From contig NZ_AOIN01000008.1 of the NCBI RefSeq assembly GCF_000337135.1, positions 285,989 to 349,988 of the forward strand: a DNA stretch of 64,000 bases, read 5' to 3'. Source of the stretch: Natrialba chahannaoensis JCM 10990. GTDB lineage: Archaea > Halobacteriota > Halobacteria > Halobacteriales > Natrialbaceae. Below the pieces are notes generated by a model, which saw only the letters and a program-made list of their open reading frames with translations, made no database searches and was not told the origin of the DNA. Made by a program: the position numbers and the translations under genes. This document shows positions 1 to 64,000 of this stretch, piece after piece; within the stretch, counting starts at the first letter, position 1, and each line of letters opens with the position of its first letter.

Positions 1-302
1 CGACGGCGAACCCAATGCGGTTCAGCGTTACTGAAGTAGCTGAACTGAACCAGGCGAAGGCGACACTCATTGAAAGTGTTACAAACGCAACGAATAATGA
101 CGACATCACGGCCGAGGTTCGTCGAGGCGATCCCACTGACGCCTTGCTGGAGTATGCTGCCGAGATTGATGCGGATTTGATTCTCGTTGGACAGAGTGGT
201 GTCGGACAACTCGAAGCGACGATTTTTGGACGGACAACCGATCAACTGGCAGAACAGACACAGGTCCCACTGACTATCGTGCCGCTCTCGAACGGAGACT
301 GA
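1..302 (+). CDS. Universal stress protein UspA-family, C-terminal part
   Basis: The reading frame is already open at the left edge, so the gene starts outside the window. About 100 residues remain. They contain the USP hallmark sequence: an acidic stretch ending IDADLILVGQSG, then the G-x9-G-(S/T) nucleotide-binding pattern GQSGVGQLEATIFGRTTDQL, and the closing strand VPLTIVPL. USP domains bind ATP or act as dimeric stress chaperones in the cytosol; the exact role of this one cannot be told. The first ATG inside the window (position 15) lies within the fold, so it is not the true start. Confidence 0.85.
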   Translation, partial: TANPMRFSVTEVAELNQAKATLIESVTNATNNDDITAEVRRGDPTDALLEYAAEIDADLILVGQSGVGQLEATIFGRTTDQLAEQTQVPLTIVPLSNGD

Positions 303-341
303 CCACACTGCTGGCTGTTGAATCCCACCCTACCAGTGTGG
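303..341 (+). other. Inverted repeat just after the usp stop codon
   Basis: CCACACTG (303-310) is matched by CAGTGTGG (334-341) across a 23-nt loop, starting one base after the TGA. It could be an mRNA 3'-end structure or an operator for the next gene. There is no T-run, so a classical terminator is not shown. Confidence 0.35.
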
Positions 342-350
342 GGCCTGCAA

Positions 351-357
351 TTTAGTA
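351..357 (+). promoter_or_regulatory. TATA-like box of the PPOX gene
   Basis: TTTAGTA lies about 22-28 bp before the ATG at 379, the spacing expected for a leaderless haloarchaeal transcript. Confidence 0.4.
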
Positions 358-378
358 CCAAAGCGGTGTACAGACCCC

Positions 379-780
379 ATGACTTCGATTCCCGATGATT
401 GTCAGGACCTGTTCGAGAAGGAAACATTCGCCCACGTCGCCACGCTGTTGCCGGACGGTGCACCGCACGTGACACCGGTGTGGATCGACTACGACGCCGA
501 CGCTGATCAGTTACTGGTGAACACTGAGCGGGACCGGCGTAAGGAAAAAAACGCCCGCAACGACGTTCGCGTGGCCGTGAGTATGACCGATCCCGACAAC
601 CCGTATCGGATGCTCTCAGTGACCGGCACGGTTGATGAGGTGACGACGGAGAACGCTCGCGAACACATTGATGAACTCGCACGGCGGTATATGGACGTTG
701 AGGAGTATCCGAATCCAATCGAGACCGAACGCGTCATTATATCAATCGAACCCAAGCGTGTGAGTCACTTCGACGGGTGA
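379..780 (+). CDS. PPOX-class flavin/F420-dependent enzyme
   Basis: A 133-residue single-domain protein with the split-barrel fold of pyridoxamine 5'-phosphate oxidase-like enzymes. The start (HVATLLPDGAPHVTPVWIDY) is the usual first pair of strands, followed by the NARNDVRVAVSM helix/strand that contacts the phosphate of the flavin and a closing VTGTVDEV strand. This length and motif set fit the short PPOX family using FMN or F420 to reduce an unknown substrate. It is a single gene: a stress protein lies before it and a convergent ABC operon after it. Confidence 0.85.
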   Translation: MTSIPDDCQDLFEKETFAHVATLLPDGAPHVTPVWIDYDADADQLLVNTERDRRKEKNARNDVRVAVSMTDPDNPYRMLSVTGTVDEVTTENAREHIDELARRYMDVEEYPNPIETERVIISIEPKRVSHFDG

Positions 781-793
781 CGAGAAAGTCGCT

Positions 794-1753
794 CTACAGG
801 TCGACTCGATCGAACCGGAAGAGCGCAATCGCGATCGGCACGACGATCCAGGCCAGCAGAATGACGAACGCGAACCAATCCTGCAGGTAGAACGGCACGC
901 TGCCGAACGTGTTTTCGAGGATCTGCACGGTCTGCTGATCCATCTCGGGCATCGAGGTGGCGAGCGAGAGGACGTTCTGGTATGCCACTCCCGGGTCGAG
1001 ACTGTTGAAGAACAGCGCAACCTGCGCGGACGTCTCACCCTCCGGCAGGTAGCCCGAATTCATCAGCGTCATGAACGCGACGAGCATGGTGTCCCAGAGA
1101 ATGTAGAACAGGACGAAGATGCCGAACATCCCCGCACCAGCAATGGTCGTCGAGCGCGTCAGCGACGACACGGCGACGGCGATGCTCGTGTAGGCAAGGC
1201 CGTAGATGATCGACATTACGAGGAGCCCGCCGTAGTCGACGATATCGAAGCTCCCGAGCAGTGCGACGACGACGAGCGCTGCGAGCACGAAGCCGACGAT
1301 GAGCGACACCGAAAGCACGGCAGCCCGTCCAATGAGCTTCCCGAGGAGCACGTCCTTCCGGGAGTGGGGAAGCGAGAGCAGAATCTTGATGCTGCCCGAC
1401 TCACGCTCGCCGGCGATGGCCTTCCAGCCGAGGATCAGCGCGATCAGCGGGATGACCAGCCGCGTGATTCCGTTGACCATGGCCACGAGCGCCTCCGTCG
1501 TCTGTCCCTGCGCAGCGATATCATCACCGAAGTAGGAGATAGCGCCAGTCGTCGCGACCAGCAGGGTGAAAAAGAAGACGCTCAGCCCCCAGAACATCCA
1601 CGAGCGGATCGAGTCCCGGAAATCCTTCTTCGCGACCGCGCGGACGCTCGCCGGGTTGATCGAACTACTCGAAGAACCGCCTGCCGCTGCGTCGGCTCCG
1701 ACCTCGATTGTGGTCGCATCAGATCCAGTGCCGGACCCGATATCAGTGCTCAT
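794..1753 (-). CDS. ABC-2 type transporter permease
   Basis: A 319-residue membrane protein with a soluble N-terminus, then about six hydrophobic segments. The sequence AGERESGSIKILLSLPHSR, between the second and third segments, is the typical cytoplasmic coupling loop of ABC-2/NosY-type permeases. Its ATG (1753-1751) overlaps the stop codon of the ATPase gene by 4 nt (ATGA), so the two are translationally coupled and form one exporter. The substrate is unknown; the family moves drugs, lipids or copper-enzyme maturation factors. Confidence 0.88.
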   Translation of the reverse strand: MSTDIGSGTGSDATTIEVGADAAAGGSSSSSINPASVRAVAKKDFRDSIRSWMFWGLSVFFFTLLVATTGAISYFGDDIAAQGQTTEALVAMVNGITRLVIPLIALILGWKAIAGERESGSIKILLSLPHSRKDVLLGKLIGRAAVLSVSLIVGFVLAALVVVALLGSFDIVDYGGLLVMSIIYGLAYTSIAVAVSSLTRSTTIAGAGMFGIFVLFYILWDTMLVAFMTLMNSGYLPEGETSAQVALFFNSLDPGVAYQNVLSLATSMPEMDQQTVQILENTFGSVPFYLQDWFAFVILLAWIVVPIAIALFRFDRVDL

Positions 1754-2676
1754 CGCGCATGCACCTCCGTACCCGTCGTATACGACTGGAAGACATCTTC
1801 GAGCGACGCCTCATCGGTCGAGAAGTCTCGAACGTCGACACCGTGGTCCTCGAGTGCGGTGAGCACAGCGGTCTTCGAGCCCTCGACCTGTGCGGTGATC
1901 GTCGGTGGCTGTTCCGACCCGACGGTGACGGTCGAGACGTCAGAGAGGGACCGAACGGCCTGCACCGCTTCGTTGTCGATGCGATCAACTGTGACCCGAA
2001 GCGTCGTTCCGCCGCTAATCGAGTTTCGCAGCCCCTCGACCGAGTCGACGGCGACCATCTCGCCGTTCCGGAGAATGCCGACGCGGTCACAGACCGCCTC
2101 GACCTGCTCCATGCTGTGACTCGAAAAGAACACGGTCGCGCCGCGGGCGTTCTCCTCGCGGACGATCTCGCGCATCTCGCGTGCGCCGTTGGGGTCGAGC
2201 CCCGTCGAGGGCTCGTCTAAGATCAGCAGGTCCGGCTCGCCGACGAGGGCCATCGCGAGCATGAGCCGCTGAGACATCCCTTTCGAGTAGCCACCAGCCT
2301 TCTTGTCGATGGCGTCTGCCAAGCCGACCCGTTCGAGGAGGGCTTCCGAATCATCGTCAGCAGCCTTCGATTCGATGGCGAACTCGAGATGCTGGCGGGC
2401 GGTGAGTCGGTCGTAGGTACGATACCCTTCGGGGAGGACGCCGGTCCGCGAGCGGATGTCGCGGCTGTGAGCCTGCGCGTCGCGGCCGAGAACCTCGACG
2501 CGGCCGGCTGTCGGGCGGATGAAATCCAGGAGGACGTTAATCGTGGTCGACTTGCCTGCCCCGTTTGGGCCGAGAAAGCCGAAGACCTCGCCCTTACGGA
2601 CCTCGAAGGAGAGGTCGTCGAGCGCGAGCGTCTGACCGTATGACTTCGTCAGATCGTCGACGCGGAGTGCGGGCAT
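1750..2676 (-). CDS. ABC transporter ATP-binding protein
   Basis: A 308-residue ATPase with Walker A GPNGAGKST, signature YSKGMSQRL, Walker B LLILDEPSTGLDP and the switch histidine in FFSSHSMEQV. A C-terminal ~80-residue extension after the ATPase core is common in exporters of the CcmA/NosF group. The ATG at 2676 is chosen because MPALRVDDLTKSYG is the normal first strand; an upstream start would add 19 residues unlike the family. It is the first gene of the exporter operon with the permease downstream. Confidence 0.9.
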   Translation of the reverse strand: MPALRVDDLTKSYGQTLALDDLSFEVRKGEVFGFLGPNGAGKSTTINVLLDFIRPTAGRVEVLGRDAQAHSRDIRSRTGVLPEGYRTYDRLTARQHLEFAIESKAADDDSEALLERVGLADAIDKKAGGYSKGMSQRLMLAMALVGEPDLLILDEPSTGLDPNGAREMREIVREENARGATVFFSSHSMEQVEAVCDRVGILRNGEMVAVDSVEGLRNSISGGTTLRVTVDRIDNEAVQAVRSLSDVSTVTVGSEQPPTITAQVEGSKTAVLTALEDHGVDVRDFSTDEASLEDVFQSYTTGTEVHAR

Positions 2677-2768
2677 GGCTGTGTCATCTCTCCGTTCACC
2701 GATAAGAGTTGCCACTTGTGAGAGATAATCCACACACCAGATGGAAAGAAAGAAACTACAGCAGCCAG

Positions 2769-3038
2769 TCAGATCGGGTCGTCAGGCTCGTACTGGTTGG
2801 TCACGCGCTCAACCTCTGTAGCGTAGCGCTCGCGGGCCTCTTCGTCCGCAACTGGTTCGAGATCTGACTCGGGAACGTCCGTTGCGGCAGTCACCGCCGA
2901 TCCCGTCCGCAGCGCAGTCGACGAGCGTTCACGCTGCTGGTATCGTGAGCCATCGGGCGTTGCATACACGAGCGTCACGATATTTCGTGTCCCAAACTCG
3001 CGTTCGACCAACCAGCACTGAACCGTCGACTCAGTCAT
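2769..3038 (-). CDS. Conserved haloarchaeal small protein, unknown function
   Basis: 89 residues, acidic, with no membrane segment. The beginning (CWLVEREFGTRNIVTLVYAT) resembles a short beta-rich domain and the rest is a charged helix. The composition and codon use are those of genuine haloarchaeal genes. No catalytic motif is visible and no function can be assigned. It stands alone between the ABC operon and a divergent membrane-protein gene. Confidence 0.65.
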   Translation of the reverse strand: MTESTVQCWLVEREFGTRNIVTLVYATPDGSRYQQRERSSTALRTGSAVTAATDVPESDLEPVADEEARERYATEVERVTNQYEPDDPI

Positions 3039-3176
3039 GGCCGACCGTTACCGGCGAAGCACCGAGAAAGTATCGCGTCCAACGTGGCCATTCACGGGAA
3101 TCGACCGTTCGCACGCACAGCAGAACGCCACAGCGTACTTGAAGCCAGTTGGTGCACTCACGGACGAGACGAACCG

Positions 3177-4046
3177 ATGGCCACGCGCAGGAACGGAGAC
3201 GACGCCAACAGTCGAGACGGCCAGAACGGCCGGGGTGGCGAGAACAACTCTCTCGGTGCCGAACCCCAGATAGGCCGTCTTGACCATCTCGACCGCCTTC
3301 GCTACGAGGGCGAGACCGAACAGCGACGCGTCGCACTCGAGACGGCGACGGTCGTCGTCACCAGCCACCGTGTGCTGGCAGTCGATCACGATGGTGACAG
3401 CAGTCGAGGGACTACTGGAAGCCGTCCCTACCGGTACGCAGACCGGCCGAACGTCCAGCGCATCGATGTCAGCACGGGCGGAGCACCGGCGCACCGCTAC
3501 CGGACGCTGCTCACTGGTGCGCTCGGACTCACACTCCTGACAATTTCGCTGGCGACCTCGTTCGCGGCTATGGTTCCAGCGGTGGCACTCGAGAGCGGCG
3601 GAGCGAGCGGAGACGAAACCAGTTCAGGTGCTGAATCGGAAACAGGCGCGTCGGGCATGGAAACAGCAGCCGGAGGGGAGCCCGGAACGGATATCGCGAC
3701 GACGGCCGCCGTTGACGGAATCTTCGAAACGCTCGGACTAGTGTTTCAAGCACTCGACCTGGCGGTGCTCGCGGGCGGGTTGCTCTTGCTCGGAGTAGCG
3801 GCCGTGTTCGCGGCGCTCTACGTCCGCTCTCGCAGAGAGCGACTGCGGATCGAAGTCGCGGGCGAGGCCGACATCGAACTGCCGCTCGGTCGAACGGACG
3901 ACGGGAGGGCGACTGCGCTCAGTCTCCGCGAGGCGATCCAGCCGGGATCGGTAGGTGGGCAGTCGCTCGCGGCGACGAGCGGCGGTACTTCCGACAAAGA
4001 CGACCACTCGCTAAACGACGAGTTCGGTCCGGGGAACGAGTGGTGA
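3177..4046 (+). CDS. Membrane protein with a cytosolic N-terminal domain, unknown function
   Basis: 289 residues from the ATG at 3177. An upstream ATG at 3084 is possible, but the added sequence has no haloarchaeal character. The N-terminal part contains ETATVVVTSHRVLAVDHDG, similar to the PH-like domains that start many haloarchaeal membrane proteins. Two hydrophobic segments (near residues 115-140 and 205-230) flank a Gly/Ser/Glu-rich loop that should lie outside the cell. The C-terminal third is soluble and ends in a charged tail. Nothing catalytic is visible. Confidence 0.6.
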   Translation: MATRRNGDDANSRDGQNGRGGENNSLGAEPQIGRLDHLDRLRYEGETEQRRVALETATVVVTSHRVLAVDHDGDSSRGTTGSRPYRYADRPNVQRIDVSTGGAPAHRYRTLLTGALGLTLLTISLATSFAAMVPAVALESGGASGDETSSGAESETGASGMETAAGGEPGTDIATTAAVDGIFETLGLVFQALDLAVLAGGLLLLGVAAVFAALYVRSRRERLRIEVAGEADIELPLGRTDDGRATALSLREAIQPGSVGGQSLAATSGGTSDKDDHSLNDEFGPGNEW

Positions 4047-4132
4047 GTCACGGGCGGTCAGCGGCAGCGAGAGTATCGGAACCACGGCCACGATGAGTCA
4101 GGCTGAAAGCCGTCGACGCCCTAACGCGCTCG

Positions 4133-5965
4133 ATGAACGCAGACGCGGTTCGCGAGCGCGCCCGAGCGCTGCCGCGAGAGCCCGGCGTCTACCAGTTCCA
4201 GGCCGACGGCACGACCCTCTACGTCGGCAAGGCCGTCGACCTCCGGAGTCGCGTCGGTTCCTACGCCGATCCGCGCAGCGCCCGCATCAGTCGGATGATC
4301 GACCGCGCAGACGCGGTCGAGATTGCCGTCACCGACACTGAGACGCAGGCGCTCTTGCTCGAAGCCAACCTGATCAAGCGCCACCAGCCGCGGTACAACG
4401 TCCGACTCAAGGACGACAAATCGTACCCAATGGTGCAGTTGACAGCTCACCCCGCCCCGCAGATCGAGATCACCCGTGATCCGAGCGAGTCCGCGACCGT
4501 CTTCGGCCCCTACACCAACAAACGGCAGGTCGAGACCGTCGTGAAGGCCCTGCGCGAGACCTACGGCGTCCGCGGCTGTTCTGACCACAAGTACTCCGGC
4601 CGGGACCGTCCCTGCCTCGACTACGAGATGGGGCTCTGTACCGCCCCCTGCACGCGAGAGATCGAACTCGAGACGTACGCCGAAGACGTAACCGCCGTCG
4701 AGCGCTTCTTCGAGGGCGAAACCGGTATTCTCACGGACCCGCTGCGCCGGGAGATGGAAGCCGCTGCCCAGGAACAACACTTCGAGCGCGCGGCCAATCT
4801 TCGGGATCGACTCGAGACGGTCGAAGCCTTCCACGGCGAGGGCGGCGAGGCGGTCCAATCGGTCGGCGACGAGCGCGCGGTCGACGTACTCGGCGTCGCC
4901 ATCGAGGGCGAGGACGCGACCGTTGCCCGTCTGCGCGCCGAGAGCGGAAAACTCGTGGATCGAGAGCGCCACACGCTCGAAGCGCCGGGCGCAGAAACGG
5001 ACGCAAACACGGACGTGGACGCGAATGCGAACGCGACAGCAGCACCTGCAGTCGATGGCGGACTCGCAGCGGGTGCAGATACAGCGGACAGCCGGGGCGG
5101 CGTCCCCGCCGTCCTCGCCGCCTTCATCGTCCAGTACTACGCCGAACGCGACCTCCCCGACGCACTCCTCCTCCCCGAACGCCACGGCGACGACGAGGTC
5201 AGGGCCTGGCTCGACGCCGAAGGCGTCGCCGTCCGCGTCCCCGGTGCCGGCCGCGAGGCCAAACTCGTCGACCTCGCGCTCAAGAACGCCCGGCGAAACG
5301 TCGGCCGCCGCGACGAATGCGGTATGCTCGCCGACGCACTCGACCTCGACGCCGTCCGGCGAATCGAGGGCTTCGACGTGAGTCACGCCCAGGGAACGGC
5401 CGCCGTCGGAAGCAACGTCACCTTCGTCGACGGCAGCGCCGAAACGGCCGACTACCGCCGGAAGAAACTCACCGACCAGAACGACGACTACGACAACATG
5501 CGCGCGCTACTCGAGTGGCGCGCCAGCCGAGCCGTCGAGGGCCGGGACGACAGGCCGAATCCGGACCTCCTGTTGATCGACGGCGGCGAGGGGCAACTCG
5601 AGGCGGCCCGGGACGCGCTGGCTGCGGTTGGCTGGGACGTGCCTGTAATCGCGCTCGCGAAGGCCGAAGAGACGGTTATCACCCCCGACAGACAACTTTC
5701 CTGGCCCTCGGACGCACCGCACTTGCACCTGCTCCAGCGTGTTCGCGACGAGTCCCACCGCTTTGCCGTCCAGTACCACCAGACGCTGCGTGACGACGTG
5801 AAGACGGTGTTAGACGACGTCCCTGGTATCGGTCCCGAGACGCGAAAGCGACTGCTCGGGCGCTTTGGGAGTGTGGAGAACGTTCGCGAGGCGAGCGTGG
5901 AGGACCTCCAGAGCGTTGCTGGCGTGGGCGAGAAGACAGCTCAAACGGTGAAGGAGCGGCTGTAG
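4133..5965 (+). CDS. uvrC: UvrABC system protein C (excinuclease subunit)
   Basis: 610 residues, the normal length for UvrC, which makes both cuts around a DNA lesion in nucleotide excision repair after UvrB loading. Domains in order: GIY-YIG nuclease ([17 protein letters not shown]), a Cys-rich segment ([21 protein letters not shown]), a UVR motif that binds UvrB (about residues 200-230), the RNase H-like endonuclease ([17 protein letters not shown]), and tandem HhH motifs at the end ([18 protein letters not shown]). An Ala/Asp/Thr-rich insert of roughly 40 residues separates the UVR region and the second nuclease. uvrB lies 1.8 kb downstream on the other strand. Confidence 0.98.
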
Positions 5966-6061
5966 AGTGAATGTGCAGTGAGAGGACGTAGAAAAATCAC
6001 AGCAGACCGATTCGTCACAGTTCGCTAACGTATTTGTATTGTCGGGTTGAACCGTTCGGTG

Positions 6062-6595
6062 ATGAACGACTTCGTTCGCGCCATGGTGGTCCCCTTCTTC
6101 ATGGCACTCTTTCCGGCTGTCTGGTTCGTCAATCGGAACCTGACAACCGCCCAGCTTCCGCCAACGGTCGAACCGAGTGCAGGGCTGATCCTGCTCGGGT
6201 TTGCTGGCGCGGTCGTCGGCTCGGCCGCTGTTGCCGCCGTTCTCGCAGCCGTTGGGCGAAACCAGTCCGTCGCGGCCGAAGAGTTGCCGTTTCGACAGCG
6301 GGTGTTTCAGCCCGACACCGCCTCGCTTACCGTCTTCCTCGCGCTGGTCGGACTCTGTGCGCTCTGGGCGCTGGTTGCCTTCACCGGGGTCGGACCAGCA
6401 ATCCTCAGCGACGCCCTGACGTTCGTGATGATCCTCCCCGGCCTCCCGCTGCTCGTTCTCGCACCGCTCGCGATCCACTCCGCGGTCGCGACGACGGTCG
6501 GTCTCGTCGCCTGCGCCCTCTGGCTGTCGGTCCTCTCGGTCGGCACCACCGAACTCATCGGACACTGGACGACGGCCAAGAAATCAGACCGGTGA
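6062..6595 (+). CDS. Four-helix membrane protein, unknown function
   Basis: 177 residues from the ATG at 6062, which lies 22-30 bp after a TATA-like stretch (TATTTGTATT at 6031-6040). A TTG 15 bp earlier is also possible. Four hydrophobic segments are visible (VPFFMALFPAVWFV, the Gly/Ala-rich LILLGFAGAVVGSAAVAAVL, SLTVFLALVGLCALWALVAF, and a long C-terminal pair). No family signature was recognised. It probably sits in the cytoplasmic membrane. Confidence 0.65.
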   Translation: MNDFVRAMVVPFFMALFPAVWFVNRNLTTAQLPPTVEPSAGLILLGFAGAVVGSAAVAAVLAAVGRNQSVAAEELPFRQRVFQPDTASLTVFLALVGLCALWALVAFTGVGPAILSDALTFVMILPGLPLLVLAPLAIHSAVATTVGLVACALWLSVLSVGTTELIGHWTTAKKSDR

Positions 6596-6600
6596 CTAGC

Positions 6601-6635
6601 GTAGCCACTGCAAGTCAGTGCACACCCGATCGCAC
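6601..6635 (+). repeat. Dispersed 35-bp intergenic element, copy 1
   Basis: The element starts GTAGCCACTGCAAGTCAGTG and ends with GATCGCAC, six bases after the preceding stop codon. It matches the reverse complement of 50863-50897 at 33 of 35 positions by hand count. Inside it CACTG and CAGTG form a short inverted repeat. Confidence 0.75.
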
Positions 6636-6710
6636 AGCTGTCATGCGAAGTGTGTGAAGAGTCGTAATTGGTACTATAGAACTATTGCACTGGGCCACCT
6701 GTATGCTATC

Positions 6711-7007
6711 GTGCCCGCAGACGACCCACTCGACGACCTGCTCGACGAACTAGACAACCAGAGCGATCTCGAAACCGCGGAACAGATACTGTCGATCCGC
6801 ATGGAGTCCCGGCGGTACGGTAAGCCGGTGACGATCGTCGAGGGATTCGACCTCTCGAAATCCGAGATTGAGTCGATCGCATCGGACCTCAAATCGTCGC
6901 TCGGCACCGGCGGCACCGTCGACAAAGGCCGGATTGAACTCCAGGGAGACCACCGCGACAGAGTGCCGGACCTGCTTCGCGACCGTGGGTTCGACGTGCA
7001 GTCGTGA
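6711..7007 (+). CDS. SUI1/eIF1-like translation initiation factor
   Basis: 98 residues. The C-terminal two thirds are the SUI1 domain: PVTIVEGFDLSKSEIESIAS, then the diagnostic GTGGTVDKGRIELQGDH and a final LLRDRGF. eIF1/SUI1 binds the small ribosomal subunit near the P site and controls start-codon selection. The GTG at 6711 is chosen because it begins the acidic leader PADDPLDDLLDEL seen in this family; ATGs upstream are out of frame, and an in-frame ATG at 6618 would add unrelated sequence. A TATA-like ACTATAGA lies about 35 bp upstream. Confidence 0.85.
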   Translation: MPADDPLDDLLDELDNQSDLETAEQILSIRMESRRYGKPVTIVEGFDLSKSEIESIASDLKSSLGTGGTVDKGRIELQGDHRDRVPDLLRDRGFDVQS

Positions 7008-7057
7008 GGCGGTCTCCTGGAAGTCAGTTCCACTGGGACCGCGACCTGGGCAGCGAC

Positions 7058-7088
7058 CCCACCGGCAAATCGTTACAGCAGTCCGAAT
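7058..7088 (+). repeat. Second dispersed repeat, copy 1
   Basis: CCACCGGCAAATCGTTACAG followed by CAGTCCGAAT. The reverse complement recurs at 11934-11968 with a 4-nt insertion and two substitutions. It lies in the 185-bp gap between the SUI1-like gene and the acetyltransferase. Confidence 0.45.
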
Positions 7089-7155
7089 GAGGGCAGATCG
7101 AACTCGCGGTATCGGGCGAACGTAACACAGGTTGGACTGGCGCAACTCGAGTTGA

Positions 7156-7163
7156 GACTATAC
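7156..7163 (+). promoter_or_regulatory. TATA-like box of the acetyltransferase gene
   Basis: GACTATAC lies 30-37 bp before the ATG at 7193 and there is no ribosome-binding sequence in front of the start, consistent with a leaderless or near-leaderless mRNA. Confidence 0.4.
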
Positions 7164-7192
7164 CTTTGACCGTTGGTACCGTTGAACACCAT

Positions 7193-7675
7193 ATGGAGAT
7201 CCGTCCAGCAACCGCCGACGACCGCAAGGCGATCCGCGAGGTCGCCCGCGACACCTGGCATGACACCTACGACGAACTCGCGAGCGACGTCATCGACGAG
7301 ACGGTTGACGAGTGGTACGCCGACGACGAACTCGAGCGCGCCCTGTCGGAACCCGGCACCGCAGTACTGGTCGCCGAAACTGACGACGGCGTCGTTGGCT
7401 TCACCCACGGCGTCGTGCAGAACGACGAGGGTGACGTGCTCCGGATGTACGTCCACCCAGACCACCAGCGCAAGGGGGTCGGGACGGCGCTCCACGAGCG
7501 CCTGCGCGACGATCTCGCAGACTTCAACATGAACCGAATGCGAGCCATCGACCTCGCCTCGAACGAGGGCGGGCGAACGTTCTACGAAGACCTGGGCTTC
7601 GAGGAGACCGGTGGCGGCACCGTCGAGATGGGTGACGAGGAGCACGAGGAAGTTGTCTACACACTCGAGTTATAG
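7193..7675 (+). CDS. GNAT family N-acetyltransferase
   Basis: 160 residues with the GNAT fold: opening MEIRPATADDRKAIREVA, the beta4 strand DVLRMYVHPDHQ directly followed by the acetyl-CoA pyrophosphate loop RKGVGTA, and the closing GGRTFYEDLGFEETG helix-strand typical of the RimI-like group. It transfers an acetyl group from acetyl-CoA to an amine; the acceptor cannot be told. It is convergent with uvrB, with 49 bp between stops. Confidence 0.9.
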   Translation: MEIRPATADDRKAIREVARDTWHDTYDELASDVIDETVDEWYADDELERALSEPGTAVLVAETDDGVVGFTHGVVQNDEGDVLRMYVHPDHQRKGVGTALHERLRDDLADFNMNRMRAIDLASNEGGRTFYEDLGFEETGGGTVEMGDEEHEEVVYTLEL

Positions 7676-7724
7676 CGTTGTCGCAGACTCCCACGATAGC
7701 GGATTCGCAAGAGTAGGCGGGAAA

Positions 7725-9785
7725 TCAGAACTCCTCGGCCGGCGGCGCGACACCCTCGTCTTCGGCACCGCCTGCGAGTTCGAACTCCTCGCGAACCTCC
7801 CGAATCCGGTCGCGGATATCCGCGGCGAGTTCGAACTCGAGATTGCTCGCGGCTTCGTCCATCCGCGTCTCGAGTTCGTCGATGTAGCGGGCGGCTTCGT
7901 CCTCGTCCTCGAGTTCCCGGCCGGAGACCTGCGAGGTGTCGGTCTTGCTGCCGGGCAGGTTCGTCTCGCTGACGGCCTTGTCGATGGTGGTCGGTTCGAG
8001 GCCGTGTTCCTCGTTGTACTCCTGCTGAATGCGGCGACGGCGCTGGGTTTCCTCGATTGCGGACTCCATCGCGTTCGAAGGATCGTCGGCGTAGAGGATG
8101 ACCTCGCCGTTGACGTTTCGCGCCGCACGGCCCATCGTCTGGACGAGCGTCGTCTCGGAGCGGAGGAAGCCCTCCTGGTCGGCGTCGAGAATCGCCACGA
8201 GCGAAACTTCCGGGATGTCGAGCCCCTCTCGCAGGAGATTGATCCCGACGAGCACGTCGATCTCACCCAGTCGAAGGGAGCGGATAATCTCGTGGCGCTC
8301 CAAGGTGTCCGTCTCGTCGTGCATGTACTCGACGTTGACGCCGGCCTCTTCGAGATACTCCGTGAGATCCTCGGCCATCCGCTTCGTGAGCGTGGTGACG
8401 AGGGTGCGCTCGTCGCGGTCGATCCGGTCGTCGATGCGGTCCATGAGGTCGTCGATCTGGCCGCTCGCAGGTGAGACGGAAATTTCGGGGTCGACGAGGT
8501 GGGTCGGACGAACGATCTGCTCGGCGATGCGCTCGGAGTGTTCGCGCTCGTAGTCGCTCGGCGTCGCCGACACGTATAGCGTCTGGTCGGTCTTCTCCTC
8601 GAACTCCTCGAAGGTGAGCGGGCGGTTGTCGTAGGCGGTCGGGAGCCGGAAGCCGTTCTCGACGAGCGAATCCTTGCGGGACTTGTCGCCGGCGTACTGC
8701 CCGCGAATCTGGGGAATCGTCTGGTGGGACTCGTCGATCACCGTCAGGAAATCGTCCGGGAAGTAATCGAGCAGCGTGTACGGTGCCTCGCCGGACTCGC
8801 GGTCCGAGAGGTAGACCGAGTAGTTCTCGATCCCCGAACAGTAGCCCGTCTCCTGCATCATCTCGAGGTCGAACGTCGTGCGCTCCTCGATGCGCTGGCC
8901 GGCGATCATGTCACCTTTGCGCTCGAAGTACGAGATCCGGGAGTCGAGATCGTCGCGAATCTCGTCCATCGCGCGCTCGAGTTTGGGTTCCGGAATCGAG
9001 TAGTGCTCCGCGGGGTGGACGAGAACGGCCTGCTGGTCGCCCTGGGTGGTGCCCTCGAGTGGGTCCACTTTCACCATGCGGTCGATTTCGTCGCCCCAGA
9101 GTTCGACGCGGACGGCGTAGCGGCCGTACATCGGGTAAATTTCGACGGTATCGCCCCGGACGCGGAACGTGCCTTGCGTGAAGTCGACGTCGTTGCGCTC
9201 GTAGTTCAGGTCCACGAGCTGTTTCAGGAGGTCGTCGCGACCGACCTCCTCGCCGACCTCAAGTCGCAGCGACATGTCGATGTAGTTTCGCGGGTCACCG
9301 AGGCCGTAGATCGCAGAGACGGAAGCGACGACGATCACGTCCTCGCGGGTCAGCAGCGAGCGCGTGGCCGAGTGCCGGAGTCGGTCGATCTCGTCGTTGA
9401 TCGAGGCGTCCTTGTCGATGTAGGTGTCCGTCTGTTCGACGTAGGCCTCGGGCTGGTAGTAGTCGTAGTAGGAGACGAAGTACTCGACGGCGTTCTCGGG
9501 GAAGAGATTGCGGAACTCTTCGTAGAGTTGGGCCGCGAGTGTCTTGTTGTGCGCGATCACGAGCGTCGGCTTCTGCACCTCCTCGATGGTCCAGGAGACG
9601 GTGTTCGTCTTCCCCGACCCCGTGACGCCGAGGAGCGTCTGTTTCTCCATGCCCGAGTTGAACCCGTCGGCTAGCTGCTCGATCGCCTCGGGCTGGTCAC
9701 CGGCGGGCTCGAAGGGAGCGTCGACCTCGAAGGGATGGTCGGCGTCCGGTCGGTCCGGCTGCAGGGGACCTCGAGAATCACTCAT
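7725..9785 (-). CDS. uvrB: UvrABC system protein B (damage-recognition helicase)
   Basis: 686 residues. Walker A is GVTGSGKT and helicase motif II lies in [12 protein letters not shown]. The beta-hairpin inserted into the lesion is recognisable ([20 protein letters not shown], followed by [18 protein letters not shown]). The C-terminal half has helicase motifs V and VI ([23 protein letters not shown]) and a final UVR motif ([19 protein letters not shown]) that docks UvrC. The ATG at 9785 is chosen over an upstream TTG at 9797. Haloarchaeal UvrABC, like that of bacteria, performs dark repair of UV photoproducts. Confidence 0.98.
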
Positions 9786-10247
9786 CATCGGGATCAAGGA
9801 CTGGAGCTACTTTACGCGCTCGCATATGGGAGTCGTCAGTTCCAGACTACGCCGTCTCGATCTGCTCTGGACCAGCGGATTGGTTCCATCGACAGAGCAA
9901 GACACCAGAACAACTATGCGACACACATTGAGAGCCGTAGCAATACTCACCCTCTCCAGACGATCCGTCCGTGGTCCGGGAGCGGTGGCCGATGGACTTG
10001 CTCGTGCTCGGAGCAGAATAGGGACAGGCCGTGGTGTACGACCGAGTCACGCTTGTCCCACAAGTCCGTCGAGAGCACCTCGACTCTGTTGGACAGTCCC
10101 TTATCGCGAAATAATGGGAGTTCAAGCGAGCGACCGAGAGCAGGTCAAAAGAGGTGCAGACCGGGAGCCCACCGCCGCGGTGTGTCACCGGTCGTGTGCC
10201 GTCTCAGTTCGTCCCTCCGGTCGACCTACTGTCTCGGCAGGCCCTGA
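9786..10247. other. Gene-free stretch between uvrB and the DUF4397 gene
   Basis: No intact reading frame with haloarchaeal composition is seen. The middle holds a decayed gene fragment (listed separately). No tRNA, IS end or clear promoter was found in the rest. Confidence 0.5.
9941..10114 (+). pseudogene. Decayed gene fragment, C-terminal end of an unknown protein
   Basis: One forward frame encodes about 57 residues of typical haloarchaeal character (DDPSVVRERWPMDLLVLGAE, then GQAVVYDRVTLVPQVRREH and ending SVGQSLIAK) before a normal TAA. An in-frame TAG (10019-10021) splits the two halves and another stop lies just before the fragment. No start codon is in a useful position. The parent family was not recognised. 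Confidence 0.4.
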
Positions 10248-11222
10248 TTAGGCCTCTGCGTCAGCCTCGGTTGGCTCGTCGACAGGTGCGTCGTCGGTGT
10301 CGGGGTCAGGCTCGGGTTCCGGTTCCGGTTCGGCTTCAGGCTCAGTCTCTGGTTCGGTCGTCGGTTCGTCGGCAGGCTCATCGGGCTCAACGGCGTCGTC
10401 GACAGGGTCGGCCTCCGTCTCGGCTGGCGTCGCTTCGTCGTCTGCGTCGGGGCCGTCAACGGCAATCTCGACCGTGAAGTCACGGTCAGCCACGTCGGCT
10501 GCTGGTTCGAGGTAGCCAATTGCGTACCCGGTGTACGCTACGTCGGCCTCGAGTTCAACGTCGAACGCCGCGACCACAGTCTCTGGGTCGCCCGCAGGCC
10601 GGACGGACAGTTCGTAGGCACCTGCGGGAACGGCGAGGTACTCGGAGACATCACCGAAGGAGACGTCCTCGACCAGCGGATTGTCGTCCGCATAGATGTC
10701 AACTGCGGGCGCGTCGGGCGAGAAGTGGGCGACCCGGGCGAACGCCGACTCCGCTGGTGCATCGCTCGGAAGCGGCTCGGCATCTGTCAGCACCTCCGGT
10801 CGGAACGTCTCCGCCTCGAGTTCGCCGATCGCTGCGACCGTGTAGTAGGCGTCGCCAACGTCGACGTCACCCTCGAACGCAACGGTGTCGGGGTCACCAG
10901 CCGCAGTAATCGTGATCGTGTAGGTGCCTGGGTCGAGGTCCAGATAGGGTGAAATGGCACCGTAGGGAACATCCGAGAGGACTTCCGCACCGTCGACGAG
11001 GATGTCGACTGCAGGTGCGTCAGGCGAGAAGTGTGCGACGCGAACTGCAGCGTCGGTGGGCTCGTCTGCCGGACGGTCATCGTCCATCGGTTTGTCGTCT
11101 TTCGACGGTTTACCGCACTCGTCTGTCGTGTCGTCACCGCTCGCGAGGGCGACGCCACTGGAGAGTCCAACTCCACTTGCAATACCAATTACCTTGAGCG
11201 TCGTGCGTCGTGAGAACGTCAT
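10248..11222 (-). CDS. Tat-exported protein with two DUF4397 domains
   Basis: 324 residues. The N-terminus has a twin-arginine signal (SRRTTLKVIGIASGVGLSSG followed by an Ala-rich cleavage region), so it should leave the cell folded through the Tat pore encoded at 30-34 kb. Two DUF4397 repeats follow, each starting VRVAHFSPDAPAVDI or ARVAHFSPDAPAVDI (near residues 45 and 165) and each folding as a beta sandwich. The last ~80 residues are a Glu/Pro/Asp/Thr-rich tail without a membrane anchor. The role is unknown; cell-surface or secreted binding is plausible. Confidence 0.85.
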   Translation of the reverse strand: MTFSRRTTLKVIGIASGVGLSSGVALASGDDTTDECGKPSKDDKPMDDDRPADEPTDAAVRVAHFSPDAPAVDILVDGAEVLSDVPYGAISPYLDLDPGTYTITITAAGDPDTVAFEGDVDVGDAYYTVAAIGELEAETFRPEVLTDAEPLPSDAPAESAFARVAHFSPDAPAVDIYADDNPLVEDVSFGDVSEYLAVPAGAYELSVRPAGDPETVVAAFDVELEADVAYTGYAIGYLEPAADVADRDFTVEIAVDGPDADDEATPAETEADPVDDAVEPDEPADEPTTEPETEPEAEPEPEPEPDPDTDDAPVDEPTEADAEA

Positions 11223-11447
11223 TTGCAGCCGGGTAAGGGGCGTTCGGCCAGAAGAACACAGCAGTTAGTTTCAGCAGGTTGACTACCGTTTCTGCTGGTA
11301 ATACCATGTGTCTCGATAAGAGGTAATCAGTCATTCCCAGGTGGCAGTCGGTCAACACGATGTTGAACGCAGAACGCCGGATGGAAAACAGACTGAAACG
11401 GATTTGAACGGTGCGAAACAACCTCCTGTTCAGGTGCCACGCTAACC

Positions 11448-11455
11448 GTTATAGG
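11448..11455 (+). promoter_or_regulatory. TATA-like box of the helical protein gene
   Basis: CGTTATAG lies 23-30 bp before the ATG at 11478, right for a leaderless start. Confidence 0.45.
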
Positions 11456-11477
11456 GCGGGTCGTTGTGGCCTCGCAC

Positions 11478-11747
11478 ATGGTTCAGGAACTATCACAGGC
11501 ACGTGACAAACTCGAGCAGGCGGCCAAGACAGCCGACGACGACGGCGCTCGCGAGGACATCCGCGAGGTCGCCAGTGCGTTCAAAGACTACACGGTCAGC
11601 GATCGCAAGCCCGATCACGCAATTCTCGACAAACACCTCAATCAGCTCAGACAGCTCAGCGAACGAACGGACACCGACACACAAGACCGGATCGACAATG
11701 CACTCGAAATCGCCGAGGGATATCGTGAACAACTCGATCAGGCCTGA
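11478..11747 (+). CDS. Small helical haloarchaeal protein (DUF7553-like)
   Basis: 89 residues, almost entirely predicted helix with heptad character: LSQARDKLEQAAKTADDDGA, then ASAFKDY and LDKHLNQLRQL. It begins at the second ATG (11478), which fits the TATA spacing; an ATG 12 bp earlier is in frame. The pattern matches small conserved proteins common in haloarchaea with no known biochemical role. It may form a helical bundle or coiled-coil dimer. Confidence 0.65.
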   Translation: MVQELSQARDKLEQAAKTADDDGAREDIREVASAFKDYTVSDRKPDHAILDKHLNQLRQLSERTDTDTQDRIDNALEIAEGYREQLDQA

Positions 11748-11933
11748 GTGCAGTACCGCACAAAGCACCAGCAGTTACCTCCGTCTGACACTCGCCACTC
11801 ACGAAGAGGAGGTCCTAACTAGTGGTCACTGGTGGCATCGTTCATCTCGGTGATCACGGAACTCTCCGATCAGAACCGGGTTATTATATCTGCGACAACA
11901 GTTCATGGACTGGACTGGCGGGCAGTCGATCAC

Positions 11934-11968
11934 GATTCGGACGATTTGCTGTAACGGTTTACCGGTGG
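11934..11968 (-). repeat. Second dispersed repeat, copy 2
   Basis: Read on the minus strand this begins CCACCGGTAAACCGTTACAG and ends GTCCGAAT, like 7058-7088, with four extra bases (AATC) in the middle. Confidence 0.45.
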
Positions 11969-12019
11969 AACCGCGCCCCATCCTACGGTTGCACCGGAAA
12001 TGACCGACAGCAGACCGTA

Positions 12020-12403
12020 TCAAACGGCAGCTTCGACATCGACTTCGACCATGGCCGTTGCAGCGAGATCCGAAACTTCGACGACGCATCGAACCGGATA
12101 CGGCTCGGAGACGTACTGCCTGTAGACTTCGTTGAACTCCTCGAACGAATCGAGATCGGTGACGTACACAGTTACCTTGATGACGTCGTCGAAGGATGAC
12201 CCGCCCGCCTCGAGGGTCGCTTCAATGTTGTCAAGCGTCCGTTCGGCCTGTTCGCTCATCGTGTCACCGATGATCTCGCCGGTCTCCGGATCACCGGGGA
12301 GCTGCGCAGCGTGTAGCGTCTCTCCGTGGATCATCCCCTGCCCGATCGGCAGCGAATACAGGTCGGTGAACGACGGCGCGCCGTCTGTCGTAACTGGCTC
12401 CAT
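12020..12403 (-). CDS. RidA family reactive intermediate/imine deaminase
   Basis: 127 residues, the usual single-domain YjgF/YER057c/UK114 length. Recognisable parts: LHAAQLPGDPETGEI, the helix SEQAERTLDNIEATLEAGGS, VIKVTVYVTDLDSFEEFNEV, and the C-terminal strand with the substrate-binding arginine in PYPVRCVVEVSDLA. RidA hydrolyses reactive enamine/imine products of PLP enzymes. The usual conserved active-site Arg is present, so deaminase activity is likely. It is monocistronic with its own promoter. Confidence 0.9.
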   Translation of the reverse strand: MEPVTTDGAPSFTDLYSLPIGQGMIHGETLHAAQLPGDPETGEIIGDTMSEQAERTLDNIEATLEAGGSSFDDVIKVTVYVTDLDSFEEFNEVYRQYVSEPYPVRCVVEVSDLAATAMVEVDVEAAV

Positions 12404-12426
12404 CGTTCGCCTCCACAGCTGCGACC

Positions 12427-12436
12427 AGTATAAAAC
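12427..12436 (-). promoter_or_regulatory. TATA-like box of the ridA gene
   Basis: On the minus strand GTTTTATACT lies 24-33 bp before the ATG (12403), fitting a leaderless transcript. Confidence 0.5.
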
Positions 12437-12523
12437 GGAAGGTCAAGCTGTCGAACGTATCGGAGTCGAAGAACTTGCGAGCGAGCGGTGAGCCTATCCT
12501 GACCGGCCGGCGCGCCCGGCAGC

Positions 12524-13654
12524 TTACTCGAGTCGATCCAGCACGGCATCCTTCTCGTAGGACAGCGACAGCGAGCGCGATCGGCCGCGGCCGTCGACCT
12601 CCGCGTACTCGGCGTCGATCAACCCGAGCTGGTCGAGCTTGTTCACGATTTCCGAATACCGGGTGTAGCCGAGATCCGTCTGCTCGCGGAAGGCTTCGTA
12701 CACCTCGCCCGCCTGTTCGCCGTCGTGGTGTGCAATAACCTCCAGGAGGGTCTGCTCGGTGTCAGTTAAGCCAGAGAGCGACCGCGAGAGGTTGATATAC
12801 TTCGACTGCTCGTAGGACTCCTCGACGTCCTGCCGTTCGACGCTGCGACTCGCACGCATCTCCGCGTTGAGCCCCGCCCGGCGCAGGAGATCAATCCCCA
12901 CCCGAAGGTCGCCGCTGTCGGCCGTGAGTTCGGCGACGTACTCGAGTGTCTCCCTGCCGATGACGCCGTCGTGAAAGCCCCGGCGGACGCGCTCGTCGAG
13001 GATGTCGACGATTTCGGGCTGGTCGTAGACCGGGAAATAGACGTCTTCGGGGCGGAAGACGCTCTGAACGCGGGAGTCGAGTTCGTCGATGACGTCGAGG
13101 GAGGGGTCGGAGGAAACGACGATAACGCCAATCTTCGCGCCAGGATGTTCCTCGTGGGCGCGAAGCAGCGAGTAGAGGGTGTCAGAGGCCTCGTTCTCGT
13201 AGAAGAGGTAGTTGACGTCGTCTAGGGCGACGACGAGCACGCGGTCGTCCTCGACGAGTTTCTCCGCGATCTGGCTGAATAGCTTCTTGAAGGAGATCCC
13301 CGACGACGGCGGTTCGTAGTCGAAAGTTCCCTCGAACAGTCGCGAGAACACCGAGTAGCGGGTTGCATTGACCTGACAGTTGACGCGGATGGTCCGCACG
13401 TCGCTGGTCTGTGCGCCGACCTCGTCGAACAGTTTCTGGATCGAGGTCGTCTTGCCGGTTCCCGGCGGGCCCCGAACCACGACGTTGAGCGGGCGCGAGC
13501 CACGCACCGCTGGCCGCAGCGCGTACGTCAGGTTTCGCATCTGGCCCTCGCGGTGCTGGAACGTCTCAGGGACGTAGTCGATTTCGAAGACGTGCTCGTC
13601 CCGAAACACGGACTCGTCCCACGACAACATCCCCTCCTCGGGGTCGTCTGCCAT
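12524..13654 (-). CDS. Orc1/Cdc6 family replication initiator
   Basis: 376 residues. AAA+ core: Walker A VRGPPGTGKTTSI, Walker B VVALDDVNYLF, sensor 1 VIVVSSDP and sensor 2 GDLRVGIDLLRRAG. The C-terminal winged-helix domain (LTDTEQTLLEVIAHHDGEQ ... YTRYSEIVNKLDQLGLI) binds origin DNA. The ATG at 13654 (MADDPEEGMLSWDES) is chosen because a longer frame has no family-like sequence. Haloarchaea carry several paralogues and not all sit at an origin. I see no origin-type repeated boxes in the 314 bp upstream. Confidence 0.93.
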   Translation of the reverse strand: MADDPEEGMLSWDESVFRDEHVFEIDYVPETFQHREGQMRNLTYALRPAVRGSRPLNVVVRGPPGTGKTTSIQKLFDEVGAQTSDVRTIRVNCQVNATRYSVFSRLFEGTFDYEPPSSGISFKKLFSQIAEKLVEDDRVLVVALDDVNYLFYENEASDTLYSLLRAHEEHPGAKIGVIVVSSDPSLDVIDELDSRVQSVFRPEDVYFPVYDQPEIVDILDERVRRGFHDGVIGRETLEYVAELTADSGDLRVGIDLLRRAGLNAEMRASRSVERQDVEESYEQSKYINLSRSLSGLTDTEQTLLEVIAHHDGEQAGEVYEAFREQTDLGYTRYSEIVNKLDQLGLIDAEYAEVDGRGRSRSLSLSYEKDAVLDRLE

Positions 13655-13750
13655 CACTTTCACCACGCTGTCCGAGTTACTTAGTTGTTTGCTGTCTATC
13701 GGGTTCTGACCCGCTCGACAGCCGTGATCCACACGAATCGCGCACAGTGT

Positions 13751-13830
13751 TCAGAGCCAGCCGCCTTCTACTCGGCCTACAAGTTCGGAGTCAGCCGCGC
13801 GCCACGCATCGTCACGGCTCTCGAGTACCG
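13751..13830 (-). pseudogene. Remnant copy of the 3' end of the amidohydrolase gene
   Basis: The minus strand encodes VLES-RDDAWRAADSELVGRV-EGGWL and stop, almost the same as the last residues of the intact gene whose stop is at 15207. The 61 bp next to the stop match at 53 positions by hand count. Most differences are silent, and 11 codons are missing further in. Everything upstream of the fragment is absent. It is the left flank of the HEPN-MNT cassette. Confidence 0.75.
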
Positions 13831-13925
13831 TGCCCCCGCTACCAATGCCGACGATTCGGCTCAAATCCGAAATCGTTCAGACGCCAACGTCGGCACAGTA
13901 TGCACGTGCTGCGAGGAGAGCACAG

Positions 13926-13940
13926 TATCTATTTATGTAT
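13926..13940 (+). promoter_or_regulatory. AT-rich TATA region of the toxin-antitoxin operon
   Basis: ATCTATTTATGTATT is the most AT-rich stretch near the operon and lies 29-43 bp before the first ATG (13969). Confidence 0.5.
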
Positions 13941-13968
13941 TGTTGCACAAGATCATACACTGTCTGAA

Positions 13969-14649
13969 ATGGCGCAACAGAACGTGACAATCTGCATCGA
14001 TGCGTATCCGGATGCAGAGACCGACGTGTTTCGTATCGGAGCGGCGGACGATATCCTCCGGCTGTTAGTCGATGCTCACGAGACGGAGTTTACGATCCCC
14101 GATCTCGTCGACGCAACGGACGTCACTCGGTCGACGGTCTGGCGGGCCGTCAATCTCCTCGAGAATATCGGTGCCGTTCGAATCCGGAAAACGGCACGGC
14201 GAAACTACGTCTCGATTAATCCGGATCGGCTCCAGAAGGACGATCCGATACTCGCGATCGAACAATCGGAGTTCCACGCGCCGATTCGGGCCGTTGTGAC
14301 GCACGTTCGTGAGGCAGCCAGTGCTGCCGATGAGATCGACGACGTTGTCGGCGTCGTCGTGTTTGGAAGCGTCGCTCGAGGCGACGCCGACCGACAGAGC
14401 GACATCGACCTGTTCGTCGTGGTTGACGGCGACCGGACAACGGCCCGTCGCGTCATCGCCGACGTTGTTGCCGACCTCCAAGAGCAACGGTTCGATGGGG
14501 ACCGGTTCGACTTCGAACCGTACGTCGAATCCACAGCGAGCGCACGTCGAGCAGGGCCGAAGCTCCGGGAGATCTTCCTGGAGGGTATCACGGTGTACGG
14601 CAGTGACCAACTGCAATCGCTCCGGAAGACAGTGATTGGCGATGAGTAG
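13969..14649 (+). CDS. MNT-type nucleotidyltransferase with HTH domain (antitoxin of HEPN-MNT pair)
   Basis: 226 residues. Residues about 20-75 form a winged helix-turn-helix (IPDLVDATDVTRSTVWRAVN). The nucleotidyltransferase domain follows with the catalytic signature GSVARGDADRQSDIDLFVVV (three-acid pattern S-x-A-R-G and D-x-D). MNT enzymes of this class AMPylate and so silence their HEPN partner. The HTH domain suggests it may also autoregulate the operon; this is inference. The HEPN gene starts inside the last 8 nt of this gene. Confidence 0.85.
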   Translation: MAQQNVTICIDAYPDAETDVFRIGAADDILRLLVDAHETEFTIPDLVDATDVTRSTVWRAVNLLENIGAVRIRKTARRNYVSINPDRLQKDDPILAIEQSEFHAPIRAVVTHVREAASAADEIDDVVGVVVFGSVARGDADRQSDIDLFVVVDGDRTTARRVIADVVADLQEQRFDGDRFDFEPYVESTASARRAGPKLREIFLEGITVYGSDQLQSLRKTVIGDE

Positions 14650-15142
14650 TACGCGAATCGAACAGTTCATCGACGACGCACAGGCGGCGTTCGACCGGCG
14701 GCCGGCAAAAATTGAATCCGGACTCGATGTGACGGACGCAGCGCTCCTCCAGCTACGGAAGGCGTGCCGACTGCTCGCTGGTGCCGACGCCCTGCGTGAG
14801 GCGGGATACTACACACTCGTTATCGAAGCTTCGTTCGTCGCAATCGAACGAACGGTCGAGTTCCGACTCCTCGAGCGCGGAACGATGGAGCCGAACGATC
14901 TTCCCGGAACACACCCGGGTGTGTATCGAGAAGCGGCTACGGTCGGCATCGTTGCTGAATCCGTGGCTGCGGACCTTGCCGACCTCTGGCGCGACCACCG
15001 AGCAAAAACGTACTATCAGGACGGGCTCGCCTCAGCGGAACGAGCTCAGGCGATGTACGCACTCGCCAGTGAGATCCACGCCTTCGTCATCGGTCGGTCG
15101 TCGCAGGGCCACGAGTGTCTGTGCGCCGAGACAGGTTCATAG
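14642..15142 (+). CDS. HEPN-domain ribonuclease toxin
   Basis: 166 residues, all helical. The segment LWRDHRAKTYYQD near residue 115 is the active-site region seen in haloarchaeal HEPN partners (an Arg with following polar/Tyr residues). The pairing with an MNT gene is the strongest evidence. HEPN toxins are RNases. The ATG at 14642 overlaps the MNT stop (ATGAGTAG), so translation is coupled. An ATG 6 bp earlier is also in frame. A cassette limited to these two genes sits between two copies of the amidohydrolase 3' end. Confidence 0.78.
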   Translation: MSSTRIEQFIDDAQAAFDRRPAKIESGLDVTDAALLQLRKACRLLAGADALREAGYYTLVIEASFVAIERTVEFRLLERGTMEPNDLPGTHPGVYREAATVGIVAESVAADLADLWRDHRAKTYYQDGLASAERAQAMYALASEIHAFVIGRSSQGHECLCAETGS

Positions 15143-15206
15143 TCGCAACCCACGTCAACGCCGATACCGACGCCGATGTCAGCTGTCGACTCTCAGCTTT
15201 CAACGT

Positions 15207-16637
15207 TCAGAGCCAGCCATCCTCCACTCGACCCACGAGTTCGGAATCAGCCGCGCGCCACGCATCGCCCGCACGATCGAAGACTACCGCAGCGCGCTCG
15301 TTCGCCGACTCGAGTACCGCCCCCTCGTCGACCGTCGTGACGGCACCGTTCTCGAGTACCACCTCGCCGTCGACGACGACCGTGTCGACGAGGCCGGCGT
15401 TCGCGCCGTAGATCAGATTCGGCACGGCCGTCTGCAGCGGCTCGGAGACGACGGGTGCGGTCGAGGGGTGGTCGAGGTCGAGCACGACGAGGTCGGCGCG
15501 TTTGCCGGCCTCGAGTGAGCCCACGCGGTCGTCGATCCCGAGCGTCTTCGCACCCTCGATGGTCGCGACGCGAAGCGCCTCCCACGCGGGGAAGGCGGTC
15601 GGATCAGTTTGCTTGGTCTTCGCGAGCAGCGCCGTGGTCCGCAGCTCTCGCAGGAAATCGTGCCCGCCCGGACCGGGAGCCTGATCCGTTCCGATGCCGG
15701 CGACGCCGCCGTACTCGCGGTACTCGGCGATTGGCGGCGTGATGCCGTCGATGGCGGCGATCGAACTCGGGTTCGCGGCCATCCGCACGCCGGCGTCGGC
15801 GAGGTGCTCGCGTTCTGCGGGCGTGGCGTTGTGGAGGTGCACGGCGAGCAAGCGCTCCGAGACGATGCCGAGGTCGTCGAGAACGCTGACGGTCGTCTCG
15901 TCCGCACCGTAGCGGGCCTGAATCTGGCGGTGCTCGCGCTCGCCCTGCGCGACGTGCATGTGGATGCCCCGGTCGTGCTCGACGGCGCGGTCGCGGATTG
16001 TCTCGAGTAGTTCGGGCGGCACCATGTCGAGTGCCTGTGGTCCGTAGAGACACGAGACGCGCTCGTGGTCGTCGTACGTGTCGAACAGGTCCTCGTTGCG
16101 TTCAAGTCCCGCCCAGCCCTGCTCCTCGTCGAGCGGGTACGGCTCGTCCGGCCCGAGGTCGGCTGCGGCGTCGTCGACAGCGTTGATCGTCTCCGTGGCA
16201 ACGACACGAATGCCCATCGGATCGGAGACCGCGTCGACGAGGTCGGCGACATCGGCCGCGTACTCGCCGACGGTGGTCACCCCCGAGCGCAGCGCCTCGA
16301 GGACACCGAGTCGCGCGCCGGCGATCTCGTCTTCGGCGGTCATCGCCTCCGAGAGTGGACCGAGCGCGCGGTTCATCCACTCGATTTCGGGCACATCCTG
16401 TGCGCCGCCGCGAAGGAGCGTCAGGCCGGTATGGGCGTGGACATTCACCAGTCCGGGGAGGACAACCCGACCGCTGCCGTCGATGGTTCGCGCCGGGTCG
16501 CCGTCGAATTCGTCGGCGGAACCGACGTAAGTGAGAACACCGCCCTCGACGGCGATTGTCGCATCATCGACGATTCCGAGTCGGCCGTCGCCCATCGTCA
16601 ACGCGAGCGCGTTTGTGATTGCGAGGTCGCTGGTCAT
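15207..16637 (-). CDS. Amidohydrolase family nucleoside/adenosine-type deaminase (MTA/SAH deaminase-like)
   Basis: 476 residues. Metal-binding motif VNVHAHTGLTLLRGG, second histidine in IHMHVAQGE, third in AVHLHNA, and the catalytic aspartate in GIGTDQAPG place it in the 5-methylthioadenosine/S-adenosylhomocysteine deaminase and chlorohydrolase group. The reaction is hydrolytic deamination of an adenine nucleoside or a related heterocycle. The ATG at 16637 (MTSDLAITNAL) is preferred to one 12 bp upstream. The last 17 codons are duplicated at 13751. Confidence 0.88.
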   Translation of the reverse strand: MTSDLAITNALALTMGDGRLGIVDDATIAVEGGVLTYVGSADEFDGDPARTIDGSGRVVLPGLVNVHAHTGLTLLRGGAQDVPEIEWMNRALGPLSEAMTAEDEIAGARLGVLEALRSGVTTVGEYAADVADLVDAVSDPMGIRVVATETINAVDDAAADLGPDEPYPLDEEQGWAGLERNEDLFDTYDDHERVSCLYGPQALDMVPPELLETIRDRAVEHDRGIHMHVAQGEREHRQIQARYGADETTVSVLDDLGIVSERLLAVHLHNATPAEREHLADAGVRMAANPSSIAAIDGITPPIAEYREYGGVAGIGTDQAPGPGGHDFLRELRTTALLAKTKQTDPTAFPAWEALRVATIEGAKTLGIDDRVGSLEAGKRADLVVLDLDHPSTAPVVSEPLQTAVPNLIYGANAGLVDTVVVDGEVVLENGAVTTVDEGAVLESANERAAVVFDRAGDAWRAADSELVGRVEDGWL

Positions 16638-16688
16638 ACGTCGGGCCACGGCCGGCAGTCCTAAATGGGAAAGTGAGCCGGCAAACGA

Positions 16689-17876
16689 TCACGTGGACGC
16701 ATCGGCCCGCCGGATCGCGCGAGTGAGTAGAAGGGGTGCTGTGAGCACTGAAACGAGCACCAGCGCGAGGACCGCAACGAAGAGCCGCTGATCGATGATG
16801 CCTGCAGCGAGCGCGCTGGTCGCAACGATCAGTTCGGCACCGGCGCGAGGCAACAAGCCGATACCGACGATCAGCGCGTCGGCGTGGTCGTGCCCAACCA
16901 GACGGCCACCGAGGTAGCCACCGCCGACTTTCGCACCGACGCCGGCCGTAACGACTGTCGCCACGAAGGGATCAAACTGCAACAACGCTGACGGATCCAG
17001 CCGTGCACCGACGCTGACGAAGAACAGCGGAATGAACACCCCGTACGCAATTCCGACGATCCCCTCACGGATCTGCGCGCGTCGAAACCGGCGATCGGTT
17101 CCAACGATCAGTCCGGCGACCAGACCGCCGAGGATCGCGTCCAGTCCGACAGCGTCCGCAGCATAGCCGAACAAAAAGAGGAGCCCCATGATACCGATCA
17201 ACTCCGAGTTGGGCTGGTTCGAACCACCAAGCATCCGTGCGAACCGTCCGATGAGCAGCCGGTAGACGACAAAGACTCCGGCGAAGAAAGCTGCGACGAG
17301 CGCCAGAATACGGACATACTGGAAGAGCGATGCACCCGCCTGCTGCGTTACGAGCAACGAGAACGCGGTGAGACCGACGACTTCTGCGAGCGCCGCTACG
17401 CCGACGATGTGCAGCGCGTACTGCGTGTGGAGCCGATCGACATCGAAGAGCATCCGCGCGGAGACGCCGATCGATGTGACGCCGAACGCGATTGCGAGCA
17501 CGGCGCTAGCGGTGGGGTCGTATCCGAACACGACTCCCGTCGCGAAGCCCGCTACGGCAGGGACACCGACGCCGAGCAACGCGACGACAACGACCGAAGC
17601 GCCGCTTTGCTCAAGTTTTCCGAGGTCAATCTCCTCGTAGCCGGCGTCGAACAGCAACAGCATCGCGCCGATCGAAGCCAGCAGCGCGAAGGCTCCGTCG
17701 GGATCGATGACACCCAACATGTACGTTCCGAGCGCGATGCCCGCGAGGATCTCGCCGAGTATCACCGGTTCACCAGCGCGGTCAACAACCTCGCCGAGAA
17801 CCAAGGCGGCGATGAGCGCGACCCCAACAGAGAGAAATACGGATGTATCCGTCACATCCGTTCCATCACCAAGCAC
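16689..17876 (-). CDS. Cation:proton antiporter (CPA2/Kef-type)
   Basis: 395 residues, nearly all membrane, with about 12 hydrophobic segments. The sequence GEPVILGEILAGIALGTYMLG, and later LFLFGYAADAVGLDAILGG, are typical of monovalent cation/proton antiporters of the CPA2 family. There is no C-terminal RCK/TrkA-N domain, so this is the transporter only. It would exchange Na+ or K+ for H+ at the cytoplasmic membrane, which fits the need for ion balance in salt. The start is GTG at 17876 or a second GTG at 17855. Confidence 0.88.
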   Translation of the reverse strand: MLGDGTDVTDTSVFLSVGVALIAALVLGEVVDRAGEPVILGEILAGIALGTYMLGVIDPDGAFALLASIGAMLLLFDAGYEEIDLGKLEQSGASVVVVALLGVGVPAVAGFATGVVFGYDPTASAVLAIAFGVTSIGVSARMLFDVDRLHTQYALHIVGVAALAEVVGLTAFSLLVTQQAGASLFQYVRILALVAAFFAGVFVVYRLLIGRFARMLGGSNQPNSELIGIMGLLFLFGYAADAVGLDAILGGLVAGLIVGTDRRFRRAQIREGIVGIAYGVFIPLFFVSVGARLDPSALLQFDPFVATVVTAGVGAKVGGGYLGGRLVGHDHADALIVGIGLLPRAGAELIVATSALAAGIIDQRLFVAVLALVLVSVLTAPLLLTRAIRRADAST

Positions 17877-17929
17877 GGTGAAAAATCAGCCACCGAAATC
17901 ACCGACCCGCAAGCGCTGCGACGGCACCG

Positions 17930-20017
17930 TCACTCGAACTTCTCGAGTAGCCGGTCATAGAACTGCGGCTCCGATACCGTCTCGGTGCCGCCGTTTGCAC
18001 GCACTGTGTTGTTCGCGTTCGCTTCCGTCGCCTCCGTCGCAAGCTTCTCGACGATCAGTTCCGGCGTCGAGCGCGCGAGGTGGTTCTTCACCGGCGAGCG
18101 GTTCACCTCGAGTTCCCCCTCGACCAGTCCGACGGCTTCGATACCGTCGACCGTCACCGCGAAACCAGCCATCTCGCGGATTTCGTCGGCCAGGTGAGAG
18201 ACGAAGACCGCCGTCGCGCCGTTTTCGTGCAAGGCTTCCAGAATTCCGGCGATGATCTTCGCCGACGCGCCCGGTTCCGTGATGCTCTCGAGTTCGTCGA
18301 CGAGTACGAGCGAGCCCTCACCGCCCTGGGCGAGGTCGGCGAACTCGCGGACGGTGGACTCGAACGCGCCGGCGTCGAGCGTGCCCTGGGTCTTCGCGTG
18401 GTAGTGTAAGTCGTCGAAACGCCGCAGCGCCGCTCGCTCGGCGGGAACGGGCAGCCCCATGTGCGCGAGGACGACGACGCTCGCGGTGAGGTCGAGCAGC
18501 GAGGTCTTCCCGCCGCTGTTGACTCCCGAGAGGAGTGCGACACCCGACACTTCGTAGTCGACTGGGTCGATGGCCTCGAGTGGCTCGTCGAGCAGCGGTG
18601 AGCGACCGGCCTCGATGGTGAAGCCGGTGTTGGCGTCCGTGGCGTCATCACCGCCACCGCTACCGCCGCCGTCAGCGTCCCAGACGAACTCCGGCATCGT
18701 ACACCCAAAGTCCTCGGCAAAGCGGGCAATCGCGAGTTCGACGTCCAACTCGAGTGCGCCTCGAACGAGTTCCCGCGCACCGTCGCGCTGATCAGCGAGG
18801 TCGGCCGCCAGTTCGCGCTTGAGTTTGCCCGCGCGCCGTTCCTTGGCCGCGGTGAGTTCCTCGCGCAGTCGAGCGGCGGCGTCCTCGTCGCGCTCGACGG
18901 GGAACGTGGGTTCGTCGCCGAAGATGCGCCGCGCGAGTTCCGCCTCGCCCGCGTCGAGGTCGAGCGAGTCGATCAGGTGCTCGCGCGCGGCGGCGACGGC
19001 CGCGGCGAACTCGTCTGCGAGTTCCCGCGAGAGCAGCGAGTCGACGCCAGCGCCGCGTTCGACCAGCGACAGGAGGTCCGAGCCCTCGATGGTCACGTCC
19101 TCCTCGCGGATCGCGTCCCGGAGGTGGTCGTTCGCGACGGTCTCTGCGGTACCGACCGCCGCATCTAAGTCGTCCGCGGCGACCGTCAGTCGGTCGAGTT
19201 CGTCGTCGCCGGCGACGGTGCCGTCCGGCTCGAGTCGCGAGAGGCCGTCCTCGAGTGCGTCGAGGTCGCACTCAACCTCGTCCGTGAGGCCGGCGGTCCG
19301 GTGAACGTCGATCGCGGCGGTGATTCGATCCCGGTTTCGTGCGAAGAACGCGAGCGGGCGTTCGGGAACGATTTCGGCGGGGGACTCGAGTGCATCCGGT
19401 CTGACCTGCACGTCGCCTTCGACGGTGACGCCGGCGAAGGATTCATCGAGTGCGATGACGGTCGAGTAGCCGCGGGCGAGTTCCGCGAGTCCCTGGGCGT
19501 CCTCGACGACTTCAACGGAGAGTTCAGGGATCGCCTCGCGGGCCGCAGAGTAGCGCTCGGCGTCGGTCGTCGCGAGACAGCGCTCGCGGACGCGAACGTC
19601 GCCGGGCGTTCGAAGTGGTTCGACGCCCTCGAGTGCCTCGAGGACAGCGGGGTCGGCCTCGCGGGAAATTGCCTCGCGCGAGAACGTCTGAATTTCCTCG
19701 ATGCGCGAGCGACGCGGGCTCGGGTAGAACGTCTCGACGCGCTGGGCAGCGTACGCCGTGACCGTGCGTTCTTTGAGCAGCGAGAGGACCTCGCGGTAGA
19801 TCTCTCTGGCGCGGTCGGTCGCGAGGAAGCCGCCGGGATCGTCGTGTTCGCGGCGAATCGCGCCGCGTGCGATCCGGGCGGCCCGTCCCTGCGTGATACC
19901 GGGTGCGGACGCGATCGTCGCGACATCACCCGCGCGCAGCGCTTGTTCCGGGTCGTCGAGTTCCGACAGCGCCCGGGCGGTTTTCTCGCCGACGCCCGGA
20001 ATCGACTCGAGGTCCAT
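17930..20017 (-). CDS. MutS-family ATPase with N-terminal helix-hairpin-helix
   Basis: 695 residues. It opens with a double HhH (LESIPGVGEKTARALSEL ... SAPGITQGRAARIARGA), not a mismatch-recognition domain. A long helical region follows, then a MutS C-terminal ATPase: Walker A LLSGVNSGGKTSLLDLT, Walker B LVLVDELESITEPG, and the switch histidine in VFVSHLADEIR. The architecture differs from MutS1/MutS2 and lacks an Smr nuclease. It matches haloarchaeal MutS-related proteins of unknown role, probably in recombination or genome stability. A start 75 bp upstream (20092) is possible. Confidence 0.85.
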   Translation of the reverse strand: MDLESIPGVGEKTARALSELDDPEQALRAGDVATIASAPGITQGRAARIARGAIRREHDDPGGFLATDRAREIYREVLSLLKERTVTAYAAQRVETFYPSPRRSRIEEIQTFSREAISREADPAVLEALEGVEPLRTPGDVRVRERCLATTDAERYSAAREAIPELSVEVVEDAQGLAELARGYSTVIALDESFAGVTVEGDVQVRPDALESPAEIVPERPLAFFARNRDRITAAIDVHRTAGLTDEVECDLDALEDGLSRLEPDGTVAGDDELDRLTVAADDLDAAVGTAETVANDHLRDAIREEDVTIEGSDLLSLVERGAGVDSLLSRELADEFAAAVAAAREHLIDSLDLDAGEAELARRIFGDEPTFPVERDEDAAARLREELTAAKERRAGKLKRELAADLADQRDGARELVRGALELDVELAIARFAEDFGCTMPEFVWDADGGGSGGGDDATDANTGFTIEAGRSPLLDEPLEAIDPVDYEVSGVALLSGVNSGGKTSLLDLTASVVVLAHMGLPVPAERAALRRFDDLHYHAKTQGTLDAGAFESTVREFADLAQGGEGSLVLVDELESITEPGASAKIIAGILEALHENGATAVFVSHLADEIREMAGFAVTVDGIEAVGLVEGELEVNRSPVKNHLARSTPELIVEKLATEATEANANNTVRANGGTETVSEPQFYDRLLEKFE

Positions 20018-20284
20018 GTTCTCGACGGTCGTATCCAACCGGAGCGAGAAAAAGCTCCCGCCCGCCGCAGATCGTGTGCTACCATCCACCATTCACATAG
20101 TTCGTCGTCGTTCCATACCGGTAATCACTCTGATGGGGTGGCGACCACCGGGAACACGCTACAACAACCCGGATGAACATCGGTGGGACTCGCGGCTGTC
20201 GCGACTCAAGGACGAGTCGATGAGTCGATGGCACCAACAAGAGACGCCACGGTGCTTATCCCGCTCGGTGACATCCCGACGCAT

Positions 20285-23209
20285 ATGTCTCGTCGATCGG
20301 GTGTTACCGATATATTGTGGGGTAATATTGAGGACGAGAACAGCTGGGAACGGTATCGTGCCCTCGCCCGGACGGTCGATGGTGGACTCTGCCAGTGGGA
20401 CGAGAACGGCCACATTGTGGTCGTCGACGAGGACTTCCGATCGATCACTGGCTATCCGGGTGAGGAGCTTGCAGGCACCCACATTTCGACACTCTTCGAC
20501 GATGCAGGTGTTGCGACGATCGACGACATGCTCGCCTCCCAGTCCGAGGACGAACCCGTCGTCGAAACCGCGGTCGACATCCGAGCCGTGGATGGGAATG
20601 CGGTGCCGTGTACTGTCCGAGTTAGTCGAATACCGCCAGCGGAAGACGCGACCGAGGACGAGCCGGACGGTGTGCTCTGTTTCGTCCGCGAACAGGGTGT
20701 GGATTCGACCGCGGGTTCGGAACGGATTCCGGAGCAGGAACAGGAATCGGAGCCGGGCAGAGAATCCGAGCCGACCACAGAATCAGAAGCAGAATCTAGC
20801 CTGGAGACGATAGCGGAATCCGGACCCGTCTCGACTCCAGAGCCCACCGCCTCGGAAGCGGATCGCGCCTCGGCGGACTCGATCAAAGCTGCACTAAACG
20901 GAGCCAGCATCGGTGCGATCGTCATCGACGACAACGCCAAGATCAGGTGGCTCGACGAGACCGCCGAAGCGTATCTCGGTCTCGAGCGCGAGTCGGTTCT
21001 CGGTCGGCCCAAACGAACTGTCGTCGAGGAACAGCTCGCCGACCGGATCGTCGAGCCGGCCTCGTTCGTCAGTCGAGTCGGACGCGGAGGGGACGACGGA
21101 AGCAGCGGTGACAGCGAAGACAAAAACAAAATCGAAGACGAAAACGAAGAGAAACACGGGAACGAACGCGAAGAGAGACACAGCGATACCCCAGCCGACA
21201 CAGAGAGAAACGACCGCGAGGACGAGCAGATCACCGTCGAAACGGTATCCGACGACTACCTCGAGTTCAAACTCGTCGATGACCGCGGCGAGCGCTGGCT
21301 CGAGTATCAGAGCAAGTCGATCAAGACCGGACCCTACGCTGGTGGCCGTGTCGAGTTCTACGACGACATCACCGAGCGAAAGCGCTCTCAGGGAAAACTC
21401 AAAAAGAGTCAGGAAGCGTTCAACACCCTCGTCGACACTATCACGGAGTACGCAATCTTCCAGCTGGACGAAGACGGCCGTGTCATCAGCTGGAACGAGG
21501 GCGCACGCCAGACCAAGGGCTACAAGCGCAACGACATCCTCGGCCAGCACTTCTCGGTGTTCTACACCGACGAGGAACGGGCGGCAAATGTTCCCAAACG
21601 GAATCTGCAGATTGCACTCGAGACCGGCTCAGTCGAGGACGAGGGTTGGCGCGTCAGGAAGGACGGATCGCAGTTCTGGGCGGACGTCACGATTACGCCC
21701 GTTCGAGATGCCGACGGCACACACCAGGGCTTTCTGAAGGTGACGCGCGATATGACCGACCGACGAAACCGTGAGCGTGAGCTCGAAACCGAACTCCAGC
21801 GCGTATTCGATCGGGTGTCCGACGCGCTGTACGCGGTCGACAATGAGTTCAGATTCACGCTCGTCAACGACCGCGCCGAGGAGCTTCTCGGCTATCCCGA
21901 AGCAGACCTCCTTGGGGAGCGCCTCTGGGATGTCTTTCCGTCATCTGCCGAAATCGACGAGATCTGGGACGCGTTCCACACGGCGCGAGACGAACAGGTC
22001 CCAACGGACTACGAACTCTACTACCCTCGGCTCGGATTCTGGGTCGAAGCAAACCTCTACCCCTCCGAAACCGGCATCTCGGTCTACTTCCGAGACGTCA
22101 CCGATCGAAAACAGCGCGAACAGGAGTTAGAGGAATCGAAACAGCGCTACCGGACCATTGCCGAGTACTTCCCGAACGGCGTCGTCACCCTGTTCGACCA
22201 CGACCTCGAGTACACCCTGGCGGCAGGACAGGGCTTCGAGATGATCCGCGAAGAGCCATCCGAGATCGAAGGCTCGAACGTCGCGGATGTCTGGAACCCA
22301 GAGACACGCGAAACGATCAAACCCATCCTTCGGAGCGCACTCGAGGGCGACGAGCAGTCGGTTGAGTTCTGCCACGACGACAGAGAGTGGATACTGTACG
22401 CGGTGCCAGTAACCGACAGCGAGGGCACCGTCTTCGCCGGAATGACGATGGCCCACGACATCACCGAGCGCAAGGAGAACCAGCGCAAACTCGAGGAGAC
22501 GGTCGCCCAGCTCGAGGAGTCGAACAACCGCCTCGAACAGTTCGCCTACGCGGCCTCACACGACCTGCAGGAACCACTGCGAATGATCTCGAGCTATCTC
22601 CAGTTACTCGAACGGCGCTACAGCGAGGCGTTCGACGAGGACGGCGAAGAGTTCCTCGAGTACGCTATCGACGGCGCAGAGCGAATGCGACGGATGATCG
22701 ACGGTCTGCTCGCGTACTCCCGCGTCGAGACGCGCGGCGACCCGCTCGAACCCGTCGATCTCGACGACGTCTTCGCAAACGTCCGCGAAGACCTCCAGCT
22801 ACAGATCGGTGAGACGAACGCCGAGCTCACGGTAACCGAGGACGGCCTTCCTCGCGTCCAGGGCGATGCCAACCAGTTGCGACAAGTCTTCCAGAACCTG
22901 CTCGAGAACGCACTCGAGTACAGCGGCAACGACCAACCGCGGATACACGTCGATGCTGAGTCTCGGTTTCGCGACCGACGGCGTGAGTGGGTGATTTCGG
23001 TTCATGATGAGGGAATCGGAATCGAGCCGTCGGATCAGGAGCGAGTGTTCGAGGTGTTCGAACGGTTGCACAACCTCGGAGAATACCCAGGAACAGGGAT
23101 CGGACTGGCGCTCTGTCAGCGAATCGTCGAGCGCCACGGCGGCGAGATGTGGCTCGAGAGCGAGCCGGGGGAGTGGACGACGATGTCGTTTACGCTGCCG
23201 GCGGCCTAA
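20285..23209 (+). CDS. Multi-PAS sensor histidine kinase
   Basis: 974 residues from the ATG at 20285. No membrane segment is visible, so it is a cytosolic sensor. PAS domains begin near residues 25, 200, 377, 503 and 618. Two charged low-complexity linkers (about residues 140-195 and 275-320) sit either side of the second one. The HisKA box ASHDLQEPLRMI has its phospho-histidine near residue 758; N-box QNLLENALEYS, G1 VHDEGIGIEP and G2 GTGIGLALCQRI complete an active ATPase domain. No receiver domain or partner gene is adjacent. The signal is unknown. Confidence 0.93.
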   Translation: MSRRSGVTDILWGNIEDENSWERYRALARTVDGGLCQWDENGHIVVVDEDFRSITGYPGEELAGTHISTLFDDAGVATIDDMLASQSEDEPVVETAVDIRAVDGNAVPCTVRVSRIPPAEDATEDEPDGVLCFVREQGVDSTAGSERIPEQEQESEPGRESEPTTESEAESSLETIAESGPVSTPEPTASEADRASADSIKAALNGASIGAIVIDDNAKIRWLDETAEAYLGLERESVLGRPKRTVVEEQLADRIVEPASFVSRVGRGGDDGSSGDSEDKNKIEDENEEKHGNEREERHSDTPADTERNDREDEQITVETVSDDYLEFKLVDDRGERWLEYQSKSIKTGPYAGGRVEFYDDITERKRSQGKLKKSQEAFNTLVDTITEYAIFQLDEDGRVISWNEGARQTKGYKRNDILGQHFSVFYTDEERAANVPKRNLQIALETGSVEDEGWRVRKDGSQFWADVTITPVRDADGTHQGFLKVTRDMTDRRNRERELETELQRVFDRVSDALYAVDNEFRFTLVNDRAEELLGYPEADLLGERLWDVFPSSAEIDEIWDAFHTARDEQVPTDYELYYPRLGFWVEANLYPSETGISVYFRDVTDRKQREQELEESKQRYRTIAEYFPNGVVTLFDHDLEYTLAAGQGFEMIREEPSEIEGSNVADVWNPETRETIKPILRSALEGDEQSVEFCHDDREWILYAVPVTDSEGTVFAGMTMAHDITERKENQRKLEETVAQLEESNNRLEQFAYAASHDLQEPLRMISSYLQLLERRYSEAFDEDGEEFLEYAIDGAERMRRMIDGLLAYSRVETRGDPLEPVDLDDVFANVREDLQLQIGETNAELTVTEDGLPRVQGDANQLRQVFQNLLENALEYSGNDQPRIHVDAESRFRDRRREWVISVHDEGIGIEPSDQERVFEVFERLHNLGEYPGTGIGLALCQRIVERHGGEMWLESEPGEWTTMSFTLPAA

Positions 23210-23345
23210 CGAGAGCGGACGTGGGTGAGTGCGAGTGGGTTGTTGTCGGTCGCTGCCGGTTGCTGTCACCGGCAGGTTACGGGACCGTCCTGTCGCTTGC
23301 GGTCTACGGGACCGTCGTTATCCGGCCTGCGTCCCAACAACGGAC

Positions 23346-23576
23346 ATGGTACTCAAACGATTCCTCGGGTCAAAGGCGACGCGAACGTTCACCGTCGTCT
23401 CCGTTCTCGCAGATATGAAACGCGCACTCGACCGCGGACACAACGCTCGTGCGATTTTGCTGCTCGCCGTCGCGCTCCTCGCCTGGAAGTGGGCCGTGAT
23501 CGGGCTGGTTGCACACGGACTCGCGAGTCTGATTCGGCGGGAAGAGTCAACGCACTCGAGTTCGCAGCCGGCCTGA
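23346..23576 (+). CDS. Small one- or two-helix membrane protein
   Basis: 76 residues. A soluble start (VLKRFLGSKATRTFTVVSVL) is followed by the hydrophobic stretch AILLLAVALLAWKWAVIGLV and a charged C-terminus. The ATG at 23346 is chosen because an upstream TTG or ATG would add Arg/Cys-rich sequence foreign to the proteome. Function unknown. Confidence 0.5.
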   Translation: MVLKRFLGSKATRTFTVVSVLADMKRALDRGHNARAILLLAVALLAWKWAVIGLVAHGLASLIRREESTHSSSQPA

Positions 23577-23707
23577 GTCCGTCTGAAGAAGCGTCCACCT
23601 GAGCGATCGACCAGTTCGTAGCCGACCCAGAAAGCGATCTCGTTCTCACCCACGAATCCGTGAACTGATCAACAGAAATAACTGTTCGTCGTGAAACGGC
23701 AGGCAGT

Positions 23708-23962
23708 ATGGAATGGTCCCTGCTGCACTCCCTCTCCCTGTTCCTCCGGAGCCCGTCGAAATTCTTCGAGGAACACGAGCCTGCCACAACGCTCCCGGTC
23801 GCGATCGGTATCGTCGTCACGTTTGCGATCGTGCTCGTCCTCTCGGTCTATAGGTCCACTCTGAGCAAATTACAACGCAGGACGACTGGTCATCACCGCT
23901 CTACCGAACTCTCTATGAGGGGAGTGCGGGCGGGTATTCGTTGGAAAGTAGGGCAGGCTTGA
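23708..23962 (+). pseudogene. Possible truncated membrane protein (YIP1-like start)
   Basis: The first ~45 residues (LHSLSLFLRSPSKFFEEHEP, then LPVAIGIVVTFAIVLVLSV) look like the beginning of a haloarchaeal YIP1-type membrane protein with one helix. The rest (Arg/Ser-rich, no further helices) does not continue the fold. The frame ends at 23962 with none of the extra helices the family needs. A broken gene is more likely than a real 84-residue protein. Confidence 0.4.
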
Positions 23963-24161
23963 GGGCCAGACGTGGTACCTCCGGCGTCGAAATTTCGCTT
24001 GATTTCACCATCCAGATCGAATCTGTCTCGATATCCAGTGGGCAGGAGGTACGGCAATCTCGATCGGCGGCTCTGGTGAAGTCTGCATTTTCGGGCGGTT
24101 CTGCAGGGGTATCGGGCTCTCTGGGGATATCGATTTCGGACGTCTTGTTTAATACCCCTAC
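23913..24161 (-). pseudogene. Coding-like frame without a start codon
   Basis: Eighty-two minus-strand codons lie between two stops. They have acidic haloarchaeal composition (EIDIPREPDTPAEPPENADF, then CPLDIETDSIWMVKSSEIS) but no ATG or GTG near the beginning. A second fragment at 24172-24282 (KCESHEWGLPWPDREREDED) ends just before it. This looks like a decayed gene or genes; no family was recognised. Confidence 0.35.
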
Positions 24162-24282
24162 CTAGTATTCGTTACGTCTTTGATCGAATTTCCTCTTGCT
24201 GCTGTCTGTGGGCGTCTTCATCCTCACGTTCCCGGTCGGGCCACGGGAGACCCCATTCGTGGCTCTCGCACTTCTCATACCG

Positions 24283-24626
24283 TCAAAACTGTTCCTCGAC
24301 TGGTCACTGCTCTGAGTCTTCCGCCTCGACGTTTCCGGTCGTCTCTCACGCTGGTTCGTCCCGGACGAACCGGGTTAGCGGCGGTAACGCCACATGCGAT
24401 GCTAAACGGCGGTGCTCAGAGAAGGATTGAAAGGCAGCACGAGATTCTGAATCCCCTCAGTACTAACAGACCGTTCAGCGTTCAATAAGAACGTGTAGTG
24501 AGCCGGTAGTTCACGTATTCCGGTATAAAACAAACGGAGTCGTCATGCTGCATTGATGCTCTGTATTCAGCAGCCATTCTTGTCATATTATAGGTGTTTT
24601 AACATACCCAATAAAACAGGAACCGA
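24283..24626. other. Gene-free stretch before the phosphoesterase gene
   Basis: Base composition drops towards AT around 24520-24620. No convincing frame, IS end or RNA gene is seen. Confidence 0.4.
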
Positions 24627-25568
24627 CTACTCGAGTACATCGTCCTCGACCAGCGGCAACGTCGCTAACTGCGCCGCAGACAACAACACCCGATCCTTCT
24701 CCCAACCGTGGGCAATCGACTCGACCATCCCCGTCCCGTCGGTCAACGGCACCAGCCGTGCTGTCGTCCCGCTCGGGTCGGACTCGAGTGCGACGAGCGC
24801 ATGGGGGAACGAGGAGACGGCGGGGACGGTGAGTTCGGTGACGCCGTCGGCCCGTTCGACGGCGGGGAAGTGGAGGTGACCGGTGACGACGAGCGAGATA
24901 TCGTGCTGGACGAGCAGTTTGACCAGCGGTTCGGGGTTGGTGAAGCCGGGAACGCTGCCCTCGACGGGAAGTTCGGCGCGGTAGCGTTCGTAGAGGTCGC
25001 CCGTCGCGGGCAGGTTGTGGTGGACGACGACGATGGACGTGTCGGGGTTCGCAGCAGACAGGGCCTCGTCGAGCCACATCAGTTGTGCGGAATCGATGCG
25101 GCCGTCCCAGGTCTCGGCGGGCGAGTCGGGGGTCGCAGCGTGGCTGTCGAGGCCGAAGACGTCGAGGTCGCCGAACTGGACGTGAAACGGCAGTCCGCCG
25201 GGTGTGTACCGGTCCTCGAACGTCCGGACGGGCAGTGACTCGTGCTCGTCGAACGTCGTCGGGAAGTCGTGGTTGCCGGGGACTGCGACCGCGGGCGGCT
25301 CGAAGTCCGCGAGGTCGTCGAACAGGTCGAACTCGGGCGGCGTCCCGTTCCGTGTCAGGTCGCCCGCGACGACGACGCCGTCGAACGCGCGATCGTTGAC
25401 TGCCGACACGGCGGCCTGGAGGTGGCGTTCGGTGCGGTGAAAGACCTTCCAGGTGCCGGTCGCGTCGGTCGCGAGGTGGATATCCGAGAGGATGGCGATG
25501 CGCGTCGGCTCGGCTGCGGTGGGTCGAGCGAACCGGGCGAGCAGTTGACCAGTGTGTGGACGCGTCAT
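24627..25568 (-). CDS. Calcineurin-like metallophosphoesterase
   Basis: 313 residues with all five metal motifs: ILSDIHLA, VVVAGDLTRNGTP, VPGNHDFP, VVVHHNLP and VTGHLHFP. These bind two metals and hydrolyse phosphomonoesters or diesters. The spacing and order are those of the CpdA/cyclic-nucleotide phosphodiesterase-like group. No signal or membrane segment is present, so it acts in the cytosol. The substrate cannot be told. It is monocistronic in front of a decayed region. Confidence 0.9.
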   Translation of the reverse strand: MTRPHTGQLLARFARPTAAEPTRIAILSDIHLATDATGTWKVFHRTERHLQAAVSAVNDRAFDGVVVAGDLTRNGTPPEFDLFDDLADFEPPAVAVPGNHDFPTTFDEHESLPVRTFEDRYTPGGLPFHVQFGDLDVFGLDSHAATPDSPAETWDGRIDSAQLMWLDEALSAANPDTSIVVVHHNLPATGDLYERYRAELPVEGSVPGFTNPEPLVKLLVQHDISLVVTGHLHFPAVERADGVTELTVPAVSSFPHALVALESDPSGTTARLVPLTDGTGMVESIAHGWEKDRVLLSAAQLATLPLVEDDVLE

Positions 25569-25640
25569 CTGATCGGTGGTGTCTCAGGTGGAAGGAGGGG
25601 CAGCGGCGTGGAGTCGAGCGGTATGCCAGTGTAGAACCGT

Positions 25641-26261
25641 TCACTCGTCGTTGTAGCCGTACTCCCTATCTGGGTCCTCGACGCCTTCGGTGCGCGAGCC
25701 GACCCAGGCACCGAGCGCAATGCCGTAGACGAGGTGGCTGGCGTGGAACAGTGCAAGTTCGTCGTTCTCGAGTCGAATGTCGAGCAGTTCCTTCAGCATG
25801 AACTGCGAGCCGAACGCGGAGAGCGCCATGCCGAAGACGCTGCCCCAGACGATACCGCGCTGTTCGGCTTCGATCGAGCGCTCTGCGTCCTGGAGCGCGA
25901 AGAGGCCGCCGAAGACCGCACCGGCCTGGACGCCGTAGAGGAGATGCAAGACGAGTCCCGCGATCGGATGATCACCAGGGTCGGAGCCGTCACGAGCCAC
26001 GTACTGTGTCCAAAAGTTTGCAGACGGCGGCAACGAACGAAGGATCGGGAGCCGGAACGCGGTCATGATGAGTGTTGCGACGAAGCCGGCCTGCAAGCCG
26101 CGAGCGGCGGCGTTGGCAACGTGTGCTTCGCGTGAGTGGTCGCGCGACGGTGGGACAGCAGGGGCGGACTGAGTTGCCGACGTGCTCTCGCTATCTGTTC
26201 CTGACTGCTCTCGGATAGACTGTGGAACGAGCGATGATGGAAGCCGAGCGAGTACAGACAT
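25641..26261 (-). CDS. Conserved membrane protein, unknown function
   Basis: 206 residues. After a ~50-residue hydrophilic start come about four hydrophobic segments (GLQAGFVATLIMTAFRLPIL, GLVLHLLYGVQAGAVFGGLF, GIVWGSVFGMALSAFGSQFM, LALFHASHLVYGIALGAWVG). The repeated GxxxG and His residues resemble small haloarchaeal membrane proteins of the DUF1440/YagU-like type, but I am not sure. It is 72 bp after the phosphoesterase start on the same strand and could share a promoter with it. Confidence 0.65.
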   Translation of the reverse strand: MSVLARLPSSLVPQSIREQSGTDSESTSATQSAPAVPPSRDHSREAHVANAAARGLQAGFVATLIMTAFRLPILRSLPPSANFWTQYVARDGSDPGDHPIAGLVLHLLYGVQAGAVFGGLFALQDAERSIEAEQRGIVWGSVFGMALSAFGSQFMLKELLDIRLENDELALFHASHLVYGIALGAWVGSRTEGVEDPDREYGYNDE

Positions 26262-26400
26262 CTGGTCTGGTGTGGTACCACAAGCGGCCCCTTAACGCTC
26301 CGGCACGCGTTTGACTGCTCGTCGCAACCACTCGGGCCGGACTGCCGGAACCGATAGACCATTACGTCGAACTGACCAAGTAGTCAGTGAGATCTGACGC

Positions 26401-27684
26401 GTGGACGATACGACGATTGCGGACGGGCAAGCGGAATACAGTTCGAGGCGACGGTATCTGATCATCGGTTCCGTCGTCGCCAGTACTTTCTTCGTCGGCT
26501 TTGGCGGCGGTGTTATCTTCCCGATTCTACCGAACCTTGGTGACCTCCTCGGAATCTCGCCATTTCTCGTCGGCTTCATTCTGAGTGCGAACCGGTTCTC
26601 GCGGCTCGTTGCGAACGCGCCCGCCGGCAGCCTCGTCGACCGTATCGGCACTCGGACACCGTTCATTGTCGGCCTGCTTATCCAGAGCATCGGCACGTTC
26701 GGCTACGTCATCGCAATGGCCGCGCCGCTTCCCGAAGCCTGGTTTCTCCTTGCGCGACTCATCTGGGGGATCGGCAGCGCGCTCGTCTTCGCGACGGCCT
26801 ACACCATCGCTGCCGACGTGAGCAAGGGCGGTTCGCGCGGAACCAGCATGGGACTCATCCGCGGCGGGAGCATCTTCGGCTTCCCGACCGGCCTCGTCCT
26901 CGGCGGTATCGTCAGCGAAGTCGCCGGCATCAACGCTGCGTTCATCGTCGCGACAGCGTTCGCGCTCGTCGCGAGCGCGATGGCCTACGTGACCGTTCCG
27001 GAAACCCATGTTGAGGGCGAGAATCGCCAGACCGTCTCCCCGTGGAACATCGACACCAGTCTGACCACAGTTACCGTCGGCCTGGTCAACTTCGCCGTCC
27101 TATTCGCCTACATCGGTGCGCTGTTCGCGACGCTCGTCCTCTTTCTCGACGAACACGGCATCGGCGTGCTCGGCTTCAACGCACAGGGCTCGTCGGGCAT
27201 CTTCATGGCCATCACCGTGCTCGCTGCGGCCGTCTTCATGTTCCTCGGCGGCTTCGTGAGCGACCGAACGGACTCGCGCATCCCGACGCTGCTCGTCTTC
27301 CTGATCGTCTCGTTCGTCGGTTTCATCCTCCTCGCCAGTGCCAACTCGGTCGAAACACTCACTCTCGCGTGTCTCTTCATCGGTGCCGGTCAGGGTGGGA
27401 CGAGCGGCCCACTCATGGCACTGCTTGCTGACCTCACGCCGAACGACGAGATGGGACGCGCCACCGGAACCAACAACGTCCTCGGCGACGTCGGCGGCGG
27501 ACTCGGCCCACTGATTTCCGTCCCGATCGTCGAAGTCGTCGGCTTCACACCGGTGTACGCCGCCTGCGCGGTCATGCCACTGATCGCCGGTGCAATCTTG
27601 CTCGGCGGCGTCTACCGTGAAACCGGTGTGTTGCTCCCCGAAACGCGACTCCGCGGCGGTATCAACGAATCACTCGACGATTGA
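26401..27684 (+). CDS. Major facilitator superfamily transporter
   Basis: 427 residues starting with GTG. Twelve hydrophobic segments are visible, with the MFS loop motif between helices 2 and 3 (AGSLVDRIGTRTPFIVGLL) and its echo after helix 8 (GGFVSDRTDSRIPTLL). The family moves small solutes with a proton or sodium gradient. It resembles drug/efflux-type MFS proteins, but the substrate cannot be determined. The gene is single and divergent from the membrane protein before it. Confidence 0.9.
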   Translation: MDDTTIADGQAEYSSRRRYLIIGSVVASTFFVGFGGGVIFPILPNLGDLLGISPFLVGFILSANRFSRLVANAPAGSLVDRIGTRTPFIVGLLIQSIGTFGYVIAMAAPLPEAWFLLARLIWGIGSALVFATAYTIAADVSKGGSRGTSMGLIRGGSIFGFPTGLVLGGIVSEVAGINAAFIVATAFALVASAMAYVTVPETHVEGENRQTVSPWNIDTSLTTVTVGLVNFAVLFAYIGALFATLVLFLDEHGIGVLGFNAQGSSGIFMAITVLAAAVFMFLGGFVSDRTDSRIPTLLVFLIVSFVGFILLASANSVETLTLACLFIGAGQGGTSGPLMALLADLTPNDEMGRATGTNNVLGDVGGGLGPLISVPIVEVVGFTPVYAACAVMPLIAGAILLGGVYRETGVLLPETRLRGGINESLDD

Positions 27685-27827
27685 GCGTCAGCATCAACAG
27701 GTGAAACGTGAGGGCAGGAACGAGACACGCGAGGATCGGTAAACAAAACACGAACCACGAACCACAGGGACCGGCAGCACACGACGACGACAACGCGCTT
27801 TTGCCCGCGCAGTCCGAATCAGGAGCC

Positions 27828-28667
27828 ATGACAACGGTCGAGGCGAAACGCGAGGCCGCCCGCGACGAACTGGCCACCCATGACGGCGTCCTCGTCGCCT
27901 TCTCCGGCGGCGTCGACTCGAGTGTCGTCGCCGCACTCGCCCACGACGCACTCGGGGACGACGCAGTCGCCTGCACCGCAAAGAGCGAGACGCTTCCCGA
28001 AGCCGAACTCGAGGACGCAGCGCGCGTCGCCGACGAGATCGGCATCCGCCACGAGATCGTCTCCTTCTCCGAACTCGAGAGCGAGCAGTTCGTCGAGAAC
28101 GACGACGAACGCTGCTATCACTGCCGGACGATGCGCCTTGGCGAGATGATCGAAACCGCACGGGACCTTGGCATTGAAACCGTCTGTGACGGGACCAACG
28201 CCGACGACCCCGGCGCGGGTCATCGGCCAGGGCTGCAAGCCGTCGAGGAACTCGAGATTCACTCGCCACTGTTAGCCCACGACATCACGAAAGACGAGGT
28301 GCGGGCGATTGCCGACCAGTACGGCCTCTCAGTGGCGGACAAACCCTCGATGGCGTGTCTCTCCTCGCGCATCCCGACCGGACTCGAGGTCACCGAAGAA
28401 CGACTCACCCGCGTCGAACAGGCCGAGGCACTGCTGCGACAGTGGGGATTCGACCAGTTCCGTGTGCGCGATCACGACGGCCTCGCCCGTATCGAGGTCT
28501 CGCCTGCGGAACTCGAGCGTGCTCTCCAGCGCGAGTTCGTCGAGACCGTCCGCGACGAACTCTCGGACCTCGGTTTCGATCACGTCACACTCGACTTACA
28601 CGGCTACCGAACGGGGAGCGTCAGTCCGGAGTCGGACGAGGCGGTTGCGACAGAGTCAGACGACTGA
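27828..28667 (+). CDS. larE: ATP-dependent sacrificial sulfur transferase LarE
   Basis: 279 residues. PP-loop ATPase motif VAFSGGVDSSVVAAL, then ERCYHCRTMRLGEM with the cysteine that donates its sulfur, the nucleotide-site VCDGTNADDPG, and the family-specific SMACLSSRIPTG. LarE adds sulfur to the nicotinic acid-derived precursor of the nickel-pincer cofactor of lactate racemase (LarA). No larA, larB or larC is nearby. The ATG at 27828 is chosen because the upstream extension is not conserved in character. Confidence 0.9.
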   Translation: MTTVEAKREAARDELATHDGVLVAFSGGVDSSVVAALAHDALGDDAVACTAKSETLPEAELEDAARVADEIGIRHEIVSFSELESEQFVENDDERCYHCRTMRLGEMIETARDLGIETVCDGTNADDPGAGHRPGLQAVEELEIHSPLLAHDITKDEVRAIADQYGLSVADKPSMACLSSRIPTGLEVTEERLTRVEQAEALLRQWGFDQFRVRDHDGLARIEVSPAELERALQREFVETVRDELSDLGFDHVTLDLHGYRTGSVSPESDEAVATESDD

Positions 28668-28849
28668 GGAGCGGCGTACCGGCTGTCGATTTTCGTTCGT
28701 TCGAATTGATTGGTCAGAAGTAACCATTCGTTCAAAATATAACGCAATTTTATCCCTCAAACACGCCACAGCCTCAGTATCCACCATAGTGTTCGACAAT
28801 ATTGCACGAGGCGACACGAACGTCACACCAGATCGAGAACCAGTACTCG

Positions 28850-29209
28850 ATGGACGACGCCGATCTGCCGCCCGAGTGGGCCGTCCACACTGCCCGAGTG
28901 TACACACCTGCCGAAAGCGAGCGAGAACGCCAATATCACCTCTACGACCACAGCACCAACGATCTACGATTAAAAGTCGCTCCTGCCTCGCTTGACGGCG
29001 ACGACCAGCCCGGCTACGCGCTGACCGTCACGAGCTATCCGGAACTCGAGTGCAGCGAGCGCCAGCGGGTGCGGACGGTGTTGACGTTCGAACGCTGTGA
29101 CGAACTCGCGCGCCGGTTTATGTTGCTTTTTTCAGCTCGGTACGATGGTGCGGGCTCACTCGAGAGGGCCCGAGAGTACGCGGCGGTGCGGACGCAGTCG
29201 CATCGCTGA
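28850..29209 (+). CDS. Conserved haloarchaeal protein, unknown function
   Basis: 119 residues, soluble and acidic. It reads as a compact alpha/beta domain (WAVHTARVYTPAESERERQY, VTSYPELECSERQRVRTVLT, FERCDELARRFMLLFSARYD). The start at 28850 begins MDDADLPPEW, which has the expected composition; a further 16 codons upstream are possible. No motif indicates a function. Confidence 0.6.
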   Translation: MDDADLPPEWAVHTARVYTPAESERERQYHLYDHSTNDLRLKVAPASLDGDDQPGYALTVTSYPELECSERQRVRTVLTFERCDELARRFMLLFSARYDGAGSLERAREYAAVRTQSHR

Positions 29210-29371
29210 GTTGCGGACGCCGCGGAGTTGGTTGGATAATCACTATCGGATAACTGTCAATACCCCGTGTCACTGTTGACTCTCGAACAACCATGTTCCC
29301 GCGAGAGTCCGGTTTCTGTGCGGTTTTCGACACCGAGAGGCTTTTTACTCACTGCCGAGTAAGCGGTTTTG

Positions 29372-29764
29372 ATGATGGAAATGATGTGGCAGGACCTGGT
29401 CTTTCTCGCTGGAAGCATTCTCTCGATTGTCTTCCTCGCACCAACAATCAAAGACGCCTCGGCTCGCGTCCCCCTCGGCTCGAGTGTCCCCTCGATGACG
29501 ATCGGTGGCATCTATGCGTTCACCTACGGCACGATGGGAATGACGTTCTCGGCTGCCGGCTCGATCGGCGTTGCGGTCATGTGGTCGCTGATCGCGTGTT
29601 ATCGTGCACCCGGTGAGCAGGGAATGGCGAACGTACTGCGCTTTGCGACCGATCTGGGCCGACAGACGCGAGACATCGTTCAGATCGCGCTGCCAACCAC
29701 CGACGGTGGGCACGAACAGTCCCAGACTGAGCACCAGTCCAGTTACCACCAGTCTGCTGACTGA
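29372..29764 (+). CDS. Small membrane protein, unknown function
   Basis: 130 residues with a soluble His/Gln-rich tail. Three hydrophobic segments are visible (LVFLAGSILSIVFLAPTI, SMTIGGIYAFTYGTMGMTF, GSIGVAVMWSLIACY). The first resembles haloarchaeal small membrane proteins of unassigned role. ATGs at 29372, 29375 and 29384 are in frame. It stands before a 650-bp gene-poor gap. Confidence 0.6.
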   Translation: MMEMMWQDLVFLAGSILSIVFLAPTIKDASARVPLGSSVPSMTIGGIYAFTYGTMGMTFSAAGSIGVAVMWSLIACYRAPGEQGMANVLRFATDLGRQTRDIVQIALPTTDGGHEQSQTEHQSSYHQSAD

Positions 29765-30413
29765 TCGTCCGTGGATGCTGTTCGTTCCTCTGGCACGTTT
29801 CGATCGACGGCCGAAACCGAATATCGCACCTGTTTTTGCTCCGTAGTTACAGCACGTAGAGGACTCCTTTCGGAACTCTCAGCACGCGACGGATACGAAT
29901 CGTTTGTCGCGGTACCCCGCTACCGAACCTGTCGGGTGTGCTAGTATTCACCAGACTACTTTCTTACGAGTCGTTACGGACCCGCGAGCAGGTGTCGTAC
30001 CGCACTCGGCGGTTCGTCGACTAGCAGCTACTGCTTAGCCTGCTCGACGACGAGGAGCGGACGTCGACAGCAGTGAGGTCGTCGACAACGATCGTGTAAC
30101 TTGACGGTAACAAGGGCGCTCAACGATGTGAGGCCGACGCCAAAGCTGCACTCGACTCACAGACTCCATCATGATCACAAACTATCGTCGAACACGTGCA
30201 ATCGGACACCTACTCGAGTACACTATTCGACAGCGGACAAACGCGTGAACGAGAACGGCCAAACTCAAGAAGGGGTTCTGCTCCCAGACAGAGCGTTCCC
30301 ATCAGGGGATCAGAAAGTCGAGAGAGTAGCTAGGGACAGACGTACGCACACATCTCACAGGAATATGTTCACGGCGCGCAGGAGCCCGGCTGTAGGAAAG
30401 AACGCGAACGGGA
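29765..30413. other. Gene-poor stretch between the small membrane protein and tatC
   Basis: No intact gene is seen. Short coding-like stretches in forward frames (for example around 30111-30170) are broken by stops and could be old decay. No tRNA, IS end or repeat was found. Confidence 0.4.
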
Positions 30414-31565
30414 TCAGTCCACGCCGACCCACTTCAGGACCAACAGCGTCCCTTCGAACAGCAGGATCATCGTGATCCCCACGAGGATCGGTGCCATCGC
30501 GGTCGGGTCGAACGTGAACATGAACGCTAGCCCGAAGAAGGCCGCCCAAAAGTACAGGCGCTTGTCCGCGAGCCACTGCCGGGTGGTCACACCCATCATG
30601 ATCGCAAGCATGATGAACAGCGGAATCTGGAAGACGATAGCGAGGAAACCGATCAGCGTGATGATCAGGTCGAAGGTATCACCCAGCGCGTAGGCGATAT
30701 CCGCACTGCCCTCTGCGTAGAACGTGAAGTACTCGAAGAGAATCGGGAGGACGAGCACGTAGGAGAACAACATTCCGATCCCCGCAAGCACCACGCTCGT
30801 GGGCACGGCTGCCAGGTAGTACTTGCGCTCGTGCGGGTACAGGCCCGGCTTCATGAACCGGTAACACTGGTAGACAAACACCGGCAACCCGACCATGATG
30901 CCGAGCAGTGCCGAGACCTTAATTCGGGTCAGCCACAGCTCCAGCGGGTGGTAGACGTGTGGCGGTGGGACGTTCTCGATCTCGTATGGGAAAACGTTGA
31001 ACCAGATGTGTTCAATCGCCTGTGAGGCACCGAGCAGGCCGATCGCCGTCCCAGCCGACGCGAAGAGCAAGACGACCGCAACACGGAGGATCATCTCCTC
31101 GATGTGGTCGGCGAGGGGCATCTCCTCGTCGTCTGGGGGTGTCGAAATGCCACCGACATCTTCGTCAGGGTCCGGGTACGAGTCTTCGTCCGACGCCGAA
31201 CCAGGTTCGTGGCCGCCGACGACGCCTTCGCCGTCGGTTTCGACTGGGTGATCGGCGTCAGCGTCAGTGTCGGCGTCGGAGTCGGTGTCAGTATCTGTCT
31301 CGAAGTCTGCGCCGGAGTCAGACGCAGGGTCAGAAGGAGACACAGACCCGGAGTCAGAATCAGTATCCGGGTCGGCGTCAGTATCAGCGTCGGCGTCCGC
31401 GTCTGTTTCTGTTTCTGCTTCCGCTTCCGCCTCTGAGTCCGCTGGCGTCTCCGCTTCCGTCTCCGGCGCGTCCGACCCAGACGATGGCGACGGCTCCTCG
31501 TCTCCGTTCGCAGGGTCCTCGTCGGGGTCCACAGTCTCCCCCGCGTCCGCCGACTCGTCCGACAT
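30414..31565 (-). CDS. tatC1: Sec-independent protein translocase subunit TatC (single-domain)
   Basis: 383 residues. The last ~235 are TatC: PLADHIEEMILR, then PLELWLTRIKVSALLGIM, PVFVYQCYRFMKPGLYPHERK with the conserved acidic residue, and six membrane helices. TatC binds twin-arginine signals and forms the core of the export pore. The first ~150 residues are an extremely acidic Asp/Glu/Thr/Ala low-complexity tail, which is unusual in length for TatC. The gene is divergent from the two-domain tatC, 176 bp apart. Tat is the main export route in haloarchaea. Confidence 0.93.
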   Translation of the reverse strand: MSDESADAGETVDPDEDPANGDEEPSPSSGSDAPETEAETPADSEAEAEAETETDADADADTDADPDTDSDSGSVSPSDPASDSGADFETDTDTDSDADTDADADHPVETDGEGVVGGHEPGSASDEDSYPDPDEDVGGISTPPDDEEMPLADHIEEMILRVAVVLLFASAGTAIGLLGASQAIEHIWFNVFPYEIENVPPPHVYHPLELWLTRIKVSALLGIMVGLPVFVYQCYRFMKPGLYPHERKYYLAAVPTSVVLAGIGMLFSYVLVLPILFEYFTFYAEGSADIAYALGDTFDLIITLIGFLAIVFQIPLFIMLAIMMGVTTRQWLADKRLYFWAAFFGLAFMFTFDPTAMAPILVGITMILLFEGTLLVLKWVGVD

Positions 31566-31588
31566 CTATCGGGATATAGATAGGCCGC

Positions 31589-31598
31589 CAGTTATAGG
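31589..31598 (-). promoter_or_regulatory. TATA-like box of tatC1
   Basis: On the minus strand GCCTATAACT lies 24-33 bp before the tatC1 ATG (31565). ATAGGCC also occurs twice near here, at 31580 and 31595. Confidence 0.45.
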
Positions 31599-31741
31599 CC
31601 TTTTTCTTACGAGCACCGCGGGAGAGTGACAAGTCGGGTGACCGGTCGGGAATTCGAGGTCGCCTCACGGACATTTCCGCTATCAAGGGGTCCCTGACTC
31701 GAAAGGTTGATAACTGGATGTCAGTTACCCCAGCACACGAA

Positions 31742-34096
31742 ATGAGTTCTGCCGTCGATGAGGATACCGCCCAAGCGATAAACAGCGGGCGTGAAACCCT
31801 CGGCGCGATGTTCTCGAGCGCGCAGACGCATCTACAGAAGGTGTTTATCGTCTTCGTCATCGGCTTTATCGGCTCCTTCTGGGCGCTTCGCGTCTTCATC
31901 TGGGACTTTCTCGAAGAAACGGCGAAAGCGGAGATGTCGCCGTACGTGGCGAGTTCGACGGACCTGATTACACGGACACCGTTCGAAGTGATCCTCTTGC
32001 AGGCGAAAATAGGGATGCTCGTCGGAATCGCCTTCGCGATTCCTGCCTTGCTGTATCTCTCTCGAGATGCGCTTCGTCGCCGCGGCTACGAGAGCGTCGT
32101 CCCAATCTCGCGAAAGTACATGGCCGGCTTCGGCCTCACGTCGATCATCCTCTTCTGTATCGGAATTACCTACGCCTACTCGATCTTCTTCCCGTATGCG
32201 TTCGACTTCCTCGCGGGCAACGCCGTCAACGCTGGCGTCAAGCCGAGCTTCGGAATTACCGAGTTCACCGAGTTCATGGCGCTGCTGACGCTCTCGTTCG
32301 GACTTGCGGCACAGTTGCCCCTCTTTATGGGCGTCCTTTCGTACACCGAAATCGTCCCCTACGAAACGTTCCGGGACAAGTGGCGCCACGCGATCGTCGG
32401 CGTTACCGTCTTCGGCGCGCTGTTCTCCCCACCAGATCCGTTCACACTCATCATGTGGGCGATGCCGATGGTCGCACTCTACATCTTCAGTCTCGGCCTT
32501 GCAAAGGTCGTCTCGAACATCCGACGACGCGGCGCAGCCGAAACCGACGGGACCGGGACAGATCACCTCAAACGGCTCGTTATCCAGTTCGTCGGCGTAT
32601 TGGTCGTCGTTGCAGCTGCCATCACAGCGGCCGTCAATCAGGGTGCCTTCGACTACCTCGAACAGGCGATCTACCCGTCCCTGCCCGACTGGGCACACCC
32701 CGGCCCCGACGGCCCGCTCGGACTCGAGTCGGTCGCCCTCGAGTACGGCTTGCTCGGTGATGTCGCGGTAGGTCTCGTGGTCGCCCTCGGATTGGGACTT
32801 GCCGGGCTGTTCGTTTATACGATCAAAGTGCTGCAAGCACCGGTGTATCCGCGCGAGGGTGACATTCGATCGGCGACCGATCCCGACGACGTCGACTTCG
32901 AGATGCTCACGCCCGGAGACATTGAGGAGGTGCCGGCGACGGTGTTTCTCAAGATGGACGAAGATCGGGCAATGGAGACGGCCCGGCAGGCAATGTACGA
33001 CGACGACCGTGACAAGGCTCAGGCAATTCTGGATCGGTTCGATACGTTGCAAGAGCAGCAGGCACAGGCCGAAGCCGAGTCGGAAAGCGGCGACGAGGCA
33101 GAAGAGACCCAGGGAGAGGGACTGAGCCAGACGGACACGGATGAGGAAGAAGGCGGCCTCTTCGCGAGTACGGCCGCCGGCATGCTCGATCCGTTCACCG
33201 AGGAAGAGACGGACGAGGACGACATCGGCGGCTACGCCTACGACATCGCGTTCATCCTCAACAGTCTCACGTCGAAGATGTTCCGCATCGTGGCCGTCTT
33301 CATGGTCGTCATGGGCGGGACGTTCTTCTGGCTCTACCAGGGCGGACTCGGGTGGATCCTCACGATGTTCCTCGACCGCGTTCCGGAGCACATCCTCCAC
33401 CAAGTCGCCGTCCGGAACGACGTTGATCCAGCCGGAATGACCCTCGACGAACTCATCATGGAGATGGACATCGTCATCGCGCTCCACCCGGTCGAAGTGC
33501 TGATCTTCGAGGTGAAGGTGAGTGTGCTCGCAGCGATCGTCGCCATCCTCCCGATGGTGCTGTACTATGGCTGGCCAGCGATGAAAGAGCGCGGACTGGT
33601 CCGTGGTGACCGACGCGTCTTCGTCGTCTGGGGTGGCTCGCTGCTGGGCGGCTTCGCGTTCGGAACCTACCTCGGGTTCTTCTGGGTTGCACCCGCGGTT
33701 ATCTCCTACCTCGTCTCGGACGCGATCACCAACGGGATGGTGGTCTCCTACCGGATCAGCAGCTTCTTCTGGCTGGTGATCTTTACGACCATCGGCATCG
33801 GCTTCCTCTTCAATATCGTCGTCACGATGGCGCTGTTCCACGTCGGCGGCATCATCAGCTACCGGACGATGCTCAAACGCTGGCGACCAGTCGTGGTCGG
33901 TATCTTCGCCATCGCGGCCATCGCCAGCCCGAAGGGAATCCTGACAATGCTCCTGTTCGCGATTCCGATCGCACTGACCTACATGCTGGGACTCGGCGTG
34001 TTGTACCTGCTCACCGGTGGTGGCCGGCTCTTCGGCGGTGGCGGCCGCGGTGGCGACGAGACCGGTCCGGAGCAGGAGACCGAGGCAACGACGTAA
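31742..34096 (+). CDS. tatC2: Tandem-fused TatC (two TatC domains)
   Basis: 784 residues. The first TatC domain spans about residues 25-270 and the second about residues 500-770. Each has six helices and a conserved loop (for example FEVILLQAKIGMLVGIAFAI and HPVEVLIFEVKVSVLAAIVA). Two extra membrane segments and an acidic linker lie between them, giving the 14-helix layout typical of haloarchaeal TatCt. It works with TatC1 and TatA. The start at 31742 (MSSAVDEDTAQAI) is preferred to an ATG 24 bp upstream. Confidence 0.94.
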   Translation: MSSAVDEDTAQAINSGRETLGAMFSSAQTHLQKVFIVFVIGFIGSFWALRVFIWDFLEETAKAEMSPYVASSTDLITRTPFEVILLQAKIGMLVGIAFAIPALLYLSRDALRRRGYESVVPISRKYMAGFGLTSIILFCIGITYAYSIFFPYAFDFLAGNAVNAGVKPSFGITEFTEFMALLTLSFGLAAQLPLFMGVLSYTEIVPYETFRDKWRHAIVGVTVFGALFSPPDPFTLIMWAMPMVALYIFSLGLAKVVSNIRRRGAAETDGTGTDHLKRLVIQFVGVLVVVAAAITAAVNQGAFDYLEQAIYPSLPDWAHPGPDGPLGLESVALEYGLLGDVAVGLVVALGLGLAGLFVYTIKVLQAPVYPREGDIRSATDPDDVDFEMLTPGDIEEVPATVFLKMDEDRAMETARQAMYDDDRDKAQAILDRFDTLQEQQAQAEAESESGDEAEETQGEGLSQTDTDEEEGGLFASTAAGMLDPFTEEETDEDDIGGYAYDIAFILNSLTSKMFRIVAVFMVVMGGTFFWLYQGGLGWILTMFLDRVPEHILHQVAVRNDVDPAGMTLDELIMEMDIVIALHPVEVLIFEVKVSVLAAIVAILPMVLYYGWPAMKERGLVRGDRRVFVVWGGSLLGGFAFGTYLGFFWVAPAVISYLVSDAITNGMVVSYRISSFFWLVIFTTIGIGFLFNIVVTMALFHVGGIISYRTMLKRWRPVVVGIFAIAAIASPKGILTMLLFAIPIALTYMLGLGVLYLLTGGGRLFGGGGRGGDETGPEQETEATT

Positions 34097-34235
34097 CTCG
34101 GCACCCCCCAAGACTGTTCTCGTAGCAACACCGGCATTACCCACCCCTGTTCTCACAGCAACATTGGCTCCGCCAGCCACGGCATCGCTGTCCGACGACT
34201 TAAGGCAGGAGCCTACGAAACGGGCTGCTAGACTG

Positions 34236-34415
34236 ATGCCCAAAATCAGCGTGGAAATTCCACAAGAACTGCTCGACGATCTCGACGACCACGTCGGCGA
34301 TGACGGGAAGTTCGTCAATCGAAGCGACGCGATTCGCGCCTCGATCCGGAAAACGCTCGATCTGCTCGACGAAATTGACGACCGGCACGACCGACTCGAC
34401 ACCGACGAGGAGTAA
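34236..34415 (+). CDS. Ribbon-helix-helix DNA-binding protein (CopG/ParD-like)
   Basis: 59 residues. The start MPKISVEIPQELLDDLDDHV forms the DNA-contacting strand and first helix, followed by FVNRSDAIRASIRKTLDLL, the second helix. These dimers bind operators as repressors. A TATA-like ACTTAAG lies about 33 bp upstream. There is no toxin gene next to it, so it is more likely a stand-alone regulator than an antitoxin. Confidence 0.85.
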   Translation: MPKISVEIPQELLDDLDDHVGDDGKFVNRSDAIRASIRKTLDLLDEIDDRHDRLDTDEE

Positions 34416-34567
34416 GGCACTCAAGCGGTGCACAGTGGACCACGAGCCGGTCAAGCGGGAGTAGCCAACACAACAGCAGAAAACGGCAAAGCAGAGAGCG
34501 GACGCTGAGTGACGAGAGACGGGAGACGGGAGACGGGAAAGAAGGGAGATGAAAGCCGAAAGCCGAC

Positions 34568-35389
34568 CTACTCCTCGTCAATCCGCTCCGCGAACCCGAA
34601 GTTCGGCTTCACGTCACCGACACGAACCGTCACGACCTCACCCTCTGCAGTTCCCGGTACGAACAACCGATAGCCCTCGATCGAAGCGATTCCGTCACCC
34701 TCTGTTCCGGTGTCGACGATTTCCACCTCGAGTTCGTCTCCCGAGCTAACCGGCGCAGTGAGCCGCCCCTTCCCGATAAAGTAAACCTCAGAGGACTCGT
34801 CACGCGACGCCTTCGGACTCGTCGCGCGCACATACTGGAACTCCTCTTCGACATCCGCACGGAAGTCATCGACGTCCGGCCCCTCGAAGACCTTGACGAT
34901 GAAGTCGCCGTCCGTGGCGAGTAACTCGAGTGCGGTCTCGAACGCCTGTCGCGCGAGGTGGAGTGAACGGGCCTGATCGAGGGAGTATTCGCCGGACATG
35001 TTGGGTGCCATGTCTGAGATGACGACGTCGACGGGGCCGCCGGTTCCGGTGGCCGTGCCGGTCTCTGCTGACTCGGCGTCGCCGCCTGCAGCCTCGATAA
35101 CGCGCTCGCGGGTTCGTTCTTCGGTCATGTCCCCGCGCAGGGTTTCGATGGTGTCGTGGTCGTCGAAGTCGCGGATGCGCTGGAGGTCGACACCGATCAC
35201 CTGGCCCTGGGGGCCGACGGCTTCGGCGGCGACCTCGAGCCAGCCGCCGGGGGCAGCACCGAGGTCGACGACGGTGTCGCCGCCGGAGATGACGTTCTCG
35301 AGTTGGTCGAGCTGTTTGAGCTTGTATGCTGCTCGGCTGCGGTAGCCTTCCTGCTTTGCTTTGTTGTAGTAGTGGTCCTTTCGTGCCAT
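34568..35389 (-). CDS. rlmE: 23S rRNA 2'-O-methyltransferase RlmE (FtsJ) with TRAM domain
   Basis: 273 residues. The start YRSRAAYKLKQLDQ has the first catalytic Lys, the SAM site is VVDLGAAPGGW, the catalytic Asp is in VISDMAPNMSG, the second Lys in FIVKVFEGP and the Glu in ESSEVYFIG, giving the K-D-K-E tetrad. It methylates the ribose of a uridine in 23S rRNA. The last ~60 residues (GDELEVEIVDTGTEGDGIAS to GFAERI) are a TRAM RNA-binding domain, an archaeal addition. A short Glu/Thr/Gly insert interrupts the core. Confidence 0.95.
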   Translation of the reverse strand: MARKDHYYNKAKQEGYRSRAAYKLKQLDQLENVISGGDTVVDLGAAPGGWLEVAAEAVGPQGQVIGVDLQRIRDFDDHDTIETLRGDMTEERTRERVIEAAGGDAESAETGTATGTGGPVDVVISDMAPNMSGEYSLDQARSLHLARQAFETALELLATDGDFIVKVFEGPDVDDFRADVEEEFQYVRATSPKASRDESSEVYFIGKGRLTAPVSSGDELEVEIVDTGTEGDGIASIEGYRLFVPGTAEGEVVTVRVGDVKPNFGFAERIDEE

Positions 35390-35442
35390 ACGGGTACTCA
35401 GTTGGTCGTACTAGCGGGTGAAGACGGATAGGTGTCGCGACT

Positions 35443-35475
35443 TTCAGCGTTCGGCGTTCGATGTTCGACGTTCAG
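35443..35475 (+). repeat. Tandem 7-bp repeat
   Basis: Four degenerate units of the form TTCRRYG (TTCAGCG, TTCGGCG, TTCGATG, TTCGACG) and a partial fifth lie in tandem in the gap after rlmE. Confidence 0.5.
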
Positions 35476-35563
35476 AAAAAGTGTAGTGGCGGTGTGGCAT
35501 TACTGAGAAGCAAAGTTGTCGTTATCTCTTCTTCGTCTTCGCCTGTCGGTTCGGAGGAGGTAT

Positions 35564-35951
35564 CTATCCGTTCAGCAGTGGTGTCCCCGGAACCGGTTCA
35601 CCGGGCGTGTGATCGTCGCCACCACGTTCAGTGTCTGTCACCGCCTGTCGGTCCACTCGCGCCCGGCGGTGCGACCGGCGTCTCGGAGCCCGTCGCTCGT
35701 GAGGCTCACCTCCGGGACGGAAGAGACCAACAGAACCGCATCTTCTGCCATCCGCTCGACCGCATCGTCCGTCACTGGCACACCGCTTCCGACTCACTTT
35801 CCTAGTCAAGGACGGCCTTGATCAAGTCGGTAGTCCGGGTCTGGGTCGACGTATGCGGTTTCCGGCTCGATGGAGACCACGATGCCGAGCAAACGCCGTC
35901 CGCGCTCTCGACGGCTTCCCCGACATCGTTGTCCGTGACTGTGGGGCCCAT
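35564..35951 (-). pseudogene. Decayed PRC-barrel domain gene
   Basis: The minus strand opens with an ATG at 35951 and MGPTVTDNDVGEAVESADG, a normal PRC-barrel start. The frame then shifts to LLGIVVSIEPETAYVDPDPD, shifts again to TDLIKAVLD, hits a TAG where a Trp codon (TGG) is expected, continues ESESEAV, shifts to VTDDAVERMAEDAVLLVSSV and finally to a tail ending GEPVPGTPLLNG. At least three frameshifts and one nonsense change are needed. PRC-barrel proteins are common small haloarchaeal proteins of uncertain function. Confidence 0.6.
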
Positions 35952-36098
35952 AGCCGAGCGTAGTGAGAGTAGCGGAAAGGGTATCGTGCCTGCACAGCAC
36001 GGGGTTCGCAGGGTGCCGGTGGGTTGGAGTTATGGGAAAGAACGAAGGAACAGTATCGAGCGGGGGTACTCGAGTCCAGCCCCATCTCTGGAGTCAGC

Positions 36099-37781
36099 CT
36101 ATTCTGCGTTTGTGTGTGAGGCCGAGTCCGTATCAGGAGCGGTTTCGCTTTCTGTCCCCGGCGTTGTCTCCGGAGCCGGAGACGGGACCGGGACCGAGGT
36201 CGAGGACGGTAACGCACTCGAGACCAGCACCGGTTCTGGTATCGTGCCTGCGTCCGGACGCCCGCTCACAGCCTGCTCGATGCGGGCTGCGCGCGTCCAG
36301 CCGAGTTCTGTGGTTGTGAGCACATCCAGCAGACACTTGACGTTGAGCGCGTCGTGGAACTGCTTGTAGCCGACAACGAGCAGCGGCGCGTAGACGAGCA
36401 GCCGCCAGTCCTCGCCCTCGATCTGGATACCGAGCGCCGCAATCAGGAAGACGATGCTCGTGAAGAAGACGAACACCGCGAGCACGGTGAGGATGTGACC
36501 AGCAGCGATTAGCCAGACGATGTATGCCAGCACGACGAAACTCGCAAGCGGCAGGAAGAACATCTCGACCAGCCGGAACGGGAGCGCGATCCGGTTTAAG
36601 TAGCCATACGACGAGTCCGTCACGACCGGCCAGTGCTTGATGATCGTCATGTAGTTGCCACGGTACCAGCGCAGGCGCTGGCGGTAGAGGTCGTGCCAGG
36701 TCGCCGGTGCTTCGGTGTAGACACGTGCGTCACTCACGGAGACGCGGTAGCCAGCCCGAAGCACCTTCATCGTCACGTCGAAGTCCTCCGTGAGCGTGTC
36801 GGGATCGTAGGCGAACACCTCCGAGAGCACCTCGCGGCGATACGCACCCAGACAACCAGGGACGACCATCACGATACCGAAGTAATCGAGCGCGCGCCGG
36901 TAGATGTTCACACCGATGGTGTACTCGAGTTGCTGGCAGCGGGTGACGAGCGAGTCACGGTTCCAGATGGTGACGTTGCTCGCGACGGCACCGATGTCCT
37001 CGTCGGCGGCGAACGGTGCGACGAGGTGCTTCAGGGCGTCTGGGTCGATGATACTGTCGGCGTCGACGGTGACGATGATATCGCCGGAGGCAAACAGGAG
37101 CCCGTAGTTCAGCGCGGAGTACTTGCCGCCGTTTGTCTTGCTGACGACTGAGACCCGCTCACTCGCGGCAGCGAAGGCGCTCGCCTCGGCGAACGTGTCG
37201 TCAGTGCTGCCGTCGTCAACCACGATGATTTCGAGCGCGTCTACAGGATAGTCAGCATCGAGCAGAGATTGGATCGTTCGACCGACGTACCCCTCCTCGT
37301 TGTAGGCCGGGATGAGGACGGTAAGCTGCGGGTAGGGCAATTTCGGCACGTACTTCGAGCGGCCGACCTGGTCGTGGAAGAACGCGATGAACGCAATGAA
37401 CCAGTAGTAGACGAAGATCAACACGACGGCCCCGAGGTGGACGAGCGCAAGCAGTGATGGTCTGAGCCAGCCAAGCCAGACGATGAGCGCGATATAGCAG
37501 GTGACGGCAACCGCCAACCCTCGCGTTCCGAAGACGGCCCGGAATCGTGGGGCGCGTTCGACGACGTAGTACGACCAGCCGAGATAGACCAGTAACAGGA
37601 CGCCGAGGAGTGCGATGGCGTACAGCGTCTGTGGGGCCATCACGTCGATCAGCAGCCAGAACGGCACCAGTGCGGAGAGAAACAGCGCAACCGAGCGCCA
37701 CTTGACCGACTGTAGCTGCCGGATCGCGAACTGTGTGCGCTCGCGACCGAGGACGACTGGCGCGATCATGATTGGATTCAT
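36099..37781 (-). CDS. Processive family 2 glycosyltransferase, membrane-bound
   Basis: 560 residues. Two helices at the start and about four at the end enclose a cytosolic GT-A domain with VPAYNEEG-like start (LIPAYNEEGYVGRTIQSLL), D1 in IIVVDDGSTDD, DxD in TVDADSI, the third Asp in LTEDFDVTMK and QRLRWYRGN. This is the D,D,D,QxxRW set of polysaccharide synthases such as hyaluronan, cellulose and PgaC. It should polymerise and extrude a surface polysaccharide. The start at 37781 overlaps the deacetylase stop by 4 nt (ATGA). The C-terminal ~60 residues are Ser/Pro/Thr-rich. Confidence 0.92.
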   Translation of the reverse strand: MNPIMIAPVVLGRERTQFAIRQLQSVKWRSVALFLSALVPFWLLIDVMAPQTLYAIALLGVLLLVYLGWSYYVVERAPRFRAVFGTRGLAVAVTCYIALIVWLGWLRPSLLALVHLGAVVLIFVYYWFIAFIAFFHDQVGRSKYVPKLPYPQLTVLIPAYNEEGYVGRTIQSLLDADYPVDALEIIVVDDGSTDDTFAEASAFAAASERVSVVSKTNGGKYSALNYGLLFASGDIIVTVDADSIIDPDALKHLVAPFAADEDIGAVASNVTIWNRDSLVTRCQQLEYTIGVNIYRRALDYFGIVMVVPGCLGAYRREVLSEVFAYDPDTLTEDFDVTMKVLRAGYRVSVSDARVYTEAPATWHDLYRQRLRWYRGNYMTIIKHWPVVTDSSYGYLNRIALPFRLVEMFFLPLASFVVLAYIVWLIAAGHILTVLAVFVFFTSIVFLIAALGIQIEGEDWRLLVYAPLLVVGYKQFHDALNVKCLLDVLTTTELGWTRAARIEQAVSGRPDAGTIPEPVLVSSALPSSTSVPVPSPAPETTPGTESETAPDTDSASHTNAE

Positions 37782-39262
37782 CGACCCACCCACTGTTTTA
37801 TCGCCGCGAGCGCCTGTTCGGACTCCGTGTCCTCGTCAGACGATTCGACCTGCTCCGCTGTAATCGCAACGTGAGCCGGTTCGAGAACGCGCCAGCCATC
37901 GTCCGTCTGTTCGACCGTCCCCATCTCGAGTCCGAGCGCGAACTGTTCGATGGTCAAAAAGCCCGTGTTCTCGTCTTTCATGTGCTGGACGAGCAACTCG
38001 AGTTGCTCGACGCGCTCGTCGGTCGTGAAGTACTGGTAGTGAAACATCACGACGTGAACATCGTTCGCTGCGTGGGCCTCATCGAACGAGTTGGTGAGCG
38101 TCTCGAGGTCCTCGAACGGGACGTCGGTTTCATCGTTGGATTCGTTGCTGTCCTCGTCCTCGGAGTCGTCTGCCTCCTCCGCCTCAAGTGCCTGTTCCTC
38201 GTAGGCGGTCCAGTTTTCGAACGCCTGGGTTTCGGGGATGTGAAGGAGGCCGCCGTCTTCGAAGACGGTCTCGTCGGTGGCAGTATCGTTGTTTCCGTCG
38301 CTGTCACCGCTGTTGTCGCTCGTGTTGTCGTTCGCATCGAAGTACGCATCGGTGAACCACTCGCCACCAGAGACGGTGGTGTAGTTCGCTTCCTCGAGGA
38401 TCGATACCGTCGTCTCGTCGTAGGTGTTCATCGGTGGGATGAACGTCGAGGACGGCGAGTGGACACACTCATCGAGCAGTTCCTCGCCGGCTTCGAGCCG
38501 GTCGCGTTGCTCGTCCGCTGGGAGGTCACCGAACTCGCTCGCACCGTAGAAGTCCGTCTCCGCCTCGTGGGTGTAGCCGTGCAGCGCCATCTCGAACTGA
38601 CCGGGATAGTCGTCCTCGAGTGACTGCAGGTACGTACAGAGGTCGGGATCATCGGTCAGCGGTGCCTCACCGTTCGTGTCCGGAATAATCCCCAGCGTTA
38701 CCGGCACCTCCTCGTCGATGAACACCTGATTTACGTCCCGAAGCTCGTCCTGATTGTACCAGGCCTGCACGTCGTCGTTTCGAAAGAGAACGATGGAGTC
38801 GTACTCCTCCCACTCCGGTTCACCCGCGGCCACCGTCGCCGACTCGGTCTCGAGCATCGGCATCACCGATATCGCCCCGGTGATCCCGGCCAGGAGCACC
38901 ATCACGACGAGCGCCGAACTCAACAGTTGCCGGGCCAGCCGCGACTCGGGAACGTAGCGCGCCGGCAGCCAGTTCAGGTTGTCCTCTCGCGACGGGAGCG
39001 TCGGAAACGTCACCGTCGGGAGCGGCGGTGCGACATCCAGATTGAGAGCGAAATCGTCGGTGGCGCGCGCATCGCACTCGAGACACCGGCCGACTGTCTG
39101 GAGTCGCGTGAGGTCGTCCGCCGAAACCTGTCGGGTGCACTTCTCACAGCCGTCCACAAAGTCATCTTCCGGCGCGACGTGGCCGCAGACGTGTTCGTCG
39201 ATGTGCTCTGCAGTGATCGTACGTGAACCACAGACAGGACAGGTGGACGGGAGTGAACTCAT
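37778..39262 (-). CDS. Membrane-anchored polysaccharide deacetylase/DUF2334-type protein
   Basis: 494 residues. The N-terminus has zinc-ribbon motifs (CPVCGSRT ... CEKC ... CLECD). A single membrane helix lies near residue 120 (LLSSALVVMVLLAGITGAIS). The extracellular domain has the NodB-like metal site: Asp pair in LFRNDDVQAW (near residue 160) and HGYTH (near 228), then FIPPMNTYDE. Two Asp/Ser/Asn-rich inserts interrupt it. Coupled to the processive glycosyltransferase, it most likely deacetylates the polymer as PgaB does for PgaC. The start at 39262 is chosen because the zinc ribbon begins right after. Confidence 0.85.
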   Translation of the reverse strand: MSSLPSTCPVCGSRTITAEHIDEHVCGHVAPEDDFVDGCEKCTRQVSADDLTRLQTVGRCLECDARATDDFALNLDVAPPLPTVTFPTLPSREDNLNWLPARYVPESRLARQLLSSALVVMVLLAGITGAISVMPMLETESATVAAGEPEWEEYDSIVLFRNDDVQAWYNQDELRDVNQVFIDEEVPVTLGIIPDTNGEAPLTDDPDLCTYLQSLEDDYPGQFEMALHGYTHEAETDFYGASEFGDLPADEQRDRLEAGEELLDECVHSPSSTFIPPMNTYDETTVSILEEANYTTVSGGEWFTDAYFDANDNTSDNSGDSDGNNDTATDETVFEDGGLLHIPETQAFENWTAYEEQALEAEEADDSEDEDSNESNDETDVPFEDLETLTNSFDEAHAANDVHVVMFHYQYFTTDERVEQLELLVQHMKDENTGFLTIEQFALGLEMGTVEQTDDGWRVLEPAHVAITAEQVESSDEDTESEQALAAIKQWVGR

Positions 39263-39323
39263 ACTAGAAATAGGAGAGTTGAGACGGCCAGTACTGTCAG
39301 CGACCTGCACGTAGTCTCTGTGG

Positions 39324-39361
39324 GTTACCTTGAGGTAACTCCAGTTTTCCGTTCCGAACGG
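39324..39361. promoter_or_regulatory. Two adjacent inverted repeats between divergent operons
   Basis: GTTACC-TTGA-GGTAAC (39324-39339) is followed 9 bp later by CCGTTC-C-GAACGG (39349-39361). Both are perfect dyads, in the space between the deacetylase (minus) and HxlR-receiver (plus) genes. They are good operator candidates for the HxlR regulator, which binds as a dimer. Confidence 0.5.
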
Positions 39362-39462
39362 TCCGCTTGTTTATCATCGGTGGCGAGTACAGTAACAACC
39401 GACCAACAGCCAGGTCCGAAGACGAACTCCCACTCGTAACCGCGATCTCACATCGACGACCC

Positions 39463-40476
39463 ATGAGCCATCCACCTTCCCCGGCAGAGTCGACCGCACT
39501 GTCGATCCTCGGCACCAAGTGGAAGCCCCGGCTGATCGTCGCCCTCGCGATCAATGATCGGCTCGGGTTTGGCGATTTAAAACGCGAACTCGCCGGTATC
39601 TCGGGAAAAGTATTGTCGGAGAACCTGGAGGAACTGCGCGATCACAACATCGTCTCACGCGATGTCGTGCAGGAACAGCCCCGCCGCGTCGAGTACGAAC
39701 TGACTAGTGCCGGACGAGAACTGTACGGAGTTCTTGAATCCCTTGCAGACTGGGATGCGACGTACGCAACCGAGCGCGGCAGACCAACAGTTCTGCTCGC
39801 TGAAGACGATCCACGGCTCCGGGAGCTGTACGCACTGTGGTTGCAAACCGACTACGACGTGGTGACAGCAGCAGATGGCAAGGAAGCGCTCCGCTTGCTC
39901 GATGAGACCATCGATGTGGCAGTGCTCGCTCGTGACCTACCAACACTGGATGGTCCCGCAATCGCAGCCGCACTCGAGACGACCAGCCAACGAACACCGG
40001 TCGCGATCGTAACGTCAGGAAATATTTTCCCTGACGATGTGTCGATACCGGCAGATGTGTTGGTCCGCGATCCGCTCTCGAAAACCACCCTCCGAGAGAT
40101 CGTGGGGCGATTGACGCGACTCAGATCGGAGTCGTCGATTGGTCGAGACGTTCGTGCGCGTCGCAACCGACTGACGTTCGTCGAACGCCACCTCGGGCCG
40201 ACGGTATCGGCGACCGATGCCTACCAGCAGGTAGCGGACGAACTGGCAGCACTCGAGCAGGAACGAGCGGCGGCGGCCGAGTCGAGAGAACCCTGGCGGC
40301 GACTGCGATCGACAGCGGACTCAAACTCAGACTCAGACTCAGACTCGGCGTCCGCGGCCACGAGTCGAGCACAACGCCCCGAGCGAGAGCGTGACCACAA
40401 GCGAACCCACGCGACCGGAAACTCGGCCGAAGACACCAGCACACACAACGACAGTGACGGTGATGAAAACAAATGA
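39463..40476 (+). CDS. HxlR-type HTH fused to a degenerate receiver domain
   Basis: 337 residues. Residues about 8-105 are an HxlR winged-helix DNA-binding domain (LSILGTKWKPRLIVALAIND ... PRRVEYELTSAGREL). Residues about 107-230 are a receiver domain (PTVLLAEDDPRLRELYALWL) that keeps the acidic pair but has Ala156 where the phospho-acceptor Asp belongs (VAVLARDLPTLDG) and lacks the usual Lys in LVRDPLSK. A HalX-like helical stretch and an Asp/Ser tail follow. It should bind DNA without phosphorylation control. It overlaps the next gene by ATGA. Confidence 0.88.
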   Translation: MSHPPSPAESTALSILGTKWKPRLIVALAINDRLGFGDLKRELAGISGKVLSENLEELRDHNIVSRDVVQEQPRRVEYELTSAGRELYGVLESLADWDATYATERGRPTVLLAEDDPRLRELYALWLQTDYDVVTAADGKEALRLLDETIDVAVLARDLPTLDGPAIAAALETTSQRTPVAIVTSGNIFPDDVSIPADVLVRDPLSKTTLREIVGRLTRLRSESSIGRDVRARRNRLTFVERHLGPTVSATDAYQQVADELAALEQERAAAAESREPWRRLRSTADSNSDSDSDSASAATSRAQRPERERDHKRTHATGNSAEDTSTHNDSDGDENK

Positions 40477-41073
40477 CTGGGGCGAACGAAACAGCCGACG
40501 TCCAATCGATCTTGCTCGTCGAAGACGACAATCTCCAGGCGCGGCTGTATCAGATGATGCTCCAGCAACTCGCAAGTCAGGAGGATGCGCCACTCGAGTT
40601 GGTGTCCGTCGAGCACGTCGAAACGCTGGCAGAGACTCGAAACGCGATCGACACGCCCGAGACAGACGACACGACGACAACCGAGACGGGTGACTGCCCG
40701 TTCGACCTTATCCTCCTCGATCTGAACCTCCCCGACTCGAATCGCCTCGACACACTGACGTCGGTACTCGAGTTTACCCACGAGATACCGGTTGTCATCC
40801 TGACCGCGATGGACGACACCGAACTCGGCCAGCGGGCGGTCGAACGTGGTGCGCAAGACTTTCTGATGAAAGAACACGTGACACCGCGGCTGCTCGGACA
40901 GACCGTGGCCTACGCTGTTGAGCGCCAGCACCAGCGCGCTGAAATCGAACGCCAGCGTCGCGAGTTAGCGCTGCTTCACTGGCACGTCCGCCACGAGTAT
41001 CGTGGCGATGCCGCGGTAATACTTGGTTGGGCGTCGGAGCTCACGGCGAGCGATCCCGACACGCAGCGGACAA

Positions 41074-41081
41074 TCGCACGA
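41074..41081 (+). repeat. 8-bp target-site duplication, left copy
   Basis: TCGCACGA, repeated exactly at 42082-42089 on the other side of the IS. Confidence 0.9.
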
Positions 41082-42081
41082 CGCTCTTCTGTAGGAGATT
41101 GTTGATATTGCTCAGCTGTCGCTGTGGAATCGAAGAGAGCAAGGACACCGCGTCAGCGGTGTCCGTTAGGCATGATTCCGCTCGATGTGTTTGGATCGGA
41201 ATCGATCGCAGCGGACCTGTTGGCGCAGGTTCGCTGGCGTAACGGTGTTACTTGCCCTCGCTGCAGTTCTGACCTGACGGTCAAGAACGGCAGCTATGGA
41301 TACTTTCAGCGCTATCTCTGTAAGAATTGCGACCGCACGTTCAACGACAAGACTGGCACAATCTTCGCCCATTCGAAAGTCGCACTCAGAAAGTGGCTGT
41401 CCTCGATTTACGCGTTTCTCCGGTTTAACACGAGTCTTCGCCAGCTTCAGCTAGAAATCGACGTTCAGTACAAAACGATCTACCAACGCGTCGAGCGCTT
41501 CACGAAGGCGCTCGACGCGCCTTCGCTCGATCTTGTTGGTCCAGTCGAGATCGACGAAGTCTACGTTTCTGCAGGGCTGAAAGGCCGCGAGCGCGACCAA
41601 GAGTCGCGCTCGCGTGGCCTGTCCACGCGTGGACGAGGATCGTACGATCAGGACAAACCGCCGGTGTTCACGATCGTCGATCGCGCCACCGGCGAGCGAT
41701 ACGTGATCCCGCGAAATCAGCCGACGAATCGACGATTCGGCTCCTTCTCGCAAACCGCGAGAAGGAGCCACTGACTGTCTACACCGATGGATTTCGTGCC
41801 TACGATCCGTTGGCCGAGGACGACGCATTCGACCGCGAATACGTCGTCCATGGTGACGGCGAGTACGCTGACGAAAACGTTCACGTCAACACCTGCGAGA
41901 GCCACGGATCGCTGCTGCGACCGTGGCTCTCGCCTCATCGAGGCGTCTCAAAAGACAAGCTCACACAGCATCTCCGAGCGTTCCAACTTCGACGAAAGCT
42001 ACTGCGGAAACCAGGGAGAGAAGCGCTCAAACACGCTGTCAAAGCCACTCTGTGAAATCAACAAAGTGCTACACAAGAGCG
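41082..42081 (+). mobile_element. IS1595-family insertion sequence, 1,000 bp
   Basis: Both ends are clear. The left end CGCTCTTCTGTAG matches the reverse complement of the right end CGCTCTTGTGTAG at 12 of 13 positions, extending to about 21 of 25. Perfect 8-bp direct repeats TCGCACGA flank it, the TSD size usual for this family. It carries one transposase gene with a frameshift. Perfect TSDs and clean gene reconstitution show a recent insertion. Confidence 0.93.
41172..42055 (+). pseudogene. IS1595-type transposase with a -1 frameshift
   Basis: The start MIPLDVFGSES leads to a zinc ribbon (CPRCSSDLTVKNG ... CKNCDRTFNDKTGT) and HTH, then the DDE/N catalytic core: VEIDEVYVSAG, later VYTDGFRAYD and HVNTCESHGSLL. 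One base is missing near 41707-41710, after RYVIP. The first frame ends at 41774 and the second frame runs from there to 42055. Unless ribosomal frameshifting restores it, the IS cannot move by itself. No obvious slippery sequence is present. Confidence 0.85.
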
Positions 42082-42089
42082 TCGCACGA
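42082..42089 (+). repeat. 8-bp target-site duplication, right copy
   Basis: TCGCACGA, identical to 41074-41081. Confidence 0.9.
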
Positions 42090-42832
42090 ATCATCGACGC
42101 GGGAGAACACATCGTCGACCTCACTGACTCGATCGCCGCGATGGTGCAGGCGATCGAAACGCCGAATCCGGTTCGTAAGTCCGTCGCGCTTGATCCGGTG
42201 CTCGAAACGGCGGTCGACCGGCTTGAAACACGCTACGACAATCTGGGGTTCGAGTGGGATCCAACACCAGAAGTGGACGTTCAGGTGCTGTCAGACCAAT
42301 TTCTCGGAATTGTCATCAGAGCGACTGTGCATACGCTCGTCGAATGCAGTGGTGTGTCACAGCAGCAGATCGTTCTGCGGCCGTTCCGAACCGAGACCAA
42401 GAGCGATGGCTGTTTCGAGTCGGAGTCGAGATCGAGGTCGAGATCAGAATCGGAGTCACAGTCGAGGCCGGAATCAGACCCCGAAGGCGACCAGCGTATC
42501 GCCAATACCGACGGAAAGAGCGACGATAGGAAGGGCGGCAACGAGACCAGCGCCGGGTTCGACCTCGTCGCACCCACACTCGAGAAAGCGGAGGTCAAGG
42601 CAACAGTAGATGAGCTGAACCAGGGGAGCGACATCGAGTCGATTCTGGTACAGACGTTTCTTGACCGCTACGGTGGCGAGGTGAGAGTTATCTGCCCGGA
42701 AAATGATGGCGAAGAGCCCGTGCTACGTGTCGAATTGGATGCTGCCGAGTGAGTGTGTTGGCCCACTATGACGGTATCTCGACCGGAGAGAAGCGCTCGA
42801 AGCTTGAAGCCCTTTGACCACGTACGATTGAT

Positions 42833-44269
42833 ATGACGGCAGTAGCAGACGGCGAGATTCGTGTGCTCTGTGTCGACGACGACAACGTCATTCTCGGGCT
42901 CACGAAGACCGTTCTCGAACGGCTCGAAGACTCCATCGTCGTCGAGACCGAAACGGATCCGACGGCAGCGCTCGATCGATTTCGAACACGAGACTACGAC
43001 TGTGTCGTCTGTGACTACGAGATGCCGGGGCTGTCGGGGCTCGAACTGCACGATGCGATCCGCGAGGAAACCCCCACGATACCGGTGATCCTGTTCACCG
43101 GCGCTGGTTCGGAAGAGGTTGCAAGCGAGGCGATTCGGCGCGGCATAACCGATTATCTCCGGAAAGAACGCGGGATGGCACAGTACGACGTGCTTGCATC
43201 ACGAATTACAACCGCAGTCGAGCGCTACCGCACATTCGAAGAGCTCCAGCGCAAGAACGCGGCGATGGACGAAGCACCGGTCGGGATCGTGCTAACCGAC
43301 TCGAGTCTCCCCGATAATCCGATCGTCTACGCCAACGAGGAGTTTTACGACCTGACCGGCTATCCCGCCGCGGAGGTACTCGGTCGAAACTGTCGATTTC
43401 TGCAGGGGGAACGAACCGAGCAGGAGCCGGTCGATCGAATGCGAACGGCGATCGAGGCGCGAGAGCCGATAACAACGGAAGTTCGAAACTACCGTCTCGA
43501 CGGGACGATGTTCTGGAACGAGGTGACGATCGCACCGATCGACGACAGCGAAACGCCGTACTTCGTCGGCTTCCAGCACAATATAACTCGCCGGAAGCTC
43601 GCCGAGCAACGACTGAGCCGGCAGAACGAGCGACTCAAGGAGTTTACGGGAACCGTCTCACACGACCTCCGTGGACCGCTTGCCGCCGCAACGGGCTATC
43701 TCGAACTGGCCCGGACGGAAGCAGATGATGTCCCGTTTCTCGACGACGTTGCAGCCGCACACCAGCGAATGGAGACCCTCATTGACGACCTGCTGGTGCT
43801 CGCTCGAGCCGGGAACGTCATCGACGACAGCGAACCAATCTCGATCGTGGAAACCGTCGAAAACGCCTGGAATCCTCCGCCTCATCTGGCAGTGACGCTC
43901 GATATTCAGATACCGGACGACGTGCAGGTTCAGGCGGACCAGAATCGGCTCGTACAACTATTCGAGAACCTCCTCGGAAACAGTCTCGAACACGGCGTTC
44001 ACGACGATGACGGAACAGAGACAGTGACGATCACGGTCGGACCCCTCGAGGACGGGTTCTTCGTCGCGGACGACGGGCCCGGTATTCCGCCAGATAAGCG
44101 CGAGATCGTCTTCGAGTCCGGCTACACGACCAACCCAGACGGCACCGGACTCGGCCTTCGGATCGTCCAGGATATCGTCGATGCTCACGGCTGGAGTGTG
44201 ATTGCAACCGAGAGCGACGAGGGCGGTGCTCGCTTCGAGATTACGGACGTATACAACAATGACGACTGA
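42833..44269 (+). CDS. Receiver-LOV-histidine kinase (blue-light sensor kinase)
   Basis: 478 residues, soluble. Receiver domain 8-130 with phospho-acceptor Asp61 (CVVCDYEMPGLSG). Residues 140-255 are a LOV domain: NPIVYANEEFYDLTGY, the adduct-forming Cys187 in GRNCRFLQG, flavin-contacting Asn219 and Asn229 (NYRLDGTMFWNE), and Gln248 in GFQHN. All the residues needed for the flavin-cysteinyl photocycle are present. HisKA has His277 (VSHDLRGPL); N-box FENLLGNSLEHG, G1 ADDGPGIPP and G2 GTGLGLRIV form an active kinase. It ends the signalling cluster. Confidence 0.92.
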   Translation: MTAVADGEIRVLCVDDDNVILGLTKTVLERLEDSIVVETETDPTAALDRFRTRDYDCVVCDYEMPGLSGLELHDAIREETPTIPVILFTGAGSEEVASEAIRRGITDYLRKERGMAQYDVLASRITTAVERYRTFEELQRKNAAMDEAPVGIVLTDSSLPDNPIVYANEEFYDLTGYPAAEVLGRNCRFLQGERTEQEPVDRMRTAIEAREPITTEVRNYRLDGTMFWNEVTIAPIDDSETPYFVGFQHNITRRKLAEQRLSRQNERLKEFTGTVSHDLRGPLAAATGYLELARTEADDVPFLDDVAAAHQRMETLIDDLLVLARAGNVIDDSEPISIVETVENAWNPPPHLAVTLDIQIPDDVQVQADQNRLVQLFENLLGNSLEHGVHDDDGTETVTITVGPLEDGFFVADDGPGIPPDKREIVFESGYTTNPDGTGLGLRIVQDIVDAHGWSVIATESDEGGARFEITDVYNNDD

Positions 44270-44388
44270 AATGAGCCACAACGTACAGCCAGCATGCCAG
44301 CGTGAGCCGCGTCACTGCCGACGCAACGACCAACCACTACCCACGTGACAACCACCACTTCCGGGACGGTTCTCGTCCGAAAGGGTGC

Positions 44389-44396
44389 CTTTTTAT
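44389..44396 (+). promoter_or_regulatory. TATA box of the PCNA gene
   Basis: CTTTTTAT lies 26-33 bp before the PCNA ATG (44422), a leaderless arrangement. Confidence 0.6.
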
Positions 44397-44421
44397 GCCA
44401 ACCGTCCGTAGCCCGATTCAT

Positions 44422-45165
44422 ATGTTTAAGGCCATCGTGAGCGCGGAAACGCTCACCAGCGCGCTCGACTCGATCAGCGTGCTGGTCGACGAGTGTAAGA
44501 TCCACCTGGAGGAAGACGGACTCGAGATTCGAGCCGTCGACCCCGCAAACGTCGGGATGGTCGACCTCTCGCTCGACGCGGCCGCCTTCGAATCCTACGA
44601 GGCCGACGGCGGGCTGATCGGCGTCGACCTCTCCCGACTCGAAGACATCGCAGGCATGGCCGAATCCGGCCAGCTCATCCAGTTCGAACTCGACGAGGAG
44701 ACCCGAAAGCTCCACATCCAGATCGACGGACTCGAGTACACCCTCGCGCTCATCGATCCGGACAGCATCCGCCAGGAGCCAGACATTCCGGAACTGGACC
44801 TGCCGGCAGAGGTCGTCCTTGAAGGAAAGGACGTCAACCGCTCGGTCACGGCGGCAGATATGGTCTCCGACCACATCGCGCTGGGTGTCAACGAGGGCGA
44901 CGATTCCTTCTACGTCGATGCAGAGGGTGACACTGACGATGTCCACCTCGAACTCACAGCGGACGATCTGATCGACCTACAGGCCGGTCCCGCTCACTCG
45001 CTGTTCAGCCTGGACTACCTGAAGGACATGAACAAGGCGATCCCCTCGAATACCGAGGTCACGCTGCACCTCGGCGAGGAGTTCCCAGTCAAGATCTACT
45101 TCGGCTTCGCGGAGGGACAGGGGCAGGTCACCTATATGCTCGCGCCGCGGATCCAGAGCGACTGA
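44422..45165 (+). CDS. pcn: DNA polymerase sliding clamp (PCNA)
   Basis: 247 residues, the canonical length of archaeal PCNA, which forms a homotrimeric ring around DNA and tethers polymerases, FEN1 and ligase. It starts [40 protein letters not shown] is the conserved inner-ring helix region, and the end [21 protein letters not shown] is the last strand and C-terminal segment that binds PIP-box clients. The interdomain connector region ([16 protein letters not shown]) is intact. It is a single gene. Confidence 0.97.
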
Positions 45166-45380
45166 ATCCGCCGTTTTCGCGGACATCCTCGACGGGAGTT
45201 GACCCAGTCGACGCTGCTTTTCCACACCGTCAGCGCCATGTCATCGCTGTTTTGTGAGCGTTGTCTCGTCCCCCTGACCGTGATCTCTCGTTAACAGTCC
45301 ACCAGACCAGACATAAAGCCTGCACAGAGACAGGACAGTCGTTACCTGTCCAGTACTGGTGGGAGGGATACGACCATACC

Positions 45381-45923
45381 ATGCCCTCTAGCGACGACAC
45401 ATGCGATACTGACCCCGGTGGACAGGAATCGGCGGATGAACTGAACCGGGGAGCCGACTTGGGAGCAGAGACAGAGACGGAGACAGAAACTCAGACTCAG
45501 ACTCAAACTGGAACAGAGCCGGAAACAAAAACAGGAACAGCGACAGCGCCAGACGTAGACTCAGAACCACAATCAGAACGAGACCCACTCGAGTACACCA
45601 CCAGTTTTGACCCAACAGCAGACAGCCCGAGCGAACACGTTATTCTCACGATTGCCGCGCTCACCGACATCCGCCCCGCTCAACTCCCAGCACTGGCCCA
45701 CGTTATCGACCCCGACGCGCTGGATCGAGTGTACGAACACGCGACGACGAAAGTGGATGCTGGCGAGCAGGAAGTCTGGTTCACCTACGCTGGGTTCGAT
45801 GTTGGACTGCACAGTAGCGGAACGCTCACGGTGCGGAGTGCAACTGTGACCGGTACTGACACTGATGTCGATGCCGATGAAGATACCGACACTGACACCG
45901 ATACCGATACAACAACCGCTTGA
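45381..45923 (+). CDS. HalOD1 output-domain protein
   Basis: 180 residues. The core SEHVILTIAALTDIRPAQLP ... ALAHVIDPDALDRVYEHATT followed by VWFTYAGFDVGLHSSGTLTV is the HalOD1 domain, found only in haloarchaea and usually linked to signalling. It is flanked by two simple-sequence linkers, Thr/Glu/Gln-rich before and Asp/Thr-rich after. The start at 45381 (MPSSDDT) is chosen because upstream residues are not haloarchaeal in character. It may take part in the same response network as the kinases upstream. Confidence 0.8.
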   Translation: MPSSDDTCDTDPGGQESADELNRGADLGAETETETETQTQTQTGTEPETKTGTATAPDVDSEPQSERDPLEYTTSFDPTADSPSEHVILTIAALTDIRPAQLPALAHVIDPDALDRVYEHATTKVDAGEQEVWFTYAGFDVGLHSSGTLTVRSATVTGTDTDVDADEDTDTDTDTDTTTA

Positions 45924-45995
45924 GACAACACTTCCCCAGCACAGGCACACCGGACAAATTAATTCAAGCGCAACCGGCAACCGGACAGATCCAAG

Positions 45996-46931
45996 CTACC
46001 TCGAGTGGGCGACTCGAGGATTCCTCGCAGCGGCGAACGCATCTTCACCCTCCTGAACCGCCACAAACGACAGGAGTGCGTCCGTCACCTCGTCAGAACG
46101 CTCTACACCGAGCAGGTGTGGGCCAGCCTCGATTATCTCCAGACGAGTATCGGGAATCGCCTCTTCCAACAGCCTGGCGTTCCGCCAGGGTACCACCTCG
46201 TCGTTCGTCCCGTGAACGATCAGCGTCGGCACATCGATCAGGTCTAGCTCCGCGCTGCTGTCGAACCCGAGGAACGCTCCGAGTTGCGCCTCGAGTGCCG
46301 GCCGACTCGCGTCCTGTTCCAGTCGCCACTCGAGTAGCTGTTCGATCAGGTGCGGGTTCCGATTGGTGAACGCGGGAGTGAAGACGGGACGCAGTTGCTC
46401 GCGAAGGCGTTGGCGCTCGCTCCCGCCGGCGGAGGCGGCGAGCAGTCGACTGGGTATTTCGTCGGGGATTGGATCGGCGTCGGCCCCGCCGTGGGTCGTC
46501 CCACAGAGAGTCAGGGAAACTGCGCGGTCGTGGTCGATGGCGTACTGCTGGGCGATCATCCCGCCGAGGCCCGAGCCGACGAGATGGGCGCTGTGGACGC
46601 CGGCGTCGTCGAGGACGGCCTCCAGGTCGGCCGCCAGCCCAGATACCGAGTAGCTCGCTACGTTTTGAGGCAGTGGAGAGCGGAGTCGACCGGGGAGACG
46701 AGGAACGAGCGGCGGGAGGCCGGCATCCGAACGACCGGTGCCGCGCAGATCGGGCGCGATTACGGGCGCGCCAAACTCGCGTGCGACGGCCTCGCGCTGC
46801 CAGCGCCACATCCACCGGCCGTATCCCAGATCCTGGAGGAAGACGACGGGTGTCGCGGTTCGTCGCTCGTCCATCGGTCGCTCGTCGAACTCGTAGTAGA
46901 TCGACACGCCGTCCCGCGTCGCCCGTGGCAT
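45996..46931 (-). CDS. Alpha/beta-fold hydrolase
   Basis: 311 residues. VFLQDLGYGRWMWRWQRE is the oxyanion region, APDLRGTGRSD the second strand, LVGSGLGGMIA holds the nucleophile Ser, VHGTNDEVVPW holds the acid Asp, and EAGPHLLGVERS holds the catalytic His. The triad is complete. It resembles esterases and 3-oxoadipate enol-lactonases; the substrate is unknown. The ATG at 46931 (MPRATRDGVSIYYEF) is the natural start. It lies divergent from priL. Confidence 0.9.
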   Translation of the reverse strand: MPRATRDGVSIYYEFDERPMDERRTATPVVFLQDLGYGRWMWRWQREAVAREFGAPVIAPDLRGTGRSDAGLPPLVPRLPGRLRSPLPQNVASYSVSGLAADLEAVLDDAGVHSAHLVGSGLGGMIAQQYAIDHDRAVSLTLCGTTHGGADADPIPDEIPSRLLAASAGGSERQRLREQLRPVFTPAFTNRNPHLIEQLLEWRLEQDASRPALEAQLGAFLGFDSSAELDLIDVPTLIVHGTNDEVVPWRNARLLEEAIPDTRLEIIEAGPHLLGVERSDEVTDALLSFVAVQEGEDAFAAARNPRVAHSR

Positions 46932-47150
46932 AGGCGAGACAATGGGTCGGATCCTCTTGAATTGGGGGCTCGTCTTCCGGCCCGTGCGACGGTGGCGCAC
47001 ACCTGTACGAACGGCGGGAAACGCGAACGAAAGGCGGGAAACGTGATCAGACAGCGCGATCAGACCGGGCCGTAATAATTTGTTACCGACACCGTCGCGA
47101 GCCAACGACAATCAGTGGACTTAATCCATCAGAGTAGCTTCCTATTACCG

Positions 47151-48434
47151 ATGCAGCGACTGCACGCTCGCTACCCGTTTCTCGAAGCCGCCCGCGAGAC
47201 CGTGGCGACGGAGACGGTCGATCTGGCAACCGTCGTCGAGCAGGAGCGAGCAGTCGTCGAGCGCGCGCGACAACGAGTGATTACCGCGCTCGAAGACGGC
47301 GAGATTGGTGAGCCCCACCGGGACCCCCGCACCGAACTGCTCTCCTATCCGGTTGCGCGCGTCCTCGTCTCGATGGTCGAGGAACGCGTCCTCGTGCGCC
47401 GGTACGCCCGCGCCGAGGCCGAGACCGCCCACGAGCGATTCACCGCCGACCTCGAGAACACCACCGAACTCAAGAGCGTCGAGTCGACCGGCCTCGAACT
47501 CGCAGAGTTGCTCGCGGAGTTCGATCTCGAGGAGACGGTTACCGCCGAGTCCGTGTCGGCGAGTGCGACTACAGGGACTGGAACCGGCTCCGGGACCGGA
47601 GCCAGCGCCGGCACTGGTACCGGCACAGCGACAGCCGGCACAACCGGCACAACCACAGCAACCGACCCCGACGACGCCGACCGGTTCAGAATCGACGTTG
47701 GTACCTACCTCCCGCTCGCCGCCGACCTCTGGGACGACGAATGGGGACTCGTCAACCAGCCCCTAACCGACGGCGACATCCCCGTCGAGAAAGACGACCT
47801 CCTGCTCCTCCTGCGCGAAGCCATCCGCGACCGAATCGAAGACGGCCTCCCCTTCGAGGTCCCCACCACGATCGGCGACCCACTCGAGGACGCCGCCGAA
47901 GAGGTCCGGGAGGTGCTCGCCAACCTCGACCTCACGCGCGAGATCGATACTGTCGTTCCTGAACTCTTCCCGCCGTGTATGAAGGCGCTGCTGGACCAGA
48001 TCCAGAAGGGCGAACACCTGCCACATCACTCCCGGTTTGCTATCACGGCCTTCCTCTCGAGTATCGGCATGACGACGGACGAAATTGTCGACCTCTACCG
48101 GGTGAACTCCTCGTTCGGCGAGGAGATGACACGCTATCAGACGGACCACATTCGGGGCGAGACCTCACCGACGGAGTACTCGCCGCCCTCGTGTGCGACG
48201 ATGCAGTCGTACGGCGACTGTGTGAACAAGGACGACCTCTGTGAGCGGATTCCGCACCCGATGGCCTACTACGAGGAGCGCGTCGACGATGCTGACGACG
48301 ACGAACTCGAGGACTGGCGGGAAGGAGATGGAGATGGTGACGGTGATGGTGATGATGGCGACGATGCACAGAATTCGGAGACAGACAGCGGCGACGAGAC
48401 CGACGCCAGCACCGATACCACGTCTAACAGCTAG
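47151..48434 (+). CDS. priL: DNA primase large subunit PriL
   Basis: 427 residues. N-terminal helical domain from LHARYPFLEAARE. The C-terminal 4Fe-4S domain has cysteines in LFPPCMKALL, EYSPPSCATMQSYGDC and KDDLCERI, four in total. GEHLPHHSRFAITAFLSS is the family signature. PriL positions template and primer for the catalytic subunit PriS. A ~40-residue Thr/Gly-rich simple-sequence insert (about 145-190) separates the two domains, and the tail is Asp/Gly-rich. The start at 47151 gives MQRLHARYPFLE. priS is not in the window. Confidence 0.95.
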   Translation: MQRLHARYPFLEAARETVATETVDLATVVEQERAVVERARQRVITALEDGEIGEPHRDPRTELLSYPVARVLVSMVEERVLVRRYARAEAETAHERFTADLENTTELKSVESTGLELAELLAEFDLEETVTAESVSASATTGTGTGSGTGASAGTGTGTATAGTTGTTTATDPDDADRFRIDVGTYLPLAADLWDDEWGLVNQPLTDGDIPVEKDDLLLLLREAIRDRIEDGLPFEVPTTIGDPLEDAAEEVREVLANLDLTREIDTVVPELFPPCMKALLDQIQKGEHLPHHSRFAITAFLSSIGMTTDEIVDLYRVNSSFGEEMTRYQTDHIRGETSPTEYSPPSCATMQSYGDCVNKDDLCERIPHPMAYYEERVDDADDDELEDWREGDGDGDGDGDDGDDAQNSETDSGDETDASTDTTSNS

Positions 48435-48442
48435 AGCAAGAT

Positions 48443-48940
48443 CTAGTTCTCCTCGTGCTCTTCGGATAACTCAACCGCTTGCTGTTGAATATCCTGCAGC
48501 GCCTTCTCCTGCTCGCTGCGAGCTACGCCACCCGATTCGACGTGGCGACCCTCGTACTGCCAGGAAGGGATCGCGTTCCAGACACTCGAGTCCGACTCAG
48601 TTGCCGGTGTTTCCGTGTCTCCGTCCGTGTCTGCATCCGCGTTCGCGGCCGTCTGGGAACCAGGTCCGTTGCTGTCGACGGCGTCTGTGTTCTGCGTCTG
48701 CGCTGCGTGTCGAGTGTCTTGAGCCGATGTGCTCGCTGCTCGTCGCCAGAGGAGGACAACACCGAAGCCAGCAAGGACAGCGATGAGTCCGACCGCAGAC
48801 CCCGGTGAGACGGTCCCTGCAGAGCGGATGAGGGCAGAGGTCCCGAGCAGTACGAAGACGGCAAGGACAACCAGTTGCCCGAGCAGCGATGGCTGTGGCG
48901 ATGCTGTGGTCGTCTCAGCTGCGGTGTCGGAACTGGTCAT
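48443..48940 (-). CDS. Conserved protein with two membrane segments, unknown function
   Basis: 165 residues. Two hydrophobic segments near the N-terminus (LLGQLVVLAVFVLLGTSALI and GLIAVLAGFGVVLLWRR) are followed by a Thr/Asp/Ala-rich linker and a soluble C-terminus starting SSVWNAIPSWQYEGRHVESG. That last segment is conserved in character and may be the functional part. It is convergent with priL, with only 8 bp between stops. Confidence 0.65.
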   Translation of the reverse strand: MTSSDTAAETTTASPQPSLLGQLVVLAVFVLLGTSALIRSAGTVSPGSAVGLIAVLAGFGVVLLWRRAASTSAQDTRHAAQTQNTDAVDSNGPGSQTAANADADTDGDTETPATESDSSVWNAIPSWQYEGRHVESGGVARSEQEKALQDIQQQAVELSEEHEEN

Positions 48941-49060
48941 ACAAACACATCAGCGCAGTGACTGAAAAACGTGCCGACGAGGGCAGACAAAACAGCCCAC
49001 AGGAAAGGGAGGGGGGGACAGCGAGGCGACGGCGAACAGTACAGGAGCGCGTCGTGACAA

Positions 49061-49333
49061 TCAGACCGCGTCCGGCGTGTCCGTTTCGACGTTGTCGTCA
49101 TCGCTTTCAAGTCCGTCCTCAGGATCGTTCAGGACGAACGCCAAGGCGATACCGACGATGGTCAGGAGGAAGACGAAACCGATGATCGCACCGACGAGTA
49201 GCTGTGCGCCGTCAGGGGTGAGAAGTCCGTCGTCGCCACCGTAGTTCGTACCGATGCTGGCCATGACGCCGAGCATCAGGAGAACAGAGGAGACGGCGAC
49301 GACCAGTTCGATGAGTCGCTCACGCTCGAGCAT
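49061..49333 (-). CDS. Small two-helix membrane protein (DUF7472-like)
   Basis: 90 residues from the ATG at 49333 (MLERERLIELV); another ATG lies 12 bp upstream. Two hydrophobic segments (VAVSSVLLMLGVMASIGTNY and LVGAIIGFVFLLTIVGIALA) flank a short GGDDGLL-type loop, then an acidic tail. This layout matches a widespread small haloarchaeal family without known function. Confidence 0.7.
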   Translation of the reverse strand: MLERERLIELVVAVSSVLLMLGVMASIGTNYGGDDGLLTPDGAQLLVGAIIGFVFLLTIVGIALAFVLNDPEDGLESDDDNVETDTPDAV

Positions 49334-49455
49334 TATAGCGAACATTTCGCCGGACGCGTCAAAAGCGCTTCGAAGGGGTCGAAGAGGTCGGATGGACGAA
49401 GCGGACGAAAGGGCGGAGACGGTGATAGGAACAGGAACAGGACGGGGGCAGGACC

Positions 49456-50346
49456 TCAGGCCATGGTTAGTTCCTGTTCGAGTTCGCGGAGTTGCTCGAC
49501 GCGGCGCTCGGTCGAGGGGTGGGTACTGAACAGCCGACCGACGATGCCGGATTTTAACGGGATGATGAAGAAGGCGTTCATCTCGGCCTCCTCGCGCATG
49601 TCTTTGTCCGGGACCTTGTCGACCTCACCCGAAATCTTCAGCAGCGCAGAGGCAAGCGCCGAAGGGTTGCCAGTAATGGCAGCAGCACCGCGGTCGGCGG
49701 CGAACTCACGGTAGCGCGAGAGCGCACGAATGAGGACGTAGCTAATGATCCAGACGACGAGCGAGACGAGGATCGCGACGAGGACGCCTCCGCCGCCTTT
49801 CCCGCCACCGCCGCGGCTGTGGCCGCCGCCGAAGAACGCGCCCCAGCGAACGATCATGAACGCGATCGTCGAGAGAAACGACGCGATAGTCATCACCATC
49901 ATATCTCGGTTCTTGACGTGGGCGAGTTCGTGGGCGATGACACCGTCGAGTTCCTCGCGATCGAGCGTGTTCATCAAGCCACTCGTCACCGCGACAGCAG
50001 CGTTGCGCTGGTTACGTCCCGTCGCGAAGGCGTTCGGCACGTTCGAGTCGACGACGGCGACGGTCGGCTTCGGTAGGTCTGCCTGCTGCGAGAGCCGTTC
50101 GACTGATGAGTGAAGCTGTGGGTACTCGTCGGCCGAGACTTTCTTTGCGCCCATGCTTCGAAGCGTAAGTGTGTCGCTGAAGTAGTACTGGACGAGCGAG
50201 AATCCACCAAACAGGATCGCGATCATCCACAGTCCACCACCGATATAGAGCGTGAGGACGCCGGCGAAGACGATGTACAACGCGAACAGCAGGAACATCG
50301 TCACGAACATCCGGCCGCGAAGACCCCAATCCGGCTGCCAGTTCAT
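49456..50346 (-). CDS. htpX: Zinc metalloprotease HtpX
   Basis: 296 residues. Two helices near the N-terminus, then the M48 protease domain with the HExxH motif in LDGVIAHELAHVKNRDMM, two more hydrophobic segments, and the third zinc ligand region SRYREFAADRGAAAITGNPS. It ends with FSTHPSTERRVEQLREL, the family C-terminus. HtpX is a membrane-bound quality-control protease acting on misfolded membrane proteins at the cytosolic face. The gene is complete and alone, with a 680-bp gap before it. Confidence 0.95.
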   Translation of the reverse strand: MNWQPDWGLRGRMFVTMFLLFALYIVFAGVLTLYIGGGLWMIAILFGGFSLVQYYFSDTLTLRSMGAKKVSADEYPQLHSSVERLSQQADLPKPTVAVVDSNVPNAFATGRNQRNAAVAVTSGLMNTLDREELDGVIAHELAHVKNRDMMVMTIASFLSTIAFMIVRWGAFFGGGHSRGGGGKGGGGVLVAILVSLVVWIISYVLIRALSRYREFAADRGAAAITGNPSALASALLKISGEVDKVPDKDMREEAEMNAFFIIPLKSGIVGRLFSTHPSTERRVEQLRELEQELTMA

Positions 50347-50744
50347 ACGCCGTTGTAAGTGCTCAGAGGAAATAAGTATCCTGACCCCACGGTCAACTGT
50401 CGTGTCGAGTCGAACCGTGCCTCTGTCGGAAACCGATCAGTCATCCTCGGCGTTCGACCCCCTCCGTTTCGCATGGAAACCGCCAGACTGAGAGACCGCG
50501 ATTTTACAGCCAGTCAATGTCTGACATCCGTCGGACAGGATCTCAGTTCTCAGCGAACCCCCTCGTTTCGTGTCGAGTTTTCAGTGAGTGAAACAGCGGT
50601 CCGCACAACGTCGTTGTCGTTCTACCCGGTGAAACCGTGCTACCGTCCGGATAGCGAAAGAGTCCAGCCGAACACGTCACGTCTATGATTAAACACGGCC
50701 GGCGGCGCGAGTGGTACAAATGAGCCGAACAATAACTGAATACA
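50347..50744. other. Gene-free stretch upstream of htpX
   Basis: No convincing gene. A 71-codon forward frame (50473-50688) lacks haloarchaeal composition. Past 50700 the sequence becomes AT-richer and leads into the repeat array. Confidence 0.45.
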
Positions 50745-50942
50745 GTAACAACTGAAACGGTTTGCACATCAATCGCATATAGTAACAACTGCAACTAGTT
50801 ACACACTGGCCGCACTTCCGCGGTTCTCACTCGTTCTACTCGCTCCGAACCGCGCTGCCGTCGTGCGATCAGGTGTGCAGTGACTTGCAGTGGCTACTAT
50901 AGCCCTCGTGTGATTAGATGCGCACTAACGTTCAGTGGCTCC
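50745..50942. repeat. Palindromic array of four 35-bp dispersed elements
   Basis: Two copies are in plus orientation (50745-50778 and 50782-50815, both starting GTAACAACTG) and two in minus orientation (50863-50897 and 50908-50942). In the middle CGCGGTTC (50819-50826) pairs with GAACCGCG (50847-50854). The third copy matches 6601-6635 at 33 of 35 positions. The whole is symmetric around the central hairpin, like a small non-autonomous mobile element or REP cluster. Confidence 0.65.
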
Positions 50943-51031
50943 TATAGCTGCACCGCTATTCGCGCGATCGACACGTTCGGAACCGGGTGCGGAGCGCGTC
51001 GTTTAACTCGCTCAGCCACCAATCGGGGATA

Positions 51032-52189
51032 ATGAGTGAGTCTCGCGCGTTCTGTCCCCGATGTGGGGACCCTGTTCCCGAGCGATCGGCCGACGACGAG
51101 TCGGACGACGCCGCCGATCCGCTGCGTCCCGGCAGCGAGGTCGACCTCTGCGATTCGTGTTACTTCGAGGACTTCGACTTCGTGGACGCGCCGAATCGGA
51201 TCGACGTCCGCGTCTGCGCCCGCTGTGGTGCGGTCTACCGCGGAAACCGCTGGGTCGACGTCGGCGCACAGGACTACACAGACATTGCGATTGAGGAGGT
51301 GAGCGAGGCACTCTCGGTCCACGTCGACGTCGAGGACGTCGCCTGGCAGGTCGAGCCCGAGCAGGTCGACCAGAACACGATCCGGATGCACTGTTTCTTT
51401 ACGGGTGTCGTCCGCGGCACGCCGGTCGAAGAGCAGGTGATGGTGCCGGTCAAGATCGCCCGCCAGACCTGCCAGCGCTGTGGCCGCATCGCCGGCGACT
51501 ACTACGCCAGCATCGTCCAGATCCGCGCGGAGGGACGCACGCCGACGAGCGAGGAGACCGACCGCGCCAAGGAAATCGCCCACAGCATCGTCGCCGACAT
51601 GGAGGCGACGGGCGACCGCAACGCCTTCGTCACCGAGGTCAGTGAGACCGACGACGGACTGAACATCAAGGTCTCGACCAACAAGATCGGGAAGAAGATT
51701 TCGAACAAGATGGTCGAAGAGTTCGGCGGAACCGTCAACGACGCCGAAACTCTCGTCACCGAGGACTCGGATGGCAACGAAGTCTACCGCGTCACCTTCG
51801 CCGTCCGCCTCCCGCCGTACACCCCCGGCGACGTGATCGACCTCGCGGACGACGCCGACGACGACGGCCCGGTTCTGGTCCGCAGCGCCCGCGGCAACCT
51901 GAAGGGAACTCGCGTGACGACCGGTGAGCGCTACGAGGCGAGCTACGAGGAGGGGAACTCGCCCGACGCGCGCAAACTCGGCGAGCACGAGGATGCCGAG
52001 GAAACGACTGTTGTCACCGTCGAGGACGAGAACGCCGTGCAGGTGCTCGACCCCGAAACGTACCAGGCGAAGACCGTCGCCCGGCCGGACTACTTCGACG
52101 CTGACGCCGAGACGGTGCCCGTCTTGAAGAGCCGCGCAGGCCTGCACATTCTTCCCGACGAGTCTGCATCCGCATCCGCGGAGGAGTAA
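51032..52189 (+). CDS. nmd3: NMD3 family ribosome-associated protein
   Basis: 385 residues. It starts with a zinc ribbon (CPRCGDPVPERS ... LCDSCYFEDF) and continues CARCGAVYRGNRW and TCQRCGRIAGDYY, giving the multiple CxxC pairs of NMD3. The later KVSTNKIGKKISNKMVEEFG and VRLPPYTPGDVIDL are typical of the archaeal family. In eukaryotes NMD3 is the 60S export adaptor; archaeal forms bind the large subunit and probably help its maturation. It is followed 3 bp later by the Taw2-like gene, so the two are co-transcribed. Confidence 0.92.
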   Translation: MSESRAFCPRCGDPVPERSADDESDDAADPLRPGSEVDLCDSCYFEDFDFVDAPNRIDVRVCARCGAVYRGNRWVDVGAQDYTDIAIEEVSEALSVHVDVEDVAWQVEPEQVDQNTIRMHCFFTGVVRGTPVEEQVMVPVKIARQTCQRCGRIAGDYYASIVQIRAEGRTPTSEETDRAKEIAHSIVADMEATGDRNAFVTEVSETDDGLNIKVSTNKIGKKISNKMVEEFGGTVNDAETLVTEDSDGNEVYRVTFAVRLPPYTPGDVIDLADDADDDGPVLVRSARGNLKGTRVTTGERYEASYEEGNSPDARKLGEHEDAEETTVVTVEDENAVQVLDPETYQAKTVARPDYFDADAETVPVLKSRAGLHILPDESASASAEE

Positions 52190-52192
52190 CCC

Positions 52193-53428
52193 ATGGCGGA
52201 TGAGCCGACCGATGGAGACGGAGCTGAACACGCAAACAGCAGGCAAGAGACAGACAATGCAGAGCGCGTAACAGACGTCCTTGAGCAAGCAAGCGCAGAC
52301 GGCCCGCTCGCAGTTATCGTCGAAAAGCCACGCGCCGAAACCGCGATCGAATCACTCCGAACCGAAGGCGTCTACGACGACTCGCGACACGTACAGGAAG
52401 ACAGTCCGGAACGAGTAGCACTACCCGTCACCGCACCACCAGCAGACACCGATGTCCTCGACATTGTCCGCCAACTCGATCCCGAATACCGAACCCAAGA
52501 TTTGGCAACTCTCCTCGCAGACAAGGGCTGGAGCGACGACGCACTCGAGTCCACCCCGAGCTCGTGGGCGGTCATCGGCTCAGTCATCCTGGTGACGCTG
52601 CCGGCTGACTTCTCTGCAGATCGGGAGCGCGACCTGGGCGAGGCCCTACTCGAGTTACACGGCGAAGCGGAGAGCGTGCTCGCAGACGAGGGAATCTCGA
52701 ACGAGGGTGAGGCGGGTCGCGTGCGCGAGCCGCAGACGAGACTGCTCGCCGGTGAGCGCGATACGGAGACGGTCCACACCGAACACGGGACGCGGTACGG
52801 ACTCGACCCGACGAAGGTGATGTTCTCGCCGGGGAATCAGGCTGAACGCGTTCGGATGGGCGACGTGTGCGAGCCGGACGAGCGCGTCTTCGACATGTTC
52901 GCGGGGATTGGCTACTTCACACTGCCGATGGCCCGCGCCGGTGCGCAGGTGACGGCGACGGAAATCAACCCGACCGCGTTTCGGTACCTACTCGAGAACG
53001 CGATGCTGAACGACGTGGGTGGCCGGGTAGATGCCTACATGAGCGACTGTCGAGACCTGACGAGCGAGGTGGCGGCAGACCGAATCGTGATGGGGTACTA
53101 CGGGAGCGGCAGCGAGAGTGAAAGTGGAAGCGAAAACGGACCCAAACCCGACGGTGACAACGAGCGAGCGGCAGACACAGCACAGCCAGAGACGCGCGAT
53201 GAAGCGGCCCACACCTTCCTCGCGGACGCCCTCGACGCGCTCGTTCCTGGCGGCGTGCTCCACTACCACGAGGCGACCCCGCAATCGCGGCTCTGGGAGC
53301 GGCCACTCGAGCGCATCGACGCGGCTGGAGCCGCTGCGGGGAGGGCGTACGAGATTCTCGAGAAGCGCCGCGTCAAGAGCCACAGCGCCGGTGTCGAACA
53401 CATCGTCGTCGACGTGGCGTTCGAGTAG
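52193..53428 (+). CDS. Trm5/Taw2-like class I SAM-dependent tRNA-modifying enzyme
   Basis: 411 residues. The N-terminal part is helical. The core has HTEHGTRYGLDPTKVMFSPG, the SAM motif FDMFAGIGYFTLPMARAG, ATEINPTAFRYLLENA, then RIVMGYYG and the family-specific HTFLADALDALVPGG ... LHYHEATP. MGY plus HYHEA is the pattern of Taw2, which transfers aminocarboxypropyl from SAM to wyosine-type G37 of tRNA-Phe, more than of Trm5 methyltransferases. A ~30-residue Ser/Glu/Gly insert interrupts the active-site region. It lies directly behind nmd3. Confidence 0.85.
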   Translation: MADEPTDGDGAEHANSRQETDNAERVTDVLEQASADGPLAVIVEKPRAETAIESLRTEGVYDDSRHVQEDSPERVALPVTAPPADTDVLDIVRQLDPEYRTQDLATLLADKGWSDDALESTPSSWAVIGSVILVTLPADFSADRERDLGEALLELHGEAESVLADEGISNEGEAGRVREPQTRLLAGERDTETVHTEHGTRYGLDPTKVMFSPGNQAERVRMGDVCEPDERVFDMFAGIGYFTLPMARAGAQVTATEINPTAFRYLLENAMLNDVGGRVDAYMSDCRDLTSEVAADRIVMGYYGSGSESESGSENGPKPDGDNERAADTAQPETRDEAAHTFLADALDALVPGGVLHYHEATPQSRLWERPLERIDAAGAAAGRAYEILEKRRVKSHSAGVEHIVVDVAFE

Positions 53429-53490
53429 CGGCCGGTTCGTGACGATTGAAACATCGAACCAGACCAGCCCAAGAGAGACGCCACACAGTT

Positions 53491-53570
53491 GACCGTCGTC
53501 GACCGTACTCGACTGCAAGTGACTGCAAGTGACTGCAAATGACTACAATCGACCCCAATCGACCGCAATC
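53491..53570 (+). repeat. Eight tandem 10-bp units
   Basis: Every unit starts GAC and is 10 bp long (for example GACTGCAAGT twice in a row, then GACTGCAAAT, GACTACAATC, GACCCCAATC, GACCGCAATC). The period is one DNA turn. It ends 40 bp before the tiny gene at 53610. Confidence 0.7.
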
Positions 53571-53609
53571 GGTCGTGACATTCATACTCCCCGGGCAATT
53601 GTATCGACT

Positions 53610-53696
53610 ATGGACAAAAATCAGTTCATCGCGCTCGGCTTCGCGTTCCTCATGGTCACGTCGATGATCGCGTGGGGCGCACTCGCCGCGTTCTGA
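53610..53696 (+). CDS. Tiny membrane protein (28 residues)
   Basis: ATG to TGA encodes MDKNQFIALGFAFLMVTSMI followed by AWGALAAF: a charged start and one hydrophobic helix. A TATA-like TTCATACT lies 22-29 bp before the ATG. Coding bias is good for so short a frame. Small single-helix proteins of this shape are widespread in haloarchaea and lack known function. It may be a membrane regulator or a subunit. Confidence 0.6.
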   Translation: MDKNQFIALGFAFLMVTSMIAWGALAAF

Positions 53697-53768
53697 GAGC
53701 GAATCGTCTCGGCGTATCTGACTCGATTTTGCGATGAGACTCCGCTCGTTGGTCGTCAGTCGATCTCG

Positions 53769-55676
53769 TTAGCCGTCCGTATCCCAGACATCTGCGAGCG
53801 GACTCGACGACGAGCCGTTCGACGATCCGGACCCCGACTGTGAGCGCGAGCGAGAGCGAGAACGTGTGTACGCAGTCCCGGAATCCGATCCAGCTACAGA
53901 TCGACCCGTTGACTCGGCTCCTGATCCACTCGGACTCGAGTCCCCGCCCGAGCCACCATCGCGTCGGCCACCGATCGATCCGGACGAGTCACACGCCGCT
54001 TGTGGATCGAACGCCGGCAGTTCGGGCGTCGACATGCGATCGACCTGTGCTGTGAACCAGTCGGGCATGTCGGTCCGCGCACGTTCGAAGAGATCGAGGA
54101 GACTCGAGTCTGCGAGGTACGTCGCGCCGTGGTCCTCGGGGGCACGGACGACGCGACCACAGGCCTGGATGATGGTCCGCAGCGCGGTCCGGTAGTACCA
54201 CGCCCACTGGCCCTCCTCGAGTCGGTGGGCGACGCGCGAGTCGCCGGTGTTTAGGTAGGGTGCCTTACAGAGCACTTGCCAGCGACAGAGGTCACCTTTG
54301 AGGTCGAGCGCCTCTTCCATCTTTACAGAGATGAACACGTCGGGGTCGGTGCTGGCTTTCCACTCCTCTAGGTCGGCGTCGCGGCCGTCGCGGTCGTGAA
54401 CGCGAATACGATCGCCGACGCCGAAATCGCGCAGAAGGTCGGCGAGTCGCTCCTGAATGTTGTAGGAGTGGGCGTGAATCAGCCCTTTCTCGTCGGGATG
54501 GCGTTGCATGAGCCGGACGATGGTGCGAGCGATGTCTGGTGTCGTCTCGTCGCGGTGCTCGTAGGTCATCTTCCCCTGTGTCACGTCGTACAGCGGCCGG
54601 TTCTCGACTGGGAAGGTGTGACCGACATCGACGAGTGCGACGTCGTCGGGGGTGAGCCCGACCTGCCGGCAGAATGCTGCCTTGTTGAGGATGGTCGCCG
54701 AGAGGAGCGCGAACTTGTTGCCACGATCCCAGACGGTGTGGGCGAGGTACTTCTCGGGGTTCATCGGCTTGATCGTCAGGGGGCCGCCGAGTTCCTCGTC
54801 GTCGGTCTCCTCATCCGTATTGGCCGCGTTCCGCTCGGATTGGTCGACCAGCCACGTCGTCGGACTCTGCGGATCGCGAAAGTCCGAGACGAACCAGTCG
54901 AGTTCGCCGATCAGTTCCTGGAGCCGGTCGCGTTCGCGGACCTCTCGGGGCGAGAGCGTTTCCTGTGCGAGCAGGTCGTCCTTGCGACGGGTACAGGTCT
55001 GCTCGAGGTTCTCGGCGTAGCGGACGGCCCGTTCGATACTATCTATGTTCGGCACGCGCAGGTCGTCCCAGAATGGGACGGTTCGCGGCCCGAGCTGGAT
55101 CGTCGCGTACATCTCCGCCCACTCGGCGAGGCCGTGGGCCTCGTCGATGACGACGACATCGCGCTTGCGAAAGACCTCGCTGCCCGCGGTCTGCATGAAG
55201 TACGCGAGGGTCATCGCCGCAATCGAGCGGTTCGAGGCGATTGCGCGGTCCGAAAAGTACGGACAGCGATGCTGGACCGAGCAGTCATAGCCTCGTTCGC
55301 GGACGCAGGGTGCCTGGTTGACCGGCGTGTTGCGCTCCTGGGGCAGAATGCAGGTGTAGTTCGACTTGCCGCGGATGACGTTCAAATCGGCGAGCAGGTC
55401 GTCCGAGGCGACGTCGTCGAGCTGTGAGACCTGTGGGGTCGTGTAGTAGGCCCCGGCAGCCTCGCTCGGCTCTGCCTCCTCGATCGTCCGGGCACAGCCG
55501 GCGACCGACCGCGCAAGAAGGGACTTACCGCTCCCAGTAGGTGCGCGCACGAGTACCACGTCATTGCCGGCCGCGAAGGCGTCACGAATGTCGCGGAGGG
55601 CCTGCTCCTGATTCCCGCGGTAGCTGGGCGCGGGAAAGGCGTCGAAGATCCGCTCGGGATTCACCGTCTGAGTCAC
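53769..55676 (-). CDS. DEAH-box ATP-dependent DNA helicase, Rad3/XPD/DinG-like
   Basis: 635 residues, GTG start. Walker A RAPTGSGKSLLARS, then four cysteines of a 4Fe-4S cluster (SNYTC, QAPCVRERGYDC, QHRC), motif II VVVIDEAHGLAEW, motif III LLSATIL, motif V/VI RTIIQACGRVVRAPED. This is the superfamily 2 iron-sulfur helicase layout of XPD/DinG, a 5'-3' DNA helicase. The last ~75 residues are Ser/Gly/Arg-rich and disordered. Haloarchaea have several of these. It may serve repair together with UvrB/C. Confidence 0.92.
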   Translation of the reverse strand: MTQTVNPERIFDAFPAPSYRGNQEQALRDIRDAFAAGNDVVLVRAPTGSGKSLLARSVAGCARTIEEAEPSEAAGAYYTTPQVSQLDDVASDDLLADLNVIRGKSNYTCILPQERNTPVNQAPCVRERGYDCSVQHRCPYFSDRAIASNRSIAAMTLAYFMQTAGSEVFRKRDVVVIDEAHGLAEWAEMYATIQLGPRTVPFWDDLRVPNIDSIERAVRYAENLEQTCTRRKDDLLAQETLSPREVRERDRLQELIGELDWFVSDFRDPQSPTTWLVDQSERNAANTDEETDDEELGGPLTIKPMNPEKYLAHTVWDRGNKFALLSATILNKAAFCRQVGLTPDDVALVDVGHTFPVENRPLYDVTQGKMTYEHRDETTPDIARTIVRLMQRHPDEKGLIHAHSYNIQERLADLLRDFGVGDRIRVHDRDGRDADLEEWKASTDPDVFISVKMEEALDLKGDLCRWQVLCKAPYLNTGDSRVAHRLEEGQWAWYYRTALRTIIQACGRVVRAPEDHGATYLADSSLLDLFERARTDMPDWFTAQVDRMSTPELPAFDPQAACDSSGSIGGRRDGGSGGDSSPSGSGAESTGRSVAGSDSGTAYTRSRSRSRSQSGSGSSNGSSSSPLADVWDTDG

Positions 55677-55873
55677 GGACCGGCCGACTCCTAAAGGCTA
55701 CGGAGCGTTGCTCGTGCTGAACTGTTCGGCTGTGAGGAGCGATACTGGTCGGAATGGAAACGAACTGGCAGCAAATCAGAGCGGAAGGGAGCGTAAAAGC
55801 GGCCGGTAGGTGGCAGCTACCCGCGGGTAACCGACTGATTACAAATACGAACACCGGCCTTGGCTTTAGTCGC

Positions 55874-55969
55874 GGAAGGGTCGCTCAGCGGTAGAGCATC
55901 GCGGTGCCAGCTGACCCTGGCCCGCGACGGCAGCACATGCCTCGTGGCGTTCAAATCCCACCCCTTCCG
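55874..55969 (+). tRNA. tRNA-like gene, possibly intron-containing tRNA-Gly (GCC)
   Basis: A seven-bp acceptor stem (GGAAGGG with CCCTTCC), D-arm (GCTC-AGCGGTA-GAGC), anticodon stem (TCGCG with CGCGA) and GTTCAAATC T-loop are all visible. After U33 the anticodon reads GCC, followed by A37. The anticodon loop would then need a ~12-nt intron (GCTGACCCTGGC) after A37. Oddities: a 16-nt variable arm with GGCA/TGCC pairing, and one extra C in the T-stem. It may be a real tRNA with an intron, or a decayed one. Confidence 0.45.
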
Positions 55970-56175
55970 TCTACGGGATCGGTCTACATGACCCTTCCCG
56001 TTGCCATTGCCACTCTCCCCCATCACAGTGGCTTGTTCGTGGTCCGCTGTCCGCGTCGGCCAGACCGTTCACGGACCACGACTCATGTCTTCTCTTCGTC
56101 CCAGCAGATATCGAGTACGGGAGCGTCAGCTCACCGCAAACTCGGTGCGGGAGCCAGTACAGTTCACTCTCACCC

Positions 56176-56445
56176 TCACAGCGACTCCTCAGAGCGTTCA
56201 CCAACTGGAACGAGGCGAGAGGTCTCCGCGTCGACCTGCTCGAGTCGCGCCACGTCCTCGGCGGTCGGCTCGTCGGGGATGACCTCGAGACACGGATAAC
56301 ACAGCAGGTGCTCCGTGCCGTCAGCGAGTTCGAGCATGATCGCCGAGCCGTCGCTGCCGTCGTTCTCGCCGAAGGTCCAGAGGTTGGCGATGCCGCCGGC
56401 AACGCTGACCGCTCGGCCGCAGCCGTCGCAGACGTCTGTTGCCAT
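56176..56445 (-). CDS. Small zinc-finger protein (DUF7561-like)
   Basis: 89 residues. Start TDVCDGCGRAVSVAGG has a CxxC pair, and LLCYPCLEVIP has a second, so it probably binds one zinc. The middle is a beta-rich GENDGSDGSAIMLELADGT, and the C-terminus an acidic helix. The ATG at 56445 is chosen because the zinc pair begins right after. It is divergent from the YkgJ-type gene. Function unknown. Confidence 0.75.
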   Translation of the reverse strand: MATDVCDGCGRAVSVAGGIANLWTFGENDGSDGSAIMLELADGTEHLLCYPCLEVIPDEPTAEDVARLEQVDAETSRLVPVGERSEESL

Positions 56446-56530
56446 AGCTGACAGTGGGTACTGGGTGGTGAAAGTCGTTCCCCCCGGCACCGGTTCCGAA
56501 CTCTGGTGCCGGCTTTCGTCGTCGGCCAAC

Positions 56531-56540
56531 GAATTATACC
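56531..56540 (+). promoter_or_regulatory. TATA-like box of the YkgJ-family gene
   Basis: GAATTATACC ends 22 bp before the ATG at 56563, right for a leaderless mRNA. Confidence 0.5.
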
Positions 56541-56562
56541 AACCGCCGTGGTAGCGCCGGAT

Positions 56563-57585
56563 ATGGAGGTGCACTGTGCTGGCTGTGCCGGCTGCTGTAT
56601 GGACTGGACCGCGTTGCTCGACGACCACGAGATGGATCAAACTCGCCAACACGGACGCGGACGATTCGCCGACGCCAGCGCCAGCGCCGACAGCGAGAGC
56701 GAACGCCGCCCCCCGTTCGACAGCGACGCCAACTTCGTCCCGCTCACCCGGAACGAGGTCCGAGCCTTCCTCGAAAAGGGAATGGCTGCCGCCATGACGC
56801 CGCGGTTCTGGCATGCTCACGACGAGCACGAGGCTGTCGAAATCGACGGCCAACAGGTCGCCGCCATCGCGGGCCGACCGGTCTTCTTCGTCGGCCTCCG
56901 AAAGCCTCCGAAGCCGGTCGCGCCCTTCGGCCGCGCGGAACCGACATGGCTGCCGACCTGTGTCTTCCTCGATCCGACAACGCTGCAGTGTCGCATCCAC
57001 GACGACGAGCAGTTTCCTGCCGAGTGTGGTGTCTATCCGGCGCACAATCTCGAACTCGGGCACGAAACCGAGTGCGAGCGCGTCGAGGAGGCCTTCGGAG
57101 ACGATCGGCTGCTCGACGACCAGCTTTCGGCCAACGAACTCGGCGACGGACCGCTACTCGGCTCACAGGCCGTCGGTGAGAAACTCTTCTGTCATCCCCG
57201 ACCGGATGATCTCGCCGGCATCATCAAGCGTCTCGAAGTCGGGACGCTTCGACCGGAAGATCGCGCCGAGTGCATCGCAGTCGCGAGTGCCTCGAGTCCG
57301 GGCACGTTCGCGATCTCGGAGCACCACTACGAGACGGGAAAAGCACGGGCGATGGAAACGATGACATCAGCACGCGGTGGAGACAGTGCAGATAGCACTC
57401 CCGACAGTAAGTCCTGGGTCGGTCCCGCAATCGACGACTGGCACGAACACTACGACACAGCAGCGCACGATGACGGCTCAGCGCCATCACCCGATCTCGC
57501 GGTCACAGTCGAAGAGGACCGCGGCGCACCCAAGACGCCCGGTTGGGTGGACGGAGAGGGAGAAGTGGAAACGGGGACAGAGTGA
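56563..57585 (+). CDS. YkgJ-family cysteine cluster protein
   Basis: 340 residues. It starts with MEVHCAGCAGCCMDW, the CxxCxxCC cluster of YkgJ/FliB-like proteins. The partner cysteines are in PTCVFLDPTTLQCRIHD and EQFPAECGVYP. The family is thought to bind zinc or an iron-sulfur centre. The middle is charged, and the last ~60 residues are Asp/Glu-rich. Start at the ATG right in front of the cluster. The family's biochemical role is not settled. Confidence 0.85.
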   Translation: MEVHCAGCAGCCMDWTALLDDHEMDQTRQHGRGRFADASASADSESERRPPFDSDANFVPLTRNEVRAFLEKGMAAAMTPRFWHAHDEHEAVEIDGQQVAAIAGRPVFFVGLRKPPKPVAPFGRAEPTWLPTCVFLDPTTLQCRIHDDEQFPAECGVYPAHNLELGHETECERVEEAFGDDRLLDDQLSANELGDGPLLGSQAVGEKLFCHPRPDDLAGIIKRLEVGTLRPEDRAECIAVASASSPGTFAISEHHYETGKARAMETMTSARGGDSADSTPDSKSWVGPAIDDWHEHYDTAAHDDGSAPSPDLAVTVEEDRGAPKTPGWVDGEGEVETGTE

Positions 57586-57756
57586 GAACGCAACGTGAGG
57601 ACGGATACTCGAGTCCCCTGCACCGAACGACTCACTGACGACCGTGACGACTGCCGTTCATCGTTCATGCCTGTAATGACGACGAGAGCACGGTCCCGAG
57701 GCAACACTGCGGCTCACAGCTCGTACTGGTAAACCGCAGAAGGGAGGGGGTCGACA

Positions 57757-57924
57757 CTAGTCCGACTTGATCTGCTCGAACTGGTCGAGGAGGTCCTCCG
57801 CGGAGTCACCCGAATCGTACTCTACGCGGCCGTGATAGATCGTTCGCTCGTCATCGAAATCGGCGTCGACTCGAGAGGCCTGTTCTTCACGGCGTTCGTG
57901 TTCATCTTCGTCATAGGCACCCAT
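57757..57924 (-). CDS. Small DUF5786-family protein
   Basis: 55 residues, acidic: MGAYDEDEHERREEQASRVD, then DDERTIYHGRVEYDSGDSAE and a short helix LLDQFEQI. It matches a short, highly conserved haloarchaeal family without known function. The ATG at 57924 is natural; a longer frame upstream would add unrelated residues. Divergent from the DUF5784 gene. Confidence 0.8.
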   Translation of the reverse strand: MGAYDEDEHERREEQASRVDADFDDERTIYHGRVEYDSGDSAEDLLDQFEQIKSD

Positions 57925-58055
57925 TGACATGGCAAGTATACACATTGTAGGTGCGATTCGCATATCAATGTAACGGTCGTTCATATTCGAAGGCAGTCAC
58001 GGTGAGTAAGGAGTTATCTCGCAACACGTATGGCCGACCAGGCCGTAGGACGGCC

Positions 58056-59063
58056 GTGGCACGGCCGCTTCGCTTTCGCTATTCGCCCACATCCTGGAGC
58101 GAGCAGCGAGTTCGACAGAAGATACTCCAGCCGCTCAGATCGAATATCGGTGCTCGTGCGGTGACGCCGCAGTTCGATATCGGCGCAGACTGGGAGACAC
58201 ACCGCTTCGAGATGCAAAACGGCGATATCGCCCTCTTTGCGCGTACTGACGAGGAGGCCTACTGGATGGGGAACACGGAAACGCCGTCCTCGCTCTGGCG
58301 TACGGACAAGTACGGCTGGCGTGAGATCCCGTATCACGTTACGCGCTGGACCCAGCGTGAACTCCTCGCGACGCTGCACGAGGAGGACCCGTGGCTTGCC
58401 GACTATCCGCACCTCTCGTGGTACTTCCTGCCGGTCTTCATGTCGAAAGACGGCCGCGAATCGACGCGCGCGTTCTTCCGCCAACACGCCGCCGGCTTCC
58501 CCGACGCGAGCCGCCGGGAGACAACGCGCTTCTTCGAGGACTTTCTCAAAACTGGCGCGCTCGACGAGTACCGACACGTCATGTCGGGGAAACTCGGCAC
58601 CAGTAACCACGTCGACCGGGTGCGTATGAGTGCGGCGCTCGGCGAGTTCATCGCTGCGAAAATCCTCACCGACGCAGGCTACGACGTGACGCCCGAAATC
58701 GAGGTGACAACGGGCCACTCGCTCGACTTCCGCGCCGAAAACGGCGAGGCAAACGTCCTCGTCGAGGTTACCCGACCACAGCCACCGACGAACCGGGCCG
58801 CAGACGGCCCCGTCGCCGCCGTCCGTGATACCGCGGAGACGAAGACGAACGGCCAACTCGCCGAACACGGCGGCGGCGCAGTCCTCTTTGTCGACTGCTC
58901 GAGTTTCCGTGACGACGCCTGGGCTGCCGTTCGTGGCGAACGACCCGACGTCCGGCACCGCCCCGCTGTCGTCTATCGTGCACGACCGAACGGCCGGGTC
59001 GAAGGCTACCGGAAAGGATCGGTTCCACTCGAGTTGGCTGAGGCGATCGATTTTCTGGACTGA
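58056..59063 (+). CDS. DUF5784-family protein with nuclease-like core
   Basis: 335 residues from a GTG at 58056, where the conserved-looking ARPLRFRYSPTSWSEQRVRQ begins; an ATG 105 bp earlier is also in frame. The protein is soluble. Residues about 220-265 (GEFIAAKILTDAGYDVTPEI ... SLDFRAENG ... VLVEVTRP) follow the PD-(D/E)xK nuclease pattern: helix, Asp on one strand, ExT on the next. The match is from pattern only. No neighbour explains the role. Confidence 0.75.
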   Translation: MARPLRFRYSPTSWSEQRVRQKILQPLRSNIGARAVTPQFDIGADWETHRFEMQNGDIALFARTDEEAYWMGNTETPSSLWRTDKYGWREIPYHVTRWTQRELLATLHEEDPWLADYPHLSWYFLPVFMSKDGRESTRAFFRQHAAGFPDASRRETTRFFEDFLKTGALDEYRHVMSGKLGTSNHVDRVRMSAALGEFIAAKILTDAGYDVTPEIEVTTGHSLDFRAENGEANVLVEVTRPQPPTNRAADGPVAAVRDTAETKTNGQLAEHGGGAVLFVDCSSFRDDAWAAVRGERPDVRHRPAVVYRARPNGRVEGYRKGSVPLELAEAIDFLD

Positions 59064-59163
59064 CTGCTGAACGGCTGAACGACTGCTCCGTGCGGGATCG
59101 ATGACTCTCTCGGTTACGCAAGTAGTTACTCAACAGCCGATGAGAGAAGAGAACAGGCCGACC

Positions 59164-59451
59164 TTAGAAGGAAACGGCGTCCGGTGAGTATGGACTCCCG
59201 ACCGGTGTCGGATCGCGGTCACTGTAGCCGACGCGGCCAACGGCCTTGTTGCTCATCGCGGAGTAGACGGCAAGCTGAGCGTCATCCGCCGATTCGAACG
59301 TTTCGGATTCGAGACGTGCGAGTACATCGCCGACCGTCTCGGAGCCGTTCGGGAGTTCGAGGGTGCGGTCACCACAGTCCTCGATCAGTTCCTCGGTCGT
59401 TGCGGGGTACTCGTGGTCGTCGATGACCTCGGCGGTGCCAGTTGGAAGCAT
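59164..59451 (-). CDS. Small DUF5789-family protein
   Basis: 95 residues: LPTGTAEVIDDHEYPATTEE, then LIEDCGDRTLELPNGSETV, DVLARLESETFESADDAQLA and AVGRVGYSDRDPTPVG. This is a common haloarchaeal family of unknown function. The ATG at 59451 has a TATA-like GTTTATAATC on the minus strand 28-37 bp before it, so the upstream frame is not used. Confidence 0.8.
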   Translation of the reverse strand: MLPTGTAEVIDDHEYPATTEELIEDCGDRTLELPNGSETVGDVLARLESETFESADDAQLAVYSAMSNKAVGRVGYSDRDPTPVGSPYSPDAVSF

Positions 59452-59637
59452 TACACACCATTGTGCGTGATCGATGATTATAAACATTGTCCATAATGGA
59501 TTACTAGCCTCACCCAAGACCTAATATTGCTAGAATGGGTTCGAGTATCGTGGTCGGGGCGGTCAGAACCGGCGCTGAAGCCATCGGTGCCACTGAAAAC
59601 GCCTTTATCGACGGAACTGCTCGGATGAGCCAGATCA

Positions 59638-60444
59638 ATGCCCTACGCCGATCTTCACGTCCACACGACACGGTCGGACGGGAGCCTCGAGCTCGAGGCC
59701 GTCCCCGATGCGGCTGCCCGTGCGGACGTCCACGTCGTCGCGATCACCGACCACGACCGACTCCAGCCGTTTGATGATCCCGTGCGTGAACACGATGGTA
59801 TCTCTATCGTCAACGGCATCGAGCTCCGTGTCGAGATTCAAGGTGACGACGACACGCCGAGTCAACGCGTCGATCTTCTCGCATATGGAATCGAACCGAC
59901 GGCCGAACTCGAGTCCTTGACGAGCGGGATTCAAGAGAATCGCATCGAACGCGGACAGGCGATCGTCGACAACGTCGAGGACGAACTGGGGATCGACCTC
60001 GGCGTCACCGTCACGGATGGCTTCGGCCGCCCGCACGTCGCCCGCGCGATCGACGCACATCCGCAGACAGCGTACGACTACGAGGACGCTTTCGACCAGC
60101 TCATCGGGAACGACGGCCCGTGTTTCGTTGCACGGGAGATACCATCGTTCGAGAAGGGCCAACGAATTCTCGGTGAGGCTGCACAGCTCGTGTCGCTCGC
60201 ACATCCGCTTCGGTACCCGGACCCGGAACACGCACTGTCACACGCAGCAGCCCTCGATGCGGTCGAGCTCTCGTATCCCTACGGCCGAGCGGTCGACCTC
60301 GAACCGGTGGAGCGAGCAATCGAGCGAGACGACCTGCTCGCGACCGGTGGCACCGACGCACATGAATCGGAGCTCGGCGTTGCAGGACTCTCGAAGGACG
60401 AATTCGACCAGTTGGGTCTGGTCCCAGAAAGTCAGATGGACTAG
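59638..60444 (+). CDS. PHP domain phosphoesterase
   Basis: 268 residues with all four PHP metal motifs: YADLHVHTTRSDGS, VAITDHDRLQPF, SLAHPLRYPDPEH and TGGTDAHESE. PHP proteins are metal-dependent phosphoesterases; this type resembles 3',5'-nucleotide or oligonucleotide phosphatases (YciV/TrpH-like). It is soluble. The start is ATG at 59638. It is followed 44 bp later by a small zinc-finger gene on the same strand. Confidence 0.92.
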   Translation: MPYADLHVHTTRSDGSLELEAVPDAAARADVHVVAITDHDRLQPFDDPVREHDGISIVNGIELRVEIQGDDDTPSQRVDLLAYGIEPTAELESLTSGIQENRIERGQAIVDNVEDELGIDLGVTVTDGFGRPHVARAIDAHPQTAYDYEDAFDQLIGNDGPCFVAREIPSFEKGQRILGEAAQLVSLAHPLRYPDPEHALSHAAALDAVELSYPYGRAVDLEPVERAIERDDLLATGGTDAHESELGVAGLSKDEFDQLGLVPESQMD

Positions 60445-60488
60445 CCGGGAGCGGAGGGTTCAATGCCTCGTGGCACCAACGGCTGTGT

Positions 60489-60653
60489 ATGAACTGTCAC
60501 TACTGTGACCGCGAGGCCGCCTTCGCCGCGGAGTCGGACGGCCTCAAAGTCGGTCTCTGTGAGGAACACTTCCGCGAGCGTCTCCAGGAGCTCGCGGAAG
60601 CCGACGGACTCGAGAACCTCAAAGAGAAAGTCGACGTCGACCGCGCGGAGTAG
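60489..60653 (+). CDS. Small zinc-finger protein (DUF6757-like)
   Basis: 54 residues, ATG to TAG: MNCHYCDREAAFAAESDGLK, VGLCEEHFRERLQELAEA and a charged end. CxxC near the start and CxxH in the middle form one zinc site, as in the widespread haloarchaeal family DUF6757. It probably shares a transcript with the PHP gene. Function unknown. Confidence 0.8.
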   Translation: MNCHYCDREAAFAAESDGLKVGLCEEHFRERLQELAEADGLENLKEKVDVDRAE

Positions 60654-60849
60654 GTGGTCAGTGTATCGGTACGTTGTACGTTGGTATGTGCAGGCTCGGT
60701 TTCAGACCCAGTCCTAGTTCCAGTTTCGAATTCGGGTCCTGATTCAGGTTCAGGTTTGAGTTCGATTGCCGTCCGTGTCCCGAACCGTAATCGACGCTCT
60801 TCGCAGGGCTGACCGCTATCCGTCACGCGAATAGACAGAGATAGAAGAG

Positions 60850-61207
<358 letters not shown>

Positions 61208-61299
61208 ATGTACGGACTCACTGTATTCCGAGAGAACGGCTAGCAGACACGCCAGCGGACTGTATTACCGGAAAAAGCGCTCGGCGAAACTGGACACAG

Positions 61300-62544
61300 T
61301 CAGTAGCCAAGCGAGAACACCCAGTTGACAAGAATCGCGCAGAAACTGAGTCCCAGAAGACCGGCCAGTACGAGAAACGCGACCCCCCAGCCGAAGAGGT
61401 CGGCGAACAGCCCGGTCGCGACCGAACCGAGCGCACCGATAAAGCCGTACACGGTACGAATGAGCCCGAATCCGGCACCGCGTTCTGCATCCGAGAGGAC
61501 GTCCATGAACCGGGGTAAGAGCGCTGCACCCCAGCCGAGTCCAGTCCCGATCAGCAACACCGCGACGACGACGGCTTCGGGCCCGGGAACGGTAACGAGA
61601 ATCACGAAGCCGACACCCGCGAGGAGGAGACAGCCAGCCGTCGCGAAGTCGCGGCCGACGCGGTCCGAGACAGCACCGACGCCGACCTGCGTAATCGCCT
61701 GCACGACGAAGTAACTCGCGAAGACGACGGCCGCGAACTCGGTCGGCTGCTTCCGGTGTTCGGTGAGGAACGTGGGGAGAAAGGTCGAAGTCGCCTGCCA
61801 GACGAACGCCCCGGCGATGGCAAGACAGATCGGGAACGCGATTTTCGGCCGCGAGAGAAGGTCGGTGATCGCACCAATGTCGAAGCGCTCGTGCATGGGT
61901 TGGTTCGGCCGGCGAGGCTCCGTCGGGTCAATGAGCCGAGAGAACAGCACGTAGACGAGAATCGCGATGGGAACAGCGATCGCGACAGCAGCTCGCCAGC
62001 CGTAGGTGACACCAACCCAGCCAGCAATCGGCGGCGCGACGAGACCGGCAGCCGGACCGCCGCTGTTATGAATCCCGATGGCAGCACCGATATCGTCGTA
62101 CGTCCGGGTCAGCAACGTCGTCGCGACGCTGTAGTGGAGGCCGGCAACAGCCCCGAGGGCGATCGTTGCAAAGACGAACACCGCAAAGAAGGGCGAAACT
62201 GCGAGGAAGAGACTTGTTACTGCCGTCCCGCCGACGGCGATCAGGATAATCGGCCGCTCGCCATACCGATCCGCGAAAATCCCGCTCGGATACTGCGAGA
62301 GGAAGTAAGCCATCCACATGCCGGTCATCGCGACACCGACGACCGAGTTGGAGACCTCGAAGTCCTCGGTGATCATCGGCAAGACCGGGCTGATCGCCAG
62401 TCGGCCAACCATCGTCGCGAAGAACGCGAGTGTACACAGCACGAGAACAGTCTCGCTGTATCGCCAGCGTCTCATTCGCCACCAACGAGCTGTCTCCGTG
62501 TCCGTCTCATCGAATTCCTCGCCATCGTCGTTCTGATCGCTCAT
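61300..62544 (-). CDS. Major facilitator superfamily transporter
   Basis: 414 residues. An acidic 28-residue start is followed by 12 hydrophobic segments. The loop motif is YPSGIFADRYGERPIILIAV, and the helix-4 arginine region is VATTLLTRTYDDIGAAIGI. It resembles organic-anion or nitrate/drug type carriers. The substrate is unknown. Single gene, convergent with nothing near. Confidence 0.9.
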   Translation of the reverse strand: MSDQNDDGEEFDETDTETARWWRMRRWRYSETVLVLCTLAFFATMVGRLAISPVLPMITEDFEVSNSVVGVAMTGMWMAYFLSQYPSGIFADRYGERPIILIAVGGTAVTSLFLAVSPFFAVFVFATIALGAVAGLHYSVATTLLTRTYDDIGAAIGIHNSGGPAAGLVAPPIAGWVGVTYGWRAAVAIAVPIAILVYVLFSRLIDPTEPRRPNQPMHERFDIGAITDLLSRPKIAFPICLAIAGAFVWQATSTFLPTFLTEHRKQPTEFAAVVFASYFVVQAITQVGVGAVSDRVGRDFATAGCLLLAGVGFVILVTVPGPEAVVVAVLLIGTGLGWGAALLPRFMDVLSDAERGAGFGLIRTVYGFIGALGSVATGLFADLFGWGVAFLVLAGLLGLSFCAILVNWVFSLGY

Positions 62545-62694
62545 CCGTTCGTCACCGACGCCGACAGATGAGGGTATTGGTCCCGGCAGCCCCCGCCCGA
62601 GTCAGTACGAGCACGAACCAATCCCCTCAGCACTGGTGGCAGCCAGCCACCTTGAGCGAGAAGAGCCTTCTCCCCAGGGGGCGAGCACACGCGT

Positions 62695-63783
62695 ATGCCA
62701 GCGACGGAGTCGACACCACTATCCTCACAGTCACAGCCACAGTCGCAATCAGAACCACACGTCAGAGTCATCAGCACCGGCGGCACCATCGCGAGCACGG
62801 GTGATGACAACGACACCAGCGGCAAGACCCCATCAGTGTCCGGTGAGGACCTCGTCGACGCCGTCCCGGAACTCACCGACTACGCCAGCTTCGACGTCGA
62901 CACGGTCTGCCAGCGCTCCGGATTCCAGATGACCGTCGAGAACGCAACCGACATCGTTGACGCCGCCGAACGCGCGGCCGACGAGGGTGTCACCGGCGTC
63001 GTCGTCACCCACGGAACCGACACGATGGCCGAGTCGGCGTACTACCTTGACCTCGTTGCCGCCACCGATGTACCGGTCGTCTTCACCGGCGCACAGCGCC
63101 CGTTCGACCAGAAAGGAACCGACGGCCCCGCGAATCTACTCACCGCCGTCCGCGCCGCCGTCGACGACCGATTCCAGACTGGCAGCTTCCTCGCGTTCAA
63201 CGACACCATCCACGCCGCCCGCTGGGTCGTCAAATCCCACACAAGCAAACTCGAGACGTTCGCCTCGCCCGGCGCGGGGCCAGTGGCCGAACTGACCCCC
63301 AACGGACTCCGAACGTTCCGCAAACCGCACAGCTACAGCGACGCATCGGCGATCCCGGACGCCGGAGCGCGAATCGACCCCGACATCCGCGTCGACATCG
63401 TGACGAACGCGATGGGCGTTGACGGCCAACAGGTGGAGCGAGCGCTCGAGTCCACCGCCGCTCCCGACGCCATCGTTCTCGCCGGTACTGGTCTCGGGAA
63501 CGCGACCGGTGAGTTGGGGAGTGTACTCGAGTCGGCCATCGATGATGGCCTCCCGGTAGTACTGACTTCGCGGTGTCATGCGGGTGCGACGGCGGGACTG
63601 TACGGTGGGCCGGGTGGTGGACAGACGCTCCGCGAGGCAGGTGCGATTTCGGGTGGCGATCTGCCGGCGTGGAAGGCGCGGTTGAAGGTGGCGTTGGTGT
63701 TGTCGGTGGCTGGTGACGACGCCGAAGGCGAGACGCAAGATCGTATTGCTACGGCGTTCGAGGGTGTGGAGTCGGTAGTCTGA
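62695..63783 (+). CDS. L-asparaginase (type I/II)
   Basis: 362 residues. The first active-site threonine is in VRVISTGGTIAST and the second in VVVTHGTDTMAESAYYLDL. Further VVFTGAQRPFDQKGTDGPAN and a C-terminal VVLTSRCHAGATAGLYGGPG complete the family pattern. It hydrolyses Asn to Asp and ammonia. The length fits asparaginase rather than GatD, which is longer. The first ~20 residues are Ser/Gln-rich. It is monocistronic. Confidence 0.92.
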   Translation: MPATESTPLSSQSQPQSQSEPHVRVISTGGTIASTGDDNDTSGKTPSVSGEDLVDAVPELTDYASFDVDTVCQRSGFQMTVENATDIVDAAERAADEGVTGVVVTHGTDTMAESAYYLDLVAATDVPVVFTGAQRPFDQKGTDGPANLLTAVRAAVDDRFQTGSFLAFNDTIHAARWVVKSHTSKLETFASPGAGPVAELTPNGLRTFRKPHSYSDASAIPDAGARIDPDIRVDIVTNAMGVDGQQVERALESTAAPDAIVLAGTGLGNATGELGSVLESAIDDGLPVVLTSRCHAGATAGLYGGPGGGQTLREAGAISGGDLPAWKARLKVALVLSVAGDDAEGETQDRIATAFEGVESVV

Positions 63784-63823
63784 GCGGGCCGATACGGGTG
63801 AGAGCCGGAGGGAGTGGGAGGCA

Positions 63824-64000
63824 TCAGTCAGACTCGAGTGCACCCGTCACCTCGAACACGGTTCCCTTGTAAGAAACCGTTCGCGTGGTCTCCTCGTAGC
63901 CGAACCAGCGGAGTGCCGTTCCGCGATCCGTTTCGAGGACGACGCGGTCGATGCCGTCGTCGAAGAACGGGAGTGTATTTCGAAAACTGCGAAATCGACG
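63824..64000 (-). CDS. C-terminal part of a conserved haloarchaeal protein, unknown function
   Basis: The gene runs off the right edge. 58 residues remain: RRFRSFRNTLPFFDDGIDRV, VLETDRGTALRWFGYEETTR and TVSYKGTVFEVTGALESD. Acidic, no membrane segment. No family was recognised. Confidence 0.6.
   Translation of the reverse strand, partial: RRFRSFRNTLPFFDDGIDRVVLETDRGTALRWFGYEETTRTVSYKGTVFEVTGALESD

Follow-up and report, generated by a model that had tools for sequence, protein, structure and literature searches.

The open reading frame at positions 42833 to 44269 (+) of the window, the whole 64,000-nucleotide stretch of DNA analyzed here, encodes a sensor kinase of 478 residues with the domain order REC-LOV-HisKA-HATPase. 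Sequence, predicted structure, and selection support the identification of this REC-LOV-kinase as an intact LOV histidine kinase with an N-terminal receiver. The protein is very probably a soluble, homodimeric blue-light receptor histidine kinase, for which we infer flavin binding, photocycle, dimerization, coupling, and partner. The layout is already described, and LOV proteins are present in most haloarchaea.

Domain Organization and Conserved Residues

The frame of the REC-LOV-kinase starts with ATG, and its assignment is based on the translated open reading frame, Pfam, and an AlphaFold2 model. All features described here and below lie on the plus strand. The four Pfam domains score above their gathering cutoffs in the order Response_reg (residues 11 to 113; 5e-25), PAS_9 (149 to 252; 3e-21), HisKA (268 to 327; 1e-12), and HATPase_c (369 to 471; 1.5e-19), which confirms the original prediction of a receiver in front of the LOV domain. 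Alignment of the active-site residues shows Asp15, Asp16, Asp17, Asp61 (codon 43013 to 43015), Thr89, and Lys111 to be intact in the receiver domain (residues 8 to 125, positions 42854 to 43207).

The LOV domain comprises residues 142 to 262 (positions 43256 to 43618), as defined by its match to and superposition on the YtvA LOV structure 2pr5, and contains the motif GRNCRFLQG at residues 184 to 192 with Asn186 and the adduct-forming Cys187 (codon 43391 to 43393). The flavin-contact residues Asn219, Asn229, Gln248, Gln191, Arg188, and Arg204 align to those of YtvA, which identifies the segment as a LOV domain. The YtvA arginines aligned with Arg188 and Arg204 hold the FMN phosphate. The LOV segment matches the LOV domain of YtvA with an E value of 1.4e-39, and LOV plus kinase match the engineered LOV kinase YF1 (4gcz) with 6e-52; these values therefore exclude a chance match.

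The kinase portion is a HisKA sensor histidine kinase, with a dimerization and phosphoacceptor domain carrying His277 (PF00512, positions 43634 to 43813) and a HATPase_c domain (PF02518, positions 43937 to 44245) containing the N, G1 (DDGPGI, residue 413), and G2 (GTGLGLRI, residue 437) boxes. A script check found Cys187, Asn219, Asn229, and Gln248 as well as Asp61 of the receiver (CDYEMP) and His277 of the kinase (SHDLRGPL) each at the predicted number and the latter two intact, as had been proposed. Two curated equivalog models do not accept the protein: the YtvA model NF052652 gives 160.6 bits versus a cutoff of 250 and covers the LOV part only, and the blue-light-activated histidine kinase model NF052306 gives 136.5 bits versus 450.

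Predicted Structure and Linker

The AlphaFold2 model of the REC-LOV-kinase was built from 19 sequences and has a mean pLDDT of 83 and a monomer pTM of 0.44. In the secondary structure of this model, two uninterrupted helices connect REC, LOV, and kinase. The first (residues 116 to 147, positions 43178 to 43273) extends the last helix of REC into the N-terminal helix of the LOV domain, and the second (residues 252 to 296, positions 43586 to 43720) runs from the LOV domain through the helix carrying His277. The REC domain superposes on 3crn (Z score of 20.7, 1.5 Å over 129 residues) and the LOV domain on 2pr5 (Z score of 19.4, root mean square deviation of 2.1 Å over 126 residues). The best Foldseek match of the model is YF1 (4gcz), with an E value of 3e-30. 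Over the whole chain, the deviation from YF1 amounts to 14 Å, with matching domains in a different arrangement, as expected when a dimeric, flexible protein is modeled as a monomer. This deviation and the monomer pTM count against the mechanism proposed below.

In LOV kinases, coupling through a coiled coil is marked by heptad spacing, with linker lengths in the classes 7n and 7n+1 and a heptad rule for YF1 (PMC6798134). The conserved threonine behind the LOV domain and the phosphoaccepting histidine are 25 residues apart in the relatives measured, except for one with a spacing of 18, a difference of one heptad, as expected of a coiled coil; the value of 26 for the protein L002 is an offset of the pattern matching. 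YF1, a chimera of the YtvA LOV domain and the FixL kinase, likewise connects LOV to HisKA/HATPase by one helix but is engineered, lacks a receiver, and has a linker 9 residues longer (34 versus 25). The spacing thus falls outside the published classes, which counts against the mechanism proposed below, and an assignment of light-on or light-off behavior from linker length was discarded.

Orthologs, Selection, and Phylogeny

The closest named relatives of the protein are from Natrialba sp. SSL1 (94% protein identity) and N. hulunbeirensis (90%), followed by Natronorubrum texcoconense (64%). A genome search likewise groups the window genome with the genus of Natrialba sp. SSL1 and N. hulunbeirensis, in agreement with the haloarchaeal host assumed at the outset. 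Within Natrialba, the REC-LOV-kinase shows a dN/dS of 0.13 to 0.15, denoting purifying selection, and the LOV domain has the lowest values of its domains (0.05 to 0.13). For comparison, the ratio is 0.03 to 0.06 for PCNA and 0.23 to 0.35 for the two genes upstream of the kinase. The adduct cysteine is present in every ortholog compared. An apparent loss in the sister species G003 and G005 was rejected, as their orthologs had been missed by a strict DNA pattern and the proteins retain the cysteine (NCRLLQ and DRNCRFLQ). Two Natrialba genomes encode a second, divergent REC-PAS-PAS-LOV-kinase of ∼750 residues with glutamate at the REC aspartate position (L111, G003:C7; L113, G005:C1). The window itself contains a further long kinase with a 1,010-residue open frame at about 21473 to 23149, which shares PAS and kinase similarity with the LOV kinase and lacks the LOV core motif.

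In the phylogenetic tree, the sampled archaeal LOV domains form one group (support of 93/85) beside those of Bacillaceae, with the syntenic REC-LOV-kinases as a supported subclade within it. This grouping leaves a recent transfer from Bacillus unsupported. The LOV domain of Bacillus YtvA, from the neighboring group, is about half identical to that of the REC-LOV-kinase, but YtvA has neither a receiver nor a kinase. Its output domain is a STAS domain.

Relationship to Described LOV and REC-PAS Kinases

The original prediction, which noted that haloarchaea are best known for rhodopsin-based light sensing, implied that a flavin-based kinase is unusual among them. This implication is not supported: the exact DNA pattern of the LOV core occurs in 235 of the 292 Halobacteria genomes sampled (68 of 77 genera), with no match of the reversed control pattern in any listed genome, and the class is described in papers from 2014, 2018, and 2025. 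The class-wide scan rules out the reading as a rare photoreceptor. Losi 2014 (PMC4844311) lists 167 LOV proteins from archaea, among them some of RR-LOV layout, and Valle 2025 (PMC12202551) describes REC, PAS, and GAF modules in front of the kinases of haloarchaeal LOV proteins and a LOV domain from another genus that photocycles at up to 3 M salt. These proteins share the haloarchaeal LOV domain, the module types, the kinase output, and the GXNCRFLQG motif with the REC-LOV-kinase. They are nevertheless other proteins, and the biochemically tested ALovD-1 from Halonotius is the isolated LOV domain of a three-PAS kinase.

N-terminal REC-PAS-kinases are a major archaeal class, comprising almost 20% of archaeal REC proteins (Galperin 2018, PMC5847659). 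The N-terminal receiver, PAS-fold sensor, C-terminal HisKA-HATPase, and Natrialba host place the REC-LOV-kinase in this REC-(PAS)n-HisKA-HATPase class. Its single PAS domain, however, is a canonical LOV domain, and LOV is absent from the text of that paper. An N-terminal REC is found in most of the sampled archaeal LOV proteins ending in a kinase, according to a script-built profile and a sample weighted toward relatives. The literature search found no biochemical test of a full-length REC-PAS or REC-LOV kinase from archaea and, for the REC-LOV-kinase itself, no measured flavin binding, light response, or kinase activity.

Three-Gene Module beside PCNA

The genes for an HxlR-REC regulator, a REC-degenerate kinase, and the REC-LOV-kinase form a conserved module next to PCNA. 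Seven Natrialbaceae genomes share it, of which four are Natrialba, two are Natronorubrum, and one belongs to a third genus. The shared order continues from PCNA to a hydrolase and a priL-like gene, and the more distant genomes have extra genes inserted within it. Three other Natrialba genomes contain PCNA and the downstream genes but lack the module within 8 kb upstream of PCNA, and they have no strong ortholog of the LOV kinase. In the window, PCNA, the DNA polymerase sliding clamp, lies at positions 44422 to 45165 (NCBIfam PRK01115, 2e-110; synteny). A sister species carries a second PCNA with 66% identity, located where a contig or small replicon ends (G004:C4:11-748). No light-related gene was identified near the REC-LOV-kinase.

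The HxlR-REC regulator (positions 39463 to 40476) combines an HxlR winged helix with a receiver, both detected by Pfam, and has a low-complexity acidic tail. In an alignment of the seven orthologs, the phospho-aspartate position of its receiver is occupied by alanine in four Natrialba, including the window protein, by asparagine in one Natronorubrum, and by aspartate in the other two. The middle gene (positions 40473 to 42752) encodes a receiver and a degenerate kinase in coding pieces at 40473 to 41081 and 42090 to 42752; intact orthologs of about 410 to 440 residues exist in three other Natrialba. In the intact protein, Pfam detects only the REC domain; the G1 box is absent in Natrialba, and the histidine is replaced by glutamine in N. 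texcoconense.

The middle gene is split by an IS1595-family element of 1,000 bp (positions 41082 to 42081) with the ends CGCTCTTCTGTAG and CTACACAAGAGCG, identified by transposase matches. The element is flanked by a perfect 8-bp target-site duplication, TCGCACGA (left copy, 41074 to 41081; right copy, 42082 to 42089), so the insertion looks recent. An intact 1,001-bp copy with a 316-codon frame is located at G000:C8:136639-137639, and relative to that frame, the transposase of the window copy is frameshifted. Many partial copies of the element lie at contig ends of the window genome. The split gene could still yield only the receiver and the first helix.

Decay of the REC-LOV-kinase along with this interrupted neighbor just upstream, a reading that the HxlR receiver without its aspartate would also fit, is very improbable in view of the open kinase frame, the complete motifs, and a dN/dS of 0.14, even if decay after so recent an insertion would not yet be visible.

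Proposed Mechanism and Role of the Receiver

In the proposed mechanism, the LOV domain would bind FMN, and blue light would join Cys187 to the flavin in an adduct with slow dark recovery. The signal would pass from the LOV β-sheet via the continuous coiled-coil helix of residues 252 to 296 to the helix bundle of His277, shifting the balance of kinase and phosphatase activities. His277 would then pass its phosphate to a receiver partner. Among the proteins encoded nearby, the likeliest candidate would be the neighboring REC-degenerate-kinase protein, whose receiver is intact; the splitting of its gene in the present strain counts against the mechanism.

The N-terminal REC most likely serves as an accessory input or accepts phosphate from its own kinase. 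As one helix (residues 116 to 147) joins REC to LOV, the receiver would be placed to modulate the dimer. Gating of the light response by a second phospho-signal, as originally suggested, is possible, and acceptor and structural roles are equally so. As an upstream gate, the receiver would be phosphorylated at Asp61 by another kinase and would thereby set whether the REC-LOV-kinase answers light. This role, a tenable minority reading, is consistent with a complete REC pocket, including the aspartate, in both the window protein and most orthologs, with the single helix of the predicted model, and with Galperin 2018 (PMC5847659), where phosphorylation or ligand-driven dimerization is suggested as REC input and phospho-REC-driven dimerization is proposed for archaeal REC-PAS-kinases. 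However, the syntenic ortholog of genome G104 has glutamate in place of Asp61 and a shortened REC that lacks part of the first helix while keeping LOV and kinase, and degenerate receivers occur in many other REC-LOV proteins of archaea. Up to 40% of the RECs of archaeal REC-PAS-kinases might not be phosphorylated (PMC5847659), and no upstream kinase was identified.

The second reading, to be held just as tentatively, takes the receiver not as an input but as the acceptor of phosphate from its own His277, as a sink or relay step. The presence of a complete REC and a complete kinase within one chain would suit this role, but transfer to an N-terminal REC within the chain or across the dimer is not known for this class, and intramolecular transfer is assigned mainly to hybrids with a C-terminal REC (Galperin 2018, PMC5847659).

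A main function of the REC-LOV-kinase in redox or flavin sensing, with light incidental, is quite unlikely. LOV receptors can signal by flavin photoreduction without the cysteine (PMC4682037), and the neighborhood without an identified light-related gene would agree with such a function. The retention of the adduct cysteine in all orthologs compared and the position of LOV as the most constrained domain argue instead for the blue-light receptor kinase.

A wider proposal, for the Natrialba lineage with the module, extends the blue-light receptor kinase to all three genes. Here, the REC-LOV-kinase would be the photoreceptor of a conserved module with three receivers and would signal to DNA via the REC-degenerate-kinase adaptor and the HxlR regulator, the receiver of which would have ceased to accept phosphate. 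The signal would travel by protein contact rather than a His-Asp relay, with the REC-LOV-kinase as the main recognizable light sensor of the strain. Such a role of the module is unlikely. In the 97%-complete draft of the window genome, the exact LOV core motif occurs in the REC-LOV-kinase gene only, and there is no clear canonical retinal-binding rhodopsin. Two weak rhodopsin-family matches lack the helix-G lysine as judged by eye, unlike a strong match in G004. The opsin-family membrane proteins L193/L195 and L194 (G000:C38 and C100) are seemingly without the retinal-binding lysine.

Significance

The new detail is the three-gene module beside PCNA, with, in the present strain, a split middle gene and an HxlR receiver that has lost its phospho-aspartate. 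Flavin-based blue-light control of physiology has been little tested in a clade with LOV domains nearly everywhere. The REC-LOV-kinase is compact, with one REC, one LOV, and one kinase; its conservation is strong, its natural orthologs include some with altered receivers, and it offers a convenient test of the function of the N-terminal receiver.
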